Source of the DNA: Propionibacteriaceae bacterium
Lineage (GTDB): Bacteria > Actinomycetota > Actinomycetes > Propionibacteriales > Propionibacteriaceae
Reading direction: 5' to 3'
NCBI GenBank assembly: GCA_030532575.1
Contig: JAUNKV010000001.1
Coordinates: forward strand, 124,001 to 188,000
DNA length: 64,000 nt
The notes under the pieces were generated by a model. That model was not told the DNA's origin and ran no database searches. It saw only the letters and a list, made by a program, of their open reading frames with translations. Of this stretch, positions 1 to 64,000 are shown one piece after another; the stretch's first letter is position 1, and every line of letters starts with the position of its first letter. A program made the position numbers and the translations under genes.

Positions 1-502
1 GCAGCCGGGTGTGGAACTCGCGGTCCTGCTCCGCGAAGGACTCGCCCCGCTCAGCGGCGGCGACCATGTCGTCGACGAGTTCGTGCAGGTCTGCGTTCCT
101 GCTGCCCCGCAGGCGTTCACAGACCCGATCCGCCTCGGTGAGGTCGAGGCTCTCGCGCACCTCGACCACCTCCCGCAGCGCCTTGAAGTCATCGCCGGGC
201 ACCATGATCGCCCGGAACACCAACGTCTCCACGAGAGGCTGCAGTGAGGCCCGACCGACGAAGGTGCCCCGGCCGTGCTGCACCTCCACGATCTCCAGGG
301 TGTTGAGCGTGCGGATGGCCTCCCTCACGGAGCTGCGCGACACGCCGAGCTGCTCGCACAGTTCCGCCTCGCTGGGCAGCGGGTCCCCCGGCTGCAGCTT
401 GCTGCCGATGATGAGTTGCTTGATCTGGCTCGCGGTCTCCCGCGCCAAGGTCCTGCCGCCCCGAACGCCACGTCGCGCACTGTCCAGCCGTTCCACGCCC
501 AT
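1..502 (-). CDS. GntR-family regulator, FadR/FCD subfamily (3' end outside window)
   Basis: The frame read leftward from the ATG at 500-502 stays open to the window edge, so the C-terminus is missing. It encodes an N-terminal winged helix (LPSEAELCEQLGVSRSSVRE, about residues 45-65) and the beginning of an FCD effector domain that includes DREFH, where this family places an Asp and a His for metal and ligand binding. A GGAGG sits 11 nt before the start. The gene is divergent from the sialic acid operon, so it is probably its regulator (NanR-like). That role is inferred from position; the ligand cannot be read from sequence. Confidence 0.85.
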   Translation of the reverse strand, partial: MGVERLDSARRGVRGGRTLARETASQIKQLIIGSKLQPGDPLPSEAELCEQLGVSRSSVREAIRTLNTLEIVEVQHGRGTFVGRASLQPLVETLVFRAIMVPGDDFKALREVVEVRESLDLTEADRVCERLRGSRNADLHELVDDMVAAAERGESFAEQDREFHTRL

Positions 503-570
503 TGCCCTGTTGTCCTCCGAAAGGGTGATCCAAATCTCGGCATCGTGACCGAATTGTGACGAACCGGTCG

Positions 571-600
571 TTGCTCCGCCGCACATGTTGTGCTTAGTAT
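571..600 (+). promoter_or_regulatory. Candidate sigma70-type promoter of the sialic acid operon
   Basis: TTGCTC (571-576) and TAGTAT (595-600) are separated by 18 bp. Transcription would begin near 607, giving a leader of about 40 nt before the ATG at 649, which has its own AAGGAG. Inference from hexamer match and spacing only. Confidence 0.5.
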
Positions 601-608
601 ATGCCTAT

Positions 609-624
609 CGTCAGTCATCAGACG
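609..624. promoter_or_regulatory. Candidate operator for the divergent GntR regulator
   Basis: CGTCAGTCATCAGACG is an imperfect palindrome (outer arms CGTC/GACG plus one inner pair) placed at the predicted transcription start of the transporter operon. GntR/FCD proteins bind short palindromes of this kind. Assignment to the regulator at 1-502 is inferred from position. Confidence 0.3.
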
Positions 625-648
625 TCAGAACATTTAAGGAGTTCAACG

Positions 649-2292
649 ATGCATCTCCCCACGGAGAACAGCTTCTCTCGCCGCTCGTTCGTCAAGCTGC
701 TTGGCGCCACCTCCGCGGCGGCAGGCATCGCGGCTGGTCTGGCTGCCTGCGGCACCACCCCGAAGGATGGCGCCTCGGCCAGCGGCAAGCCCAGTGACGC
801 CATGACCGGGTCCGCCCCGGCCATGGTCGGCAACCCCGACGGCACCATCACCGCCGGCATCTCCTACGAGCTCGGCACCAACGGGTACGACCCGATGACC
901 ACCACCGCCGCCCTCACCATCGCCGCCAACTGGCACACCCTGGAGGGCCTCACCGAGCTCCACCCGGACACCCGCGAGGTCTACGCCGCACTCGGCAAGG
1001 AACTCCCGAAGCAGGTTGACGACACCACCTGGGAGGTCACCCTCCGCGACGGCGCCATGTTCAGCAACGGTGAGAAGGTCACCGCCGATGACGTGGTCTT
1101 CTCCTTCGAGCGAGTCCTCAACCCCGAGAACAAGTCCCTGTACGCGGCCTTCCTGCCCTTCATCGAGGCCGTGACCAAGAAGGACGACAGCACGGTCACC
1201 ATCAAGACCAAGTACGCCTTCTCCCTGGTGCCTGAGCGCCTGTCCGTGGTCAAGGTCGTGCCGAAGGCGGCCGTCGAGGCCGACCAGAAGGCCTTCGACC
1301 TCAACCCCATCGGCTCCGGCCCCTGGAAGATGACCGACAACGGCGCCGGGTCGAAGAAGGTCACCTTCGAGCGCAACGACTCCTACAACGGCGCCCGCCC
1401 GGCCAAGGCCAAGAGCATGGTCTGGGAGATCCTGCCCGACAACGCCACCCGCGTGAACGCGATCTCCTCCGACACCGTGCAGGCCATCGACGCCGTGCCC
1501 GCCACCGACCTGAGCACCCTCAGCAGCTCCAAGAAGGTCGCCGCCGAGCAGGGCTTCGGACTGGTGTTCATGATGTTCAACTGCGGCTCCGCCCCGATGA
1601 ACGAGGTCAAGAACCGTCAGGCGATGCTCTACGCCCTCGACATCGAGAAGATCTGCAAGACCGGCATGAGCGACCTCGCCACCCCGGCCACCAGCTTCGT
1701 GCAGAAGGAGCACCCGGCCTACAAGCAGGCCGCCACCGTCTACACCCAGGATCAGGAGAAGGCCAAGGCCCTCCTCGCCGAGACCGGCCTGACCGCCGTG
1801 CGGCTGCTGTGCTCGGACCACGGCTGGTTCTCCGCCGTCCGCCCGATCATCAAGGAGTCCCTGGAGGCCGTCGGGCTGACCGTGACCTACGAGGAGAAGA
1901 AGTCCTCGGATGTCTACGCCACCATCGACGGCAAGCCCGAGGCCTACGACATCGTTGTGGCTCCCGGCGACCCGTCGGTGTTCGGTGACGACGCCGATCT
2001 GCTGCTGCGCTGGTGGTACGCCGGTGACACCTGGACCGATTCCCGGATGCACTGGAAGGGCCAGGAGTCCTACACCAAGGTGCAGTCCCTGCTCGAGGAG
2101 GCCGGCTCCGCCACGGGAGATGCCCAGAAGGCCAAGTGGCACGAGATCTTCGATGTCGTCGCGGAGAACGTCCCGCTGTACCCGCTGTTCCACCGCAAGA
2201 CGCCCACCGCCTACGACGAGAAGACCCTCGAGGGCTTCCAGCCGATCGCGATCACGGGCCTGTCCTTCATCGACGTGTCCAGCACCAAGTGA
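649..2292 (+). CDS. Tat-type lipoprotein, ABC substrate-binding protein (peptide/nickel/sialic acid family)
   Basis: 547 aa solute-binding protein of family 5 (DppA/OppA/SatA type). Residues 11-35 combine a twin-arginine motif (RRSFVK) with a lipobox (LAAC), so the folded protein is predicted to be exported by Tat and lipid-anchored. The start at 649 is chosen because AAGGAG lies 7 nt upstream; an upstream ATG at 601 lies directly after the -10 hexamer and would only add residues before the signal. Its operon partners NanA-like and NanE suggest sialic acid as ligand, as for Haemophilus ducreyi SatA and corynebacterial Sia systems. Peptide binding cannot be excluded from sequence. Confidence 0.88.
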   Translation: MHLPTENSFSRRSFVKLLGATSAAAGIAAGLAACGTTPKDGASASGKPSDAMTGSAPAMVGNPDGTITAGISYELGTNGYDPMTTTAALTIAANWHTLEGLTELHPDTREVYAALGKELPKQVDDTTWEVTLRDGAMFSNGEKVTADDVVFSFERVLNPENKSLYAAFLPFIEAVTKKDDSTVTIKTKYAFSLVPERLSVVKVVPKAAVEADQKAFDLNPIGSGPWKMTDNGAGSKKVTFERNDSYNGARPAKAKSMVWEILPDNATRVNAISSDTVQAIDAVPATDLSTLSSSKKVAAEQGFGLVFMMFNCGSAPMNEVKNRQAMLYALDIEKICKTGMSDLATPATSFVQKEHPAYKQAATVYTQDQEKAKALLAETGLTAVRLLCSDHGWFSAVRPIIKESLEAVGLTVTYEEKKSSDVYATIDGKPEAYDIVVAPGDPSVFGDDADLLLRWWYAGDTWTDSRMHWKGQESYTKVQSLLEEAGSATGDAQKAKWHEIFDVVAENVPLYPLFHRKTPTAYDEKTLEGFQPIAITGLSFIDVSSTK

Positions 2293-2300
2293 TGTGAGCA

Positions 2301-2334
2301 ACGGGGGTCCGACGCCTGGCGTGCGGGCCCCCGT
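2301..2334 (+). terminator. Intra-operon hairpin after the binding protein gene
   Basis: Arms ACGGGGGTCC and GGGCCCCCGT pair over 10 bp (one G:T) around a 14-nt loop that has its own ACGCC/GGCGT pairing. It lies 8 nt after the stop codon. Such hairpins often keep binding-protein mRNA more abundant than permease mRNA; there is only a short T-tract, so partial termination or RNA stabilisation is more likely than a full stop. Confidence 0.6.
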
Positions 2335-2359
2335 TTCACGTTCGACCTAGGAAAAACCA

Positions 2360-3358
2360 ATGTCCACCTTCCTTCGCCTGCTCGGCAGACGCCTCCTGGT
2401 CCTTCCCCTGATGGTGGTCGGCGTCACGTTGCTCGTGTTCTTCGTGATGTCGCTGTCCTCGGCTGATCCAGCCCGGCTGGCCCTGGGCGAGTCCGCCGAC
2501 GAGGCCGCCCTCGAGGCCTACCGGGAGGCCCATGGGCTCAACCGCCCCCTGCTGGTTCGCTACTTCGACTACCTCTGGCGGCTCGTCACCCCGGAGATCC
2601 AGTTCAACCCCTTCAACATCAAGATCGACCTCGGCGAGTCCTTCACCGGAGTCGACATCTACGAGATGGTCGCCCGGGCCTTCCCGATCACCCTGCAACT
2701 GACCTTCCTGGGGCTCACCATCGCCGTGGTCATCGCCGGTGTCCTCGGTGTCATCGCGGCGCTCTACCGCGACCGCTGGCCCGATCAGGTGATCCGGGTG
2801 TTCTCCATCGCCTGCCTGGCCACCCCGTCGTTCTGGTTGGCCCTGCTGCTGATCCAGTGGTTGGGCAACATCCCTGGCGGCGCCGGGATCTTCCCAGCTC
2901 TGGTCAAGGACTGGGTCAGCTTCTTCGAGGATCCCGCCCGCTACGTCGACCAGGTGACGCTGCCCGCCATCGCACTGGGCGTTCCCGTCGCCGGATCGCT
3001 GACCCGCGTGGTGCGCACCGCGATGGTGGAGGAACTGGACCGTGACTACGTCAGAACCGCCATCGGCGCTGGCATCCCGAAGCACGTCGTGGTGGCCCGC
3101 AACGTGCTGCGCAACGCGCTCATCACCCCCATCACCGTGCTGGGCCTGCGTGTCGGCTATCTCATGGGTGGCGCCGTGGTCATCGAGCTGATCTTCAACA
3201 TCAAGGGCATGGGTGACCTGATCTTCCAGGGCATCACCCGCAACGACGTGAACATCGTCCAGGGCGTGACCATCACCGTGGCCGTCGCCTTCATCTTCAT
3301 CAACATCGTGGTTGACCTGCTCTACGTCCTGGTCAACCCGCGGATCAGGAGCGTGTGA
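2360..3358 (+). CDS. ABC transporter permease (DppB type)
   Basis: 332 aa inner-membrane permease of the peptide/nickel/sialic acid family. The first transmembrane segment (about residues 10-30) is followed by a soluble loop and five further hydrophobic segments. The BPD_transp_1 core includes the cytoplasmic EAA-type loop around DYVRTAIGAGIPK. It pairs with the permease half of the next gene. The next gene's ATG at 3358 shares one base with this gene's TGA, so the two are translationally coupled. Confidence 0.88.
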   Translation: MSTFLRLLGRRLLVLPLMVVGVTLLVFFVMSLSSADPARLALGESADEAALEAYREAHGLNRPLLVRYFDYLWRLVTPEIQFNPFNIKIDLGESFTGVDIYEMVARAFPITLQLTFLGLTIAVVIAGVLGVIAALYRDRWPDQVIRVFSIACLATPSFWLALLLIQWLGNIPGGAGIFPALVKDWVSFFEDPARYVDQVTLPAIALGVPVAGSLTRVVRTAMVEELDRDYVRTAIGAGIPKHVVVARNVLRNALITPITVLGLRVGYLMGGAVVIELIFNIKGMGDLIFQGITRNDVNIVQGVTITVAVAFIFINIVVDLLYVLVNPRIRSV

Positions 3359-5442
3359 TGCTGTCAGCAGAATCCAAGAAGAAGCTCCAGACCCCTGGGC
3401 TCAGACTCCCCAGCCTGGGTGCCCTGCCCATCGGCTCGCGCATCGCGCTGGTCGTGCTCGGCGTGATCGCCCTCATGGCACTCCTGGCCCCACTGATCTC
3501 CCCCTACTCCCCGGACGCCAGTGGCCTGGTGCCGGATGAGAAGGTGGTCTACACCGAGACCCAGCTCGAGGGTGTGGGCACCCACATGACTCCCGACTAC
3601 TCGATCCCACCGGATGGTCAGTTCTGGTTCGGCACCGACAAGCCCGGCCGGGACATCCTGTCCCGCATCATCCACGGCGCGCGCGTCTCGCTGACCGTCG
3701 GCCTGGCCGCCACCGGCCTGGCCCTGATGGTGGCCGCCGTGCTCGGCTCCATCGCTGCGACGGCCCGCAAGGGGATCTCCGAGGCCCTGATGCGCGTGCT
3801 CGACATCATCATGAGCTTCCCCGGCATCGCGCTGGCGGCCGTGATGGTCACGGCCCTGTCCTTCAGGGTCCCGAACATCCTCGTGGTGGTCATCATCTCC
3901 ATCGCCTTCCTCTACGTTCCTCAGCTCACCCGGGTGGTGCGCGCCAACGTGCTCTCCCAGTTCGGTGAGGACTACGTCGCCGCTTCAAAGGTGATGGGGG
4001 CCAGGACCTGGTGGATCCTCATCAAGCACGTGGCCCGCAACTGTCTGGCCCCCATCATGGTCTTCGCAACCGTGCTGGTGGCCGACGCCATCGTCTTCGA
4101 GGCCTCACTGTCCTTCATCGGCACCGGCATCACCTCGGTGAACACCCCCACCTGGGGCAACATGCTCTCCGAGGGCAAGGAGCTGCTGCTCTCGGGTCAC
4201 TGGTGGGTGACCTTCTTCCCCGGGGCCTTCATCCTCGTCACCACCTTGTGCCTCAATGTGCTCTCCGAGGGACTGACCGACGCCCTGGCCAGCCCCAGGA
4301 TCAGGGTCAAGGCCAATGTCGAGGCCGACGAGCTGGCCTCCCAGGGTGATCGCGACCAGGTCATCGCCACCGCCCACAGTGAGCAGGCCGTCAAGCTGCG
4401 CGAGCGGCTGGCCCTGCTGCGCTCCTCGGAGCAGGCCCGCACCGATCGTCTGGTGCTGGCGGACCCGCAGGCCAAGCCACTGCTGGAGGTCCAGAACCTC
4501 TCGATCTCCTTCCCCAGCGCCCACGGTGGCGTGCAGATCGTCGATGACGTGTCCTTCAGCGTGCGTCCCGGTGAGACGATGGGCCTGGTCGGCGAGTCCG
4601 GCTGTGGCAAGTCGATCACCTCGATGGCGGTCATGGGGCTGCTGCCGAGGACCGCACACATCCAGGGCGAGATCTGGTTCGACGGCGTCGATCTGTTGAC
4701 GCTGAGCGACAAGGAGCGCAATGCCCTGCGCGGCCACGAAATGGCGATGATCTACCAGGACGCGCTGAGCTCGCTCAACCCGTCGATGCTGATCCGCTCC
4801 CAGATGAAGCAGCTGACCTCACGTGGCGGCACCCGCACCGCCGAGGAACTGCTCGACCTGGTGGGGCTCGACCCGGTGCGGACCCTGAAGTCCTACCCGC
4901 ACGAACTCTCCGGCGGCCAGCGTCAGCGCGTGCTCATCGCGATGGCCCTGACCCGCAACCCGCAGCTGGTGATCGCCGACGAGCCGACCACCGCCCTCGA
5001 CGTCACCGTGCAGGCCCAGGTGGTGGAACTGCTCAACGAACTGCGCCAGGAACTCGGCTTCGCGATGGTCTTCGTCAGCCACGACCTGGCCCTGGTCGCC
5101 GAGGTCGCCCACCGCATCACCGTGATGTACGCCGGCCAGGTGGTGGAGCAGGCGAACACCTCCGAGCTGCTCACCAACCCGGTGCACGAGTACACCCAGG
5201 GCCTGCTCGGGGCCGTGCTCTCCATCGAGGAGGGCGCCGGTCGGCTCCACCAGGTGCCCGGCACCGTGCCGAGCCCCCGCGAGTTCGTGGCGGGGGACCG
5301 CTTCGCCCCACGCAGCTCGCATCCGGGCGTCGGTCTCGAGACCAAGCCCGAGCTGCTGCTGGTCGGGGGCACGACGGACCATTACTGGGCGAGCACCCCC
5401 GAGCTGCGTGAAGTGCTGAACAAGGAGGCCGCACATGACTGA
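3358..5442 (+). CDS. Fused ABC permease-ATPase (DppC + DppD type)
   Basis: About 694 aa. Residues 1-310 are a DppC-type permease with N-terminal transmembrane segment and an EAA-type loop (DYVAASKVMGART). After a charged linker (about 315-375) comes a complete ATPase with Walker A GESGCGKS, signature LSGGQRQR and Walker B VIADEP, ending in an oligopeptide/dipeptide C-terminal domain. H. ducreyi SatC and related sialic acid importers have the same permease-ATPase fusion. The ATG at 3358 overlaps the previous stop by one base; a GTG at 3355 is also in frame. The fusion spans the frame without interruption, so it is not a frameshift artefact. Confidence 0.88.
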   Translation: MLSAESKKKLQTPGLRLPSLGALPIGSRIALVVLGVIALMALLAPLISPYSPDASGLVPDEKVVYTETQLEGVGTHMTPDYSIPPDGQFWFGTDKPGRDILSRIIHGARVSLTVGLAATGLALMVAAVLGSIAATARKGISEALMRVLDIIMSFPGIALAAVMVTALSFRVPNILVVVIISIAFLYVPQLTRVVRANVLSQFGEDYVAASKVMGARTWWILIKHVARNCLAPIMVFATVLVADAIVFEASLSFIGTGITSVNTPTWGNMLSEGKELLLSGHWWVTFFPGAFILVTTLCLNVLSEGLTDALASPRIRVKANVEADELASQGDRDQVIATAHSEQAVKLRERLALLRSSEQARTDRLVLADPQAKPLLEVQNLSISFPSAHGGVQIVDDVSFSVRPGETMGLVGESGCGKSITSMAVMGLLPRTAHIQGEIWFDGVDLLTLSDKERNALRGHEMAMIYQDALSSLNPSMLIRSQMKQLTSRGGTRTAEELLDLVGLDPVRTLKSYPHELSGGQRQRVLIAMALTRNPQLVIADEPTTALDVTVQAQVVELLNELRQELGFAMVFVSHDLALVAEVAHRITVMYAGQVVEQANTSELLTNPVHEYTQGLLGAVLSIEEGAGRLHQVPGTVPSPREFVAGDRFAPRSSHPGVGLETKPELLLVGGTTDHYWASTPELREVLNKEAAHD

Positions 5443-6238
5443 GACCCCCGTCATCGAGCTGCGCAACGTGCACGTCGTCCACAAGGCGCGCACCGGCAAG
5501 CTGTTCCGTCCCGACAAGGTCCACGCCGTCAACGACGTCTCGCTGAGCGTCTCCCGCGGCGAGACCGTCGGCATCGTCGGCGAGTCCGGCTGCGGGAAGT
5601 CCACCACCGCCCGGGTGATGGTGGGGCTCCAGGCGGTCACCGGGGGAGAGATCCTGTTCAAGGGGCAGAGGCTCGGAAGATCCGCCAAGGATCGTGCCCA
5701 GCTCGGCCGGGCGGTCTCGGTGGTCTTCCAGGACCCCGCGACGGCGCTGAACCCTCGGCTCACGGTACGGGAGACACTGCTGGACCCGTTCCGGGTGCAC
5801 GGCATCGGGGATGCCGCGTCCCGGCTCAACCGGGTCAAGGAACTGCTCTCCCTGGTGGGTCTTCCCCAGTCAGCCCTCGACGTCCTGCCCCGGCAGATCT
5901 CCGGCGGCCAACGGCAACGTGTGGCCATCGCCCGGGCGCTCGCCCTGGAACCGGACGTCATCATCGCCGACGAGCCCACCTCCGCCCTCGACGTGTCGGT
6001 GCGCGCACAGGTGCTCAACCTGCTCACCGACCTGAAGGACCAGCTCGGTCTCGGCCTGGTCTTCATCAGCCACGACATCAACACCGTCCGGTTCATCTCG
6101 GACCGGATCGGGGTGATGTTCTTCGGCCGTCTCGTGGAGATGAGCCCCACCTCGGAGATCTTCTCCAACCCCAAGGATCCATACACCCGGAAGCTGCTTT
6201 CCGCAGTTCCGTCTCTGCTTCAGGAGCACACCTCATGA
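5435..6238 (+). CDS. ABC transporter ATP-binding protein (DppF type)
   Basis: 267 aa ATPase with Walker A GESGCGKS (about residues 49-56), signature ISGGQRQR, Walker B VIIADEP and H-loop SHD. It would form the second nucleotide-binding subunit with the ATPase half of the preceding fusion. It starts 8 nt inside the preceding gene (ATGACTGA overlap) and its end overlaps the lyase gene by 4 nt, which places uptake and catabolism in one transcript. Confidence 0.88.
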   Translation: MTETPVIELRNVHVVHKARTGKLFRPDKVHAVNDVSLSVSRGETVGIVGESGCGKSTTARVMVGLQAVTGGEILFKGQRLGRSAKDRAQLGRAVSVVFQDPATALNPRLTVRETLLDPFRVHGIGDAASRLNRVKELLSLVGLPQSALDVLPRQISGGQRQRVAIARALALEPDVIIADEPTSALDVSVRAQVLNLLTDLKDQLGLGLVFISHDINTVRFISDRIGVMFFGRLVEMSPTSEIFSNPKDPYTRKLLSAVPSLLQEHTS

Positions 6239-7155
6239 CCGCCTTCTTCGGCATCATTCCCCCGGTCATCACCCCCCTGCTGCCGAACGGGGAGATCGAC
6301 CTGCCCTCCCTCGACCGGGTTGTCGACCACCTGCTCGACGGCGGCGTGGACGGCCTGTTCGTGCTCGGCTCCACGGGTGAGGTGACCTATCTCACCGACG
6401 AGGAACGGGTGACCGTGGTCCGCGCAATCGCTGCCCGGGTCAATGGTCGGGTTCCCCTGATCGTCGGCTGCATGGAGACCACCGCACCCCGCGTGATCGC
6501 CCAGGCCCACCGCGTCGTCGAGGCCGGAGCCGACGCCATCGTCGCCACCGCCCCGTTCTACGCCCTGAACAACGCGAAGGAGATCGCCCGGCACTTCCGC
6601 CTCATCGCGGCCGCCGTCGATGTCCCGGTGTTCGCCTACGACGTCCCGGTGCGTCTTGGCGGGGTGAAGCTGGACCCCGAGCTGCTGGTCGAGCTGGGCC
6701 GCGAGGGTGTGATCGCAGGAGTCAAGGACTCCTCCGGCAACGACGTCGCCTTCCGTCGCCTGATCGCCCTGAACAAGGCCGCGGGCTCCCCGCTCAAGGT
6801 CTTCACCGGCCACGAACTGGTCAACGACCTGATGCTCCTGGCCGGGGCCGACGGCCAGGTTCCCGGCTTCGCCAACGTGGACCCGGCCAGCTATCGGAAA
6901 CTGGCAGATGCCTGCGCCGCCGGTCAGTGGGAGCAGGCGGCCCAGCTCCAGGAGCAGATCAACGCCGAGTTCGAGATCGTCTTCAAGCCGACCGGGCGCG
7001 GTGGTGACGGCACCGGGGTGGGGGCATTCAAGATCGCCATGCACCTGCTCGGTGTCATCGACCACCCGACCCAGCCCGCCACCCTGGGCGAGTTCGAAGC
7101 AACCGACATCGAGGCCGTGCGTGAGGTCATGATTGCCACGGGGCTGCTGAAGTGA
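6235..7155 (+). CDS. nanA: N-acetylneuraminate lyase / dihydrodipicolinate synthase family
   Basis: 306 aa class I aldolase of the DapA/NanA family. It carries GSTGE (residues 45-49), Tyr135 in FAYDVP and the Schiff-base Lys164 in AGVKDSSG, close to Tyr137 and Lys165 of E. coli NanA. Expected reaction: N-acetylneuraminate to N-acetylmannosamine and pyruvate. The family includes DapA and other aldolases that are hard to separate by motif; linkage to nanE and a Sat-like importer is the reason for the NanA call. The ATGA overlap couples it to the ATPase gene. Confidence 0.8.
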   Translation: MTAFFGIIPPVITPLLPNGEIDLPSLDRVVDHLLDGGVDGLFVLGSTGEVTYLTDEERVTVVRAIAARVNGRVPLIVGCMETTAPRVIAQAHRVVEAGADAIVATAPFYALNNAKEIARHFRLIAAAVDVPVFAYDVPVRLGGVKLDPELLVELGREGVIAGVKDSSGNDVAFRRLIALNKAAGSPLKVFTGHELVNDLMLLAGADGQVPGFANVDPASYRKLADACAAGQWEQAAQLQEQINAEFEIVFKPTGRGGDGTGVGAFKIAMHLLGVIDHPTQPATLGEFEATDIEAVREVMIATGLLK

Positions 7156-7832
7156 CCAGCGTGATCGAGGACATCAGGGGACGCCTGGTGGTCTCCTGCC
7201 AGGCCTACCCCGGTGAGGCGATGCGCCACCCCGAGACGATGGCACAGGTGGCCCAGGCCTGCGTCGTCGGCGGGGCGGCTGCCATCCGGGTCCAGGGCAT
7301 CGAGGACATCAGGGCCACCGTGGCTGCGGTTGAGGTCCCCGTGATCGGGCTCTGGAAGGACGGCGCGGAGGGGGTCTACATCACGCCGACGCTTCATCAC
7401 GCCTTGGCCTGCGCCGAGGCCGGTGCCCGGGTCGTGGCCATCGACGCCACCTCGCGACCCCGCCCCGACGGCTCGACCTTCGCCGAGATCGTCGCCGGTG
7501 TGAAGGCCGAGTACCCCGAGGTGCTGGTGATGGCGGACTGCGGCTGCCTGGAGGACTGTTTACGGGCCGAGGCCGACGGGGCCGACATCATCGGCACCAC
7601 TCTGGCCGGGTACTCCGGTGATCGGCCCAAGACCGAAGGCCCTGACCTGGAGTTGGCCCGGGCCGCTGTGGCCGCCTGTGCGAAGCCGGTCGTCGTGGAG
7701 GGCCGGGTCCACACCCTGGATCAGGCCCGCGAGGTGATGGCGACCGGGGCCTGGTCGGTGTGCGTCGGCACCGCGATCACCCACCCCAGCACCATCACGA
7801 GCTGGTTCGCCACGGCTGTGCAGGGCAGCTGA
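7152..7832 (+). CDS. nanE: N-acetylmannosamine-6-phosphate 2-epimerase
   Basis: 226 aa TIM-barrel enzyme converting ManNAc-6-P to GlcNAc-6-P. Family motifs include VQGIEDI near the N-terminus, the catalytic-region lysine in GLWKDG, AIDATSRPRP, MADC and GTTLAGYSG, and a C-terminal VVEGRVHTLDQ phosphate site. It starts with GTG overlapping the nanA stop by 4 nt. No N-acetylmannosamine kinase (NanK), NagA or NagB is found nearby, so those steps must be encoded elsewhere. This is the most specific marker that the operon handles sialic acid. Confidence 0.93.
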   Translation: MTSVIEDIRGRLVVSCQAYPGEAMRHPETMAQVAQACVVGGAAAIRVQGIEDIRATVAAVEVPVIGLWKDGAEGVYITPTLHHALACAEAGARVVAIDATSRPRPDGSTFAEIVAGVKAEYPEVLVMADCGCLEDCLRAEADGADIIGTTLAGYSGDRPKTEGPDLELARAAVAACAKPVVVEGRVHTLDQAREVMATGAWSVCVGTAITHPSTITSWFATAVQGS

Positions 7833-7833
7833 C

Positions 7834-7861
7834 TTGGCCCATCCGCCACGGCGGATAGAGT
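7834..7861 (+). promoter_or_regulatory. Candidate promoter with palindrome in the spacer
   Basis: TTGGCC (7834-7839) and TAGAGT (7856-7861) are 16 bp apart, and the -10 hexamer ends 6 nt before the ATG at 7868, which fits a leaderless transcript. The spacer is nearly filled by ATCCGCC-AC-GGCGGAT (7841-7856), a perfect 7-bp-arm palindrome that could be an operator or a weak hairpin after nanE. Confidence 0.45.
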
Positions 7862-7867
7862 CGGGGT

Positions 7868-8635
7868 ATGGAGACAGCACTGGTCACCCATGCCCTGGTG
7901 AAACGCTTCGGTCAGACCGTGGCCGTTGACAATCTCAGCCTGCAGATCCCGGCTGGGCACGTGTTCGGTCTTGTCGGCCCCAACGGGGCCGGCAAGACCA
8001 CTGCCATGTCCATGATCTGCGGGCTGTTGCGTCCCGACCACGGCACCGCCACCGTCCTGGGACACGACGTGTGGCAGGACCCGATCCGGGCCAAGGCCCG
8101 CTTCGGGGTGCTGCCGGACAACATGCTGCTGTTCGACCGGCTCACCGGGATGGAGCTGCTGCGCTACAACGGTCGCCTGCGGGGACTGCCCCGGGAACTG
8201 GTCGAGCAGCGGGCCCAGGAACTGCTCGCGGTGCTGGGTCTGATGGAGGATGCCAACAAGGTCGTCGCCGACTACTCGGCAGGCATGACCAAGAAGATCT
8301 CACTGGCCTGCGCACTCATCCATGCACCACGTCTGGTGATCCTGGATGAGCCCCTGGAGGCCGTCGATCCCGTCTCCGGCCAGGTGATCCGCGACCTGCT
8401 GCGGGACTATGCCGCAGGCGGTGGGGCAGTTCTGCTGTCCAGCCATGTCATGGAACTGGTGGAGAACCTGTGCGACGGCGTGGGGATCATGGCTGGCGGA
8501 CGCCTGCTGCTGGCGGGCACCGTAGCCCAGGTGCGCGGAGACTCGACGCTGCAGGAACGCTTCGTCGAGCTCGTCGGTCAGGGCCGCATCCCCGGGGAGG
8601 AGACGCTGCAGTGGTTGCGACACTCCTCGCTGTGA
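7868..8635 (+). CDS. ABC transporter ATP-binding protein (exporter type)
   Basis: 255 aa. It has Walker A GPNGAGKT (about residues 38-45), a signature-region variant YSAGMTKK in place of LSGGQ, and Walker B LVILDEP. The degenerate YSAGM signature is common in CcmA/NatA-like exporters. The gene is coupled to the following membrane protein by overlap and probably energises it. The substrate cannot be inferred. The start follows a likely -10 box by 6 nt, suggesting translation without a Shine-Dalgarno. Confidence 0.85.
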   Translation: METALVTHALVKRFGQTVAVDNLSLQIPAGHVFGLVGPNGAGKTTAMSMICGLLRPDHGTATVLGHDVWQDPIRAKARFGVLPDNMLLFDRLTGMELLRYNGRLRGLPRELVEQRAQELLAVLGLMEDANKVVADYSAGMTKKISLACALIHAPRLVILDEPLEAVDPVSGQVIRDLLRDYAAGGGAVLLSSHVMELVENLCDGVGIMAGGRLLLAGTVAQVRGDSTLQERFVELVGQGRIPGEETLQWLRHSSL

Positions 8636-10200
8636 AATGGCGCTCGCAGTGGGCGAGCCTGACCTCCAACGTGTGGTCCACGGTGGGGATCGGCGTCCTG
8701 GCACTGATGATGCTCCCCGGCATCCTGGCGCTGAGCGTGGCCCTCCTGCTGACCCGCACCGTCCCTGAGTGGCGGCCGGTGGTGACGGTGGCAGCAGGAG
8801 CCGCACTCATCCTGGTGTGGCTGCTGGGTTCGGTGCTGTTCTTCGCCCTGGACGATTCCCTGGCCCCCTCCCGGCTCAGCCTGCTGCCGCTGCGCCCCGG
8901 GAAACTCGCCCTGCCCCTGGTGCTCACTGATCTCATCACGCTGCCGGGGCTGTTCACCCTCATCCTCTGCATCGGCCTGATCGGCGGCTGGGCCACTGGT
9001 CTCGCGGAGTTCACGGCAGCCGTGCTCGCCACGATGCTTGGGGTGCTCACCGGTCTCACCTCGGGTCGGATCCTGGTCACCGCCTTGACCTCGGTGCTCA
9101 ACAGCCGCCGCTCCCGTGACCTGATGTACGTCGTCATCGTGCTGGGAATCGTGGGGGTGGGTTGGTTGCCTGCACTGCTCGCCTCCCTCGGCGGCGGTTC
9201 CTTCGAGTTCTCCGCCCAAGGTCTTCACCCCTTGGCCGAGACCTTGGCCTGGACCCCCTTCGGTGCGGCCTGGGCCATGCCCGGCGCCGTCTCCTCCGGG
9301 GCCTGGGGACTCGCCGCACTGCGCCTGCTCCTGGCTGTGACCTTCCTCGCCGCCTTGTGGTTGGTGTGGACCTGGCTGCTCGCTCGGATACTGGTCTCCC
9401 CACTGCCCGGTTCCGGGACTTCCCGGGAGCAGGTCTCCTGGTCATGGCTCGACCAGCTGTTCCCGGACTCCCCCGCCGGGGCCATCGCCGCCCGGGTGCT
9501 GCGTCACCACCGACGCGACCCCAGACGGTTCCTCTCCCTCATCATGATCCTGGTGTTGCCGCTGCTGATGTTCTTCATGCAGTACAGCACGGCTGCCTTC
9601 CCATCGGGTCCGGTGCTGCCCTGGCTCATCGTGGCCCTGGTGACCTGGCTCTGCGGCCTGAGCTGTCTGCAGGACACGTCATACGACGGCTCGGCGCTGT
9701 GGACCCACGCGGTCTCCGGGATCCGGGGCGTGGAGGATCGCCTCGGGCGGCTGATCGGCAACACGGTGCTGTTGGTTCCCTGCCTCTGTGTCACCACGGT
9801 GGTCATGGCGGGACTGAGCGGTCAGTGGTCCCTGCTGCCCGCGCTGCTGGGAATCGGACTCATGGTGCTGCTGATCGGGATGGGGACCGGGCTGTTCATC
9901 TCGGTTTTCCTCACCGGGACGCTGCCCCCGCCGGGCTCCAACCCCTTCGCCTCCAGCATGAAGGGGCAGGGGGCGGCCTTCCTGGCGCTGCTGCTGCACT
10001 CAGGGGTCATGTCGGTGGTCGTCGGGCTGTGCATCCTGCTGGTGCTCGGGCTGGACCGTGCCCCTTGGCTCGGCTGGGTACTCCTCGTGGCCGGTCCCCT
10101 GTCAGGGATTGGGGCCGCCGTCGCTCTGTGCCACTGGGCGGGGCGCTGCCTCGATGCCCGCTGGCCGGAGCTGATCCACGCGGTGACCTACGAGAAGTAG
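8611..10200 (+). CDS. ABC-type membrane permease, about 12 hydrophobic segments
   Basis: 529 aa from the GTG at 8611, preceded by GGGGAGG at 10 nt; an alternative GTG at 8632 overlaps the ATPase stop in a GTGA arrangement. The protein is strongly hydrophobic with roughly twelve predicted membrane segments in two halves separated by a soluble loop near residues 250-305. This large two-half architecture resembles actinobacterial ABC-2-like export permeases that partner CcmA-type ATPases. Substrate unknown. Its last 13 bases overlap the convergent gene at 10188-10409. Confidence 0.75.
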   Translation: MVATLLAVKWRSQWASLTSNVWSTVGIGVLALMMLPGILALSVALLLTRTVPEWRPVVTVAAGAALILVWLLGSVLFFALDDSLAPSRLSLLPLRPGKLALPLVLTDLITLPGLFTLILCIGLIGGWATGLAEFTAAVLATMLGVLTGLTSGRILVTALTSVLNSRRSRDLMYVVIVLGIVGVGWLPALLASLGGGSFEFSAQGLHPLAETLAWTPFGAAWAMPGAVSSGAWGLAALRLLLAVTFLAALWLVWTWLLARILVSPLPGSGTSREQVSWSWLDQLFPDSPAGAIAARVLRHHRRDPRRFLSLIMILVLPLLMFFMQYSTAAFPSGPVLPWLIVALVTWLCGLSCLQDTSYDGSALWTHAVSGIRGVEDRLGRLIGNTVLLVPCLCVTTVVMAGLSGQWSLLPALLGIGLMVLLIGMGTGLFISVFLTGTLPPPGSNPFASSMKGQGAAFLALLLHSGVMSVVVGLCILLVLGLDRAPWLGWVLLVAGPLSGIGAAVALCHWAGRCLDARWPELIHAVTYEK

Positions 10201-10409
10201 ATTGCCTGGGTCCCGGACAAAGCCAGGTAGAACAGCCGTGCCAGGAAGAACACCCCGACGGCGATGCCGATGGCGATCAGTGGGGCCAGGACCCGCTGCC
10301 ATTTCTTCCAGCGGGTGGACGGCACGGCCTGGGGGCCCCAGACACCGATTCCCGGCTGCGCACGCAGCGGGGTCTGGGCGTTGAGATTGAGGTCGGACGT
10401 CTTTCGCAC
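10188..10409 (-). CDS. Small single-pass membrane protein, unknown function
   Basis: 73 aa from GTG. A polar N-terminus (about 37 residues) precedes one hydrophobic segment (VLAPLIAIGIAVGVFFLA). TAAACT lies 6 nt before the GTG, which fits a leaderless start, and the gene also sits 9 nt after the MetE-like gene in the same direction. No family recognised. Codon use and position support a real gene, but small size limits certainty. Confidence 0.55.
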   Translation of the reverse strand: MRKTSDLNLNAQTPLRAQPGIGVWGPQAVPSTRWKKWQRVLAPLIAIGIAVGVFFLARLFYLALSGTQAIYFS

Positions 10410-10418
10410 CCCGGTAGT

Positions 10419-11393
10419 TTAGTCCTTCACCAGATTTTCCGGGAGAAGTCGGGCAGCTTCCCGAAGCGAATCGAGCTGACCAGCAGCTTCACCGACCTGC
10501 CAGCCCGCGAGTCCACAGGCCGTGGTCAGCATCACCTGGTCCCCCACTGCCTCCTGCCCCAGCTCGAGGGGGCGCAGCACCCGAAGCGCCTCGGTGAGCA
10601 GGGCATCGACCGGCTGCCGGAGCCTCGAGGCGGTGTCCACCACCCCGAGCGCCACGGCCCCACCATCCTGCGCCCAGCTGACGAGCGGATCGATGCCGAT
10701 GCCTCGGAACAGCCGGGAATCGACGGCGATGGTGCGGAATCCAGCCCGCCCTGCGGTGTTCAGCCATTCCCCCGGGGCACAACAGTGCAGCCAGGCCCCG
10801 GCGGCGAAGGGGCCGAGCGCCGCCGCCAGCTCGTCCTCACCCACCGCACGGTGACGGCTGAAGCCGGAGGCGGTGGTGACACCGCCGGTTCCCACCGCGA
10901 CCAGCATCGGCTCGTCGATCTGGCAGAACACCCGGGCGCTCGGAAGGCGGCGGGAGAGCTCGGCCTGCAGGCTCGCCCAGCCCTCGCCCAGGGCCTGGGC
11001 CACCTCGGTGCGGGCCCCGTGGTCGGCCAGCAGCCGATCCCCCGTAGGCCGCTCGATGCATGAGGCCAGCGTCCACGGCCCGGCGAGGCCGATCTTGACG
11101 CAGCCCTCGAAGCCCTGCAGCAGCTCCTCGGCATCGTCCAGATCGCGCCGCCACTGCGCCCTGGCCCTGCGGTGTTCGGCCCCTGTGCCATGGATCAGCC
11201 GCCATCCGGCCGGTTGCAGGTCGAAGCCCAGGTCGTCGATCAACCCGAGGGTCCGACCGATCATGTCGGAGCCGAGGCCACGTGCGGGCAGCTCAGGCCA
11301 GGGCACCACATCGGGAAGCAGCTCGACCATCGCGCTCAACGCGCCCCGGAAGTCATCCCCCGGCAGGGAACCCGAGGCCGTGGCCCGAATCAC
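10419..11393 (-). CDS. MetE-like cobalamin-independent methionine synthase domain protein
   Basis: 324 aa corresponding to the C-terminal (catalytic, UROD/MetE-like) half of MetE; full MetE is about 750 aa. Visible motifs are the QIDEP strand, an HCC segment (about residue 208) matching the zinc His/Cys site, and TACGL near the end, whose Cys fits the distal zinc ligand. Similar single-domain genes sit between mnmA and ligA in many actinobacteria. Methyl transfer to homocysteine or another thiol is expected from the family; the methyl donor is unknown. The GTG start overlaps the mnmA stop by 4 nt. Confidence 0.75.
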
Positions 11394-12460
11394 CGGGCGC
11401 TCCTGATGATGGCGGAGCCAACCACCCGGGTGCCGTCGAAGAAGACCATCGACTGCCCCGGGGCCACACCCCGGGCGGGTTCCTCCAGGCTGACCCGCAC
11501 ACCGTCGTCAACCAGTTCGACGACTCCTGCGAGCGCCGCCCCGTGGGCACGGTACTGGATCTGCCCGTGCAGGGGCCCACGCAGCGGGGACTGGGTCCAG
11601 GTCACCCGGATTCCTTCGAGGACGCGGGCTGCCAGCTCCTCCTTGGAACCGACGACGACAGTGTTGGCCGCCGGCTCGATCCTGAGCACGTAGCGGGGGC
11701 GGCCGTCAGGGGCGGGCACGCCCAGCTCGAGGCCGCGGCGCTGCCCGACGGTGAAGCCGTGATGCCCACGGTGCGACCCGAGCCGAGTACCCGATGTGTC
11801 CACGATGGGTCCGGGCCGCTCCCCCAGGTGGGTGCGCAGGAAGCCCTGGGTGTCACCATCGGGAATGAAGCAGATGTCATAGGAGTCGGGTTTGGTCGCC
11901 ACCTTGAGGCCGAGTGATGCAGCCTCGGCCCGCACCTGTGGCTTGGGCGTGTCCGCCAGGGGGAACAGGCTGTGGCGCAGCTGCTCCTGCTGCAGCACCC
12001 CGAGCACGTAGGACTGGTCCTTGAGCGGGTCGCTGGCGCGGTGCAGTTCGACCTGTCCCCCGGCCTCCACGAGGCGGGCGTAGTGCCCGGTCGCCACGGC
12101 ATCGAAGCCCAGCGCAAGCCCCCGCTCCAGGACCGCTGCGAACTTGATGCGCTCGTTGCACCTCAGGCACGGATTGGGGGTACGACCCTCTCGGTACTCG
12201 GCGATGAAGTCCTCGACGACCCCCTGCTGGAACTCCTCGGAGAAGTCCCACACGTAGAAGGGGATGTCGAGCAGGTCGGCCGCGCGCCTGGCGTCGTGGG
12301 CATCCTCCAAGGAGCAGCAGCCTCGGCTTCCCTCACGGTAGGGCTGCGGGTTGCGGTTCAGGGCCAGATGGACCCCGGTGACGTCGTGCCCGGCGGCGAC
12401 CAGGCGCGCAGCGGCAACGGCGGAGTCCACCCCGCCCGACATGGCGGCCAGCACCTTCAT
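11390..12460 (-). CDS. mnmA: tRNA-specific 2-thiouridylase MnmA
   Basis: 356 aa. An N-terminal PP-loop SGGVDS (residues 8-13) adenylates U34 of tRNA(Lys/Glu/Gln). The two catalytic cysteines are visible in [12 protein letters not shown] and in YDICFI. The C-terminal beta-barrel follows. The ATG at 12460 has GGGAGA upstream and starts at the conserved [10 protein letters not shown]. The cysteine desulfurase that would supply its sulfur is immediately upstream in the same direction, 34 bp away, so the two form a 2-thiouridine module. Confidence 0.95.
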
Positions 12461-12494
12461 CCTGATTCTCCCCTGTTGTCCCGGCCGGTTGATT

Positions 12495-13604
12495 CTACCG
12501 GGCCGCCCGGGCCCGCTGGAGCGCTTCGGGCAGCGCCTCAGCCAGCTGGACGAGGTCGGCGGCGGTGCTGTCGTGCCCCAGCGAGAACCGCAACGCGGAG
12601 GAGGCAGCCATCTCGTCCCGCCCCATCGCCAGCAGCACCCGGCTCGGGCCCTGTACCCCGGCCTGGCAGGCGGCCCCGGCAGAGGCATCGATCCCGGCTT
12701 GGTCCAGCAGGAACAGCAGGTCCTGGGAGCGGGTTTCGGGGAAGGTGACGTTGACGATGTGAGGGGCCGCCGCATCGGCTGCTCCGTTGAGCTGTCCTCC
12801 CAGGTCCAGGCACAACCTGCGGAGCCGATCGCGCAACTCACCCAGCCGAGCGGCCTGCGGGACCAACCCCGTGGTGGCCACTGTCGCGGCCGCCGCGAAG
12901 GCCATGGCCAGGGCCACAGGTTGGGTGCCGGAACGTATCCTGCCCTCCTGCCTGCCACCCAGCCCCAGCGGGGCGAGGGTGAGCCCACGTCTGACCAGCA
13001 ACGCCCCGATGCCGACCGGACCACCGATCTTGTGGGCGGACAGGCTCATCAGATCCGCACCGCTGTCGTGGAAGTGGACGGGGAGATGACCGAGGGCCTG
13101 CACGGCGTCGGTGTGGAACCAGGCTCCCACCCGGTGTGCCTGCTCGACCCATCGGTCAATCGGTTGGATGGTGCCGGTCTCGTTGTTGACGTGCATGACC
13201 GAGACCAGGGTGACCTGCTCGTCGAGCGGATCATCTTCCCTCGGGCACACCCGCCCCTCGGGGTCCGCTGGGAGCAGCTCGGCCCCGTGGCCACGGCTCT
13301 CGGCCACCGCGGGATGTTCCACCGCGGAGATCAGCAGCCGGGAACGCTCCGGGCGGGCCCGCCCGGCACCGAGCACCGCCAAGGTGTCCGCCTCGGAACC
13401 TCCAGAGGTGAAGACCACCTCCGAGGGGTCGGCCCCCACGGCAGCCGCCAGCTCCTCCCTGGCCTCCTCCAGGCGACGGCGTGCCAACTGCCCCGTGCGG
13501 TGCAGTGAGGAGGGATTCCCGCCCAGTTGCAGCGCCTCGGCGAGCACCTCGGCCACCTCCGGGCGCAGGGGGGAGGTGGCCGCATGGTCGAGGTAGGTCC
13601 GCAT
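12495..13604 (-). CDS. Cysteine desulfurase (NifS/IscS family)
   Basis: 369 aa PLP enzyme from the ATG at 13604 ([13 protein letters not shown]). It has the PLP lysine in LSAHKIGGP, the upstream HTDAVQ strand and the C-terminal loop AGAACQAG carrying the persulfide-forming cysteine. It converts cysteine to alanine and provides persulfide sulfur, most likely to MnmA encoded just downstream. No iscU/sufU is adjacent, which favours a tRNA-thiolation role over Fe-S assembly. Confidence 0.9.
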
Positions 13605-13709
13605 CCCGCCACCGTATCGGTTGTCAGGATGCCCACGGTGTTGGCCGAGACGTCTGATGAGTTGTGGCAAAATGGATCGGCCCTGTTGTCGGACGAGGAG
13701 TGGAATCGC

Positions 13710-15821
13710 ATGTTTCTCGAAGCCATCGACACGCATCGACTGGGGGCGCACGTGGCAGCCGACGGCGTGAGCTTCGGGCTCTGGGCCCCCCGGGCGAGCC
13801 ATGTGGAGCTGGCCCTGATCGACACTCGGGGCGGCCAGTGCAACCTCCCCATGACCCGCGATGGGCAGGGCATCTGGACCACCTTCGTCCCGGACGTCGG
13901 CCCCGGACAGCTCTACGGCTACCGGGTTCACGGCGAGTGGTCCCCGAACCAGGGGCTACGCTTCAACCCGGCCCGACTGCTGCTCGACCCCTACGCCAGA
14001 GCGGTCAGCGGTGGCATCGACTACCGTGGCCCCATCCACGACCACACCATCGCCGACCCCTTCGAGCTCGACTCCCGGGACTCCCTGGGAGCGGTTCCGG
14101 TGAGCGTCGTCGTCGCCGACACCCCGCCACCGCCACCAGTCGCCGGCGGTCGTCGTCCGATGTCCGAAACCGTCATCTACGAGATGCACGTGCGTGGCTT
14201 CACCAAGATGCACCCGCTGGTCCCGGAGCACCTGCGTGGCTCGTACGCGGCCCTGGCCTACCCCGATGTCGTCGCCTACCTGCGCGAGACCGGGATCACC
14301 GCGGTCGAGCTGCTGCCGATCCACCACTTCGCCTCCGAACCCTTCGTCGCCCACAAAGGGCTGCGCAACTACTGGGGCTACAACACGCTGTCCTACTTCG
14401 CCCCCCACGCCTACTACGCCACGAGGGGAACCATCGGCAGCCAGGTCGACGAGTTCAAGCAGATGGTCACCGCGCTGCACGAGGCTGGGGTCGAGGTGCT
14501 TCTCGACGTGGTCTACAACCACACCGCCGAAGGCGGACACGAAGGCCCAACCCTGTCCATGCGGGGCATCGACCACGCCGGGTACTACCGGCTCACCGGC
14601 GACCTGCGTGACGACTACGACGTCACCGGGTGCGGCAACTCGCTCAACACCGCCACCCCAATGGTCCGGCAGCTGATCGTCGATTCGTTGCGCTACTGGG
14701 TGGAGCACATGGGCGTGGACGGGTTCCGCTTCGACCTGGCGACTGAACTGCTGCGTGACGGCCAGCACCACGTCGATCACCAGCACCCACTGAAACAGCA
14801 GATCGACTCCGACCCGGTGCTCTCCCAGGTCAAGCTGATCGCCGAGCCCTGGGACATCGGCCCCTACGGCTACCAGGTCGGGGGCTTCGGCCGGGGCTGG
14901 TCGGAGTGGAATGACAGGTTCCGCGACCATGTCCGCGACTACTGGCGAGGTGCCGTCCACGGTGTGCAGGAGCTCGCCACCCGACTGTCGGGCTCCCCCG
15001 ACATCTTTGACCACGGCTCGGGACGCACCCCTCAGGCCTCGATCAACTTCGTGACCGCCCACGACGGTTTCACGATGCGCGACCTGGTCAGCTATGACGT
15101 GAAGCACAATCTGGCCAACGGTGAGAGCAACCGGGACGGCAGCGACAACAACCGTTCCTGGAACCACGGCTTCGAGGGCGAGACCGAGGATCCGGCGATC
15201 AACGAGCTGCGGGCGCGTCAGGTGCTCAACCTCCACGCCACCCAGGTGCTGGCCGCCGGTACGCCGATGCTGCTGGCTGGCGACGAGTTCGGTCGGACCC
15301 AGAGGGGCAACAACAACGCCTACTGTCAGGACTCCCCGCTGAGCTGGGTGAACTGGGAGTTCGAGCCCCGCTGGGCGACGGTCCGCGACCGCCTCGTCGC
15401 ACTGCTTCGGCTGCGCGCGGAGCACCCTGCACTCAGGCCGGAGGCCTTCCTCCACCACAGCGAGGTCCTTGACTCCCTGGGACGTCCACTGGGCCGGGTC
15501 GATCTCACCTGGTTCAGCCACACCGGCTCGGAGATGTCGGAGCAGGACTGGCACGACGGGGGGCGTCGCCTGCTCGGGATGTACACATCCACCTCGCAGG
15601 AGGCCTTCCTGGCCTATTTCCACTCCGGGGCACTTCCCATCGAGGTCACCCTGCCGGAGACTCCGTGGACCCACGGCTGCCGGGTCGTGTGGCACTCGGG
15701 CACCGATGAGGAGTTCCCGACCACGTCACTGGCTCCGGGCGAGGTCTTCACCGTTCCCGGTCGATCCGTCGTGCTGCTGCACTGCACCGTGCCGAGCAAC
15801 GCCGACCAGGAGGTGCCGTGA
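13710..15821 (+). CDS. glgX: Glycogen debranching enzyme GlgX
   Basis: 703 aa, normal for GlgX. An N-terminal CBM48 domain (SFGLWAPRASHVELALID) precedes a GH13 barrel with DVVYNHTAEG, the nucleophile Asp in DGFRFDLATEL, the acid Glu in LIAEPWDIGPYGYQVG and the distal TAHDGFTMRDLVSY. It removes limit-dextrin branches left by GlgP. The ATG at 13710 is chosen because GAGGAG lies 9 nt upstream; in-frame upstream codons lack this. The gene faces away from the cysteine desulfurase. Confidence 0.95.
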   Translation: MFLEAIDTHRLGAHVAADGVSFGLWAPRASHVELALIDTRGGQCNLPMTRDGQGIWTTFVPDVGPGQLYGYRVHGEWSPNQGLRFNPARLLLDPYARAVSGGIDYRGPIHDHTIADPFELDSRDSLGAVPVSVVVADTPPPPPVAGGRRPMSETVIYEMHVRGFTKMHPLVPEHLRGSYAALAYPDVVAYLRETGITAVELLPIHHFASEPFVAHKGLRNYWGYNTLSYFAPHAYYATRGTIGSQVDEFKQMVTALHEAGVEVLLDVVYNHTAEGGHEGPTLSMRGIDHAGYYRLTGDLRDDYDVTGCGNSLNTATPMVRQLIVDSLRYWVEHMGVDGFRFDLATELLRDGQHHVDHQHPLKQQIDSDPVLSQVKLIAEPWDIGPYGYQVGGFGRGWSEWNDRFRDHVRDYWRGAVHGVQELATRLSGSPDIFDHGSGRTPQASINFVTAHDGFTMRDLVSYDVKHNLANGESNRDGSDNNRSWNHGFEGETEDPAINELRARQVLNLHATQVLAAGTPMLLAGDEFGRTQRGNNNAYCQDSPLSWVNWEFEPRWATVRDRLVALLRLRAEHPALRPEAFLHHSEVLDSLGRPLGRVDLTWFSHTGSEMSEQDWHDGGRRLLGMYTSTSQEAFLAYFHSGALPIEVTLPETPWTHGCRVVWHSGTDEEFPTTSLAPGEVFTVPGRSVVLLHCTVPSNADQEVP

Positions 15822-16564
15822 CCAAGGAGATCGTCCCGGACGAGGGCGTGGCCCGCACCTATTTCATGGACGCGCTGATGTCAGCCGCCACACTGCCCGG
15901 GGTACGCATCTCCCGCGAGGACTTCCTGCGCCGCACCCTGAGCGGGCACTGCACCCCTGACCAGGTCGATGCCGCCATCGCGACGACCCCGGCCCAGGCG
16001 GGAATCCCTGCGAGCCTGGTGGAGAGGCTCGCCAAGCAGGTCGTGCGCGGCGAGGCCACCCGGGTCTCGGCCTTCTCCGCCGCCACCGGCCTGCCCGGAG
16101 GTTTCGCACTGCTCGGCATGGTGCCGCTGGACATGGCGCAGAACCTGGCCCACGTGCTTCGGGTCTCCCAGAAGCTGGCCTATCTCCACGGCTGGCCGAG
16201 CTTCTTCGACGGCGAAGAGCTGGATGAGACCACCACCGGGATTCTCACGCTGTTCACCGGGGTGATGTTCGGCGCCCACGGCGCGACCCAGGGGATCGCG
16301 AAGGTCTCGAACCTGCTGGCCGCCCGTGTGGCGACGGAGCTGCCGAAGCGTGCGCTGTCCCAGAAGTTCCTCTACACCCTGGTGAAGCGGATCGCCACCC
16401 AGCTCGGGATGCACATGTCGAAGGACGTCTTCGCCAAGGGGGTCTCGAAGGTGGTTCCGGTCCTCGGCGGGCTCGTCAGCGGTGGCTTCACGATGGCGAC
16501 CTTCTGGCCGATGGCATCCCGGCTGCGTCGCCACCTGGCGGCCCTGGAGCTGGCCCAACCCTGA
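15818..16564 (+). CDS. EcsC-family protein
   Basis: 248 aa starting with GTG that overlaps the glgX stop by 4 nt. It matches the EcsC family: AATGLPGGFALLGMVPLDMAQ and a run of hydrophobic helices near the middle and C-terminus, probably peripheral or integral membrane. EcsC proteins have no settled biochemical role. Tight coupling to glgX is notable, but there is no motif linking it to glycogen. Confidence 0.7.
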   Translation: MTKEIVPDEGVARTYFMDALMSAATLPGVRISREDFLRRTLSGHCTPDQVDAAIATTPAQAGIPASLVERLAKQVVRGEATRVSAFSAATGLPGGFALLGMVPLDMAQNLAHVLRVSQKLAYLHGWPSFFDGEELDETTTGILTLFTGVMFGAHGATQGIAKVSNLLAARVATELPKRALSQKFLYTLVKRIATQLGMHMSKDVFAKGVSKVVPVLGGLVSGGFTMATFWPMASRLRRHLAALELAQP

Positions 16565-16600
16565 GGCCCCGGCGGTCTCGAACCCGCCACCCCGGGACGA

Positions 16601-16636
16601 CGATGCCCCGGCAGCCGTTGGGCCGCCGGGGCATCG
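16601..16636. terminator. Bidirectional terminator between EcsC-type gene and glgP
   Basis: CGATGCCCCGGC (16601-16612) and GCCGGGGCATCG (16625-16636) form a perfect 12-bp stem with a 12-nt loop, placed between two convergent stop codons (16564 and 16649). GGTTC follows on the plus strand; no long T-tract, as is common in this GC range. Confidence 0.75.
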
Positions 16637-16648
16637 GTTCATTGCCGG

Positions 16649-19198
16649 TCAGCGGATGATCGCCGCCAGCCCCATCTCCGCGTCGCTGGACAGCAGCGGG
16701 TGCGAGGGCACCACCCTGGCCAGGCAGCCGATCTGGCCCGCGTAGCGGGTCGGGATCTCGGCCACGAACCGGGTCACACCGTCGGTCTCCCCCACCGGGG
16801 TGGTCGGGTACTTGCGGATGTTGTGGAGCTGGTCCTCGTTGTCCACATCACCGAAGATCAACTGCACCGCGACATCCTCGGCCCGCAACTGGCCGAGCCG
16901 GACATCCACGGTGGGCCGCAGCACGGTCCCCGTCTCCAGCTGCCCGGTGACGCCGACGTCGAGGCCGACAACCTGCAGGGAGTGCCAGTCACGACGCACC
17001 CGCTCCTTCCACCGCGCCAGGTCCTGGGCTGCGGAGTCGTCATCGAGGGCGTGCAGCGAGGTCGCCGCCGGGGTGTAGTAGTCGGTGACGTAGTCGCGCA
17101 CCATCCGGGAGGCCAGGATCTCCGGGCCGAGCTCGGAGATGCAGTCGCGCATCATCTTCAGCCACTGCGTCGGGTTGCCGCTGGAGTCCAGGCTGTAGAA
17201 CCGCGGGATGATCTCGTTCTCGATGATCGAGTAGAGGAACTCCGCCTCGGCGGCATCGCGTTCCGCCTGATCGACGATCCCCTCGGCGGAGGGAATCTCC
17301 CAGCCGAACTCCGGGGCGTACAGCTCATCCCACCAGCCGTCCCGGATCGACAGGTTGGCGGCCCCGTTGAGGGCGGCCTTCATGCCGGAGGTGCCACAGG
17401 CCTCGTAGGGGCGCAGGGGATTGTTGACCCAGACATCGCAGCCCGGGTACAGCGGGCGGGCCAGCGACATGTCGTAGTCCGGCAGGAAGACGAGCTTGCC
17501 GCGCACGTCCTCCTGGTCGGAGAACTGCACCATCTCCTGGATGAGCGACTTGCCGATGTTGTCGGCCGGGTGGGCCTTGCCGGCGATGACGATCTGGATC
17601 GGGGTCGTCGGGTGGTTCAGCAGGGCCTTGAGCCGCTCCGGGTCCTTCAGCATCAGCGTCAGCCGCTTGTAGGAGGCGCCACGACGGGCGAACCCGAGGG
17701 TCAGCACCCGCGGGTTGAGGGCTTCCTTGGTCCAGTCGGAGGGGATGCCGCGGGTCCGGCAGGCCTCGGCGAGACGACGTCGGGCCATCTGGATCATCGA
17801 GGAACGCAACTGCCGCTTCAGCGCCCAGAGGGTGTCGTCATCCACCCGCTGGATCGCCGACCAGTCGTAGCCGTCGATGACGGTGCTCGAGTCGTCGGTG
17901 TGGGCCTTCAGGATCTCGAGCAGCTCGGGATGGATCCAGGTGCGGTGGTGCACCCCATTGGTGACCGAGCCGATCGGCACCTCCGTGGCGTCGAAGTCAG
18001 GCCACAGGCCGTTGAACATGTCGCGGGAGACCTCGCCGTGCAGCTTCGAGACCCCATTGGCGCGCTGCCCGAGCCTCAGCCCGAGGACCGCCATGTTGTA
18101 GCGGCTGGGATCGCCACCCGGGTAGGTCTCGGCGCCGAAGGACATGATGGCCTCCAGCGGCAGCCCCGGATCGAAGGAGGCGAACTGGCGCTCGATGAGC
18201 CCCTTGTCGAAGCGGTCGATACCGGCCGGGACCGGGGTGTGGGTGGTGAAGACGGTGCCTGCACGGGTCAGTTCGACGGCGGTGGGCAGATCGTGCCCGG
18301 CAGCCCGGTACTCACGGATCCGCTCGAAGTTGAGGAAACCAGCATGTCCCTCGTTGCAGTGGTAGACATCCGGGCGGGCGTGGCCGGTGATCTCGCAGTA
18401 GCGACGCAGGGCGCGCACCCCGCCGATGCCGAGCACCACCTCCTGGGCCAGCCGGTGCTCGGTGCCGCCACCGTAGAGCCGGTCGGTGATGTTTCGGGCC
18501 TCGGGACCGTTGTCGTCGCGGTCGGTGTCGAGCATCAGCAACGGGATCCGCCCCACCGAGGCCACCCAGATGGAGGCATTGACCTGGCGACCGTAGACCT
18601 CGACGCTGACCTCCTGCGGGTTGCCCGCCTGATCGACCAGCCGGGTGACGGGCATCTCGGTCGACGACAGGATCGGATAGCGCTCCTGCTGCCAACCCGC
18701 TGCGTTGAGGGATTGCCGGAAGTAGCCGTGGCGGTACAGCAGCCCGACGCCGATCAGCGGCAGGCCCAGATCCGAGGCGGCCTTCAGGTGGTCACCGGCG
18801 AGGATTCCGAGGCCACCCGAGTACTGCGGCAACACCTGGGTGACGCCGAATTCGGCGGAGAAGTAACCGATGCCCTGAGGGGCGTCGGCATGCTCGGCCG
18901 CGTGACGCTGGAACCACAGGTCTGCCGACAGGTAGTTCGACAGGTCGTCGTGCAGCAGTTCGACGTTGCGGGCGAAGACCTGGTCGTTGCTGAGCTGCTG
19001 GACCCGTTCGGCGCTGACCGCGGACAGGAGCTTGAGCGGGTCCTCCCCCGTCTCCTCCCACAGCTTCGGGTCGATGGCCCGGAACAGGTCCTGGGTCTCC
19101 TGATGCCACGACCAGCGGAGATTCTTGGCCAGTGCCTCGAGCTTCGCGATGCGCTCGGGCAGGACAGGATGAACTGTGAATCGTCGGAATGCACGCAC
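16649..19198 (-). CDS. glgP: Alpha-glucan (glycogen) phosphorylase
   Basis: 849 aa of the phosphorylase subfamily with an N-terminal DUF3417 (LEALAKNLRWSWHQETQDLF). The PLP-binding lysine is in EACGTSGMKAALNG; the phosphate and sugar region includes CNEGHAGF and TNGVHHRTW. It releases glucose-1-phosphate from alpha-glucans or acts in reverse with maltosyl units. The GTG start lies 6 nt after a TAGTTT -10 box, suggesting a leaderless mRNA. It is divergent from glgE across only 61 bp, which fits joint control of glycogen breakdown and synthesis. Confidence 0.95.
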   Translation of the reverse strand: MRAFRRFTVHPVLPERIAKLEALAKNLRWSWHQETQDLFRAIDPKLWEETGEDPLKLLSAVSAERVQQLSNDQVFARNVELLHDDLSNYLSADLWFQRHAAEHADAPQGIGYFSAEFGVTQVLPQYSGGLGILAGDHLKAASDLGLPLIGVGLLYRHGYFRQSLNAAGWQQERYPILSSTEMPVTRLVDQAGNPQEVSVEVYGRQVNASIWVASVGRIPLLMLDTDRDDNGPEARNITDRLYGGGTEHRLAQEVVLGIGGVRALRRYCEITGHARPDVYHCNEGHAGFLNFERIREYRAAGHDLPTAVELTRAGTVFTTHTPVPAGIDRFDKGLIERQFASFDPGLPLEAIMSFGAETYPGGDPSRYNMAVLGLRLGQRANGVSKLHGEVSRDMFNGLWPDFDATEVPIGSVTNGVHHRTWIHPELLEILKAHTDDSSTVIDGYDWSAIQRVDDDTLWALKRQLRSSMIQMARRRLAEACRTRGIPSDWTKEALNPRVLTLGFARRGASYKRLTLMLKDPERLKALLNHPTTPIQIVIAGKAHPADNIGKSLIQEMVQFSDQEDVRGKLVFLPDYDMSLARPLYPGCDVWVNNPLRPYEACGTSGMKAALNGAANLSIRDGWWDELYAPEFGWEIPSAEGIVDQAERDAAEAEFLYSIIENEIIPRFYSLDSSGNPTQWLKMMRDCISELGPEILASRMVRDYVTDYYTPAATSLHALDDDSAAQDLARWKERVRRDWHSLQVVGLDVGVTGQLETGTVLRPTVDVRLGQLRAEDVAVQLIFGDVDNEDQLHNIRKYPTTPVGETDGVTRFVAEIPTRYAGQIGCLARVVPSHPLLSSDAEMGLAAIIR

Positions 19199-19204
19199 GG
19201 AGCA

Positions 19205-19234
19205 AAACTACAGTGCGTGCTCCCCCCGTGTGAA
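19205..19234 (-). promoter_or_regulatory. Candidate promoter of glgP
   Basis: On the minus strand TTCACA (19234-19229) and TAGTTT (19210-19205) are 18 bp apart, 6 nt before the GTG at 19198. In the other direction TAATGT (19247-19252) lies 7 nt before the glgE GTG but has no clear -35. Confidence 0.5.
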
Positions 19235-19259
19235 ACGAGGAAGAAGTAATGTTTGACCC

Positions 19260-21260
19260 GTGATTGAGCCCGCACCGTCCCGAGCCCACCTGCGTCGCAC
19301 CGAGGGAGGTTTCGGCCGTATCCCCGTCACGGAGGTCTCCCCGGTCATCGCCTCCGGTGCCTACCCGGTCAAGGCCGTGGCCCACGAACGTCTGCTGATC
19401 CGCGCGAACGTCTTCCGGGAGGGTCACGATGCCGTGAACGCCTCAGTGATCCTCACCTCCCCCCAGGGCACCCAGCGCCGCATCGACATGACCCAGGTGG
19501 AGCCGCTGGGACTGGACATCTGGGAGGCCCACGTCCGCATGGCCGTCGAGGGGGCATGGACCTTCCGCATCGAGGGCTGGTCGGATCCGTGGACGACCTG
19601 GCTGCACCACGCGGAGGCGAAACTCCCGCTGGGACTGGATGTGGACCTGGTGTGCATGGAGGGGCGTGAGCTGATGCACCTGGCTGCGGAGGAGGCCGAT
19701 CGAGGGGGCGTACTCCCGGCCGCCCACCTGTTGCGGGCCGCCGCCGAGTCGCTGTTCCCCGAGACCCCGGTCGAGGAGATCCTCGAACTCATCGATTCGC
19801 GCCCCATCGCACGCGCGATGGCCCGGTTCGGTCCGCGGGAATGCATCAGCCCGACCAAGGAGTATCCGATCCTGGTGGAACGACGCCGCGCGCTCTACTC
19901 GTCATGGTACGAGTTCTTCCCCCGCTCCCAGGGAGCCTGGCAGGACGGCACGGGCAAGTGGCACTCGGGCGGTTTTGATTCCTCCCACGAACGCCTGGAG
20001 GCGGCAGCCGCGATGGGCTTCGACGTGGTCTACGTGCCCCCGATCCATCCCATCGGACAGGCTTTCAAGAAGGGGCGGAACAACTCCCTCGACGCTCATC
20101 CCGACGATCCCGGCTCGCCGTGGGCGATCGGCTCCCCGGAAGGCGGGCACGACGCGATCCACCCGGAGCTGGGTGATCTCGACGCCTTCGAACGGTTCGT
20201 GGCCAAGGCACGCTCCCTGGGCCTGGAGGTGGCCCTGGACCTGGCTCTTCAGGCCTCCCCGGACCACCCGTGGGTCAAGGAGCACCCCGAGTGGTTCACC
20301 ACCCGCCTGGACGGCACCATCGCCTACGCGGAGAACCCCCCGAAGAAGTACCAGGACATCTATCCGTTGAACTTCGACAACGACCCCGAGGGCCTCTACG
20401 AGGAGGTGCTCAGGATCGTCCGGTTGTGGATCGAACGGGGCGTGACGATCTTCCGCGTGGACAACCCACACACCAAGCCCGTCGAGTTCTGGGACTGGCT
20501 GATCCGGCAGGTCCGGCAGACCAACCCGGAGGTGATCTTCCTGGCGGAGGCCTTCACCAAGCCTCAGATGATGGCGGCGCTGGGCAAGGTCGGCTTCCAG
20601 CAGAGCTACACCTATTTCACCTGGCGGGTCACCAAGTGGGAGATCACCGAGTACCTGACCCAGCTGAGCCAGGACATGGCGGCCTACTACCGGCCCAACT
20701 TCTTCGTCAACACCCCGGACATCAACCCCTTCCACCTGCAGTCCGGGAATCCGGCGATCTTCGCCATCCGCGCGATCCTGGCCGCCACCCTGTCCCCCTC
20801 CTGGGGGGTCTACTCCGGTTTCGAGCTGTTCGAGCACGAGGCGAACGCTCCCGGACGCGAGGAGTACCTGGACTCGGAGAAGTACGAGTACCGGCCGAGG
20901 GACTTCCAGGCTGAGCCGAACCTGAACCTGCTGCTCGGTCAGCTCAACTCCATCCGGGACCGTCACGGCAGCCTGCAACAGCTCCGCGACATCCACTTCC
21001 ACCACGCCCCCCACGACCAGGTGATCGTCTACAGCAAGCACGACGGCGACGACGTGGTGCTGGTGGTGTGCTCCCTGGACCCGGACCACACCGTGACCTC
21101 CGAGGTGTACCTCGACATGGCTGCCCTCGGCCTGCCCCCCGGCCAGCAGATCCGGGTGCACGACGAGCTGACGGGTGAGACCTACACCTGGGGTGAACGC
21201 AACTGGGTCTGCCTGCATCCGAGCAGCCCGGCCCACATCTTCCACGTCACGGCTGACTGA
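19260..21260 (+). CDS. glgE: Alpha-1,4-glucan:maltose-1-phosphate maltosyltransferase GlgE
   Basis: 666 aa GH13_3 enzyme that extends alpha-glucan with maltosyl units from maltose-1-phosphate. The nucleophile Asp is in FRVDNPHTKP, the acid/base Glu in FLAEAFTKP, and FVNTPDINP follows. An N-terminal domain aligns with the known GlgE start (VTEVSPVIASGAYPVKAV). The GTG start has TAATGT 7 nt upstream and no good Shine-Dalgarno. It heads the operon glgE, maltokinase, glgB and Nudix gene. No TreS gene is seen in the window; that function, if present, is elsewhere. Confidence 0.95.
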   Translation: MIEPAPSRAHLRRTEGGFGRIPVTEVSPVIASGAYPVKAVAHERLLIRANVFREGHDAVNASVILTSPQGTQRRIDMTQVEPLGLDIWEAHVRMAVEGAWTFRIEGWSDPWTTWLHHAEAKLPLGLDVDLVCMEGRELMHLAAEEADRGGVLPAAHLLRAAAESLFPETPVEEILELIDSRPIARAMARFGPRECISPTKEYPILVERRRALYSSWYEFFPRSQGAWQDGTGKWHSGGFDSSHERLEAAAAMGFDVVYVPPIHPIGQAFKKGRNNSLDAHPDDPGSPWAIGSPEGGHDAIHPELGDLDAFERFVAKARSLGLEVALDLALQASPDHPWVKEHPEWFTTRLDGTIAYAENPPKKYQDIYPLNFDNDPEGLYEEVLRIVRLWIERGVTIFRVDNPHTKPVEFWDWLIRQVRQTNPEVIFLAEAFTKPQMMAALGKVGFQQSYTYFTWRVTKWEITEYLTQLSQDMAAYYRPNFFVNTPDINPFHLQSGNPAIFAIRAILAATLSPSWGVYSGFELFEHEANAPGREEYLDSEKYEYRPRDFQAEPNLNLLLGQLNSIRDRHGSLQQLRDIHFHHAPHDQVIVYSKHDGDDVVLVVCSLDPDHTVTSEVYLDMAALGLPPGQQIRVHDELTGETYTWGERNWVCLHPSSPAHIFHVTAD

Positions 21261-22447
21261 TGTCTGCCTGCGACCTCAGCGGGTGGCTCACCCGGTTGGC
21301 CGGTGGGGCCCGCTGGTTCTCCGGGCATTCCCGTGTCTGGGAGGTGGCAGAGGTGGAGTTGCTGCCCTGGCTCGCCGAGCCCGGTGAGCAGCGACCCGGG
21401 GTGCGCAGCGCGGTGTTGCACATCCGCTACGACGACGGCACGACGGAGCGCTATCACGTTCCGCTGTCCCTCCACCCGGAGCGGGATGAGCCCTGCGAGG
21501 CCGTCGATGATCCCCAGGCGATGGCGATCCTGCTGGAGTGCCTGGCCGACGGTGCCGAGGGATTCCATCCGAGACGACCGATTCCCCTCGGCCTGCCCCC
21601 GCAGCGTTACCGCGGGGAGCAGTCGAACACCTCGGTGTTCTTCGGGGACGCACTCGTGGCCAAGGTTTTCCGACGTCTGGAGGAGGGACGCAATCTCGAC
21701 GTGGAGCTGCACGAGGTGCTGGCCGATTCCGGCGCGGTGGCCAAGCTGCTCGGCACCTGGAGCCATGCCGGGACGGACCTCGGGGTCTTCCTCGAGGCCC
21801 TGCCCGAGCCACGTGACGGCTTCGTGGTCGCCTGTGAGGCGGCCCGCAGCAGAACTCCCTTCGTCGAGGCGGCCCGGGCACTGGGTGAGCAGCTGGCCGT
21901 GGTGCACCGGCTCCTGGCCGAACGCCTGCCCACCGCCGTCATCGACGGCACGGACCTGGCCCGTGGTTTCGTCTCCCGCTTCGAGGCGGCGGCTGCCGAG
22001 GTCCCCGTGCTGGATCAGTTCCGCGAGGTCGTGCTCGGCTGCCTGAACGCCGTGCGGGGCTTGAGCCTTCCCGCACAGCGCGTCCACGGCGACTGCCACC
22101 TGGGACAGGCCCTGCTGACCGGTGGGCAGTGGCGCTACGTGGACTTCGAGGGAGAACCGTTGAAGTCCCTGGCCGAACGCAGACAACCTGATTCGCCGTG
22201 CCGTGACGTCGCCGGGATGTTGCGTTCCTTCGACTACGCCGCCCACATCGGTGAGGCCGACGAGGGGTGGCGACGGGCTGCACGCGAGGCTTTCCTCGCG
22301 GGTTTCGGGGCTGATCAGCTCCTCCCGACCGAGCTCCTGCTGGCCTACGAGGTGGACAAGGCCGTCTATGAGGTCGTCTATGAGTCACGGAACCGACCCA
22401 CGTTCCTTCCAGTGCCGGTAGATTGTCTGGCAAGGATCAACCACTGA
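21260..22447 (+). CDS. mak: Maltokinase (Mak/Pep2)
   Basis: 395 aa, beginning at an ATG that shares one base with the glgE TGA. It has the aminoglycoside-phosphotransferase-like core: VHGDCHLGQ catalytic loop (about residue 275) and YVDFEGEP metal site, plus the FFGDALVAKVFRR lysine strand of the N-lobe. It phosphorylates maltose to maltose-1-phosphate, the GlgE donor. In many actinobacteria it is fused to TreS; here it is a separate protein. Confidence 0.93.
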   Translation: MSACDLSGWLTRLAGGARWFSGHSRVWEVAEVELLPWLAEPGEQRPGVRSAVLHIRYDDGTTERYHVPLSLHPERDEPCEAVDDPQAMAILLECLADGAEGFHPRRPIPLGLPPQRYRGEQSNTSVFFGDALVAKVFRRLEEGRNLDVELHEVLADSGAVAKLLGTWSHAGTDLGVFLEALPEPRDGFVVACEAARSRTPFVEAARALGEQLAVVHRLLAERLPTAVIDGTDLARGFVSRFEAAAAEVPVLDQFREVVLGCLNAVRGLSLPAQRVHGDCHLGQALLTGGQWRYVDFEGEPLKSLAERRQPDSPCRDVAGMLRSFDYAAHIGEADEGWRRAAREAFLAGFGADQLLPTELLLAYEVDKAVYEVVYESRNRPTFLPVPVDCLARINH

Positions 22448-22456
22448 GGAGCTGAC

Positions 22457-24352
22457 ATGGCGCATGACCCGTTTGGCGGACTGACCGGCTGGGATCTGGA
22501 GGGGTTCCACGCGGGCGGCGACACCGAGCTGTGGCGCCGCCTCGGTTCCTTCACCTGCACCGTCGAGGATGATGAGCGTGGTCCGCTCCAGGGGGTGCGG
22601 TTCGCGGTGTGGGCACCCAACGCCCAGGCGGTCCAGGTGATCGGTGACTTCAACTGGTGGACCGGTGACGCGATGCAGCTGATCCCCGGCTCCGGGGTGT
22701 GGGCCACCTTCATCGAAGGGATCGGTGAGGGCACCTTGTACAAGTTCCGCATCCAGGGCCCCGACGGCACCTGGCATGAGAAGGTTGATCCGATGGCCCG
22801 GTTCTCGGAGCAGGCCCCGGCGAACGCCTCCATCGTCTACGAGTCGAAGTACATCTGGTCCGATGACCAGTGGATGGCCAGACGGGCCACGTCACAGCCC
22901 CACAAGGAGCCGATCAGCATCTACGAGCTCCATCTGGGTGGTTGGCGCAAGGGCAAGAGCTACCTCGATCTCGCCGAGGAGCTGGTCTCCTACCTCACGT
23001 GGCAGGGGTACACCCATGTCGAGTTCATGCCGCTGGCGGAACACCCATTCGAGCCGAGCTGGGGCTACCAGGTCACCGGCTACTTCTCCCCCACCAGCCG
23101 GTTCGGCAAGCCCGACGATCTGCGGTACCTCATCGACCGGCTCCACCAGGCTGGGATCGGCGTCATCATGGACTGGGTCCCCGGGCATTTCCCGAAGGAC
23201 GCCTGGGCGCTCGGACGCTTCGACGGCACCGCGCTCTACGAGCATGCCGACCCCCGGCAGGGTGAGCACATGGACTGGGGCACCTACATCTTCAACTACG
23301 GCCGCAACGAGGTGAAGAGCTTCCTGATCTCCAATGCGCTGTACTGGCTGACCGAGTTCCACGTCGATGGGCTACGGGTCGATGCTGTGGCCTCCATGCT
23401 CTACCTCGACTACTCGCGCGAGGAGGGACAGTGGGTACCCAACGAGCACGGCGGCCGGGAGAACCTCGAGGCCATCGATTTCCTGCGTTACGTCAACCGA
23501 CATCTGCATGAGCGCCATCCGGGCGTGCTGATGATCGCCGAGGAGTCCACCAGCTTCCCCGGGGTGACCCGCCCGGTCCACGAGGGTGGGCTCGGTTTCG
23601 GTTTCAAGTGGAACATGGGGTGGATGAACGATTCCCTGCGGTACCTGGGCCTGGACCCGGTCTACCGGCAGTACGAACACAACCTGCTGACCTTCGCGAT
23701 GGTCTACCACTACTCGGAGAACTTCATCCTGCCGATCAGCCACGACGAGGTGGTCCACGGCAAGGGCTCGATGGTGAACAAGGTGCCGCAGGACGACTGG
23801 CGCAAGTTCGCAACGCTGCGCGCCTTCTACTCCTTCATGTGGAGCTTCCCCGGCAAACAGCTGATCTTCATGGGTTCGGAGTTCGGGCAACGCCCGGAGT
23901 TCAACGAGGCCCGCAGCCTGGAGTGGTGGGTCTGTGAGCTGTGGGGGCACGGCGGGCTGCAGCGACTGTTCCGGGACCTGAACCAGCTCTACGTCACCAT
24001 CCCCGCCCTGCACGAGCTGGACAGCGACCCGGCGGGATTCACCTGGATCAATGCCGATGACAGCGGTCACAACGTGCTCAGTTGGGTGAGGCACGACTCG
24101 CAGGGCAATCACGTGGCCTGTTTCACCAATTTCTCCCCCGACCCGATGACCGACTACGAGGTCGGTCTGCCCACCGATGGCCAGTGGGAGGAGATCCTCA
24201 ACACCGATTCCGCGGTCTACGACGGCTCCGGTGAGTTCGGCAACCTCGGCATGGTCACGGCCTCGGCGATCCCGTGGGGTCACTTCCCAGCCAGCGCGAG
24301 GGTGACGATCCCGCCGCTCGGCTCCATCTGGTTGCGACGTTCGGCACCATGA
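22457..24352 (+). CDS. glgB: 1,4-alpha-glucan branching enzyme GlgB
   Basis: 631 aa, the short form with one CBM48 domain (VRFAVWAPNAQAVQVIGDFN). The barrel shows the nucleophile Asp in GLRVDAVASML, the acid Glu in IAEESTSFPGV and ISHDEVVHGKGS. It introduces alpha-1,6 branches into the GlgE product. GAGGAG lies 6 nt before the ATG, and the stop overlaps the Nudix gene by 4 nt. Confidence 0.95.
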   Translation: MAHDPFGGLTGWDLEGFHAGGDTELWRRLGSFTCTVEDDERGPLQGVRFAVWAPNAQAVQVIGDFNWWTGDAMQLIPGSGVWATFIEGIGEGTLYKFRIQGPDGTWHEKVDPMARFSEQAPANASIVYESKYIWSDDQWMARRATSQPHKEPISIYELHLGGWRKGKSYLDLAEELVSYLTWQGYTHVEFMPLAEHPFEPSWGYQVTGYFSPTSRFGKPDDLRYLIDRLHQAGIGVIMDWVPGHFPKDAWALGRFDGTALYEHADPRQGEHMDWGTYIFNYGRNEVKSFLISNALYWLTEFHVDGLRVDAVASMLYLDYSREEGQWVPNEHGGRENLEAIDFLRYVNRHLHERHPGVLMIAEESTSFPGVTRPVHEGGLGFGFKWNMGWMNDSLRYLGLDPVYRQYEHNLLTFAMVYHYSENFILPISHDEVVHGKGSMVNKVPQDDWRKFATLRAFYSFMWSFPGKQLIFMGSEFGQRPEFNEARSLEWWVCELWGHGGLQRLFRDLNQLYVTIPALHELDSDPAGFTWINADDSGHNVLSWVRHDSQGNHVACFTNFSPDPMTDYEVGLPTDGQWEEILNTDSAVYDGSGEFGNLGMVTASAIPWGHFPASARVTIPPLGSIWLRRSAP

Positions 24353-25128
24353 GCGAGTTCCAGATCCAGGTGGACATCGGCCACGGTGTGGGACAGCTGC
24401 GCTGGGAGGGTCAGCTCGTCGATGTCCAGGCCTTGGAGCGTGCGGTCTCACTGGCCGCCGATGACGCGATCCTGGGGCACAACCTGCGTCGCCTGCAATG
24501 TGAGATTCCAGCGACCGACAAGGCGGCGATCCAGGCTCTGCACCGGTGTGGATTCCGGCGGGAGGGGCGGTTGCGTTCCGCCTTGTTGGCCGAGGACGGG
24601 CAGCTGATCGATGTGCTGGTCTACGCCCGCCTGGCAGTGGACCCGGTCTACGGCCCGCACGGTTTCTCGGGGGTGATGGACTCGGTGTTGCCGACGAAAC
24701 GAGTCATCGCCCACGTGGTGCTGCGTGATCCCGCCGAGCGGGTGCTGCTCACCGAGCCCACCTACAAGCAGGACTGGGAACTGCCGGGTGGGGTCGTCGA
24801 TCCGGGCGAATCTCCCCGTCTGGGGGCGATGCGCGAGGTCCTGGAGGAGGTGGGCATCACGTGCACGCTCGGGCAACCCGTGTTGGTCGACTGGATGCCC
24901 CCGTATCTCGGCTGGGGAGATGCCATCGAGTTCATCTACGACGGTGGCGTGCTGCCGGAACCGCTGGCCGCATCGCTCAGCCCCAGGGATCAGGAATTGA
25001 AGGCGGTGCACTGGGTGGAGCGTGAGCAGCTCTCGGCCCACGTGACCGAGCTGTCGCATCGGCGCATCGAACTGGTGCTCTCCGGCAACGGCGGGGTCAC
25101 CGAGAATGGTCTGTTCCCGCCCGGATAG
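24349..25128 (+). CDS. Nudix hydrolase with a partial GNAT-like N-terminal region
   Basis: 259 aa from an ATG overlapping the glgB stop by 4 nt. Residues about 30-97 (VQALERAVSLAADDAILGHN, then IQALHRCGFRREGRLRSALL) look like the second half of a GNAT acetyltransferase without the full acetyl-CoA-binding core. Residues about 112-245 are a Nudix domain with an intact box: GVVDPGE, then REVLEEVGI with the expected 7-residue gap. Substrate unknown. It is the terminal gene of the GlgE operon, so a nucleotide-sugar or ADP-glucose-related substrate is possible but unproven. Confidence 0.75.
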   Translation: MSEFQIQVDIGHGVGQLRWEGQLVDVQALERAVSLAADDAILGHNLRRLQCEIPATDKAAIQALHRCGFRREGRLRSALLAEDGQLIDVLVYARLAVDPVYGPHGFSGVMDSVLPTKRVIAHVVLRDPAERVLLTEPTYKQDWELPGGVVDPGESPRLGAMREVLEEVGITCTLGQPVLVDWMPPYLGWGDAIEFIYDGGVLPEPLAASLSPRDQELKAVHWVEREQLSAHVTELSHRRIELVLSGNGGVTENGLFPPG

Positions 25129-25177
25129 AAGCACCTTGAACCCTCACCCCGTCCCCACGAAAGGCAGTCAGTTCCCG

Positions 25178-26380
25178 ATGTCCTCCCCCACGACCATTCC
25201 CTGGCACCCCGACCTCAGAATCGGGGTGGTGGGGGTCGGCGCCCGTTCCGACATCGCCAAGTACTTCGAGCTGCCGGGGCGCAACTGCCGCATCACCGCA
25301 GCCGCTGACCCCCACCCACAGGCGGCGAGGCGGGTGCTGGAGCGACTGGGCCGCGATGACATCACCTTGACCCGCAGTGTCGACGAGCTCATCCGTACCG
25401 GCATTGACGCAGCCCTGGTCACCTCCCCCGACGACACCCACGCGGCCGTGACCTGTGAACTGCTGCGCGCCGGGGTCCCGGTCTACCTGGAGAAACCCAT
25501 CGCCATCCGGATCGATGATGCCGCGGCGATCCTCACCACGGCCCACGAGACCGGCACCAAGCTGTACGTCGGCCACAACATGAGACACATGAACGTGGTC
25601 CGCTCGATGCGTGACCTCATCCGCAAGGGGGCCATCGGTGAGGTCAAGGCGATCTGGTGCCGTCACTTCGTCGGCCACGGCGGTGACTACTACTTCAAGG
25701 ACTGGCACGCCACCCGGGAACACGGCACGGGGCTGCTGCTGCAGAAGGCCGCCCACGACCTCGACGTCATGCACTGGCTGGCCGATTCCCACACCACGAG
25801 GGTCACAGCCATGGGTGGACTCACCCTCTACGACCGGGTCACCGACCGGATGGATCGCAGCGATCAGCTGTTGTGGGACTGGTTCTCCCTGGACAACTGG
25901 CCACCGCTGACGCAACGCGGGCTCAACCCCGTCATCGATGTCGAGGACATCTCGATGATGCTGATGCAGCTGGACTCCGGGGTCCTCGCCTCCTACCAGC
26001 AGTGCCACTACACCCCCGACTACTGGCGCAACTACACCGTGATCGGTACCGAGGGACGGCTCGAGAACTTCGGGGACTACGAGGGGGGACACATCAAGCT
26101 GTGGCAGCACCGCTGTGACTACGATCCGCAGGGTGACGCCACCTATCCCATCACCGGCGACGAGGGCGGCCACCAGGACGCCGATGCCCTGACCATCGGC
26201 GAGTTCATCAAGTTCATCACCGAGGGCACCCCCACCGACACCTCCCCACTCGGGGCCTACCACGCAGTGGCAGCGGCCATCGCCGCGACGGATTCGCTAC
26301 GGGACGGCTCGACCCCCCGAGACATCCCGCCCCTTGATCCCGAAGTCATCCAGTACTTCGAGAACAACCAGGTCAAGTGA
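25178..26380 (+). CDS. Gfo/Idh/MocA-family oxidoreductase
   Basis: 400 aa NAD(P)-dependent dehydrogenase-like protein. The N-terminal Rossmann strand is RIGVVGVGARSDIAK, the conserved EKP motif is in VYLEKPIAI, and the substrate-domain histidine is in KAAHDLDVMHW. The ATG at 25178 has GAAAGG 13 nt upstream; longer in-frame reads start inside the Nudix gene. It is followed by a decayed sugar ABC transporter, so it probably once handled the imported sugar. The reading frame itself is complete. Confidence 0.85.
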   Translation: MSSPTTIPWHPDLRIGVVGVGARSDIAKYFELPGRNCRITAAADPHPQAARRVLERLGRDDITLTRSVDELIRTGIDAALVTSPDDTHAAVTCELLRAGVPVYLEKPIAIRIDDAAAILTTAHETGTKLYVGHNMRHMNVVRSMRDLIRKGAIGEVKAIWCRHFVGHGGDYYFKDWHATREHGTGLLLQKAAHDLDVMHWLADSHTTRVTAMGGLTLYDRVTDRMDRSDQLLWDWFSLDNWPPLTQRGLNPVIDVEDISMMLMQLDSGVLASYQQCHYTPDYWRNYTVIGTEGRLENFGDYEGGHIKLWQHRCDYDPQGDATYPITGDEGGHQDADALTIGEFIKFITEGTPTDTSPLGAYHAVAAAIAATDSLRDGSTPRDIPPLDPEVIQYFENNQVK

Positions 26381-26404
26381 CCACGAAACGCGAAGGAGAA
26401 CCCC

Positions 26405-27653
26405 CTGAAGCATCGTGCCTTCCTGGCGGCTGCCGTTGTGCTCGGAGCCACCATCGGTCTGACCGCCTGCAGCGGCTCGGCAGGCGGTGGCACTGGCGGT
26501 GAACTCACCAAGGACACCTTGGCAGAACTCACCCTGTTCTACTGGGGACAAGGCCCAACCCCCACCGTCGAGGCCAACATCAAGGCCTTCAACGAGCAGT
26601 ACCCGAAGATCAAGGTCACACCATCGGTGGCGGTCCACAAGGACTACTCGACGAAGCTGCGCACCCAGGCGGAGGGGATCAGCTGCCAGACGTGTTCTGG
26701 ATGAACGGCCCAAACTTCGAGCTCTACACGTCCAAAGGGATGCTGGCGGATCTCACTGACCTGGGCGATGTCGCCTGAGACAGCTGCCCCAAGGCCCTGC
26801 TCGAACTCTACGCCCTGGACGGCAAGAAGTTCGGAATTCCCAAGGACTACGACACCATCGCCTGCTTCATCAACACGACGTGGTTCGAGCAGGCTGGACT
26901 CGAACTTCCGAGCGACGGGTGGAGCTGAGAGGAGCATCGGGAGGCCATCAAGGCGGCCGACGCCTCTTGGGGTGCGGTCATCGAGGTCGCCTCCAGCCAG
27001 ACCAGCTACTACAACACCATCCACCAGGCGGGTGGCTCCGTGATCAGGGACGGCAAGTCCGGTTTCGACGACCCCGAGTCCATCGAGGGCATCGAATACC
27101 TGAGGGATCTCATCGCTGACGGTGCGGTGACTCCCCCACAGGTCGTCGCGGGCTCCAAGGCCGATCGCTGTTCATGAACGGCGATGTCGGCATCCTGTGG
27201 GCCGGTTCCTGGATGACCAAGCCGTTGCGGGAGAAGTTCAGCGCGGATGAGCTCGTCGTGGTGCCGCTGCCGAAGAAGGAACAGGAGGCCACCATCAGTC
27301 ACGGCCTGTCCTACGCTGCCTCCGCGAAGTCAAAGAACTTGGCGGCCGTGAAGGCACTGGTGACGTTCATGACCAAGCAGAGGGCCAACGAGACCGAGGC
27401 CAGCAACGGCACCGCCATCCCGGCCTTCACCGGCACTCAACAGGTATGGCTGGAGCAGGCCCCGACCTGGCAGCTCGACGTGTTCGCCAAGGCTGCGGAG
27501 AGCCACTCCGTGCCCTACCCGGTGTCGAAGAACACCAACGCCTGGGCTGACAAGGAGATCGCGCTGACCGAGGTGTTCGCGGGAACCTCGGACGCCACCA
27601 CTGTCTGCGCCCAGCTGGCCTCCGAGATGAACGCCCTGCTCGAGAAGGAGTGA
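26405..27653 (+). pseudogene. Broken sugar ABC transporter substrate-binding lipoprotein gene
   Basis: The region reads as a family 1 extracellular sugar-binding lipoprotein (signal plus lipobox LTAC) only if several lesions are ignored. The start position, 6 nt after GAAGGAG, holds CTG instead of ATG. A frameshift near 26680 ends the first frame at 26704. In-frame TGA codons occur at 26776 and 26926; the second stands where a Trp would be natural (GWS-stop-EEH). A second frameshift near 27170 shifts to the last frame (27174-27653), which ends normally. The number of independent lesions argues against sequencing error. Confidence 0.88.
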
Positions 27654-27657
27654 GTCC

Positions 27658-28018
27658 GTGACTCTCCCCACGGGAGCGGCGAGTCGCCCGTCCCCCTCTC
27701 GCGACGCCGCGGCAACCCGATGAACAGCAGGGGCCTGGCCCCTGCTGTTCATCGGGTCCCTGCTACTGGGTGTTCTGGTGCTCTACCACTACCCGATCCT
27801 GGGCAACTTCTGGACTTCCCCTGACCAAGGCGAACGCCTTCGGTGGGGATCCGAAGTTCGTGGATTTCGCCAACTACGCTGAGTTGTTCTACCAGGAGGC
27901 CTTCGTCACCCAGAACCGAGGGTTCGGTGCTGCCGTCACAATCATGATCCTGGCGCTGGTCGGCCTGGTGACCGCACTCCAGTTCTGGGGCCAGAAGAGA
28001 TGGGTGCACTATGTCTGA
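27658..28018 (+). pseudogene. Remnant of sugar ABC permease (MalF type), internally deleted
   Basis: Starts at GTG 27658 but meets TGA at 27721. The same frame then reads a first membrane segment (LLFIGSLLLGVLVLYHYPIL). An extra C near 27823 shifts the frame into LTKANAFGGDPKFVDFANY, which then joins directly to the MalF C-terminus (GFGAAVTIMILALVGLVTAL). Roughly 170 central residues, including most membrane segments and the EAA loop, are missing. It overlaps the next remnant by 8 nt, preserving the ancestral operon layout. Confidence 0.88.
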
Positions 28019-28860
28019 ACGTAGGCGAAGCATCTGGCGTCGGCAACTGCGCCTCTGGCCGGGCCTGCTCATCTGATTCTGCTGCTGGGTGGTCTCACGA
28101 TGATCTTCCCGTTCGCCTGGCAGCTGATGATGTCAATCTCGACGAACGTGGAGATCCAGGCGATCCCCCCACAGTTCCTGCCTGCCGAACCGCAGTTGGG
28201 GAACTATGCCAAGGTGTTCGAGACCATCCCGTTCCTTTCCCAGTTCTGGGTCTCGATCCTGGTCACGGTGCTGCGTACGGCTGCCCAGCTGGTGCTGTGC
28301 TCGATGGCCGGTCATGCCTTCGCCCGGATGCAGTTCACAGATCGCAACGTCTTGTTCGGGCTGCTGCTCGCGATCCTCATGATCCCGAGCCAGGCCTTCC
28401 TCATCACCCAGTACCAGATCATCAAGGGGCTCTCCCTCCTTGAAACCTCGTGGGGAATCGTCCTGCCGGGAATGTTCTCCGCCTTCGGCACCTTCTCGAT
28501 GCGACAAGCCGTCATGACCTTGCCGAAGGAGTTGGAGGAGGCCGCCCCCTGGACGGCTGCAATCCGTGGCAGACCTTCTGGAAGATCGTGCTGCCCCTGG
28601 TCAGGCTCAGCCTGTTCGCCGTGGCGATCACGACGGTGTTGTGGAGCTGGAACGACCTGCTGTGGCCCTTGATCGTCACGAGCCGCGAGGACAACATGCC
28701 ACTCAGCGTGGGCATCGCCACCATGGAGGGACAGTACAACGCGGAGTGGAATCTCATGATGGCTGCCTCCGTGATGGCGATGGCCCCGATCTTCGTGCTG
28801 TTCTTCGCACTGCAACGCAAGGTCATCGAAGGGCTGGCCACCTCAGGTCTGAAGGGCTGA
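28011..28860 (+). pseudogene. Broken sugar ABC permease gene (MalG type)
   Basis: Begins with ATG TCT GAA but a one-base loss gives TGA at 28074; the body continues in another frame (MIFPFAWQLMMSIS onward). A second one-base loss near 28547, just before the EAA-loop sequence LDGCNPWQTFWKIVLP, moves the last 100 codons into a third frame ending IEGLATSGLKG at 28860. No single frame gives a working permease. Confidence 0.88.
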
Positions 28861-28873
28861 CCCCAGCCGTCCC

Positions 28874-28921
28874 ATGCACCCCGGGCGGGACCAGCCACAG
28901 CTGGTCCCGCCCGGGGTGCAT
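28874..28921. terminator. Perfect 22-bp hairpin between convergent genes
   Basis: The sequence 28874-28895 is the exact reverse complement of 28900-28921, with a 4-nt loop (CACA). It lies 13 bp after the last transporter remnant and 16 bp from the end of the glucosaminidase gene, so it can terminate both directions. No T-run follows. Confidence 0.8.
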
Positions 28922-28936
28922 CCGCAAGGCCAGTGT

Positions 28937-29809
28937 TCAGGAGATGTGCAGCTGCCCTGACAACGTCGTCGTACCGACGGAGTTCGCAACCACGGCCCGG
29001 ATTCGCAGCCCTTCGTCCTTCGTGGAGACAGTGCGTTCGTAGATGCTGCGGTGGACGCCTCGAAGTGATCCCTTCTTCACGTTGCGCCATGTGCTCCCAT
29101 CCCTGGAGACCTGCCAGGTGATGCTGCCACCGTGACCGGCGTTGACGCTCAGGATGAATCTCTGGCGGGAACCTGCCTTCACTTCCCGGTCCAGCGTGCC
29201 GAAAGCAGAAGGCGTGAGTTCTCGATCATCACGAGGAGTGACGTCGAACCGTGACAGACCGTACTTGCGAATGATGGTGGCGACGAGGTGGGCGTAGCTC
29301 GGATCCGTGGCGTAGCCGGCCTTGTGCACCTCGTGGATGAAGCGCTCCGGGTTGCCCGAGTACTTGAAGGCTGACCGGTAACGGCGCGTGTTCCTCAGGA
29401 AGTACCCGTGGTCGAGGAACGAGTCCTCGGGGCTGGCGTAACTGCGGAACCGGGCCACCTCGACCCTGGGGTTTCCGGCCGCGTCGTACTCCCTGGTCTC
29501 GATCTCGTGGCAGCCGTTCTGGTGAGGGCTTTGGGTCTTGTGGCACTTGATGCCGAAGAAGCTGTTGGCCTCCCGGGTCAGCCGGGAGCCACCCCAACCG
29601 GACTCGAGAATCGCCTGGGCGATCGCAACCGAGGCCGGGACCTGGAACTCACGCTCCCCGCGCTGCGCCATCGGGGCCACCCAGGCGATGAACTCCTCCG
29701 GGAGCTTCTTCTGGCTGGCCGAGGCCTGCGGGGCCATCATCCCCAGCCCGAGCAGGGCCAGGAGGAGCGCCATCCCGAGAGCCGCAAAACGATTGTGCGA
29801 TGTTGTCAT
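28937..29809 (-). CDS. Secreted GH73-type glucosaminidase with C-terminal Ig-like domain
   Basis: 290 aa. Residues 1-31 are a Sec signal ending ASA. The catalytic domain (about 35-190, FlgJ/LytG-like) shows VAIAQAILESGWGGSRL with the general-acid Glu, then NSFFGIKC and the terminal YATDPSYAHLVATIIRKYGL. The rest (about 200-290) is a beta-rich domain with ITWQVSRDGSTWRNV, typical of extracellular Ig-like repeats. It likely cleaves peptidoglycan between GlcNAc and MurNAc. Start 29809 is chosen because GAGGGG is 7 nt upstream; an ATG at 29824 adds five residues. Confidence 0.88.
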   Translation of the reverse strand: MTTSHNRFAALGMALLLALLGLGMMAPQASASQKKLPEEFIAWVAPMAQRGEREFQVPASVAIAQAILESGWGGSRLTREANSFFGIKCHKTQSPHQNGCHEIETREYDAAGNPRVEVARFRSYASPEDSFLDHGYFLRNTRRYRSAFKYSGNPERFIHEVHKAGYATDPSYAHLVATIIRKYGLSRFDVTPRDDRELTPSAFGTLDREVKAGSRQRFILSVNAGHGGSITWQVSRDGSTWRNVKKGSLRGVHRSIYERTVSTKDEGLRIRAVVANSVGTTTLSGQLHIS

Positions 29810-29938
29810 CCTTTTTCCCCTCATGGCTCCATCACAGCACCCCTGCGCCTCGGCGTCACCTCAAGGCTCAAGCACCACTTGAGGTATGCCCCCACCGCTG
29901 GCTGGCCTGCCGAACTTCACAAAACCCGACGCAGCACT

Positions 29939-29957
29939 TAAAGTAAGGCTTTCCTTG
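29939..29957. promoter_or_regulatory. DtxR/IdeR-type iron box
   Basis: TAAAGTAAGGCTTTCCTTG agrees with the DtxR consensus TWAGGTWAGSCTWACCTWA at 16 of 19 positions. It overlaps a possible -10 (TTAAAG, 29938-29943, 16 bp after TTCACA at 29916), so repression by iron-loaded DtxR/IdeR is expected. It lies 33 bp before the iron transporter start. DtxR itself is not in the window. Confidence 0.8.
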
Positions 29958-29989
29958 CCAAATATCGAGCAGAAATCTTGGAGACCCCT

Positions 29990-31021
29990 ATGCGTCGCAT
30001 GATCCCGGCTCTGTCCGCACTCCTCATCGGAGGCCTCGCGCTGAGTGCCTGCCAAGCCCCTGCCAGCTCCCCCACCTCGGCCAGCAGCTCCGCACCCTCG
30101 AGCGCCACGCCCCCTGCCGAGGGATCCGCCATGGAGAACACCGCGGCTGTCACTGTCACCGACAGCCGCGGCGCCGAGGTCACCGTCCCGGCAAACCCTG
30201 ACTCGGTCATCGTCACCGACAACCGGCTGTTTGAGCCGCTCAGCGATTGGGGGGTCAAGCTGAGCGCAGCCCCCAAGGCGATCATGGACCCGTCCTCCTC
30301 GTACGCGAAGGACGATTCCATCGTCGACCTCGGCAATCACCGGGAGCCCAACCTGGAGCTCGCCGTTGCAGCCGATCCCGACATCATCCTCAACGGCCAG
30401 CGGTTCGCCGACCAGTACGACCAGTTCAAGCAGCTCACCCCGAACGCCGCTCTCATCGACTCCGACATCGACACCGAGAAACCGCTCGGCGAGGAACTGA
30501 AGCGACAGATCACGCTGGCCGGTCAGGTCTTCGGCAAGCAGGCCGAGGCCGAGAAGTTGGCTGCTGACTACGACAAGGCCGTCGAGCGGGTCAAGGCCGC
30601 TTACCAGAAGGATCAGAAGGTGATGGCCGTCATCACCTCCGGCGGCAAGGTCAACTACGCGGCCCCCGGCTCCGGACGCACCCTCGGTCCGGTCTTCAAA
30701 GAGCTCGGTCTGACCCCCTCGCTGGAGCAGGAGGGCTCCACCGATCATCAGGGAGATGAGATCTCCGTCGAGGCCATCGCGGCTTCGAATCCCGAGTGGA
30801 TCCTGGTGATGGATCGCGACGCCGCGGTAGGCGGTCCTGACGGTACCGAGGCGATCCCTGCCGCGACCGTGCTGGCCGACTCGGCCGCCCTGCAGAACGT
30901 GCCTGCCGTCCAGAAGCAACAGATCCTCTACATGCCCAAGGACACCTACCTCAACGAGGGGATCCAGACCTACACGGAGTTCTTCAACGCCATCGCTGAG
31001 GCCATGGAGAAGTCTGCGTGA
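29990..31021 (+). CDS. Iron-siderophore ABC transporter binding lipoprotein (FatB/CeuE type)
   Basis: 343 aa. Lipoprotein signal with lipobox LSAC (about residues 17-20), a Ser/Pro/Ala linker, then a periplasmic-binding-protein (class III) fold: TVTDSRGAEVTVPANPDSVI and LELAVAADPDIIL are typical of FatB/CeuE/YclQ. The ATG at 29990 has TTGGAG 6 nt upstream; a TTG at 29978 is in frame but unlikely. First gene of a four-gene operon under the iron box; the siderophore is unknown. Confidence 0.9.
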   Translation: MRRMIPALSALLIGGLALSACQAPASSPTSASSSAPSSATPPAEGSAMENTAAVTVTDSRGAEVTVPANPDSVIVTDNRLFEPLSDWGVKLSAAPKAIMDPSSSYAKDDSIVDLGNHREPNLELAVAADPDIILNGQRFADQYDQFKQLTPNAALIDSDIDTEKPLGEELKRQITLAGQVFGKQAEAEKLAADYDKAVERVKAAYQKDQKVMAVITSGGKVNYAAPGSGRTLGPVFKELGLTPSLEQEGSTDHQGDEISVEAIAASNPEWILVMDRDAAVGGPDGTEAIPAATVLADSAALQNVPAVQKQQILYMPKDTYLNEGIQTYTEFFNAIAEAMEKSA

Positions 31022-32019
31022 TTCCGAGCCAATCCGCCGGGAGCCTGAGCAGGGCTCCCGGCGGCGCCGCGCCCGGGTTTCTCACGCCCGGTCTGGGGAT
31101 CGCCTTCGTGGCCACCCTGGCCCTGGCGTTGTGCTCCCTGTTCGTCGGCGTCTACGACGTACTCGGTGCCGACGATGGGGCCCAGATCTTCGCCATCGTG
31201 CGCATTCCCCGCACCATCTCGCTGGTTCTGGCCGGGGCCTCGATGTCAATGGCCGGACTGGTGATGCAGCAGCTCACCCAGAACCGATTCGTTGAACCCA
31301 CCACTGCCGGGACGACCGAATGGGCCGGACTCGGTCTGCTCTTCGTCCTGGCGGTCCTCCCCTCGGCCCCACTGCTGCTCAAGATGGTCATCGCCGTTGT
31401 CACCAGTTTCCTGGGCACCATGGTCTTCTTCCTGGTGCTGCGAGGTGTCAAACTGCGCTCCGCGATGATCGTTCCCATCGTCGGCATCATGCTGGGGGCG
31501 GTGGTCGGGGCCGTCTCAACCTTCTTCGCCCTGTCCACCAATCTGCTGCAGACCATGGGGGTGTGGTTCATGGGCTCCTTCTCCGCGAGCATTCAAGGCC
31601 AGTACGAGCCGGTCTGGGCAGTTGCCCTGGTCATGGTGGGCATCTTCCTCGTCGCGGATCGGTTCACCATCGCAGGCCTCGGCGAAGAGGTGGCCACCGG
31701 GGTTGGGCTCAACTACCGCACTGTGGTGCTGGTCGGCACCGGGATGATCGCGGCGACGACGGGGATCATCACCGTGGTGATCGGCAACCTTCCCTTCCTC
31801 GGACTGATCGTGCCCAACATCATCTCCATGTGGCGAGGGGACAACCTTCGCTCAAATCTGCCCTGGGTGGCCCTGCTCGGGGCCGCGACGGTGACGCTCT
31901 GCGACATCCTTGCCAGATTGGTCATCATGCCCTTCGAGATCCCCGTGGGAACCATCTTGTCGATTCTTGGTGCATTCGTTTTCGTGTTCCTCGTCCTGAG
32001 GCAGCGCCACCGTGGCTGA
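31018..32019 (+). CDS. Iron-siderophore ABC permease 1 (FecCD family)
   Basis: 333 aa, about nine membrane segments. RIPRTISLVLAGASMSMAGLVMQ is the FecCD N-terminal signature, and FLGLIVPNIISMWRG the ATPase-contact loop. GTG start overlaps the binding-protein stop by 4 nt. Works with the second permease as a heterodimer. Confidence 0.9.
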   Translation: MIPSQSAGSLSRAPGGAAPGFLTPGLGIAFVATLALALCSLFVGVYDVLGADDGAQIFAIVRIPRTISLVLAGASMSMAGLVMQQLTQNRFVEPTTAGTTEWAGLGLLFVLAVLPSAPLLLKMVIAVVTSFLGTMVFFLVLRGVKLRSAMIVPIVGIMLGAVVGAVSTFFALSTNLLQTMGVWFMGSFSASIQGQYEPVWAVALVMVGIFLVADRFTIAGLGEEVATGVGLNYRTVVLVGTGMIAATTGIITVVIGNLPFLGLIVPNIISMWRGDNLRSNLPWVALLGAATVTLCDILARLVIMPFEIPVGTILSILGAFVFVFLVLRQRHRG

Positions 32020-33043
32020 GACCTCATCCCTGTCCGATGCGACACCTCGCCACGGGGCGTTCCGCAGTTCTCACGCTCACCGCAGATACTGGCTCACCCT
32101 CGGAATCCTCGGGTCCATCGCGGTTGCCGTCTGTTTTGGCATCCTCGCCTGGGCCAACCCGCTTCCCATCGGTTCGCCGGGATTCTGGCGAATCGCCGGC
32201 GTACGTGCCACCTCGATCATCGTCATCCTCGTCGTCGCATGGTGTCAGGGAATCGCCACGGTCGCCTTCCAGACCATCACCGCAAACCGGATCATCACCC
32301 CCTCCATCATGGGTTTCGAGTCCCTCTACCGGTTGGTCCAGACCAGCACCGTGTACTTCTTCGGGGTGGCCGGACTCACCGCGGTCCAAGGGGTGTGGCA
32401 GTACGCCCTGCAGGTGGGACTCATGGTGGCCTTCGCCGCTGTCCTGTTCGGCTGGCTGCTGACCGGGAACCGCGGCAATGTCCACCAGACCCTGCTGGTC
32501 GGCATCATCATCGGAACCGGCCTGGGTGCACTGTCCACCTACATGGCTCGGCTGCTCACCCCGAGCGAATTCGATCTGCTCACTGCGCGCCTCATCGGCA
32601 ACCTCTCGAATGCCGACGTCTCACGACTCGGGCTTGCCGTTCCCCTTGCACTGGTTGCAGGGCTTCTGGTGCTGGCCAGGTGTCGTCGCCTCGATGTGAT
32701 GGGGCTGGGCCGCGACGTCGCCAACACCCTCGGCGTGGACCACCGGAAGGAGTCGATCCGGTTCCTGTTGCTCACCGCGGTGCTCATGGCGGTCTCGACA
32801 TCCCTCATCGGTCCGATGTCCTTCCTCGGTTTCCTGATCGCCATGTGTGCGTACCAGCTCTCCGGCACCCATGAGCACCGCTACGTCCTGCCGATGGCTT
32901 GGTGCATCGGCATCGTCACCCTTGGCGGTGCCTACTTCGTGCTGCGGCACGTGTTCTACGCCCAGGGCACCGTCGGAGTCATCATCGAGGCCGTCGGTGG
33001 CACCTTCTTCCTCATCCATCTTCTGCGAAAGGGACGCCTGTGA
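32012..33043 (+). CDS. Iron-siderophore ABC permease 2 (FecCD family)
   Basis: 343 aa, GTG start 8 nt inside the previous gene. After a polar N-terminus of about 30 residues it has nine or so membrane segments; FQTITANRIITPSIMGFESL and SFLGFLIAMCAYQL are FecCD motifs. It resembles the FatC/CeuC/YclO branch, which pairs with FatD-type permeases such as the preceding one. Confidence 0.9.
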   Translation: MAETSSLSDATPRHGAFRSSHAHRRYWLTLGILGSIAVAVCFGILAWANPLPIGSPGFWRIAGVRATSIIVILVVAWCQGIATVAFQTITANRIITPSIMGFESLYRLVQTSTVYFFGVAGLTAVQGVWQYALQVGLMVAFAAVLFGWLLTGNRGNVHQTLLVGIIIGTGLGALSTYMARLLTPSEFDLLTARLIGNLSNADVSRLGLAVPLALVAGLLVLARCRRLDVMGLGRDVANTLGVDHRKESIRFLLLTAVLMAVSTSLIGPMSFLGFLIAMCAYQLSGTHEHRYVLPMAWCIGIVTLGGAYFVLRHVFYAQGTVGVIIEAVGGTFFLIHLLRKGRL

Positions 33044-33795
33044 TCCAGGTGCACGGAGCGCTCAAATCCTACAGCGCCGAAACCACGATCGGACCCATCG
33101 AACTCGAGATTCCCGGGGGTGGGATCACCGCCCTCGTGGGACCCAACGGCGCCGGCAAGTCCACCCTGCTGACCATGATCGGAAGGCTGCTCACGATGGA
33201 TGGCGGCAGCATCGAGGTGGGTGGCCTCGACGTCACCACCACCCGCTCAAAGGACCTGGCGAAGATCCTGTCGATTCTCCGGCAGGAGAACCACTTCGTG
33301 ATGCGGGTGACCGTGAGGCAGCTGGTGGGTTTCGGCCGCTTCCCCCACTCCGGGGGAAGGCTCACCGCGACAGACGTCGAGATCGTGGAACAGGCGATCT
33401 CCTTCCTCGGGTTGACGCAGATCGCGGATCGCTTCATCGATGAACTCTCCGGCGGCCAACGGCAACGGGCCTACGTCGCCATGGTCCTGGCACAGGACAC
33501 CAGGTATGTGCTGCTCGACGAGCCACTGAACAACCTGGACATGGCCCACTCAGTCCAGATGATGCAGCATCTTCGGCGCATCGCCACGGAATTGGAACGC
33601 ACCGTCGTCATCGTGATCCACGACATCAATTTCGCCGCCACCTACGCGGACAGAATCATCGCGATGAAGGACGGTTGCGTTGCCGCTGTCGGCTCGCCGG
33701 AGGAGATCATCCGTCCCGAGGTGCTCTCCTCGATCTTCAACACCCCGGTGGAGGTCATCGAGGGGCCAAGAGGTCCGGTGGCCGTCTACTTCTGA
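33040..33795 (+). CDS. Iron-siderophore ABC ATPase
   Basis: 251 aa. Walker A GPNGAGKS, signature LSGGQRQR, Walker B YVLLDEP and H-loop VIHD are all present. GTG start overlaps the permease stop by 4 nt, so the whole uptake system is a single coupled operon. Related to CeuD/YclP/FepC. Confidence 0.93.
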   Translation: MIQVHGALKSYSAETTIGPIELEIPGGGITALVGPNGAGKSTLLTMIGRLLTMDGGSIEVGGLDVTTTRSKDLAKILSILRQENHFVMRVTVRQLVGFGRFPHSGGRLTATDVEIVEQAISFLGLTQIADRFIDELSGGQRQRAYVAMVLAQDTRYVLLDEPLNNLDMAHSVQMMQHLRRIATELERTVVIVIHDINFAATYADRIIAMKDGCVAAVGSPEEIIRPEVLSSIFNTPVEVIEGPRGPVAVYF

Positions 33796-33808
33796 CGGTC
33801 ACCGGACC
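33772..33808. terminator. Terminator between iron ATPase and leuA
   Basis: Arms 33772-33786 and 33794-33808 pair over 15 bp with one G:T around a 7-nt loop. The ATPase stop codon starts in the loop and ends in the right arm. The leuA stop (33815) lies just beyond, so it serves both convergent genes. A run of three T lies in the loop only. Confidence 0.65.
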
Positions 33809-33814
33809 CTCACC

Positions 33815-35545
33815 TCAGGATCGCTCCCGCCGGTTCAGGGCGGAGAGGATGGCCTTCATCGACGCGCTGGTGATGGCCGGGTCGACGCCCACGCCCCACA
33901 GCAGCTGGGCGTCGTCACCGTCGCCGATCTCGCACTCGACGTAGGCCACGGCCTGGGCGTCACCGCCGGACTCGAGGGCGTGCTCGGAGTAGTCCAGTAC
34001 CTTGACCCTGGCCCCGGCCTCGCTCAGTGCGTCAACGAAGGCCGACAGCGGGCCATTGCCCTCGCCCTCGATCTCCAGGTCACGCCCGGACGGATCGTTG
34101 ACGGTGGCCCGCACGTGGAACTGCCCGTTGGTGGACGACGATCCGGCATGGGTGAGGCTCCAGGCCCCCTCGGCCAGGTACTCGTTGGTGAAGATCTCCA
34201 CGATCTGCTTCGGGGGGATCTCTCCCCCGGCGGCGTCGGCATGGGCCTGGACCACCCGGCTGAACTCCATCTGCAGCCGACGTGGCAACTCCATACGCGC
34301 CTCGGTCTTCATCAGGTAGGCCATACCGCCCTTGCCGGACTGCGAGTTGACCCGGATGACCGCCTCGTAGGTGCGGCCCACGTCGTGCGGGTCGATGGGC
34401 AGGTAGGGGGCCTCCCACTCGATCTCGGCAACCTTGCGGCCTGCGGCTGCAGCCTCCTTCTCCAGATGTTCCAGCCCCTTCTTGATGGCGTCCTGGTGGG
34501 AACCGGAGAAGGCGGTGTAGACCAGGTCACCGGCGTAGGGGTGGCGCGGGTGCACCGGCAGCCCCGTGCAGTACTCGACGGTGCGCCGCACGTGGTCGAT
34601 GTCGTGGAAGTCCAGCTCGGGATCCACCCCCTGGGTGTAGAGGTTCAGCGCCAGGGTGACCAGATCCACGTTGCCGGTGCGCTCGCCGTGTCCGAACAGG
34701 CAGCCCTCAACCCGGTCGGCACCGGCCATCTGGCCCAGCTCAGCGGCGGCAACTGCGGTCCCCCGGTCGTTGTGCGGGTGCAGCGAGACCGCGATGTGCT
34801 CGCGGTTGCGCACGTGACGGCAGAAGTACTCGATCTGATCGGCGTAGGTGTTGGGCGTGGAGCGCTCGACGGTGGCAGGCAGGTTGAGGATCAGTTCCCG
34901 CTCCGGCCCGGGCTGCCACACATCGGCGACCGCGTTGCAGACCTCGACGGCAAAGTCGGTCGGGGTCTGGGTGAAGATCTCCGGGCTGTACTGGTAGCCG
35001 AACTCGACATCACCCAGGTACTGCTCGGCGTACTTCATCACCAGCTCGGTGCCGCGCGTGGCCATCGCGATGCACTGCTTCTCGTCGATGTTGAACACCA
35101 CGCGGCGGAACAGCTCCGCCGTGGCGTTGTACATGTGGATGGTGGCGCGATGGGCCCCGACCAAGGATTCGGCGGTGCGGGAGATCAGGTCCTCCCTGGC
35201 CTGGGTCAGCACCGAGATGGTGACGTCGGCGGGGACGTGCCCTCCCTCGATCAACAGCCGCACGAAGTCGAAATCGGTCTGGGAGGCCGAGGGGAAGCCC
35301 ACCTCGATCTCCTTGTAGCCCAAGGAGACCAGCAGCTCGAACATGCGCATCTTGCGGCTCGGGGTCATCGGGTCGATGAGGGCCTGGTTGCCGTCACGCA
35401 GATCGGTGGACAGCCATCTCGGTGCCTTGGTGATCCGCTGGTTCGGCCAGGTGCGGTCCGGGACCACCACGGGCTCGAAGGCACGGTAGCGGTGCACCGG
35501 CATCGTCGTGGGACGCTGGACGGGTTTGGGCTGAATCCGGGTCAT
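33815..35545 (-). CDS. leuA: 2-isopropylmalate synthase
   Basis: 576 aa, the large actinobacterial LeuA type. STDLRDGNQALIDPM carries the catalytic Arg/Asp pair, HPHNDRGTA and the SLHPHND strand the metal-binding histidines, and GCLFGHGERTGN the glycine-rich loop. The C-terminal third is the LeuA allosteric domain that binds leucine. It condenses 2-ketoisovalerate with acetyl-CoA, the first leucine-specific step. The ATG at 35545 has AAGGAGA 6 nt upstream. Expression is probably attenuated through the leader peptide at 35610-35660. Confidence 0.96.
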   Translation of the reverse strand: MTRIQPKPVQRPTTMPVHRYRAFEPVVVPDRTWPNQRITKAPRWLSTDLRDGNQALIDPMTPSRKMRMFELLVSLGYKEIEVGFPSASQTDFDFVRLLIEGGHVPADVTISVLTQAREDLISRTAESLVGAHRATIHMYNATAELFRRVVFNIDEKQCIAMATRGTELVMKYAEQYLGDVEFGYQYSPEIFTQTPTDFAVEVCNAVADVWQPGPERELILNLPATVERSTPNTYADQIEYFCRHVRNREHIAVSLHPHNDRGTAVAAAELGQMAGADRVEGCLFGHGERTGNVDLVTLALNLYTQGVDPELDFHDIDHVRRTVEYCTGLPVHPRHPYAGDLVYTAFSGSHQDAIKKGLEHLEKEAAAAGRKVAEIEWEAPYLPIDPHDVGRTYEAVIRVNSQSGKGGMAYLMKTEARMELPRRLQMEFSRVVQAHADAAGGEIPPKQIVEIFTNEYLAEGAWSLTHAGSSSTNGQFHVRATVNDPSGRDLEIEGEGNGPLSAFVDALSEAGARVKVLDYSEHALESGGDAQAVAYVECEIGDGDDAQLLWGVGVDPAITSASMKAILSALNRRERS

Positions 35546-35586
35546 TGTTCTCTCCTTGCTGGATGGTTGCCAGACACGCGACGGCT

Positions 35587-35631
35587 CCGCAGCGAGGAGG
35601 CTGGCCAGTTCAGGACTGAACCTCGCTGCGG
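35587..35631 (-). promoter_or_regulatory. Attenuator-like hairpin in the leuA leader
   Basis: CCGCAGCGAGG and CCTCGCTGCGG (11 bp, perfect, minus-strand reading) lie at 35631-35621 and 35597-35587. The first arm overlaps the leader peptide codons just after its three Leu codons, so a ribosome stalled on Leu would mask it. A CTGGCCAG and a GTTCAG/CTGAAC pairing lie inside. No T-run follows, so the effect could be on termination or on access to the leuA ribosome site. Confidence 0.55.
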
Positions 35632-35660
35632 CACCCAAGGAGCAGGAACCGGCGGAACAT
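35610..35660 (-). CDS. leuA leader peptide (16 aa, LLL)
   Basis: MFRRFLLLGCRSEVQS then TGA. Three consecutive leucine codons (CTG CTC CTT) sit at residues 6-8. The ATG begins 7 nt after a TACTGT -10 box with TTGAAC 17 bp upstream, so the mRNA would be leaderless. It ends 64 nt before leuA. Leader peptides rich in the regulated amino acid control leuA by attenuation in other bacteria, including corynebacteria; here the peptide is inferred from sequence. Confidence 0.7.
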   Translation of the reverse strand: MFRRFLLLGCRSEVQS

Positions 35661-35667
35661 GTCCGAA

Positions 35668-35696
35668 ACAGTAATGGCAAGTCTGTCCGGGTTCAA
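35668..35696 (-). promoter_or_regulatory. leuA promoter
   Basis: TTGAAC (35696-35691) and TACTGT (35673-35668) with a 17-bp spacer. The predicted start of transcription coincides with the leader peptide ATG at 35660. Confidence 0.65.
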
Positions 35697-35704
35697 CCCT
35701 CGTC

Positions 35705-36559
35705 TCACTTCCCGGCACCTGCCGTCAGACCACCGATGAGTCGCTTCTCGATGATGCCGAACAGGATGATGACCGGAACGATGGCGATCAGCGCGACGGC
35801 GAACAGGTACTGCCAGTCCTGGACGTAGAGCCCGAGGAAACGCGGCATGGAGACCGTCAGCGGCTGGAGTGCGTTGTCGTTGACCAGCACCAGGGCGGCT
35901 GCGTACTCGTTCCAGGCGTTGACGAAGACGAAGATGATGGCGGTCACGATGCCGGGCCACACCAGCGGCAGCGAGATTCGGATCATGGTCTGGAACCGGC
36001 CCAGACCATCGATCAGGGCTGCCTCGTCCACCTCCTTCGGAACGGAGGCGAAGAAGGCCTGCATCATCCACACCGCGAAGGAGAGGTTGAAGGCCGCGTT
36101 GATGAGGATCAGGGCCCCCCAGACCGCAATTCCCTTCCACCCGGAGAACTCGCGGAACAGACCGACGGCCAGCACGGTGGGCTGCAACATCTGGGTGCAG
36201 AGCACCAGGAACAGGAAGACCATGCGCCCGGGGAACCGGAAGCGGGCCACGTAGTAGGCGGCCGGGGTGGCCACGAAGAGCACCAGCAGGGTCGCCCCGA
36301 CCGCGATCACCACCGTCGCCAACAGGGATTGGGCCGGATTGACCTCGGAACCCCACACGTCGAGGTAGTTTCCGAACTGCGGGTTGGCCGGGAAATAGGC
36401 CGGCGGGATGTTGGTCACCTCGAGCCTCGTCTTGAGTGAGGTGATGAACATCAAGGCGTAGGGGAAGCCGAAGAAGGCGACGATGGCGATGGCCCCGAAG
36501 GCGACCAGCCAGGGGCTGGGGGCGTGATCGACGCCGCCACGGAACTTGCGCTTGGCCAT
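35705..36559 (-). CDS. Carbohydrate ABC permease (MalG type)
   Basis: 284 aa with six membrane segments and the EAA loop EVDEAALIDGLGRFQTMIRISLP cytoplasmic to segment 4. GGAGG lies 7 nt before the ATG at 36559, which shares one base with the preceding permease stop. The partner is the MalF-type gene upstream. No ATPase gene is in the operon, so a shared MsmK-like ATPase encoded elsewhere is expected. Confidence 0.9.
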   Translation of the reverse strand: MAKRKFRGGVDHAPSPWLVAFGAIAIVAFFGFPYALMFITSLKTRLEVTNIPPAYFPANPQFGNYLDVWGSEVNPAQSLLATVVIAVGATLLVLFVATPAAYYVARFRFPGRMVFLFLVLCTQMLQPTVLAVGLFREFSGWKGIAVWGALILINAAFNLSFAVWMMQAFFASVPKEVDEAALIDGLGRFQTMIRISLPLVWPGIVTAIIFVFVNAWNEYAAALVLVNDNALQPLTVSMPRFLGLYVQDWQYLFAVALIAIVPVIILFGIIEKRLIGGLTAGAGK

Positions 36560-37500
36560 CACTGGACCTCCTTGGTGGGACGCACGACGATGAGATAGAT
36601 GGCGATGATGGCCAGGCAGAACAGGAAGTTCATCACCGACAGGGCCGAGGAGACACCGGGACCGAGTTTGACCTGGTACTCGTACATCAGCGTGGTCGTG
36701 ATGTGCCCGGTGTGGTAGCCGGGGGTCTCCTGCAGCACCCTCAGGATCGGCAACGAGTTGAACACGTTGATGATGTTGATCAACGCTGCGGTGGCGATGG
36801 CTGGACGGAGCAGCGGCAGCACAATGTGCCAGTACCTCCCCCAGACCCCGGCCCCGTCCATGCTGGAGGCCTCCAGCACATCGTGCGGCACGGACTGCAG
36901 GCCCGCCAGGATGGTGTAGGTGGTGAAGGGCAGGGAGACGTAGACCGCGACGAAGACCGCCACCCAGAACGAGCTGGTCGGGTCCTTGGTCCAGGCCGCG
37001 GCGCTCTGCAGGATGCCGGTGTCCACCAGCAGTCGGTTGAACAGGCCGACGTCCTGGTTCAGGCCGTAGCGGAACACCGTCGCGGTCAGCACCACCGAAC
37101 AGGCCCAGGGCAGGATGATGAACAGTCGGAGCAGCTTGCGTCCCCGGAACGGCAGGTTGAGGAACTGCGCGATCAGCAGTGACAACAGGAGGGTCACGGC
37201 CACCACGACGAGCACCCACACGATCGTGTTGGTGATGATCTGCGCGATGGGCACGCTCGGGAAGTCCAGGGCCCCCTTGCCCGCGCCGAAGTAGTTGTCC
37301 AACCCGACAGGATCCTCACCCTTCTGGATTCCCTTGTTGTTGAACTTGTACATCGAGGTCTGGATCATCAGCACGGTGGGATAGATCACCACACCTGCTA
37401 TGAGCAGCAACGTGGGGGTCAGCCACGGCAGGGACCGGAGGAACTCGCGCCAGCGATCATCACGGCGCAGGGCGGGCTTGTCGACCACGGGTCTGGACAA
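36559..37500 (-). CDS. Carbohydrate ABC permease (MalF type)
   Basis: About 313 aa, six membrane segments, EAA loop near VLEASSMDGAGVWGRYWHIVLP. No ATG start exists in this frame. The TTG at 37500 has AGAAGG 10 nt upstream and is preferred; a TTG at 37509 would leave only 1 nt to the same site and a GTG at 37488 is possible. An unusual start may set lower translation than the binding protein. Confidence 0.87.
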   Translation of the reverse strand: MSRPVVDKPALRRDDRWREFLRSLPWLTPTLLLIAGVVIYPTVLMIQTSMYKFNNKGIQKGEDPVGLDNYFGAGKGALDFPSVPIAQIITNTIVWVLVVVAVTLLLSLLIAQFLNLPFRGRKLLRLFIILPWACSVVLTATVFRYGLNQDVGLFNRLLVDTGILQSAAAWTKDPTSSFWVAVFVAVYVSLPFTTYTILAGLQSVPHDVLEASSMDGAGVWGRYWHIVLPLLRPAIATAALINIINVFNSLPILRVLQETPGYHTGHITTTLMYEYQVKLGPGVSSALSVMNFLFCLAIIAIYLIVVRPTKEVQ

Positions 37501-37526
37501 CGTCGTCAATCCTTCTCATCGGGTGA

Positions 37527-37565
37527 TGTCCCGGGTGGCACCTGCTCCAGGTGCCACCCGGGACA
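37527..37565 (-). terminator. Perfect 18-bp hairpin after the sugar-binding protein gene
   Basis: 37527-37544 is the reverse complement of 37548-37565 with a 3-nt loop. It begins 9 bp after the binding-protein stop and ends 27 bp before the permease start. As for the hairpin at 2301, it probably limits read-through or protects the upstream mRNA. Confidence 0.75.
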
Positions 37566-37573
37566 CCGGTTCA

Positions 37574-38857
37574 TCAGGCGCTGGCTGCCACCAGGGCCTG
37601 GATCTCCTTCAGCAGAGCGTCGGGCTCCTGCTCAGCGACCTTGTAGGCGCTGGTCTGCAGCGCGCCCTGGAGCGCATCCCACTGGGGGTTGCTGACCGGC
37701 TGGAACTTCACGAAGGACAGGGCCTCCAGGAACTTCTGCTGGTACTCGTCGCCCTCCTGCTTGCCCTTGGCGATCATGGACTTGGTGACCGGCAGCAGGG
37801 TGGTGCCCTTGTACCAACCCTCGTACATCGCATCGGAGTACATCAGGTTGAGGAAGGCGGAGGTGGCCTGCTTGCGGGCGTCGTCCTTGTTGTCGAAGGC
37901 GAGGATGAAGTCGGTCACGCCCGTGGCAACGGCCTCACCGGACTTCGAGGGCACCGGGGCCAGGGCCACCTTGGCACCCTTCGCGGTGGAATCGGAGACC
38001 ACCTGGCCGTGGCCGACCATCATGCCGAGCTTCCCGGCACCCATCAGGTCGGTCATCTCCTGGCGGTCGGAGTTCAGCTGTTCCTGGGTGTAGCCGGAGC
38101 TGTGCATCTTCTTGATCTGGGTGAAGGCCTCAACCGCGGCGGGGCTGTCCGCCTTGAGGTCCGTGCCGTCCTCCCAGGTGCCACCGGCACCCCACAGCCA
38201 CAGCGAGGACTCCACCTGGGCCTCCTCGGAGCCGAGCGGCAAGCCGTAGGCCTTGACCCCGTCGCCCAGGGCCACGAGCTTGGCCGAGGCCTCCTCCAGC
38301 TCTGCCCAGGTCTTCGGCGCCTCGGAGATACCCGCCTTGTCGAACAGCTCGGTGTTGTAGACCAACATGCGGGCCGAGGCGATGTCGGGAACCGCCCACT
38401 GGGTGCCGTCGGCGGCCTGCCCGTTGGCGAGCAGGGTCGGCTCGATGTTGTCCAGGGTCTCCTTGGTCAGCAGATCGCTCATCGGCAGCAGCAGACCCTC
38501 CGAGGCCGAAGCGGCGAAGGCGTTGTCGTTGAGGATGTCGGGCAGGTCACCGGCCTGGATCCGAGCCTGGACCTTCGTGGAGAAGTTGTCCCAGCCCTCG
38601 ATCTGCAACTCGACCTTCACCTTGGGGTAGGTCTTGTTGAACTCGGCGATGATCTTCTCCCAGTCCGCCTTGGAGGAGTCAGCGTAGGAGGGGGCAAGGA
38701 TCTTGATCGTGGTCTCGAGGCTCGCCGGGTCCGCTTCCTGCATCGCAGCCGCCGAGGCCGGCCCGGAAGCGTTCTTGGAGGGAGTGCCGCCACCGCAGGC
38801 ACTCAGGGCGAGGGCGCTGGCGGCAACGACAGCACCGAACTTGATGACACGCTTCAC
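37574..38857 (-). CDS. Sugar ABC transporter binding lipoprotein (family 1)
   Basis: 427 aa. Lipobox LSAC at about residues 18-21 after a short signal, then an extracellular binding protein fold: KVKVELQIEGWDNFSTKVQA, DLPDILNDN, and WLWGAGGTWED. The sugar is unknown. It is first in an operon with two permeases and lies downstream of a LacI-like operator, which fits sugar-induced expression. Confidence 0.9.
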   Translation of the reverse strand: MKRVIKFGAVVAASALALSACGGGTPSKNASGPASAAAMQEADPASLETTIKILAPSYADSSKADWEKIIAEFNKTYPKVKVELQIEGWDNFSTKVQARIQAGDLPDILNDNAFAASASEGLLLPMSDLLTKETLDNIEPTLLANGQAADGTQWAVPDIASARMLVYNTELFDKAGISEAPKTWAELEEASAKLVALGDGVKAYGLPLGSEEAQVESSLWLWGAGGTWEDGTDLKADSPAAVEAFTQIKKMHSSGYTQEQLNSDRQEMTDLMGAGKLGMMVGHGQVVSDSTAKGAKVALAPVPSKSGEAVATGVTDFILAFDNKDDARKQATSAFLNLMYSDAMYEGWYKGTTLLPVTKSMIAKGKQEGDEYQQKFLEALSFVKFQPVSNPQWDALQGALQTSAYKVAEQEPDALLKEIQALVAASA

Positions 38858-38958
38858 GCGCTTTCCTTTCCGATTCAGGGCAACCTCCGTGGTTGCTGTC
38901 CGTGATCCTAGGAAGTACGAGGGTCATGCTCAAAACTTGTGGACCCGCTGTGACCGGA

Positions 38959-38986
38959 TAGTTATCAACCTCGGATGTTTGCGCAA
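38959..38986 (-). promoter_or_regulatory. Candidate promoter of the sugar ABC operon
   Basis: Minus-strand TTGCGC (38986-38981) and TAACTA (38964-38959), 16 bp apart. The -35 lies inside the palindrome at 38975-38990. The leader to the start at 38857 would be about 95 nt. Confidence 0.45.
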
Positions 38987-38990
38987 ACAT
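38975..38990. promoter_or_regulatory. LacI-family-like operator
   Basis: ATGTTTGCGCAAACAT is a perfect 16-bp palindrome with the central CG typical of LacI/GalR operators, covering the predicted -35 of the sugar ABC operon. No LacI gene is in the window. Confidence 0.7.
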
Positions 38991-39098
38991 TCTGCGTGAG
39001 TGCGAAGCCGAACTGAGAGGGTCCGCGGCGAGGGCGGAATCCACTGCGGTCGCCCTGGTGCCCCCTTGGCTGCGGACCTCCTCGAACGCACCCCCACG

Positions 39099-40022
39099 TC
39101 AGAAACCCAGTCGGTTGAGATGCTTCGTGTCTCGCTGCCATTCCTTGAGCACCTTGACGTGCAGGCTGAGGTGCACCGGCGTGCCGAGCAGCCGGTTGAT
39201 CTGCTGCCTGGCCGAGGAACCGATCTCCCGGAGCCGGGAACCCCGGTGCCCGATCACGATCCCCTTCTGGGAGTCCCGCTCCACCACGATGGAGGCGAAA
39301 ACGTCGAGCAACGGTTTGTCCTCGGGGCGATCCGGCCTGGGCAGGATCTCGTCGATGACCACCGCGATGGAGTGCGGCAACTCGTCGCGCACCCCCTCCA
39401 GTGCAGCCTCCCGGATCAGCTCAGCGATGAGGGTCTCCTCCGGCTCATCGGTGACCTCCCCATCCGGGTAGTACATCGGTCCCTCGGGAAGCAGCCGGAT
39501 CAGCACGTCACGCACCGTGTCCACCTGGTCGTCGGCCAACGCCGAACAGGGCACCACCTCAGCCCACTGGATGCCGAGTTCTTCAGCCAGCGAGGAGATG
39601 TCCACCAGGTGGGACAACACCCGCTCCTTCGACACCAGGTCGGTCTTCGTGGCCAGCGCAACCAACAGCGGCCGCTGGGCGAGCTCCGCGATCTGGGCCA
39701 CGATGTAGCGATCACCGGGACCGATCCGCTGGTCGCAGGGCAGGCACACCCCCACGATGTCCACCTCTGACCAGGTCTCACGCACCAGGTCGTTCAGCCG
39801 CTCCCCCAGCAGGGTCCGTGGCCGATGCAGCCCCGGGGTGTCGATGAGCACCAGCTGCCCGTCCTCCCGGGTGACGATGCCCCGCACCACGTGCCGGGTG
39901 GTCTGCGGCTTCGACGATGCGATGGCGATCTTCTGTCCCACCAGTGCGTTGGTGAGTGTTGACTTGCCTGCGTTCGGTCGCCCGACGAAACAGGCGAATC
40001 CGGAGTGGAAGAGCTCAGTCAT
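39099..40022 (-). CDS. era: GTPase Era
   Basis: 307 aa. G1 GRPNAGKS, G3 DTPG, G4 ATKTD, then a C-terminal KH domain with VIGHRGSRLREIG for binding the 16S rRNA 3' end. The ATG at 40022 lies 6 nt after GAGG and inside the end of the CorC/HlyC-type gene (8-nt overlap); another ATG at 40034 lacks a spaced ribosome site. It acts in 30S maturation together with the nearby ybeY and phoH. Confidence 0.95.
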   Translation of the reverse strand: MTELFHSGFACFVGRPNAGKSTLTNALVGQKIAIASSKPQTTRHVVRGIVTREDGQLVLIDTPGLHRPRTLLGERLNDLVRETWSEVDIVGVCLPCDQRIGPGDRYIVAQIAELAQRPLLVALATKTDLVSKERVLSHLVDISSLAEELGIQWAEVVPCSALADDQVDTVRDVLIRLLPEGPMYYPDGEVTDEPEETLIAELIREAALEGVRDELPHSIAVVIDEILPRPDRPEDKPLLDVFASIVVERDSQKGIVIGHRGSRLREIGSSARQQINRLLGTPVHLSLHVKVLKEWQRDTKHLNRLGF

Positions 40023-41328
40023 CGGTGTCCTCATTTCCTTGTTCGTCGGTGTCCTCGGCCACCAGACCCACCAGCACGGTGCCCACCTGGTGCCGCCTCC
40101 CCACGGCCCTGTCAGCAATCATCTCGATCCCTCGGTGGACCACCCGTGATCCGGGGATCGGCACCACGTTGAGCAGCTTGGCCATCAAACCACCGACGGT
40201 GCCAACGTCCTGGTCGTCGAGGTGGATGCCGAACAGCTCCCCCAGCTCATCCAGGGGGAGCCGCGACGACACGCGGTACTGGCCGGTCTCCGGTAGCTCC
40301 ACGACGGCGGGGATCTCGTGGTCGTACTCGTCGACGATCTCGCCGACGATCTCCTCCACGATGTCCTCCATCGTGCACAGCCCCGCCGTACCCCCGAACT
40401 CGTCGATGACGATGACCAGGTGATTGTGCCGAAGCTGCATGTCCCGCAGCAGTTCGGTGGCAGGTTTCGAGTCCGGCACAAAACTGGCAGGGCGCATCAG
40501 GTCACCGACGGTCTCAGCGCGCTCCGCATCGGGGAAGTCATAGATCCGACGGGCGACGTCCTTGAGATAGACCACACCGAGCACGTCGTCGATGCCTTCC
40601 TCTGGACCCACCACGGGGATGCGGGAGAAGCCGGAGCGCAGAGCCAGGGACAGCAGTTGCCGCAGGGTGCGGTCCCGGGGTACCCAGACCATGTCGGTGC
40701 GCGGCACCATGACCTCCTTGACCAAGGTGTCACCGAGTTCGAAGACCGAGTGGATCATCTTCGACTCCCGGGCCTCGATCACCTCCTGCGCCTCGGCCAT
40801 GTTCACCATGTCGCGCAACTCCGCCTCCGAGGCGAAGGGCCCGTCGGTGAAACCCCGTCCGGGGGTGATCGCGTTGCCCAGCAGGATCATCAGCTGGGCA
40901 ACGGGGCCGAGCACCGTGGTCAGCACCGAGATCAGTCGGGCGGAGAAGCGCATCAAACCCTCGGTGTGTTGCCTGCCCAGGGTGCGCGGCGCCACACCCC
41001 AGAGGATGAAGAAGACCACCAGCAGGATCACCACCAGCAGGATCAGGCCGGTCCAGGTACTGCTGAAGTGGCTGAACACCACCAGCGCCACCAGGGACAT
41101 GGTGACCGCTTCCAGGAACATCCGCGCGAACATCACGGCGTTGATGGAAGGAGCGGGGTCGGCTGCGATGAGTCGGATGCGTTCCGCCCCCGGGGCGCCC
41201 GCCTCGACGAGGCTCTCCGCCCGGGAGCGGGAGAACCGGGACAGGGCGGTCTCGACGGCGACGAGGAAGGAGGCCAGGAGCCCGCAGCTCAGGGCCAGCC
41301 CCAACTCGAACCAATGGGCGGCGGACAT
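40015..41328 (-). CDS. CorC/HlyC-family transporter-associated protein (DUF21, CBS pair)
   Basis: 437 aa. Three or four N-terminal membrane helices form the DUF21/CNNM domain, followed by a CBS pair (VMVPRTDMVWVPRD; GVVYLKD) and a CorC/HlyC C-terminal domain with DEFGGTAGLCTMEDIVEEI. Members are linked to magnesium or cobalt efflux; older hemolysin names are not supported by function. It lies between ybeY and era, an arrangement common in actinobacteria. Confidence 0.9.
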   Translation of the reverse strand: MSAAHWFELGLALSCGLLASFLVAVETALSRFSRSRAESLVEAGAPGAERIRLIAADPAPSINAVMFARMFLEAVTMSLVALVVFSHFSSTWTGLILLVVILLVVFFILWGVAPRTLGRQHTEGLMRFSARLISVLTTVLGPVAQLMILLGNAITPGRGFTDGPFASEAELRDMVNMAEAQEVIEARESKMIHSVFELGDTLVKEVMVPRTDMVWVPRDRTLRQLLSLALRSGFSRIPVVGPEEGIDDVLGVVYLKDVARRIYDFPDAERAETVGDLMRPASFVPDSKPATELLRDMQLRHNHLVIVIDEFGGTAGLCTMEDIVEEIVGEIVDEYDHEIPAVVELPETGQYRVSSRLPLDELGELFGIHLDDQDVGTVGGLMAKLLNVVPIPGSRVVHRGIEMIADRAVGRRHQVGTVLVGLVAEDTDEQGNEDTDD

Positions 41329-41335
41329 CGTGCCC

Positions 41336-41803
41336 TCAGCCCTGGCGCTGCTTGGTCCGGGCCAGCTCCCACGCGGCGATGATCCGGTCGTTGAGCCCGA
41401 ACATCACGGCCTTCTCCTCCGGCTCGGCATGGTCGTGACCCAGCAGGTGGAGCAGGCCGTGGATCAGCAGGTATTCGGCCTCGGCCCTCGGCTCACGGCC
41501 GTTCTCGGCTGCCTGTCGGGCAGTCACCTGGGGGCAGAGCACGATGTCACCGAGCAGACCGAGCGGCGGGTCCTCGTCGTCGGCGGGGGCTCGCAACTCA
41601 TCCATCGGGAAGCTCAGCACGTCGGTGGGACCGGGAAGATCCATGAACCGGATGTGGTACTCCTCCATCGTTTGCTCATCCACCAGGAGGATCGACAGAT
41701 CGGCCTGCGGGTGGATCCGAAGCTTTTCGAGTGCGAACCGCGCCAGGGCGACCAGACCGAGCTCGTCGGCCTCAACCCCTGACTCGTTGTTGATGTCAAT
41801 CAT
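41336..41803 (-). CDS. ybeY: Endoribonuclease YbeY
   Basis: 155 aa. The zinc motif HGLLHLLGHDH is near residues 116-126. It functions in 16S rRNA 3' processing. The ATG start overlaps the phoH stop by 4 nt, and the gene ends 7 bp before the CorC/HlyC-type gene. Confidence 0.95.
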   Translation of the reverse strand: MIDINNESGVEADELGLVALARFALEKLRIHPQADLSILLVDEQTMEEYHIRFMDLPGPTDVLSFPMDELRAPADDEDPPLGLLGDIVLCPQVTARQAAENGREPRAEAEYLLIHGLLHLLGHDHAEPEEKAVMFGLNDRIIAAWELARTKQRQG

Positions 41804-42780
41804 CGCTTCCCCCTGGTCGGCTGGATGCTGTCGAACTGATCGTATGCGGCGACGATCCTGCCGACCAGCCTGTGGCGCACGACATCCCGGGCGGTGAGGG
41901 TGCAGAACGCGATGTCCTCCACCCCGTCGAGGATCTCGGTCACCTGGCGCAGCCCGCTTCGGATCCCGCCGGGCAGGTCCACCTGGGTGATGTCGCCGGT
42001 CACCACCACCTTGGAGCCGAACCCCAGCCGGGTGAGGAACATCTTCATCTGCTCGCTGGAGGTGTTCTGCGCCTCGTCGAGGATGATGAAGGCGTCGTTG
42101 AGGGTTCGACCACGCATGTAGGCAAGAGGCGCCACCTCGATGGTTCCGGAGGTCAGCAGCTTCGGCACGGCCTCGGGGTCCAGCATGTCGTGGAGCGCAT
42201 CGTAGAGGGGTCTGAGATAGGGGTCGATCTTGTCGGTGAGCGTACCGGGCAGGAAGCCGAGTTTTTCTCCTGCCTCGATGGCCGGACGGGTGAGGATGAT
42301 CCGGCTCACCTGCTTGGTCTGCAACGCCTGGACGGCCTTGGCCATGGCCAGGTAGGTCTTGCCCGTTCCCGCCGGCCCGATCCCGAAGACGATGGTGTGG
42401 CTGTCGATGGCATCGACGTAGCGCTTCTGGTTGAGGGTCTTGGGACGCACGGTCCGGCCCCGCGAGGAGATGATGTCCGCGGTGAGCACCTCCGAGGGCT
42501 TGACCTGGTCGGCCGTCATCGCGATGACCCGCTCGACGGTCTCCTCACTCAGCCCCTGCCCCGTCCTGATGATGGTGACCAGCTCCGTGAGCACCTCGAC
42601 GGCCTGGGTGACGCTCTCCGGGGAGCCGGTGACGGTGACCTGGTGGCCGCGCACGTGGAGGTCGGCGGGCAGTTTCTCCTCCAGCACCGCGAGGTGGGAG
42701 TCACGGGGGCCGAGGAGCGTCACCATGTCCAAGGATGCCGGGACCTGGACCACACGCTCCGACCTGGCCTGTTCTGACAC
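41800..42780 (-). CDS. PhoH-like protein
   Basis: 326 aa. A short N-terminal KH-like segment precedes a PhoH ATPase domain: Walker A GPAGTGKT, Walker [13 protein letters not shown] start after GGAGAGGAACACGAG. It forms the head of the operon phoH, ybeY, CorC/HlyC-type, era. The role is thought to be in RNA metabolism; no direct evidence here. Confidence 0.92.
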
Positions 42781-42849
42781 CTCGTGTTCCTCTCCGCTCC
42801 GGTTTCTCCGAAGCCACGGCCGCCAAGTCTATGTGCTGCGGGGGAAGAA

Positions 42850-42878
42850 TTGGACCCCAGATCGGGAACGATTATCAT
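42850..42878 (+). promoter_or_regulatory. Promoter of the bL32 gene
   Basis: TTGGAC (42850-42855) and TATCAT (42873-42878) with a 17-bp spacer. The start of transcription would be near 42885, giving a leader of about 38 nt before the ATG at 42923. Confidence 0.6.
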
Positions 42879-42882
42879 TATG
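42864..42882. promoter_or_regulatory. Fur/Zur-like box over the bL32 promoter
   Basis: The reverse strand reads CATAATGATAATCGTTCCC, with ATAATGATAATC identical to 12 contiguous bases of the Fur-family 19-bp consensus GATAATGATAATCATTATC. It covers the -10 box. Because the regulated gene is a cysteine-free bL32, zinc control by Zur is the favoured reading. Confidence 0.6.
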
Positions 42883-42922
42883 GCTCGTTCAACTGCAATC
42901 GATGAGGAAGAGAAGACTGACG

Positions 42923-43102
42923 ATGGCGGTTCCGAAGCGCAGGATGTCGCGTTCCAACACCCGTTCACGCCGGGCCCAGTGGAAGGCGACGCGCGTCGAC
43001 CTGGTGCCGATCAGGGTGGGCGGGGAGACCTTCAACGTGCCGCGTCGGCTGGTCCGCGCCTACGCCTCCGGGACACTCGACGTCGCTGACCTGCGGCACT
43101 GA
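42923..43102 (+). CDS. rpmF: 50S ribosomal protein bL32, cysteine-free form
   Basis: 59 aa, [20 protein letters not shown] then [14 protein letters not shown]. The N-terminus is typical bL32. The CxxC...CxxC zinc ribbon of the zinc-binding form is absent, as in mycobacterial RpmF. Such paralogs replace zinc-binding versions when zinc is low; whether this is the only bL32 in the genome cannot be told. It is divergent from phoH. Confidence 0.95.
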
Positions 43103-43129
43103 GCCGACCCAGGCGGTCTCGGGGCACGC

Positions 43130-43558
43130 TCAGAACCCCTCCAGCTCATCGGCATCGTCCTCGGAGATGATGTGCATGGCCGCCTCCTCCGCGCTCGCGG
43201 CCCCTCCGGCGTAGCCGACATCGATCCCGAGGGTGTCCTCACCCCCTGAGCCCTGCACCGCCATGAGCCGTCCCGCGCGTTCCCGCCCCACCTCGCGGCG
43301 CTCCCCCTCGGGGTTCCAGGGGCTGTCATCAGGGCTGAGCTCAGGCTGTTCCTGGCGCAGTCGCTGCTCCAGGCTCTCCCCCTGTCTCATCTCCGCCAGG
43401 GTGTTGCCGAAACCCTGGCCGGGCGACCACCGCTCGGGGGTGGTGTAGCCCTCGTCCAGGACGTCGTCCACGCCGCGCTCGATGAGGGAGTCCGCCTCCT
43501 GGAGCTGGTCCAGCTGTTCGGCGTGGCTGCCATCTGTGAAGTCAACGATGTCTTCCAT
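43130..43558 (-). CDS. DUF5709 domain protein
   Basis: 142 aa, acidic. The block DSLIERGVDDVLDEGYTTPE and the following GFGNTLAEMRQGESLEQRL are characteristic of the actinobacterial DUF5709 family, function unknown. No signal or membrane segment. CAGTAT lies 6 nt before the ATG, which could be a leaderless start. It faces the bL32 gene (convergent) across 27 bp. Confidence 0.75.
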   Translation of the reverse strand: MEDIVDFTDGSHAEQLDQLQEADSLIERGVDDVLDEGYTTPERWSPGQGFGNTLAEMRQGESLEQRLRQEQPELSPDDSPWNPEGERREVGRERAGRLMAVQGSGGEDTLGIDVGYAGGAASAEEAAMHIISEDDADELEGF

Positions 43559-43612
43559 GCACCAATACTGCCACCACTGCGCCCGCTGGGCAGGATTTCG
43601 TAGAATCCCCGG

Positions 43613-44299
43613 GTGACCCAGCCCAGAAGCAACTACGACCTGATCGTGACCCTGTTCGTCGCACTGCTGCTCATCTCCAACGTGGCGGCCACCAAGCTCA
43701 TCGCGTTGGGGCCACAGTGGACACCGTTCGGCCTTCCGGTGCTCCCGGTCATCACCGACGGCGGGGCCTTGCTGTTTCCCCTGACCTACATCTGCGGCGA
43801 CGTACTGGCCGAGGTCTTCGGGATGCGAGGTGCCAGGCGTGCCATCTGGACCGGGTTCGGGATCTCCCTGCTGGCCTCGGTCACCTTCCTGCTGGTGGGG
43901 CTCGCCCCGCCCGCAGCGGACTGGCCGAACCAGGAGGCCTTCGTCGCCGTGCTCGGCTTCGTGCCCCGCATCGTCCTGGCCTCCCTCGTCGGCTACTTGG
44001 TCGGACAGTTCCTCAACGCCTGGGTGCTGGTTCGCCTGAAGCGCCGCCAGGGTGGGCTGTGGTCCCGGCTGCTCGGCTCCACCGTCGTGGGTGAGGCCGC
44101 CGACACCACCCTGTTCTGCCTCATCGCCTTCGGCGGGCTCGTCGATGCCCCGACGATGCTCAACTACATCGTCGTCGGATACCTGTTCAAGGTGGGCGTC
44201 GAGGTGCTGCTGCTGCCGGTGACCACCCGCGTCATCGCCATCGTGAAGCGGCACGAGCAGGTTCAGGAGGATCAGGCCGCATCGGCCTACCCGGCGTAG
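43613..44299 (+). CDS. Queuosine precursor transporter (YhhQ/VUT family)
   Basis: 228 aa with about six membrane segments. VITDGGALLFPLTYICGDVLAEVFG is the family signature loop, and the region around VVGEAADTTLFCLIAF is the second. Expected substrates are preQ0, preQ1 or queuine. GTG start lies 6 nt after TAGAAT, a leaderless layout. Its last 13 bases overlap tgt, its expected functional partner, in the convergent direction. Confidence 0.88.
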   Translation: MTQPRSNYDLIVTLFVALLLISNVAATKLIALGPQWTPFGLPVLPVITDGGALLFPLTYICGDVLAEVFGMRGARRAIWTGFGISLLASVTFLLVGLAPPAADWPNQEAFVAVLGFVPRIVLASLVGYLVGQFLNAWVLVRLKRRQGGLWSRLLGSTVVGEAADTTLFCLIAFGGLVDAPTMLNYIVVGYLFKVGVEVLLLPVTTRVIAIVKRHEQVQEDQAASAYPA

Positions 44300-45498
44300 C
44301 GCCCCATGAAATCGGCCCGGAAGTCCTCGAAGGAGCCCGCCAGCAGGTGTTCCCGGATCCGGTCCACCAACCGCACCGTGAAGCGTTCGTTGTGGATCGT
44401 CGCCAGGGTGGAGGCCAGCATCTCCTTGGCCTTGAACAGGTGGTGGAGGTAGGCGCGGGTGTAGTGCTGGCAGGTGTAGCAGTCACAGCCGTCCTCCAGC
44501 GGGACGAAGGAGCGACGGTGTCGACTGGTGTTGACGTTGTAACGGCCATCGGCGGTGTAGATCGCGGCGTTGCGGGCCACCCGGGACGGGTTGACGCAGT
44601 CGAAGGTGTCGGCCCCTGCCGCCACGGCCTCGAACAGATCTTCCGGTTCGGAGATGCCGAGCAGGTGGCGGGGACGATCCTCCGGCAGCTCATCGACCAT
44701 CCAGCCGATGATCTCAGCCAGCCGCTGCTTCTCCAGGGCCCCGCCGAGACCGAAGCCGTCGAAGCGCTGCCCATCGACCTCAAGCTCCGCCAATCCCCTG
44801 GCTGCCCGGCGCCTCAGATCCTCGTACTGTGCCCCCTGGATCACGCCGAACAGGGCTTGGTAGGGCTTGTCCGCGCGCTCCGCGGTGAGCTCGGCGTGTG
44901 CTCGAAGGCAGCGGATCGCCCAACGGTGGGTCCGCTCCACGCTGGCCGCCTGGTACTCCCGGGTGTTCATCAAGGTGGTCAGCTCGTCGAAGGCGAACAT
45001 CACGTCAGCCCCGAGCTCATGCTGGATGCGCATCGAGACCTCGGGGGTGAAACGCAGCCGGTCACCGTTGAGGTGGGAGAAGAAGGTGACCCCGTCCTCA
45101 TCGACGTGCGCCCTCCGGGTCTTGCCCTCAGCGATCACATCGTCATTCTGAAGCCCGCTGGTGTCCATCGCCAGCACCTTCTTGAACCCGGCCCCGAGAC
45201 TCATCACCTGGAATCCCCCGGAGTCGGTGAAGGTGGGGCCCGGCCAGTTCATGAACCGGCTCAGCCCACCCGCCTCGTCGATGAGTTCGGAGCCGGGCTG
45301 GAGGTAGAGGTGGTAGGCGTTGCAGAGCAGGGCCTGGGCTCCCAGCTCCGCCATCGTCTCCGGGAGCACCGCCTTGACCGTCGCCTTCGTCCCCACCGGG
45401 ATGAAGGCGGGGGTCTGGACCTGACCGTGGGGGGTGGTGATGGTCCCCACCCGTGCCCGATCACCTGCCGTGTTGACCACTTCGAAGCCAAAACTCAC
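44287..45498 (-). CDS. tgt: tRNA-guanine transglycosylase
   Basis: 403 aa. TFTDSGGFQV holds the general Asp, SEPEDLFEAVAAGADTFDCVNP the second catalytic Asp (nucleophile), and CDCYTCQHYTRAYLHHL the zinc Cys3His site. It swaps guanine for preQ1 or queuine at position 34 of GUN tRNAs. GTG start lies 6 nt after TAGCCT. With the adjacent transporter it forms a queuosine salvage pair; no de novo queC/D/E/F genes are seen here. Confidence 0.95.
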   Translation of the reverse strand: MSFGFEVVNTAGDRARVGTITTPHGQVQTPAFIPVGTKATVKAVLPETMAELGAQALLCNAYHLYLQPGSELIDEAGGLSRFMNWPGPTFTDSGGFQVMSLGAGFKKVLAMDTSGLQNDDVIAEGKTRRAHVDEDGVTFFSHLNGDRLRFTPEVSMRIQHELGADVMFAFDELTTLMNTREYQAASVERTHRWAIRCLRAHAELTAERADKPYQALFGVIQGAQYEDLRRRAARGLAELEVDGQRFDGFGLGGALEKQRLAEIIGWMVDELPEDRPRHLLGISEPEDLFEAVAAGADTFDCVNPSRVARNAAIYTADGRYNVNTSRHRRSFVPLEDGCDCYTCQHYTRAYLHHLFKAKEMLASTLATIHNERFTVRLVDRIREHLLAGSFEDFRADFMGRYAG

Positions 45499-45521
45499 CC
45501 GGCAAGGCTACCGTGGTGGCC

Positions 45522-46391
45522 GTGACCTTCACCGCACTGATCCTCAACCCCACCCATGACGACGGGGCCACCGTTGCCGAGACCCTGAGCCCGCTGCCCG
45601 ACATCCGGGTGTGGGAGACCACCGCGGATGCTCCCGGCCAGGACCAGGTGCGCCAGGCTCTCGAAGCGGGGGCCTCGGCGGTGCTCGTCGCCGGTGGGGA
45701 CGGCACCCAGCGTCTCGTGGCCGGGGCGCTGGCCGCCTCCGGTGTCCCCCTCGGCATCCTCGCCACCGGCACCGCCTGCGTCTACGCCCGCAACCTCGGG
45801 CTTCCGCTTGGCACTGCGGGCCTGGACATCGCACTGAGCGGCACCCCACGGGCCATGGACCTCGGTTGGGCCAGGCTGGATGACGGCGAGGCCCAGCCCT
45901 TTCTCGTCGCTGCCGGTGTCGGACGCGATGCCGAGACCATCGGTGAGGTCCGCGACGACCTCAAGGAGAAGCTCGGCTGGATGGCCTACGCCCAGGCCGG
46001 ACTCACCACCGCTGGCCGCGGCGCCCTACCGATGAGGATCAACGACGAGCCCGTGACGGCCTGGAGTGTGCTGATCGGCAACATCGGGGAGATCCCGATG
46101 GCCTCGATGTTCCCGGATGCCGCCCCGGACGACGGCCTGCTCCACGTCATGCACCTGGGGGTCAACGGCTGGTTGGACTGGGCCCCGGTGGCCCTGGCCG
46201 GACTGACCCGCAGCCGCACCGACATGGGCAAGATGCGGCGCTGGGAGACCGATCACATCGTCGTCACCACAAAGGAGCCCACCGCGGTCCACCTCGACGG
46301 CGACGAGCTGCCGGCTGCCCGGAAACTCGAGGTGTGGTTGGAACCGGGTGCCCTCCAGGTGCGCTGTCAGCCGAGCAGCACCGCGAGCTGA
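45522..46391 (+). CDS. Diacylglycerol/lipid kinase family protein
   Basis: 289 aa. VLVAGGDGTQRLVA is the nucleotide-binding GGDGT motif; LGILATGTACVYARNLGLP and HLDGDE complete the DagK/YegS-like fold. GTG 45522 is preferred because TACCGT lies 7 nt upstream, giving a leaderless start; GTG 45513 and 45510 are in frame. Substrate could be diacylglycerol, a sphingoid base or another lipid. The end overlaps rsmE by 25 bp, convergent. Confidence 0.8.
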   Translation: MTFTALILNPTHDDGATVAETLSPLPDIRVWETTADAPGQDQVRQALEAGASAVLVAGGDGTQRLVAGALAASGVPLGILATGTACVYARNLGLPLGTAGLDIALSGTPRAMDLGWARLDDGEAQPFLVAAGVGRDAETIGEVRDDLKEKLGWMAYAQAGLTTAGRGALPMRINDEPVTAWSVLIGNIGEIPMASMFPDAAPDDGLLHVMHLGVNGWLDWAPVALAGLTRSRTDMGKMRRWETDHIVVTTKEPTAVHLDGDELPAARKLEVWLEPGALQVRCQPSSTAS

Positions 46392-47092
46392 GCCAGTGCG
46401 GCGGCCCCGGCGGTGGAGGTCCTGAGCACGCCGTCGCTGATGAGGGTGGGCCTTCCCCCAGCAGCCTCGAACACCTCCAGTTCCTCGGGGCTGATGCCTC
46501 CCTCGGGACCGACCACGAGCAGCACCTCGCCACGCGCCGGGAGCTCAGCCTCCCGCAGCCAACAGGTGGCCTCCTCGTGCAGGATCAGTGCCCCGTCCGC
46601 TGCGGCGATGCGGGCCGCGACCTCCTTGGTGGTGGCGAATCCCAGCTCGGGCACACGCAACCGGCGTGACTGCTTGGTGGCCTCCCTCGCCGTTGCCGCC
46701 CAGCGGGCCAGGGACTTCTCCCCACGTTCGCCCTGCCAGCGCACGATGGAGCGGGAGGCCTGCCACGCGATGATCTCGTCCGCCCCGAGCTCAGTCATGA
46801 TCTCGACCGCGCGCTCGGCACGCTCTCCCTTCGCCAGGGCCTGCACCACGACCAGGCGGTGTCCTCGCGGCGGCTGCGCCAAGACCTCGGTCACCTCGAT
46901 GACCAGGCGCTGCTTCTCCGCCAGCACGACCCTCCCACGCACCGCCCGGCCCGCACCGTCCGAGATCAGGATGGACTCCCCCGGTTCTGTGCGTTTGACG
47001 GCAACGGCATGCCTGGCCTCGTCCCCGGTGAGCTCCACCTGATCCCCGATGTCTGCCGCACCGAGGGGGCCGAGGAACAGGGCGTCGCTCAC
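46367..47092 (-). CDS. rsmE: 16S rRNA m3U1498 methyltransferase RsmE
   Basis: 241 aa SPOUT-class enzyme. An N-terminal PUA-like domain (GDEARHAVAVKRTEPGESI) and the C-terminal knot with LLVVGPEGGISPEELEVF and LRTSTAGAAAL. GTG 47092 overlaps the dnaJ stop by 4 nt and has AAGGAG 8 nt upstream; a longer read from 47113 is less likely. It follows hrcA and dnaJ in the usual order. Confidence 0.94.
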   Translation of the reverse strand: MSDALFLGPLGAADIGDQVELTGDEARHAVAVKRTEPGESILISDGAGRAVRGRVVLAEKQRLVIEVTEVLAQPPRGHRLVVVQALAKGERAERAVEIMTELGADEIIAWQASRSIVRWQGERGEKSLARWAATAREATKQSRRLRVPELGFATTKEVAARIAAADGALILHEEATCWLREAELPARGEVLLVVGPEGGISPEELEVFEAAGGRPTLISDGVLRTSTAGAAALAQLAVLLG

Positions 47093-48255
47093 CCGAAGGT
47101 CTCCTTCAGCCACCCCAGGAACCCACTGTGGCCCTGCGAGGTGGCCTTGATCTGGGTCTCATCCCGGAGCGCGGCGAGCTGGTTGAGCAGCTCCCGCTGC
47201 TTCTCGTCCAGCTTGGTCGGGGTCTCGACGACGAAGGTGATGCCGAGGTCGCCACGCCCCCCGCCGCGCAGCTTCGGCACCCCGCGTCCCTTGAGCGGGA
47301 TGCGGGAGCCGGACTGGGTGCCGGAGGGCACCTCGACCGCGATCCTGCGGTCCTCCTGATCGGAGCCCTCCCATTCGTCCTCGAGGGTGACGACCTCCAT
47401 GACGGTGCCCAGCGCTGCCGCGGTCATGGGGATCTTGACCACCAGCTCGAGGTCGTCGCCGTCACGCCGGAAGCGGGGATGCTCCTTGACCGTGATCTGG
47501 ACGTAGAGATCCCCGGCCGGGCCGCCACCGCGCCCCACCTCCCCCTGGCCCTCCAGGTGGATGCGGATTCCGGTGGAGACCCCGGCGGGGATGCGCACCG
47601 AGATGCTGCGGGAGCTGCGTACCCGACCCTCACCTGAACACTCCGTGCAGGGCCGCAGGATGATGCTGCCGAAGCCCTGACAGGTCGGGCAGCGCTGCGC
47701 GGTGCGGATGTCACCGAGGAAGCTCCGCTGGATGCTGGTCACCTCGCCGAGTCCCCGGCAGCTGGTGCAGGTGATGGGCTCGGTGTCATCCTCACCGCCG
47801 CTGCCCTGACACTTCGGGCACACCACGGCGGTGTCGATCTTGATGGGTTTGGTGCAGCCGAACACGGCCTCGTGCAACTCGAGGGCCACTCGCACCAGCG
47901 CGTCCTGCCCCTGCCCGGTGCGAGACCTGGCGCCCCGCCCGGCCTGGGCTCCGAACATGGCATCCATGATGGTCGAGAAGTCAAACCCGGCACCGCCGAA
48001 ACCAGCGCCGCCGTAACCTCCGCCACCGCCGAAGCCCCGGCCCATCGGGTCTCCCCCACGGTCGTAGACGGCGCGTTTGTTGGGATCGCTCAGCACCTCG
48101 TAGGCCTCGGAGAGTTCCTTGAACTGCTCGGCGGCGTCCTCACCCTGGGCCACGTCGGGATGCACCTTCATGGCCTGGCGGCGGTACGCCTTCTTGATCT
48201 GTTCGCCGGTCGCGTCCCGATCAACACCGAGGATCGCGTAGTAGTCCTTGCTCAT
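47089..48255 (-). CDS. dnaJ: Chaperone DnaJ (DnaJ2 type)
   Basis: 388 aa. J domain with HPD (residues 33-35), a Gly/Phe-rich linker (about 72-95), four zinc-finger repeats (CPKCQGSG, CTSCRGLG, CPTCQGFG, CTECSGEG) and a C-terminal substrate domain. Second gene of the hrcA operon, starting 1 nt after the hrcA stop. Lack of adjacent dnaK/grpE is normal for the actinobacterial dnaJ2. Confidence 0.95.
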   Translation of the reverse strand: MSKDYYAILGVDRDATGEQIKKAYRRQAMKVHPDVAQGEDAAEQFKELSEAYEVLSDPNKRAVYDRGGDPMGRGFGGGGGYGGAGFGGAGFDFSTIMDAMFGAQAGRGARSRTGQGQDALVRVALELHEAVFGCTKPIKIDTAVVCPKCQGSGGEDDTEPITCTSCRGLGEVTSIQRSFLGDIRTAQRCPTCQGFGSIILRPCTECSGEGRVRSSRSISVRIPAGVSTGIRIHLEGQGEVGRGGGPAGDLYVQITVKEHPRFRRDGDDLELVVKIPMTAAALGTVMEVVTLEDEWEGSDQEDRRIAVEVPSGTQSGSRIPLKGRGVPKLRGGGRGDLGITFVVETPTKLDEKQRELLNQLAALRDETQIKATSQGHSGFLGWLKETFG

Positions 48256-48256
48256 G

Positions 48257-49264
48257 TCAGCCTTCCGAAAGGATCCTGCTCACGTACCGGGCCACGGCAC
48301 GCACGGAGGCGATGGTGGACGGGTAGTCCATGCGTGTGGGACCGACCACCCCGAGGGAGGCGGCGCGATCCTGGCCGACGGAGTAGCCCGCGGCCACGAG
48401 TGAGGTCGACTGGAATCCCTCGGCGGTGTTCTCGGCACCGATCCTGACCGTCACCTCATCGGTGGCGGCCTCGTCCAGGAGCCGCAACAGCACCACCTGC
48501 TCCTCCAGGGCCTCCAGCAGGGGGCGAAGCCCCGAGGCGAAGGTGTGTCCGGCCAGGTTGGGGACCCCTGCCACCAGGACCTGGGACACCGGCTCGGCTC
48601 CCAGCAGCTCCAGGGCGACGGCGAACACCGGGGTGATCTCCTGTCTCAGACGCGGCTCGAGCTCTTCCAGGGCGAGGGCGAGTCGGGTGGCGGCCTCGGC
48701 GGCCACCCGACCGACGACGGCCTCCCGGAGCCGAGCCGTCGCGGTGTGGAGGGCTTCCTGGCTGAGTCCGGGCAGCTCGATCACCTGTTGATCGACCCGG
48801 CCCGTGGAGCTGACCACGATGACCAGGAGGCGTCCGGGGACGAGCTGCACCAGTTCGGCGTGGGCGATGGTTGCGCGGCTGGCCGTCGGGTACTGCACGA
48901 CGGCGACCTGATGGGTCAGTTGGGCCAGCAGCCTCACGGTGCGGGCGACCAGATCGTCGATGTCGAGCGCCCCGGCCATGAAGGTATCGATGGCCTTGCG
49001 TTCCGCCGGGGAGAGCGGCTTGATGGTGGCCAGGCGATCCACGAACAGCCGGTATCCCTTGTCAGTGGGGATGCGTCCGGCGCTGGTGTGAGGCTGGGCA
49101 ATGTAGCCCTCCTCCTCCAACACGGCCATGTCGTTGCGGACCGTGGCGGGCGAGACCCTGAGCTGGTGACGCTCCACCAGCGCCTTCGAGCCGACCGGTT
49201 CACGGCTGGCCACGTAGTCGGTGACGATGGCGCGCAGCACCTCGAGTTTGCGGTCGTCGAGCAT
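48257..49264 (-). CDS. hrcA: Heat-inducible repressor HrcA
   Basis: 335 aa. N-terminal winged helix (LDDRKLEVLRAIVTDYV, GSKALVERHQLRVSPATVRN) and a C-terminal GAF-like domain. The ATG at 49264 lies 5 nt after GGAGG; a longer read from 49282 would start inside CIRCE. It represses its own operon through the CIRCE at 49277-49301. Confidence 0.95.
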   Translation of the reverse strand: MLDDRKLEVLRAIVTDYVASREPVGSKALVERHQLRVSPATVRNDMAVLEEEGYIAQPHTSAGRIPTDKGYRLFVDRLATIKPLSPAERKAIDTFMAGALDIDDLVARTVRLLAQLTHQVAVVQYPTASRATIAHAELVQLVPGRLLVIVVSSTGRVDQQVIELPGLSQEALHTATARLREAVVGRVAAEAATRLALALEELEPRLRQEITPVFAVALELLGAEPVSQVLVAGVPNLAGHTFASGLRPLLEALEEQVVLLRLLDEAATDEVTVRIGAENTAEGFQSTSLVAAGYSVGQDRAASLGVVGPTRMDYPSTIASVRAVARYVSRILSEG

Positions 49265-49276
49265 CCTCACCTCCTC

Positions 49277-49301
49277 TGGCACTCGACCTGTGCGAGTGCC
49301 A
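49277..49301. promoter_or_regulatory. CIRCE element
   Basis: TGGCACTC-N9-GAGTGCCA, matching the CIRCE consensus TTAGCACTC-N9-GAGTGCTAA apart from the outer bases. Minus-strand TATACT (49306-49301) with TGAACT (49330-49325), 18 bp apart, places the element at the hrcA transcription start. Confidence 0.92.
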
Positions 49302-49317
49302 GTATAGGGTGATGGTC

Positions 49318-50148
49318 ATGGCTGAGTTCACGATCGGGGATTGGCGACGTGTCACACCTCGGGTCCTGGTGTCACGCTGCGAACCACACGGGGTCACCGT
49401 CGGGCTCGTCGTGGGTGATGAGCGGGCCGTCCTGATCGACGCCGGATCGAGCCCGGCCCAGGGGGAGGCGCTGTTGGCTTCGGCTCGCGCCGAGGCGGGC
49501 GTGGAGGTGAGCCATGTCGTGGTGACCCACGCCCACCACGACCACTGGTTCGGCATCGCCGGGATGCCGGGGGTCACCTCGGTGGCCCACGAGGATCTGC
49601 TGCTCGACCCGGAGCCGGAGGTCCTGGAGGCCGCCCGTGAACTGGGCATGGATGAGCTGCCCGGGCCTGACGTGACGCTGAGTCTGATGAAGGCCATCGA
49701 TCTCGGCGGGACCTGGGTCGAGGTACTGCACTTCGGCCCGGCCCACACCCGTACCGATCTGTTCGTGGTGGCACCCCAGGAGGGTGTGATCTTCACCGGC
49801 GACACCCTGGAGTCCGATGGCGACCCCTGTTTCTCCGCGGCCTCCAGCTTCACCGGGTGGCCGGGCGCCCTCGACGGTGTGCTCGGGGCCTCCCGGGAGA
49901 ACACCCGCTTCGTCCCCGGGCACGGCCCGGTGGTGGATCGCGACTTCTGTTTCCGGCAGCGCGCGGAGCTGGCGATGATCCAGGGCAGCACCGAGAGCCT
50001 GTTCGGTCAGGGCATGAGTCCCGAGCAGGCGCTGACCGCCGTCGAATGGCCCTTCAGCCAGGACACCATGAAGGTCATCCTCCCCCTGGCCTGGGCGGAC
50101 CTGACCGCCCGCGGGGTTCCGGTGCGAAAAACCCTGCCCCTGGTGTGA
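49318..50148 (+). CDS. MBL-fold metallohydrolase
   Basis: 276 aa. VVVTHAHHDHW is the zinc HxHxDH motif, GPAHTRTDLF the third His, FTGDTLES the bridging Asp, and VPGHGPVV the last His. Substrate unknown; the fold spans glyoxalase II, lactonases and others. TAGGGT is 7 nt before the ATG at 49318, a leaderless layout; ATG 49312 and GTG 49309 are in frame. Divergent from hrcA across 53 bp shared with CIRCE, so heat control could touch both. Confidence 0.85.
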   Translation: MAEFTIGDWRRVTPRVLVSRCEPHGVTVGLVVGDERAVLIDAGSSPAQGEALLASARAEAGVEVSHVVVTHAHHDHWFGIAGMPGVTSVAHEDLLLDPEPEVLEAARELGMDELPGPDVTLSLMKAIDLGGTWVEVLHFGPAHTRTDLFVVAPQEGVIFTGDTLESDGDPCFSAASSFTGWPGALDGVLGASRENTRFVPGHGPVVDRDFCFRQRAELAMIQGSTESLFGQGMSPEQALTAVEWPFSQDTMKVILPLAWADLTARGVPVRKTLPLV

Positions 50149-50151
50149 GGC

Positions 50152-50937
50152 TCAGCCCCTGGGCTCGGCGGGCCAGCTCTGCTGCGCGGTCATCCAGGTC
50201 AGTGTGTCGCTGGCAACGAGCAGTCCCCTGGAGCGTGAGGAGACGCTGTAGTCCAAGCCGTCCCTGGTGCGCGCCACTCCCCCGGACTCGGTGACCATGA
50301 GGCATCCGGCCAGGTGGTCCCATGGGTTCAGCCGGGAGTAGAACACGAAGTCGAACTCGCCGTGCAGCAGCGATGGGTAGTCGAAGGCGCAGGAGAAGTT
50401 GGTGGCCCGCACCGGGCTGAGCGCACCGTCGGCGGTGAATCCGTGGTACTGCTTCTTCGAGGCCGCCCCCAGGGGCAGTCGCTGGGGACGCTCGGTCACC
50501 AGCGGCTCCCCGTTGAGCAGCACCCCGCCGCCGCGTTCGACGGTGTAGGCCCGCCCCACCTGGGGCTGCCAGATCCAACCCCGGGTGGTGACCCCGCCCC
50601 GGGTTTCGGCGAGGATCATGCCGTGGGCCACGCTCCCGCGCACGAAGTTGCCGGTCCCGTCGATGGGGTCGATCACCAGGGCGTGGTCGGCGTTCGGGAT
50701 TCGCCATCTCAGCTCAGGATCACCGAAGACCGTCTCCTCCCCGACGATCAGGGCGTCGGGGTAGACCTTGCGCAGTGCCGCGCTGAGGTGGGCCTCGGCC
50801 TCCTGGTCCGCGATGGTGACCAGGTCTCCCGGCCCGGACTTCGCTGAGATGTCCGCCTCCTCCAGAGCTCTGAATCTGGGATTGATGGCCGCTTCAGCGG
50901 TTTCCTTCATCAGCTCGAGAATGGCTTCGGTCTCCAT
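50152..50937 (-). CDS. Inositol monophosphatase family phosphatase
   Basis: 261 aa. IVGEETVFG, VIDPIDGTGNFVRG and NPWDHLAG are the three metal motifs. Family members use inositol-1-phosphate, histidinol-phosphate, PAP or other small phosphates; the substrate is unclear. TAGGGT lies 7 nt before the ATG at 50937. Confidence 0.87.
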   Translation of the reverse strand: METEAILELMKETAEAAINPRFRALEEADISAKSGPGDLVTIADQEAEAHLSAALRKVYPDALIVGEETVFGDPELRWRIPNADHALVIDPIDGTGNFVRGSVAHGMILAETRGGVTTRGWIWQPQVGRAYTVERGGGVLLNGEPLVTERPQRLPLGAASKKQYHGFTADGALSPVRATNFSCAFDYPSLLHGEFDFVFYSRLNPWDHLAGCLMVTESGGVARTRDGLDYSVSSRSRGLLVASDTLTWMTAQQSWPAEPRG

Positions 50938-50970
50938 GCCCTTCACCCTATCGACTCCTCGCCCCGCTGG

Positions 50971-51816
50971 TCAGTCCTGCCCCAGGTGGTCCTGGGTGAC
51001 GAAGTCGATCAGGACCTCCATCCGCTGGTTCAGCTGCGGCTCCAGGTCTCGCCAGGTCCGCACCTTGGCGAGCATCGCCTGCCAGGCCCGGGCGATGTCG
51101 GCCTGGTCGGTGTGGGGCAGGCCCAGGGCCTTGAGGGTGCCCTTCTTGAAGTCTTGGTCCCTGGGGATCACGGGCCAGGCCTTCCGGCCGATGCGTTCTG
51201 GTTTGATGGCGTGCCAGATGTCGATGAACTCGTGCCCAGTCACCAGCACCACGTCGCCGTACCCGGCCCGGGCCACCTGGGCCGCGATGCGGGACTCCTT
51301 GCTGCCGGGCACGAGGTGATCGACCAGCACGCCGAGCCTGCGGCCGGGCTCGGGGCCGAAGTCCGCCACGACGTCGATCAGGTCGTCGATCCCGCCGAGG
51401 TGTTCGACGACCACCCCGACGTGGCGCAGGTCGTCTCCCCAGACCTTCTCCACGAGCTCGGCGTCATGCCTGCCCTCCACGTAGATCCGGCTGGGCAGGG
51501 CCACCTTGGCCCGGCTCGGCTCGTCGCTGACCCGGGAACCGGAGGCGGTGTAGCGGGGTTTGTGCCCCCCGCCCCGCAGTGGAGGACACAGCGCCACGGG
51601 CTGGCCCTCCAGCAGGAAACCCGGACCGAAGGGGAAGCTGCGACGCTTCCCCTTCCGGTCCTCCAGGATCACCAGACCGTTCTCCCAGCCGACGACGGCT
51701 CCGCAGAACTCGCCCGACTCCAGCACCAGGTCCCTCTCGACGGGGATGTCGCGGGTCTGCTTGAGGTGGGCCTTCTGCCAGCCCGGGCGGAGCACGTCGT
51801 CGCGGTATCGGTCCAT
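50971..51816 (-). CDS. DUF3097 family protein
   Basis: 281 aa, typical actinobacterial DUF3097. IYVEGRHDAELVEKVWG and LGVLVDHLVPGSKES suggest a TOPRIM-like metal-binding core (conserved Glu plus Asp). Function unknown. Often near hemW, hrcA and dnaJ in actinobacteria, as here. TAGAGT is 7 nt before the ATG. Confidence 0.85.
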   Translation of the reverse strand: MDRYRDDVLRPGWQKAHLKQTRDIPVERDLVLESGEFCGAVVGWENGLVILEDRKGKRRSFPFGPGFLLEGQPVALCPPLRGGGHKPRYTASGSRVSDEPSRAKVALPSRIYVEGRHDAELVEKVWGDDLRHVGVVVEHLGGIDDLIDVVADFGPEPGRRLGVLVDHLVPGSKESRIAAQVARAGYGDVVLVTGHEFIDIWHAIKPERIGRKAWPVIPRDQDFKKGTLKALGLPHTDQADIARAWQAMLAKVRTWRDLEPQLNQRMEVLIDFVTQDHLGQD

Positions 51817-51834
51817 TGCAGCGACTCTATATCG

Positions 51835-52650
51835 TCACCACAGCGAGATCCGGCGGTTCCAGATGTGTCGCATCCAGATCACCATGGCGATGATTCCGGC
51901 GCCCACCAGCGGAATCCACCCCACGGGGATGAACGGCAGATCCTTCTCGACCGCGAGCGCCTCCAGGACGTTGACCACCTCCAGCTTCATCCCGCTCCCG
52001 CGGTCCGTGTAGGCCAGCGGGATCAGCAGGGAGGCGAAGCCCAGTACCTGGGTGACCAGCCAGGTACCCGCCCACACCAGGATCGGTCCGGCGATTCCCA
52101 GGCGAACCAGGGGCGGGGTGCTGCCGAGCGACGCGGCGAAGTACAGGTTCACCTGACCGCCCCAGAGGGAGAACCACATCAGCAGGGCCAAGGTGATGAG
52201 CTGCCAAAGGGGCACCACCTCACCGACCAGCCGAAGCCCGGTGGCCAAGGTCTCCCATCCATCCTTCCCCGGGGTCATCACCGGGACCATGAAGGGGATC
52301 GTCACGATCACCATGACCGCCATCCAGACGGCGGCGAAGGCGGCGATCAGCCCCGCCCACAGCAGCCTCGCCCGCAGGATGAGGCTGCCCTTGACGGGGA
52401 GACTGTGGGTCAGGTAACCCCGCTCCCCGAATCCCGTGCTCCAGAAGTCGTGGGCCAGCCAGATCTGGGACGCGAACCAGGTGCCACACAGCAGCACCAC
52501 GACCAGGAGTACCGCCAGCTCGGACAGCACCGGAATTCTGAGGCTCACCAGGAGGTTGCCCGTGAGGATGCTGAGGGTTGCGATCCCGTGGATCACCCCC
52601 AGGATGGGCAGGGTGCGACGTGCTTCGTGCGCGATCACTGTGCCGACCAT
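51835..52650 (-). CDS. ABC-2-type membrane permease
   Basis: 271 aa, about six membrane segments and few soluble loops, starting 16 nt inside the ATPase gene. Sequence motifs are weak; position and hydrophobicity support its role as partner of the ATPase. Third gene of a GntR-ATPase-permease operon; substrate unknown, maybe a cell-envelope-active compound. Confidence 0.75.
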   Translation of the reverse strand: MVGTVIAHEARRTLPILGVIHGIATLSILTGNLLVSLRIPVLSELAVLLVVVLLCGTWFASQIWLAHDFWSTGFGERGYLTHSLPVKGSLILRARLLWAGLIAAFAAVWMAVMVIVTIPFMVPVMTPGKDGWETLATGLRLVGEVVPLWQLITLALLMWFSLWGGQVNLYFAASLGSTPPLVRLGIAGPILVWAGTWLVTQVLGFASLLIPLAYTDRGSGMKLEVVNVLEALAVEKDLPFIPVGWIPLVGAGIIAMVIWMRHIWNRRISLW

Positions 52651-53342
52651 GAGTATGCCTTTCGGAAGAGTGCGTCGATGCTGAGACCGTGGGTGGCGCG
52701 GAGGTCGTCGACCTCGCCGCTGAGCAGGACCTTCCCTGCCCGCATCATCACCACGGAGTCCAGGATGGGTTCCAGGTCGTGGATGAGGTGGGTGGAGATG
52801 AGCACCGTGGAGTCCTCACCCAGGGTGCGGACGATGCCTTCGAGGATGACCTCGCGGGCTGCGGGGTCCACACCGGAGATGGGTTCGTCCAGCAGGAAGA
52901 CCCGCGCGTCCCGGGACATCGCGAGTGCGATCTGCGCCTTCTCCCGCATCCCCTTGCTCATGCTCTTGAGCTTCATCCGCACATCCAGACCGAAGAAGGC
53001 CGCTGACTCCCGCGCCTTGTCGGGGTGGAAGTCAGGGAAGAAGTCGGTGTAGAGGCCGATGTGCTGCTCCAGACTGTGCCCCAGGGTGAGATAGTTGGCA
53101 TCGGGCAGGAAGCTGACCTTGGCCTTCGACTCCGGCCCCGGGGCGTGGCCGCAGATCTGGACCTCGCCGTCGTGGTCCTGCATGACGCCTGCCAGGACCT
53201 TGAGCAGGGTGGTCTTGCCGCAGCCGTTCTCCCCGAGCAGCCCGACAATCCTGCCCCCGGTGAGCTCCAGGTCGAGGGAGTCGAGGGCGGTGACGGGACC
53301 GAACCGCTTGGTGAGGCCGCGCACCCGGATGAGTGTGTTCAT
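52635..53342 (-). CDS. ABC transporter ATP-binding protein (YtrB-like)
   Basis: 235 aa. Walker A GENGCGKT, a degenerate signature MSKGMREK in place of LSGGQ, and Walker B VFLLDEPISGVDP. The ATG at 53342 overlaps the GntR stop by 4 nt. Matches exporters encoded after YtrA-type repressors. Confidence 0.88.
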   Translation of the reverse strand: MNTLIRVRGLTKRFGPVTALDSLDLELTGGRIVGLLGENGCGKTTLLKVLAGVMQDHDGEVQICGHAPGPESKAKVSFLPDANYLTLGHSLEQHIGLYTDFFPDFHPDKARESAAFFGLDVRMKLKSMSKGMREKAQIALAMSRDARVFLLDEPISGVDPAAREVILEGIVRTLGEDSTVLISTHLIHDLEPILDSVVMMRAGKVLLSGEVDDLRATHGLSIDALFRKAYSWSAQ

Positions 53343-53698
53343 GGCTGAAGCCACCTTTCTGTGATGAGTTGGACGGCGTCGGCGCTGGTCAGCCCGACCC
53401 CTTGACAGCGTCGGATGTACTCATCGGCTGCCGATGCGGCGAGATCACGACGAAGCGCCGCGATGCGCTGCTGGTCATCGGTGATGAAACGCCCCACGGC
53501 CCGCTCGGAGCGGCACAGGCCCTCGCGTTCGAGCTCGACCAGGGTGCGCTGCACCGTGTTGGGGTTGACCCCCAGCTCGGCAGCCAGCTCGCGCACCCCG
53601 GGGATCTGCACACCCGGCGGCCAGTTGCCGACGACGATGCGTCTGGCGAACTCCTGCTTGAGCTGGAGCCAGATGGGGCGACTCGGATCGAATTCCAC
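53339..53698 (-). CDS. GntR-family repressor, YtrA subfamily
   Basis: 119 aa, the short GntR form with only a small C-terminal dimerisation helix. The winged helix shows IPGVRELAAELGVNPNTVQR. GTG 53698 is preferred: GGAGGG lies 8 nt upstream; a GTG at 53719 would begin inside the operator. Autoregulation through the palindrome at 53718-53741 is expected. Confidence 0.85.
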   Translation of the reverse strand: MEFDPSRPIWLQLKQEFARRIVVGNWPPGVQIPGVRELAAELGVNPNTVQRTLVELEREGLCRSERAVGRFITDDQQRIAALRRDLAASAADEYIRRCQGVGLTSADAVQLITERWLQP

Positions 53699-53717
53699 GA
53701 CCCCCTCCCTCCGTATC

Positions 53718-53741
53718 ACTGTATTAAGTGATTAATACAGT
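53718..53741. promoter_or_regulatory. YtrA-type operator palindrome
   Basis: ACTGTATTA-AGTGAT-TAATACAGT: 9-bp perfect arms with a 6-bp spacer, 19 bp upstream of the GntR start. AT-rich in a GC-rich region, and the site includes a possible -10 (TAATAC) on the minus strand. Confidence 0.75.
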
Positions 53742-53791
53742 AGCACAGCGCGACGGCATCCACAAGGAAAGGGAAACAGTGGCGGCTCCGG

Positions 53792-54475
53792 TCAGATGGT
53801 CGTGGGACGGATGCTCAGGGACTCGATGGTGGCGTTGACCGGGGTGTCGACGGCGAGGCGCACGGCCGCGGCGACCGACTCCGGCGAGACGTAGCGGGAG
53901 CCGTCGTAGTTCGCGTTGCCCGCCTCGACCTGAAGCTGGCGTTGCATGTCGGTGTCGGTGCGCCCGGGATGGATGGAGCACACCCGGACCCTGCCCCGCA
54001 GCTCCTCCCGCAGCGCATCGGTGAGGGCACGCAGGGCGAACTTGGAGCCCGCGTAGACCCCTCCCCCGGGTGAGGAGGTGAAGCCCGCTCCGGAGTTGAT
54101 GGCGACCACCAACCCACCCGCGGCCTCCAGCGCAGGCAGCAGCAGGCGCGTGAGGTCGGCCACCGCGAACACATTGGTCTCGAAGACCTCTCGCCACACC
54201 GAGCGCCCCACCTCGTCGATGCGTCCCGACCCGAGGACCCCGGCCGAGTGCACCAGCACATCCAACCGGTCGACCCCGGCTGCGGCACTCGCCGTCGCGG
54301 CCTCATCCGCGAGGTCCGCGACGAAGGGGGCCGCATCCGGTAGCTCCTCGACCACCCGGGCCACAGCCCGGGCATCGCGGCCACCAACCAGGATGCGGTG
54401 GGTGGCGGAGAGTTCGCGGGCGATGGCCAGCCCGATGCCCCGGGACGCCCCGGTGATGAGCGCAGTTGGTTTCAT
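53792..54475 (-). CDS. Short-chain dehydrogenase/reductase
   Basis: 227 aa. TGASRGIG nucleotide loop, VHSAGVLG strand (NAG variant), Ser in INSGAGF, and YAGSK catalytic Tyr/Lys. Substrate unknown. TAGGTT sits 6 nt before the ATG. Confidence 0.88.
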   Translation of the reverse strand: MKPTALITGASRGIGLAIARELSATHRILVGGRDARAVARVVEELPDAAPFVADLADEAATASAAAGVDRLDVLVHSAGVLGSGRIDEVGRSVWREVFETNVFAVADLTRLLLPALEAAGGLVVAINSGAGFTSSPGGGVYAGSKFALRALTDALREELRGRVRVCSIHPGRTDTDMQRQLQVEAGNANYDGSRYVSPESVAAAVRLAVDTPVNATIESLSIRPTTI

Positions 54476-54497
54476 GGCCCCAACCTACCCGGTGGGA

Positions 54498-55361
54498 TCA
54501 GGCGAGCCGCAGGGCCACCTCGGCGCGACGCACCACCAACCGTTGCCCCCATTCCAGGCGCAGGAAGTCGGACTCCAGACCATCGCCGAAGACCACGAGG
54601 CGGCCGCGCGCCACCAGCTCGACCTCCTCGCCGTCGCCCACCAGGCCGTGCACCAGCTCCGTTCCCACACCACCCAGGGGCCAGGCCTCCCGCACGAAAT
54701 AGGCCAGCTCTACCGACCCCGGCCCGGGGAGTGCGAATCCGGGACGGTTCTGCCGCCACAGCGAGGCCAGCCAGCCCGAGGCCCCGGTCCCCGTCCCGAC
54801 GATCACTCCGGAGGAGGACTGCTCCTCCCGCTCCCCCGCCACCTCGAGGACATAGCGCGATGACTGATGCCCCCGATCCCCGATGTAGACCTCATTGAGG
54901 GCCTGGAGCCGCTGCCCGTCGTCCAGCACGGCCTCCACCAGCCAGCGCTCCTCGGCCGCATCCCCAGCCCCCTCCAAGATGTGTTCCAGGCTGGTCACCG
55001 TGTACCGACACAGGGGACCTCGCCCCTGCGGGTTGATGCCGACGACGAGCTGGCCGTTCAGGTACTTGGCGACGTTCGCGACGAGCCCGTCCTGGCCGAC
55101 CACGACCACCAGGTCGTCGGCCTCGAAGAGGAATCGGGAGAGCATCGAACGCTCCACCAGTGCGCTGCGCCAGTCGTCCGGGATCACGGCCATCACCTCA
55201 CCCAGGGTGCTGCGCTGCGCCCGGTCGGCGGCCAGCAGCGCCTCGATCCGCTGGCCGCGACCTGCGAGGAAGAACTCCACTGCCCCCAGGGTGGAGTGCC
55301 GATCACACAGCTCCTCGAGCTCGGTTCGACGGTGCACCACGACCATCCGGGGCGCACTCAT
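54498..55361 (-). CDS. Divergent NAD-kinase-like protein
   Basis: 287 aa with the order of NAD-kinase motifs but altered key residues. The GGDGT loop reads GQDGL (residues 89-93), followed by a GIN strand (VVGINPQGRGP), LNEVYIGD (about 155-162), and VGTGTGASGW (188-197) where NADK has the TPTGSTAY loop. The fold is likely NADK/DAGK-like; kinase activity is uncertain with the second Gly and Thr of GGDGT lost. It overlaps the SPFH gene stop by 4 nt, so the two proteins are made together. Confidence 0.72.
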   Translation of the reverse strand: MSAPRMVVVHRRTELEELCDRHSTLGAVEFFLAGRGQRIEALLAADRAQRSTLGEVMAVIPDDWRSALVERSMLSRFLFEADDLVVVVGQDGLVANVAKYLNGQLVVGINPQGRGPLCRYTVTSLEHILEGAGDAAEERWLVEAVLDDGQRLQALNEVYIGDRGHQSSRYVLEVAGEREEQSSSGVIVGTGTGASGWLASLWRQNRPGFALPGPGSVELAYFVREAWPLGGVGTELVHGLVGDGEEVELVARGRLVVFGDGLESDFLRLEWGQRLVVRRAEVALRLA

Positions 55362-56296
55362 GCCCGCGCCCCCTCGAGCAGCCGCTGGAGCGCACCACCC
55401 AGCATGTCGGGGGTCACCGTGAGGGAGTCCACCTTCGGCAGCACTGCCGCGATCTCCGGGAGCATCGCGGCGAGGATGGCCAGCCGGTCGGCCTCACCCA
55501 AGGTCTGCAGCTTCGCAGTCAGGACCTGCCGCTCGGCCTCGGCGACCAGACGGCTGCGCTCCACGGACTGTTCGGTGCGTCGTCGCTCATTGGCCCCCTC
55601 CAGCTCGACGAGCTCCGCCTGTCGCCTGGCCAGCTCGGTGCGATTGTTCAGCTCGTTCTCCTTGATGGCACGCTCCCGCTCGACCGCCTGGGCGCGACGC
55701 TCGTAGGTGGCCCGGTCAGCCTCGGCCTGTGCGGCTTCCCGGGTGATGGTCTGGCAGATCCGCTCCATCTCCTCGTCGGCGCGCAGTGCGAGCACACGCA
55801 CCTCGGCCACCTCGATCCCGGCCTCGACCAGGTCGGCGACTCCGGTGAGGGCTGCCGCCAGGGCAGTGCCCACGTGATCGAATCCGCCGTCGAGCACCTG
55901 CTCGAGTGGGAGCCGTCCGATCACCTCGGCCACGACCTGCTGGGCCCGCTCCACCATGCGGGTCTGCACCGTCTGGAGTGGCGTCCCGCTCCAGGCTCCC
56001 GTTGCCGGATCGACGGTGAAGTCAAAGCGCCGGGCCACCAGCAGGGCATCCAGCAGGCGTGCAATGAAGGTCAGCTGGACGCTGACCTCCTGGCGGTCAG
56101 CGGTGACGGCCCGGATGATGCTGCCGAATCCCAGGTCTTCCCGGGGCACCTCGGCCAGCGAGGTGCCGAGCGGGTTGAACCAGGCCGCAGCCCCGACACC
56201 CAGGCTACGAAGGACACCACCCTTGGTGATGAGCAGTTCGCGATTGGTGTCAACCGTGACGTGGGACAGGAACGGGTACCTGCGGATGGTGGCCAT
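55358..56296 (-). CDS. SPFH/Band 7 domain protein
   Basis: 312 aa. N-terminal Band 7 (prohibitin/stomatin-like) domain, residues about 5-190 (TVDTNRELLITKGGVLRSLG; LLLEQV-like oligomer strands), then a long charged Ala/Glu/Arg helix (about 190-275) predicted to be coiled coil, and a hydrophobic tail. No clear membrane anchor. ATG 56296 has AGGAGG 5 nt upstream; a longer frame to 56347 begins inside the promoter. Divergent from the NrtR-like gene. Confidence 0.82.
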   Translation of the reverse strand: MATIRRYPFLSHVTVDTNRELLITKGGVLRSLGVGAAAWFNPLGTSLAEVPREDLGFGSIIRAVTADRQEVSVQLTFIARLLDALLVARRFDFTVDPATGAWSGTPLQTVQTRMVERAQQVVAEVIGRLPLEQVLDGGFDHVGTALAAALTGVADLVEAGIEVAEVRVLALRADEEMERICQTITREAAQAEADRATYERRAQAVERERAIKENELNNRTELARRQAELVELEGANERRRTEQSVERSRLVAEAERQVLTAKLQTLGEADRLAILAAMLPEIAAVLPKVDSLTVTPDMLGGALQRLLEGARA

Positions 56297-56313
56297 GTGA
56301 TCCTCCTGAAGAA

Positions 56314-56370
56314 TTTCTTGTTGGAATGACAGTATTTTGCGGCCCATATTTTTGTCAACTCAACAAGAAA
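56314..56370. promoter_or_regulatory. 57-bp dyad operator between SPFH and NrtR-like genes
   Basis: TTTCTTGTTG-N3-TGACA-N21-TGTCA-N3-CAACAAGAAA. Outer (10 bp) and inner (5 bp) arms share the same centre at 56342, so the whole region is two-fold symmetric. It covers the SPFH promoter and reaches to within 20 bp of the NrtR-like start. Likely target of the NrtR-like regulator; inference. Confidence 0.65.
56329..56358 (-). promoter_or_regulatory. Promoter of the SPFH/NADK-like operon
   Basis: Minus-strand TTGACA (56358-56353, perfect consensus) and TACTGT (56334-56329) with 18 bp between. It lies wholly within the dyad. In the plus direction TACACT (56378-56383) is 6 nt before the NrtR-like GTG. 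Confidence 0.65.
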
Positions 56371-56389
56371 CCTTGGGTACACTGAACCC

Positions 56390-57070
56390 GTGCACCTGCC
56401 CACGCTCACCCTCGCCGTCGATCTCGTGATACTCACCATCGACCAGGACCACCTCAAGGTGGCCCTGGTCCGCCGCGGCATCCCTCCCTTCAAGGGGGAC
56501 TTCGCCCTGCCCGGCGGTTTCGTGCTCGACCATGAGTCGGTCCTCGACGCCGCACGCCGGGAGCTGGTCGAGGAGGCCGGTCTCGTGGTCGGCCCGGCCC
56601 ATCTGGAACAGCTCGCCACCTTCGGGGAACCGGGACGCGACCCGCGCGGCCGCGTGGTCTCCGTGGCCCATCTGGCCCTCACCCCTGAGCCCGGCCCCCT
56701 CACCGCCGGGAGCGACGCCGCCGAGGCCGCCTGGTTCGATGTCACCGAGCTGCCCTCGCTGGCCTTCGACCACGCCGACATCCTGGCCGTCGGCCTGGAG
56801 CGCGCCCGGGCCAAGCTGGAGTACACCACCATCGCCACGAAGTTCTGCGCCCCGGAGTTCACCATGCGGGAGCTGCGCGCGGTCTACGAGACGGCCTGGG
56901 GGCAGCAGATCGATCCCAGGAACTTCTCCCGCAAGGTGCTGGGCTCCCCCGGCTTCGTCGTCGAATCCGGTGTCCGCTCCGGGGGGCGGGGCCGCCCCGC
57001 CGCCCTGTACCGGGCCGGGGAGGCCACCTGGCTGCACCCGGCCATCCTGCGCGAGCCCTCAGCCGAGTAG
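56390..57070 (+). CDS. NrtR-like Nudix transcriptional regulator
   Basis: 226 aa. Residues about 8-140 are a Nudix domain with a complete box (GFVLDHE, then RELVEEAGL after 7 residues); residues about 145-222 are a winged helix (FTMRELRAVYETAWGQQIDP, NFSRKVLGSPGFV). NrtR proteins sense ADP-ribose and repress NAD genes; here the box is intact, so hydrolase activity may persist. GTG start 6 nt after TACACT. The likely target is the divergent SPFH/NADK-like operon. Confidence 0.85.
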   Translation: MHLPTLTLAVDLVILTIDQDHLKVALVRRGIPPFKGDFALPGGFVLDHESVLDAARRELVEEAGLVVGPAHLEQLATFGEPGRDPRGRVVSVAHLALTPEPGPLTAGSDAAEAAWFDVTELPSLAFDHADILAVGLERARAKLEYTTIATKFCAPEFTMRELRAVYETAWGQQIDPRNFSRKVLGSPGFVVESGVRSGGRGRPAALYRAGEATWLHPAILREPSAE

Positions 57071-58264
57071 CCGCAGCACCACCCCGTCGGCCAGCAGCCG
57101 CCCCCGCAGGGTGAGGACCAGCCGGTCCCCGCGCCGCTCGGCCAGCCCCTCCGCGACGACCTCGGCGGCACGTTCCTGCTCTGCCGCATCCAGCACCTCC
57201 CAGGGCAGCCCCTCGGCCAGGCGCAGCTCCAGCATGATCCGCTCCAGGCGTCGCGCCGTCGCACCCAACAGCTCGCGGGCCTGGGCCGGGGAACGCCCGG
57301 CCGCCAGCTCCGCGGCATGGCTGCGGGGATGGCGTCGATTCCAGAACCGCACCCCTGAGACGTGGCTGTGCGCCCCCGGCCCGAAGCCCCACCAGTTGCC
57401 GCCCCGCCAGTAGGCGAGGTTGTGGCGGCACTCCCCGCCGGGTCGGGCCCAGTTGCTGGTCTCGTAGTTGGTGAACCCGTGGCCTGTGAGGAACTCCTCG
57501 GCCATGAGGTACTTGGTCGCGAGATCATCCTCATCGGGCATCGCGATCTCGCCGCGCCTGACCTTCAGGGCCAGTCGGGTGCCCTCCTCCACGATGAGGG
57601 AGTACGCGGAGACGTGATCGACGGGAGTCACCGCGACGGCGTCGAGGCTGGCCTGCCAGTCGGCCTCGCTCTCCCCGGGCGCCCCGAAGATGAGATCGAG
57701 GGAGATGTGCTCAAAGCCTGCCTCGGCGGCCCAGTGGGCCACCTCCAGGCCGCGCCCGGGGGTGTGGCTGCGTTCCAGGGTGGCCAACACGTGCGGCACC
57801 ACCGACTGCATCCCGAGCGAGACCCGGGTGAACCCTCCGGCACGCAGCTCAGCCAGATAGGCCCGGTCCACCGTCTCGGGATTGGCCTCGGTGGTGATCT
57901 CCGCATCCTCGGCCAGGCCGAACCGCTCCCGGAGCGCATCCAGCAGACCCACCAGCTCGGCCGCGGGCAGCATCGTCGGGGTCCCGCCCCCGAAGAAGAC
58001 GGTGGATACCCGGGGTCGTTGTTCCCCGAGCACCCGGTCGGCGAGCTCCAGCTCCGCCAGCAGGGCCGTCCGGTAGTCCTGCGGGGACATGCCCGTCAGT
58101 TCGGATGGAGTGTAGGTGTTGAAGTCGCAGTAGCCACAGCGGGTGCGACAGAAGGGGACGTGGACGTAGACCCCGAACGAGGCCTCCGACAGCTCCGCCA
58201 CGGCTTCAGGTGGCAGGGAACCATCAGCTGGCACGGGCTCTCCCGGGGGTGGCTGGCTGGGCAC
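57059..58264 (-). CDS. hemW: Heme chaperone / radical SAM protein HemW
   Basis: 401 aa. CRTRCGYCDF is the CxxxCxxC iron-sulfur motif with the HemW-type extra Cys pattern; FFGGGTPT, TTEANPE and HISLDLIFGAPGES follow. It resembles coproporphyrinogen III oxidase but acts in heme delivery. GTG 58264 gives the normal VPSQPP start 6 nt after TATTCT; the open frame extends upstream to 58312 without support. It overlaps the NrtR-like gene end by 12 bp. Confidence 0.92.
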   Translation of the reverse strand: MPSQPPPGEPVPADGSLPPEAVAELSEASFGVYVHVPFCRTRCGYCDFNTYTPSELTGMSPQDYRTALLAELELADRVLGEQRPRVSTVFFGGGTPTMLPAAELVGLLDALRERFGLAEDAEITTEANPETVDRAYLAELRAGGFTRVSLGMQSVVPHVLATLERSHTPGRGLEVAHWAAEAGFEHISLDLIFGAPGESEADWQASLDAVAVTPVDHVSAYSLIVEEGTRLALKVRRGEIAMPDEDDLATKYLMAEEFLTGHGFTNYETSNWARPGGECRHNLAYWRGGNWWGFGPGAHSHVSGVRFWNRRHPRSHAAELAAGRSPAQARELLGATARRLERIMLELRLAEGLPWEVLDAAEQERAAEVVAEGLAERRGDRLVLTLRGRLLADGVVLRLLG

Positions 58265-58332
58265 CCGGGAAGAATACCTGCAGAAATTGCGTTCCCACTG
58301 TGAAGCATCCACACAACTGGAAGACTGGTCCC

Positions 58333-59613
58333 ATGAATCTGACTCGACGTGGCGTCCTCGGCATCAGCGGCTTGGCCGCGACAGCAGTCCTCACCTCCTG
58401 CGGTGGCAACAGCGGCCTCGGTTCCTCCTCCGCTCCCGCCTCGACGCAGGGCGACAACACCCAGGTCACCCTCACCCAGTGGTACCACGAGTACGGCGAG
58501 CAGGGGGTGCAGGAGGCCGTGAACCGCTACGCCTCGGAGTACACCGGGGCCAAGGTGGAGGTGAAGTGGACCCCCGGCGACTACGGGCAGATTCTTGCCG
58601 CCCAGCTGCTGACCGATCAGGTCCCTGACGTCTTCGAGGTGGAGCAGGGCGGTTCCCTCGACATGATCCGTTCGGGTCAGCTCGCGGACCTGAGCGATCT
58701 CATCGCCGAGGTGAAGGACGACTTCAACGACGCCGTCATCGAGCGCTTCACCTTCGACGGCAGGATTCACGGCATCCCACAGACCATCGACATGCAGCTG
58801 CTCTACTACCGACCCTCCCTGCTCGAGGCTGCCGGGGTCACCCCGCCTGGCACCTTCGAGGAGCTGGTGGCCGCCGCGAACGCCGTCGCAACCCCGGACA
58901 TCGGCGGTTTCTTCGCGGGCAACGACAGCGGTATCGGGGTGCTCGGCACACTCCTGCTGTGGGCCTCCGGGCACGACCAGCTCAACAAGGAGCGCACCGA
59001 GGCCGCGTTCCTCACCGATGACTTCTACGCGGCCCTGTCCGCCTACCGGGAGTTCGCGCAGTCGAAGGGGCTGCTGCACTCCGCCTCGGCCGAGTGGTTC
59101 TCCAGCGATGCCTTCGTCAACGGGGAGACCGCGATGCAGTGGGGCGGTCTGTGGTCCCTGCCGGACGCGCTGGCCGCCCACGGCGAGGACGTCGGCGTGC
59201 TGCCCTTCCCGAGGATCGGAGCGCAGGGACGCCATGCGGTACCCTTCGGCGCCTTCGGTGCCTGCGTGGCCGCGAAGGGGGCGAATGTCGAGGCCGCCAA
59301 GGATTTCGTGAAGTGGCTGTGGATCGATCAGACGGACAAGCAGCTGGACTTCTCGAACTCCTACGGCACCCACATCCCGGCCCGCAAGTCGCTCGTCGGC
59401 CGGGCCAGCCAGTTGGCCGCCGGCCCCGGGGCCGACGCCGCGAGCTTCGTCGAGCGGTACGGCTTCGCCAACGACATCATGTGGTCCGGCACCATCGGGG
59501 ATGCCTACTCAGCCAACATCAGCAAGGTCGTGACCCAGGGTGTGGACCCGAAGGAGGCCTTCGCGGAGTTCGGCGCCCTGGTCGCCTCCGAACTGGAACA
59601 GCTGAAGAAGTGA
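58333..59613 (+). CDS. Sugar ABC transporter binding lipoprotein (Tat type)
   Basis: 426 aa, family 1 extracellular binding protein. LTRRGVLGISGL with the lipobox LTSC indicates Tat export followed by lipidation. ATG 58333 is placed 10 nt after TGGAAG; upstream in-frame sequence is not coding-like. First of three genes with two permeases; no ATPase nearby. Confidence 0.88.
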   Translation: MNLTRRGVLGISGLAATAVLTSCGGNSGLGSSSAPASTQGDNTQVTLTQWYHEYGEQGVQEAVNRYASEYTGAKVEVKWTPGDYGQILAAQLLTDQVPDVFEVEQGGSLDMIRSGQLADLSDLIAEVKDDFNDAVIERFTFDGRIHGIPQTIDMQLLYYRPSLLEAAGVTPPGTFEELVAAANAVATPDIGGFFAGNDSGIGVLGTLLLWASGHDQLNKERTEAAFLTDDFYAALSAYREFAQSKGLLHSASAEWFSSDAFVNGETAMQWGGLWSLPDALAAHGEDVGVLPFPRIGAQGRHAVPFGAFGACVAAKGANVEAAKDFVKWLWIDQTDKQLDFSNSYGTHIPARKSLVGRASQLAAGPGADAASFVERYGFANDIMWSGTIGDAYSANISKVVTQGVDPKEAFAEFGALVASELEQLKK

Positions 59614-60500
59614 CCCGCCACCGCGCCGGGCTGTGGTTCCTGCTGTTCACAGCCCCCTTCGCGGTGGGTCTGCTCGTCTTCGTCCACATCCCCATCCTGT
59701 GGAGCGCGGGCCTGTCGCTGTTCGAGGCCAGGAACACCCTCACCCCGACCCGGTTCGTCGGCCTCGAGAACTACGCGACGCTGCTGGCCGACCCCCTGTT
59801 CCGGGATTCGCTGGCGGTCTTCGCAGTCTTCGCCATGGTGATCGTGCCGCTGACCTATCTCTGCTCCCTGGGGCTGGCGCTGCTGCTGAACGGGCTGAGA
59901 TTCGGGCAGGCCTTCTTCCGTTCGGTGTTCTTCATCCCGACGGCGGTCTCATACGTGGTGGCGGCCCTGGTGTGGCGCTTCGGGTTCTTCTCCGGCACCC
60001 GGTTCGGGCTGGTCAACTCCGTGATCCGCAGCCTGGGCGGTGACCCGGTCAACTGGCTCGGCGGAGAGGGCGGGCTGTATTGGATCCCCCTGGTCACCGT
60101 CCGGCTGTGGCTGCAGTCCGGGTTCTACATGATCCTGTTCATCGCCGGGCTGCAGCGCATCCCACCTGAGACCTACGAGGCGGCGGCCCTCGACGGCGCC
60201 CACGGCTGGAAGGTGCTGCGTCACATCACCCTCCCCCAGCTGCGCACCACCTCCGTCGCCGTGGTGATGCTGCTGCTCATCAACGCCTTCCAGGCCTTCG
60301 ACGAGTTCTACAACATGCTGGGTTCCATCGGGAACTACCCGCCGCATGGCCGCCCGCCCCTGGTGCACCTGTACCTGATCGCCCTCGGCGGCGGGCACCA
60401 GAACCTCGGCCTGGGAGGGGCCGGAACCATGATCGTGACCAGTCTCATCGTGCTCTTCGGGCTGGGACAGACCTGGCTGTTGAACCGGAGGCAGCCGTGA
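59610..60500 (+). CDS. Carbohydrate ABC permease (MalF/UgpA type)
   Basis: 296 aa, six membrane segments, EAA loop EAAALDGAHGWKVLRHITLP. GTG start overlaps the binding-protein stop by 4 nt. Partner of the following MalG-type permease. Confidence 0.9.
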   Translation: MTRHRAGLWFLLFTAPFAVGLLVFVHIPILWSAGLSLFEARNTLTPTRFVGLENYATLLADPLFRDSLAVFAVFAMVIVPLTYLCSLGLALLLNGLRFGQAFFRSVFFIPTAVSYVVAALVWRFGFFSGTRFGLVNSVIRSLGGDPVNWLGGEGGLYWIPLVTVRLWLQSGFYMILFIAGLQRIPPETYEAAALDGAHGWKVLRHITLPQLRTTSVAVVMLLLINAFQAFDEFYNMLGSIGNYPPHGRPPLVHLYLIALGGGHQNLGLGGAGTMIVTSLIVLFGLGQTWLLNRRQP

Positions 60501-61321
60501 GGGGCTCACGGCTGGTCACCGGGCTGCGCTACGGCGTGGCGACGGCGTTGGCGTTGTTGTTCCTGCTGCCCTTCCTCGTGATCGTCCGAAACGCCTTCTC
60601 CAGCAACCGCAACATCACGGCTGCTCGCTGGAACTGGCTGCCCGATCAGCTGGACTGGCGCAATCTGGAGTCCCTGTTGGCGAGCGACTCCATCGGGATC
60701 GGCCAGGCGATGCTCAACTCCGCGGTCATGGCGTCGCTGCAGACCAGCGGCACCGTTGTCGTGGCCCTCATGGCCGGTTACGCGCTGGCCCGGTACACCG
60801 GTCGAGCCGCCCGGGTGCTGCTGGCGATGACCCTGCTCACCCTCATGGTCCCGGCGGCTGCAATCTTCGTGCCGATGTTCATCATCACCGCCCAGTTCGG
60901 CTGGATCGACTCGTTCCGAGGGCTGGTGATCCCCGGCATGTTCTCCGCCTTCGCCACCTACCTGTTCCGGCAGGCCTTCCTGGACTTCCCCGTGGAGCTG
61001 GAGGATGCGGCCCTGGTTGATGGCTGCAACCCGTTCACGGCCTTCTGGCGGATCGTGGTGCCGAACTCGAAGGAGACCATCGCAGCGGTCGGCACAATCG
61101 TGCTCATCGGGTCCTGGAACGCCTTCCTGTGGCCCTCGTTGGTGGGACGCGAGCACACCCGCACCGTGCAGGTGGCACTCAGCCAGTTCATGACCAGCCA
61201 GGGAGTGCGTTACCCGGAGCTGTTCATGGGTTCACTCATCGCGACCCTGCCGATGCTGGTGGTCTTCCTGTTCCTGCAGCGCTTCCTGGTGCAGGGCCTG
61301 GCGACCTCCGGGCTCAGATGA
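60497..61321 (+). CDS. Carbohydrate ABC permease (MalG/UgpE type)
   Basis: 274 aa, six membrane segments, EAA loop EDAALVDGCNPFTAFWRIVVP and the usual C-terminal LVQGLATSGLR. GTG overlaps the previous stop by 4 nt. It ends 5 bp before the convergent lepA stop. Confidence 0.92.
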   Translation: MRGSRLVTGLRYGVATALALLFLLPFLVIVRNAFSSNRNITAARWNWLPDQLDWRNLESLLASDSIGIGQAMLNSAVMASLQTSGTVVVALMAGYALARYTGRAARVLLAMTLLTLMVPAAAIFVPMFIITAQFGWIDSFRGLVIPGMFSAFATYLFRQAFLDFPVELEDAALVDGCNPFTAFWRIVVPNSKETIAAVGTIVLIGSWNAFLWPSLVGREHTRTVQVALSQFMTSQGVRYPELFMGSLIATLPMLVVFLFLQRFLVQGLATSGLR

Positions 61322-61326
61322 CCCTG

Positions 61327-63150
<1,824 letters not shown>

Positions 63151-63207
63151 TCATGATCCTTGGCCTTGGGGGTCGGGACGAGCCATCATCTCATGAATCC
63201 CACCAAT

Positions 63208-63237
63208 TTGGCCCGAGCCCCGCCACTCGGCTACTCT
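63208..63237 (+). promoter_or_regulatory. Promoter of rpsT
   Basis: TTGGCC (63208-63213) and TACTCT (63232-63237), 18 bp apart, with a leader of about 55 nt before the rpsT start. Confidence 0.5.
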
Positions 63238-63298
63238 GGACCGTCGCGTTCGCGTGACGCCTGTACCGAGTACCCAGAACTGAGTGAGGCAAGCCCAA

Positions 63299-63562
63299 GT
63301 GGCAAACATCAAGTCCCAGAAGAAGCGGATCAAGACCAACGAGATCGCGCGCCAGCGCAACAAGGCGATCAAGTCCGAGCTGCGCACCCACGTGCGCAAC
63401 TTCCGCACCGCCGTCGCCGAGGGCGACAACCAGAAGGCCGTCGAGCTCGCCAAGGTCGCCAACCGCGCCCTGGACAAAGCCGTCACCAAGGGCGTCATCC
63501 ACGCCAACCAGGCGGCCAACCGCAAGTCGGCCATCAGCCTGACCGTCAACACGCTCGGCTGA
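63299..63562 (+). CDS. rpsT: 30S ribosomal protein bS20
   Basis: 87 aa from [23 protein letters not shown], then the helical bundle. Normal length for S20. GAGG lies about 10 nt upstream; an in-frame GTG at 63284 would add MRQAQ, not seen in S20 proteins. Confidence 0.97.
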
Positions 63563-63578
63563 GCCCACACAGTGCCTG

Positions 63579-63614
63579 ACAGCGCCCTGACCCACTCGGT
63601 GGTTGGGGCGCTGT
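63579..63614 (+). terminator. rpsT terminator
   Basis: ACAGCGCCC (63579-63587) and GGGCGCTGT (63606-63614), 9 bp, with an inner CCAC/GTGG pairing in the loop. Located 17 bp after the rpsT stop. Confidence 0.65.
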
Positions 63615-63659
63615 TCCGCGTATGTCCTGCCGGTACCGGCCGTCACGAGGGGGAATGAG

Positions 63660-64000
63660 ATGCACGCCATCGGATTTGATCGGGATCGATACCTGGCCCT
63701 CCAGGGAGAGCACATCGAGGCCCGCCGAGCGCAGTTCGGCGGCAAGCTGTACCTGGAATTCGGTGGCAAGCTGGTCGACGACATGCACGCCTCACGGGTC
63801 CTGCCCGGCTTCACCCCGGACAACAAGATCGTGATGCTCGCAGGGCTTGCCGACGAGGTGGAGATCGTCGTGGTGGTCAACGCCCTGGACTTCTCCCGGC
63901 ACAAGGTGCGGGCCGACCTCGGCATCTCCTACGAGGATGACGTGCTGCGCCACATCGATCTCTTCCGGGACTATGGCCTCCACGTGGGCAGCGTCGTCAT
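63660..64000 (+). CDS. DUF1846 (UPF0371) family protein, 3' end outside window
   Basis: 113 codons, open to the window edge. [17 protein letters not shown] and [20 protein letters not shown] match the DUF1846 N-terminus, as does the GLHVGSVV at the end; the full protein is about 500 aa in the family. GAGGGGG lies 6 nt before the ATG. DUF1846 has no fixed role. Confidence 0.9.

Follow-up and report, generated by a model that had tools for sequence, protein, structure and literature searches.

What is the function of a locus in which a Nudix-type regulator faces, across a symmetric spacer, a gene for an SPFH (Band 7) protein and a gene for a protein resembling NAD kinase, and to what signal would such a locus answer? 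One locus of this kind lies in the window, by which we mean the whole stretch of 64,000 nucleotides that was analysed, and an earlier note made from its letters had described a Nudix-winged-helix gene diverging from overlapping genes for a Band 7 and an NAD-kinase-like protein. That description is confirmed by domain matches and positions. The features referred to below are the following, with positions given in the window.

54498..55361, minus strand: gene for the NAD-kinase-like protein (287 aa), for which NADK2 is the nearest type
55358..56296, minus strand: gene for the SPFH (Band 7) protein (312 aa), without a clear transmembrane segment and with a long C-terminal helix
56315..56335, no strand: putative operator copy A, TTCTTGTTGGAATGACAGTAT, containing the predicted -10 of the SPFH promoter
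56329..56358, minus strand: predicted promoter of the SPFH-kinase operon, TTGACA (56358-56353), an 18-nt spacer and TACTGT (56334-56329)
56349..56369, no strand: putative operator copy B, TTTTTGTCAACTCAACAAGAA, containing the predicted -35 of the SPFH promoter
56378..56383, plus strand: predicted -10 of the regulator gene, TACACT, 6 nt ahead of its GTG
56390..57070, plus strand: gene for the NrtR-type regulator, with an N-terminal Nudix domain carrying a complete Nudix box, a C-terminal NrtR winged helix and a GTG start

The gene set and its distribution

The regulator is matched by the NUDIX (5.8e-18) and NrtR_WHD (2.2e-13) profiles, each above its Pfam cut-off, and the SPFH protein by Band_7 (4.8e-11; 43.5 bits against a cut-off of 23.6). 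The best NCBIfam match of the kinase-like protein, the gene for which overlaps that of the SPFH protein by 4 bp, is NAD kinase (9.6e-07; 28.6 bits against a cut-off of 260). The nearest named relative of the window is Arachnia propionica OH887, in which the kinase-like protein is 87% identical. There is a single clear copy of the kinase-like gene in the window genome (the second match has an E-value of 0.155) and no second copy of the module regulator at an E-value of 0.01 or better. The one match to NAD_kinase above the Pfam cut-off in this genome lies outside the module.

Loci were collected by similarity to the kinase-like protein alone, giving 35 distinct loci with the window counted in. 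L003, L004 and L007 are duplicates of L051, L068 and L053 and each was counted once, and L022, which lies at a contig end with all three genes partly present, was excluded from these counts. The SPFH gene is directly upstream of the kinase-like gene in all 35 loci, with a gap of -4 to 190 bp (unclear in L058). A Nudix-winged-helix regulator is nearby in 24, being divergent in 21 and on the same strand in three loci from Myxococcota and Planctomycetota (L008, L010 and L011), and is absent from the vicinity in 11. The three genes are therefore neighbours in other genomes, as the earlier note had proposed to check, with the SPFH-kinase pair constant and the regulator frequently close. A 630-aa single frame in L058 was considered as an SPFH-kinase fusion and rejected, since the junction codon has an ambiguous base (X) and is a possible stop.

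Members were found in the Actinomycetota, Pseudomonadota, Myxococcota, Planctomycetota and Spirochaetota. Plasmids of Rhizobium etli and Providencia are annotated with the same gene order and a divergent Nudix gene, and a Treponema plasmid has the SPFH and kinase genes without one. The annotation of the kinase on the R. etli plasmid is ‘sugar kinase’. Occurrence is patchy, with the module present in 12 of 296 sampled genomes of the phylum and 19 of 147 of the family. In the window and in L051-L053 the module lies between hemW and an SDR gene, and this was also seen in two of eight fetched members of the genus, the module being absent from the hemW site in the other six. Among these six, hemW and the SDR gene are about 40 bp or less apart in L182 and have another 1.6 kb between them in L185, and four have no SDR match near hemW. 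This pattern of presence and absence fits a unit that comes and goes. No match to the module was found in a phage collection, and one module locus (L145) is in viral contigs. A search of the open-access literature found no paper describing the SPFH-kinase-NrtR set.

Two tandem palindromes and the predicted promoters

The intergenic region had been described as a 57-bp dyad covering a consensus TTGACA promoter. The dyad is present, with 10-bp arms at 56314-56323 and 56361-56370 and its centre at 56342, and none of 100 base shuffles reaches it. The arms and centre are thus as claimed, but the region is not a single symmetric element; it consists of two tandem 21-bp palindromes with a consensus of roughly TTATCGTCAnnnTGACGATAA, of which the 10-bp arms are the outer half-sites and the 5-bp arms the inner half-sites. 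When the two nearest relatives were aligned, both 21-bp sites were seen to be kept and the long outer symmetry was not, and a single long operator was rejected on this ground. Conservation of the dyad, which the earlier note had suggested looking for, is accordingly a property of the 21-bp sites and not of the long symmetry: the pair was found in 30 of 31 actinobacterial loci, mostly with copies 33-34 bp apart. All 21 divergent regions contain two copies, with a spacing of 33-34 bp in 18 of them; the exceptions are 37 bp in L058, 42 bp in L064 and 58 bp in L061, where a third copy lies between the other two.

With a leave-one-out motif, neither site of any divergent region (21 in all) was reached by any of 500 shuffles. 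In a motif scan of 533,494 positions from the 35 loci the best 61 matches were all upstream of SPFH genes, the weakest of them scoring 16.1 and the following match 12.8. Of the ten actinobacterial loci without a regulator alongside, none of which had been used for building the motif, nine have two operators each. No recognisable operator was detected by the scan in L042, and the motif is absent from the four Myxococcota, deltaproteobacterial and Planctomycetota loci and from those of Rhizobium, Cupriavidus and Roseomonas. Several related sites are present in Providencia (none of 300 shuffles), and two strong operator sites are found on a Streptomyces yangpuensis plasmid. The operator, a putative target of the regulator, has a sequence defined well enough to be offered for direct tests.

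The promoter noted within the dyad is indeed found there, with TTGACA at 56353-56358 on the minus strand. An arrangement of TTGACx, 17-18 bases and TAnnnT directed toward the SPFH gene is present in 30 of the 31 actinobacterial loci, against a mean of 0.185 loci after shuffling, the -35 of L054 being the variant TTGATA. In the window the predicted -35 lies within the distal operator copy and the -10 within the proximal copy; a second promoter search gave the identical -35 with a different register for the -10. On the other strand, TAnnnT is present 6-7 bases ahead of the regulator start in 16 of the 21 divergent loci, where shuffling gives a mean of 2.19. A -10 so near to the start suggests a leaderless transcript, and the regulator mRNA is probably of this kind.

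The kinase-like protein and its SPFH partner

Structure comparison of a model of the kinase-like protein indicates that the NAD kinase fold is present, and by both sequence profile and modelled structure the protein is nearest to human mitochondrial NADK2 (C5orf33). The match to Pfam NAD_kinase is at 12.2 bits, below the cut-off of 25.5. The motif set of NAD kinases comprises GGDG, NE/D and region II, and human NADK2 has been reported to be an active NAD kinase (PMC8553519). In the module kinases the second glycine of GGDG is replaced (GQDG, GPDG or GSDG), the aspartate of region II has become serine and the tyrosine is also changed. These changes in GGDG and region II mean that NAD kinase activity is not assured. 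The catalytic aspartate (D91) and the asparagine (N156) show no variation across 35 rows, and Glu157 is almost invariant.

The likeness to human NADK2 extends to an N-terminal stretch common to both, to SSG at the position where the canonical rows shown have DG, and to TGTG-W where canonical rows have TPTGSTAY. The module proteins differ from it in the altered GGDG, in being bacterial and in having an adjoining SPFH gene in every locus examined. This comparison was made with human NADK2, whose type also includes plant NADK3. Searches with pieces of human NADK2 gave higher scores for 19 of 24 module proteins than for the best canonical NADK, although the protein from the window fell below it (29.9 against 34.4 bits). 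A tree was rejected as proof of NADK2 ancestry as it is unrooted and has three groups, and so must look that way. In a published phylogeny the eukaryotic NADKs had no consistent sister among prokaryotes (PMC6675116), and the module kinases offer a concrete candidate for a relative of the mitochondrial enzyme.

It is possible, though on balance unlikely, that the kinase-like protein has lost NAD kinase function and either serves as a sensor by binding NAD(P) or ADP-ribose or phosphorylates another adenylate, with the SPFH assembly responding. The low Pfam score and altered GGDG would be in keeping with this, as would the canonical NAD kinase encoded elsewhere in the genome. Set against it are the retention of D91, N156 and, in nearly all rows, Glu157, and the fact that SSG and TGTG-W are shared with a human protein for which activity has been reported (PMC8553519).

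The SPFH protein had been proposed to be a membrane scaffold. Neither hydropathy nor the structure model predicts a clear transmembrane segment, and on this ground the proposal is not supported. The protein may still be anchored peripherally. Its highest 19-residue hydropathy is 1.55; among the relatives 8 of 35 exceed 1.6, with a highest value of 1.81. The model begins with strands and continues as an SPFH fold followed by a long helix, an architecture shared with HflK, erlin, prohibitin, flotillin and vault proteins (L058 was excluded from the SPFH alignment). The module protein is unlike these in its want of a clear transmembrane segment and in its NAD-kinase-like partner. SPFH genes with a fixed partner gene have been reported in SPFH-NfeD operons (PMC13086221), and the module resembles these in the constancy of the pairing and differs in that the partner is an NAD-kinase-like protein.

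The regulator, its likely effector and the probable link to NAD

The regulator scores 117.6 bits against the NCBIfam equivalog NF050029, for which the cut-off is 400, and on profile evidence it is a member of the NrtR superfamily that lies outside this equivalog. In common with the NrtR family, as known from Shewanella oneidensis and Mycobacterium smegmatis, it combines Nudix and winged helix domains and has a divergent orientation and a palindromic operator. It is unlike the family in its target, an SPFH-kinase operon with two operators astride the promoter, and the operator sequence differs from that of mycobacterial NrtR.

In the S. oneidensis protein the second arginine of RDxR contacts ADP-ribose, and this residue is lost in the arabinose-sensing AraR (PMC4666351). 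RDPR is kept in 27 of 28 module regulators, its position having been placed by alignment to 3gz5, so that the ADP-ribose arginine is shared with S. oneidensis NrtR. Of the 21 actinobacterial module regulators, 19 have a complete Nudix box and all keep its glutamates, whereas the seven non-actinobacterial members have lost them. This differs from the NrtRs of NAD metabolism that have been reported, in which the Nudix box is impaired and several proteins are inactive (PMC4666351; PMC6800001). A complete Nudix box raises the possibility that the actinobacterial regulator destroys its own inducer.

Control of the operon by ADP-ribose is likely. An effector other than ADP-ribose, whether NAD, another nucleotide sugar or a sugar, is an unlikely alternative, for which there is precedent in NdnR of Corynebacterium glutamicum, which answers to NAD, and AraR of Bacteroides thetaiotaomicron, which answers to arabinose (PMC4666351). 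AraR, however, is without the second arginine of RDxR that the module regulators retain, and sister regulators are found among NAD and ADP-ribose genes. One of these paralogues (‘type-1’, with a variant operator) shares an operon with genes for an NMN transporter and for an AAA_28 ATPase that we infer to be NadR-like, and another adjoins an ADP-ribosylglycohydrolase gene. A regulator in G214, a genome in which the module has no adjacent one, is near an FAD_binding_2 protein that could be nadB. These contexts place relatives of the module regulator with NAD and ADP-ribose genes.

Further evidence for a role in NAD metabolism came from genomes of a genus taken as Streptomyces, in part for its likeness to named Streptomyces plasmid copies. 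In seven of these the module has no adjacent regulator and a regulator paralogue (‘type-2’) is encoded elsewhere, with a single operator upstream of it in all seven (motif scores 22.4-25.5). Two other genomes with the module and no adjacent regulator (G317 and G419) have distant regulators with weak upstream matches of 11.5 and 11.9, and no match was found upstream of the distant regulator in G214. A wider pattern scan of ten genomes gave from at least 6 to 29 strand matches per genome against 0 to 3 with a reversed control, and nine sites were chosen by eye for inspection. Four of the nine, in four genomes taken as Streptomyces, are just upstream of pncB-pncA (scores 23.1-27.1), that is, a nicotinate phosphoribosyltransferase gene and an isochorismatase-family, nicotinamidase-like gene; pncB was checked in four of the seven Streptomyces-type genomes without an adjacent regulator. 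Three sites (L193, L196 and L197) are within called genes and have weak full-motif scores, and two with high scores (L194 and L198) are near genes without assigned identity. In the window genome a narrow pattern found the two module sites and one exact match (C31:57548), which may be due to chance given that the reversed control gave 2 and 1 matches.

The presence of the operator at pncB-pncA in four genomes of this other genus, and at the type-2 regulator, would tie the operon to NrtR-type NAD control; in the window genome the sites established are those of the module. With the conserved neighbourhood, this supports the view in the earlier note that the regulator is NrtR-like and faces an SPFH-kinase operon linked to NAD(P). 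Sampled Streptomyces-type genomes have the type-2 regulator in 58 of 61 cases and the module kinase in 28 of 61, the counts including two fragmentary or incomplete regulators and several such kinases. On these numbers the idea that the regulator serves the module alone was rejected for this genus, where the module is an accessory target of a near-universal type-2 regulator.

ADP-ribose is a product of NAD-cleaving defence systems. A role for the module in anti-phage defence or conflict, through the sensing of NAD cleavage, was therefore considered, and the patchy occurrence (12 of 296 and 19 of 147 genomes; absence from the hemW site in six of eight) and single strong PADLOC matches among neighbours (PDC-S23, PDC-S05, WYL and JetD, one protein each) would accord with such a role. 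We regard it as very unlikely, since no PADLOC model matches the SPFH or kinase protein, the regulator is a weak candidate for PDC-S07 (8.2e-05), and no PADLOC family matches more than three of 148 neighbouring proteins in a scan of 31 of the 35 loci that left out proteins above 600 aa as well as the window, L010, L063 and L064. No toxin-like partner was seen, and the defence role once raised as possible is unsupported by the PADLOC scans. The symmetry might also reflect chance, or a hairpin in the RNA, and have nothing to do with the regulator, but this can be dismissed. Long dyads can arise by chance in AT-rich spacers and the long outer symmetry is not conserved, but both 21-bp sites are present in 30 of 31 loci and recur upstream of regulator and pncB genes.

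The module is probably an accessory operon for NAD(P), controlled by an NrtR-type repressor. A dimer of the regulator would bind each operator copy and block both the operon promoter and its own, the simplest reading being that both genes are repressed through occupancy of both copies. ADP-ribose, or another product of NAD turnover, would release the regulator, and in the actinobacterial proteins hydrolysis of this inducer by the complete Nudix box may reset the switch. The operon would then yield an SPFH oligomer, in the form of a ring or cage, and an NADK2-type enzyme converting NAD to NADP, with the SPFH protein probably holding the kinase. As a net result, NADP(H) would be produced in a burst alongside NAD salvage while NAD is being consumed.

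A more far-reaching and rather doubtful suggestion is that the SPFH-linked kinases are the bacterial source or sister of NADK2 and that they are housed in a soluble ring or cage built by the SPFH protein. If true, this would amount to a compartment for NADP production that is switched by ADP-ribose upon NAD breakdown. For a gene pair otherwise read as ‘hypothetical’, ‘sugar kinase’ or ‘SPFH’, the module reading provides a regulatory and metabolic context, and it suggests a physical link between SPFH assemblies and the supply of NADP.

Operator copies at NAD-salvage and other genes

The module's operator was found to directly precede the pncB-pncA genes in four genomes, the genus of which was taken to be Streptomyces, at the following positions in the fetched loci.

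Operator copies upstream of pncB-pncA
L190, 3882
L191, 3980
L192, 4147
L195, 3798

High-scoring copies were also seen in two other fetched loci, at L198 4211 and at L194 3768, the latter flanked by a PAS-GAF-SpoIIE phosphatase gene and a gene for a 250-aa protein without a Pfam match. Outside the module, the window's own genome contains a single exact match to the narrow operator pattern (G000:C31:57548-57562), a scan in which the reversed control gave 2 and 1 matches.

Sister regulators

A sister regulator that carries a variant operator, TTATAGTCAnnnTGACTATTA, shares its operon with genes for an NMN transporter and an AAA_28 protein, and another sister regulator is adjoined by an ADP-ribosylglycohydrolase gene. 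These two stretches are L136 5397-7877 and L135 7205-8976.

Surroundings of the module

In the window the SDR gene is adjoined by a GntR-type regulator (Pfam) and an ABC-ATPase-like gene (52635-53719). Both have relatives near hemW in nine of the 11 genus loci compared, with the module present or absent, and neither was found near hemW in the remaining loci, L185 and L189. In L185 a different 1.6-kb stretch (7146-8794) fills the hemW-SDR gap at the place occupied by the module in the window. Separately, the Nudix, SPFH and kinase-like genes occur together on a putatively viral 257-kb contig from a viral collection (L145 712-5861).

An element in other phyla

Loci from other phyla share a different element 5' of SPFH, of the form TTAGATGC ... 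GCATCTAA-like, which is perhaps another operator.

Other-phyla element upstream of SPFH
L009, 4925-4970
L010, 4783-4838
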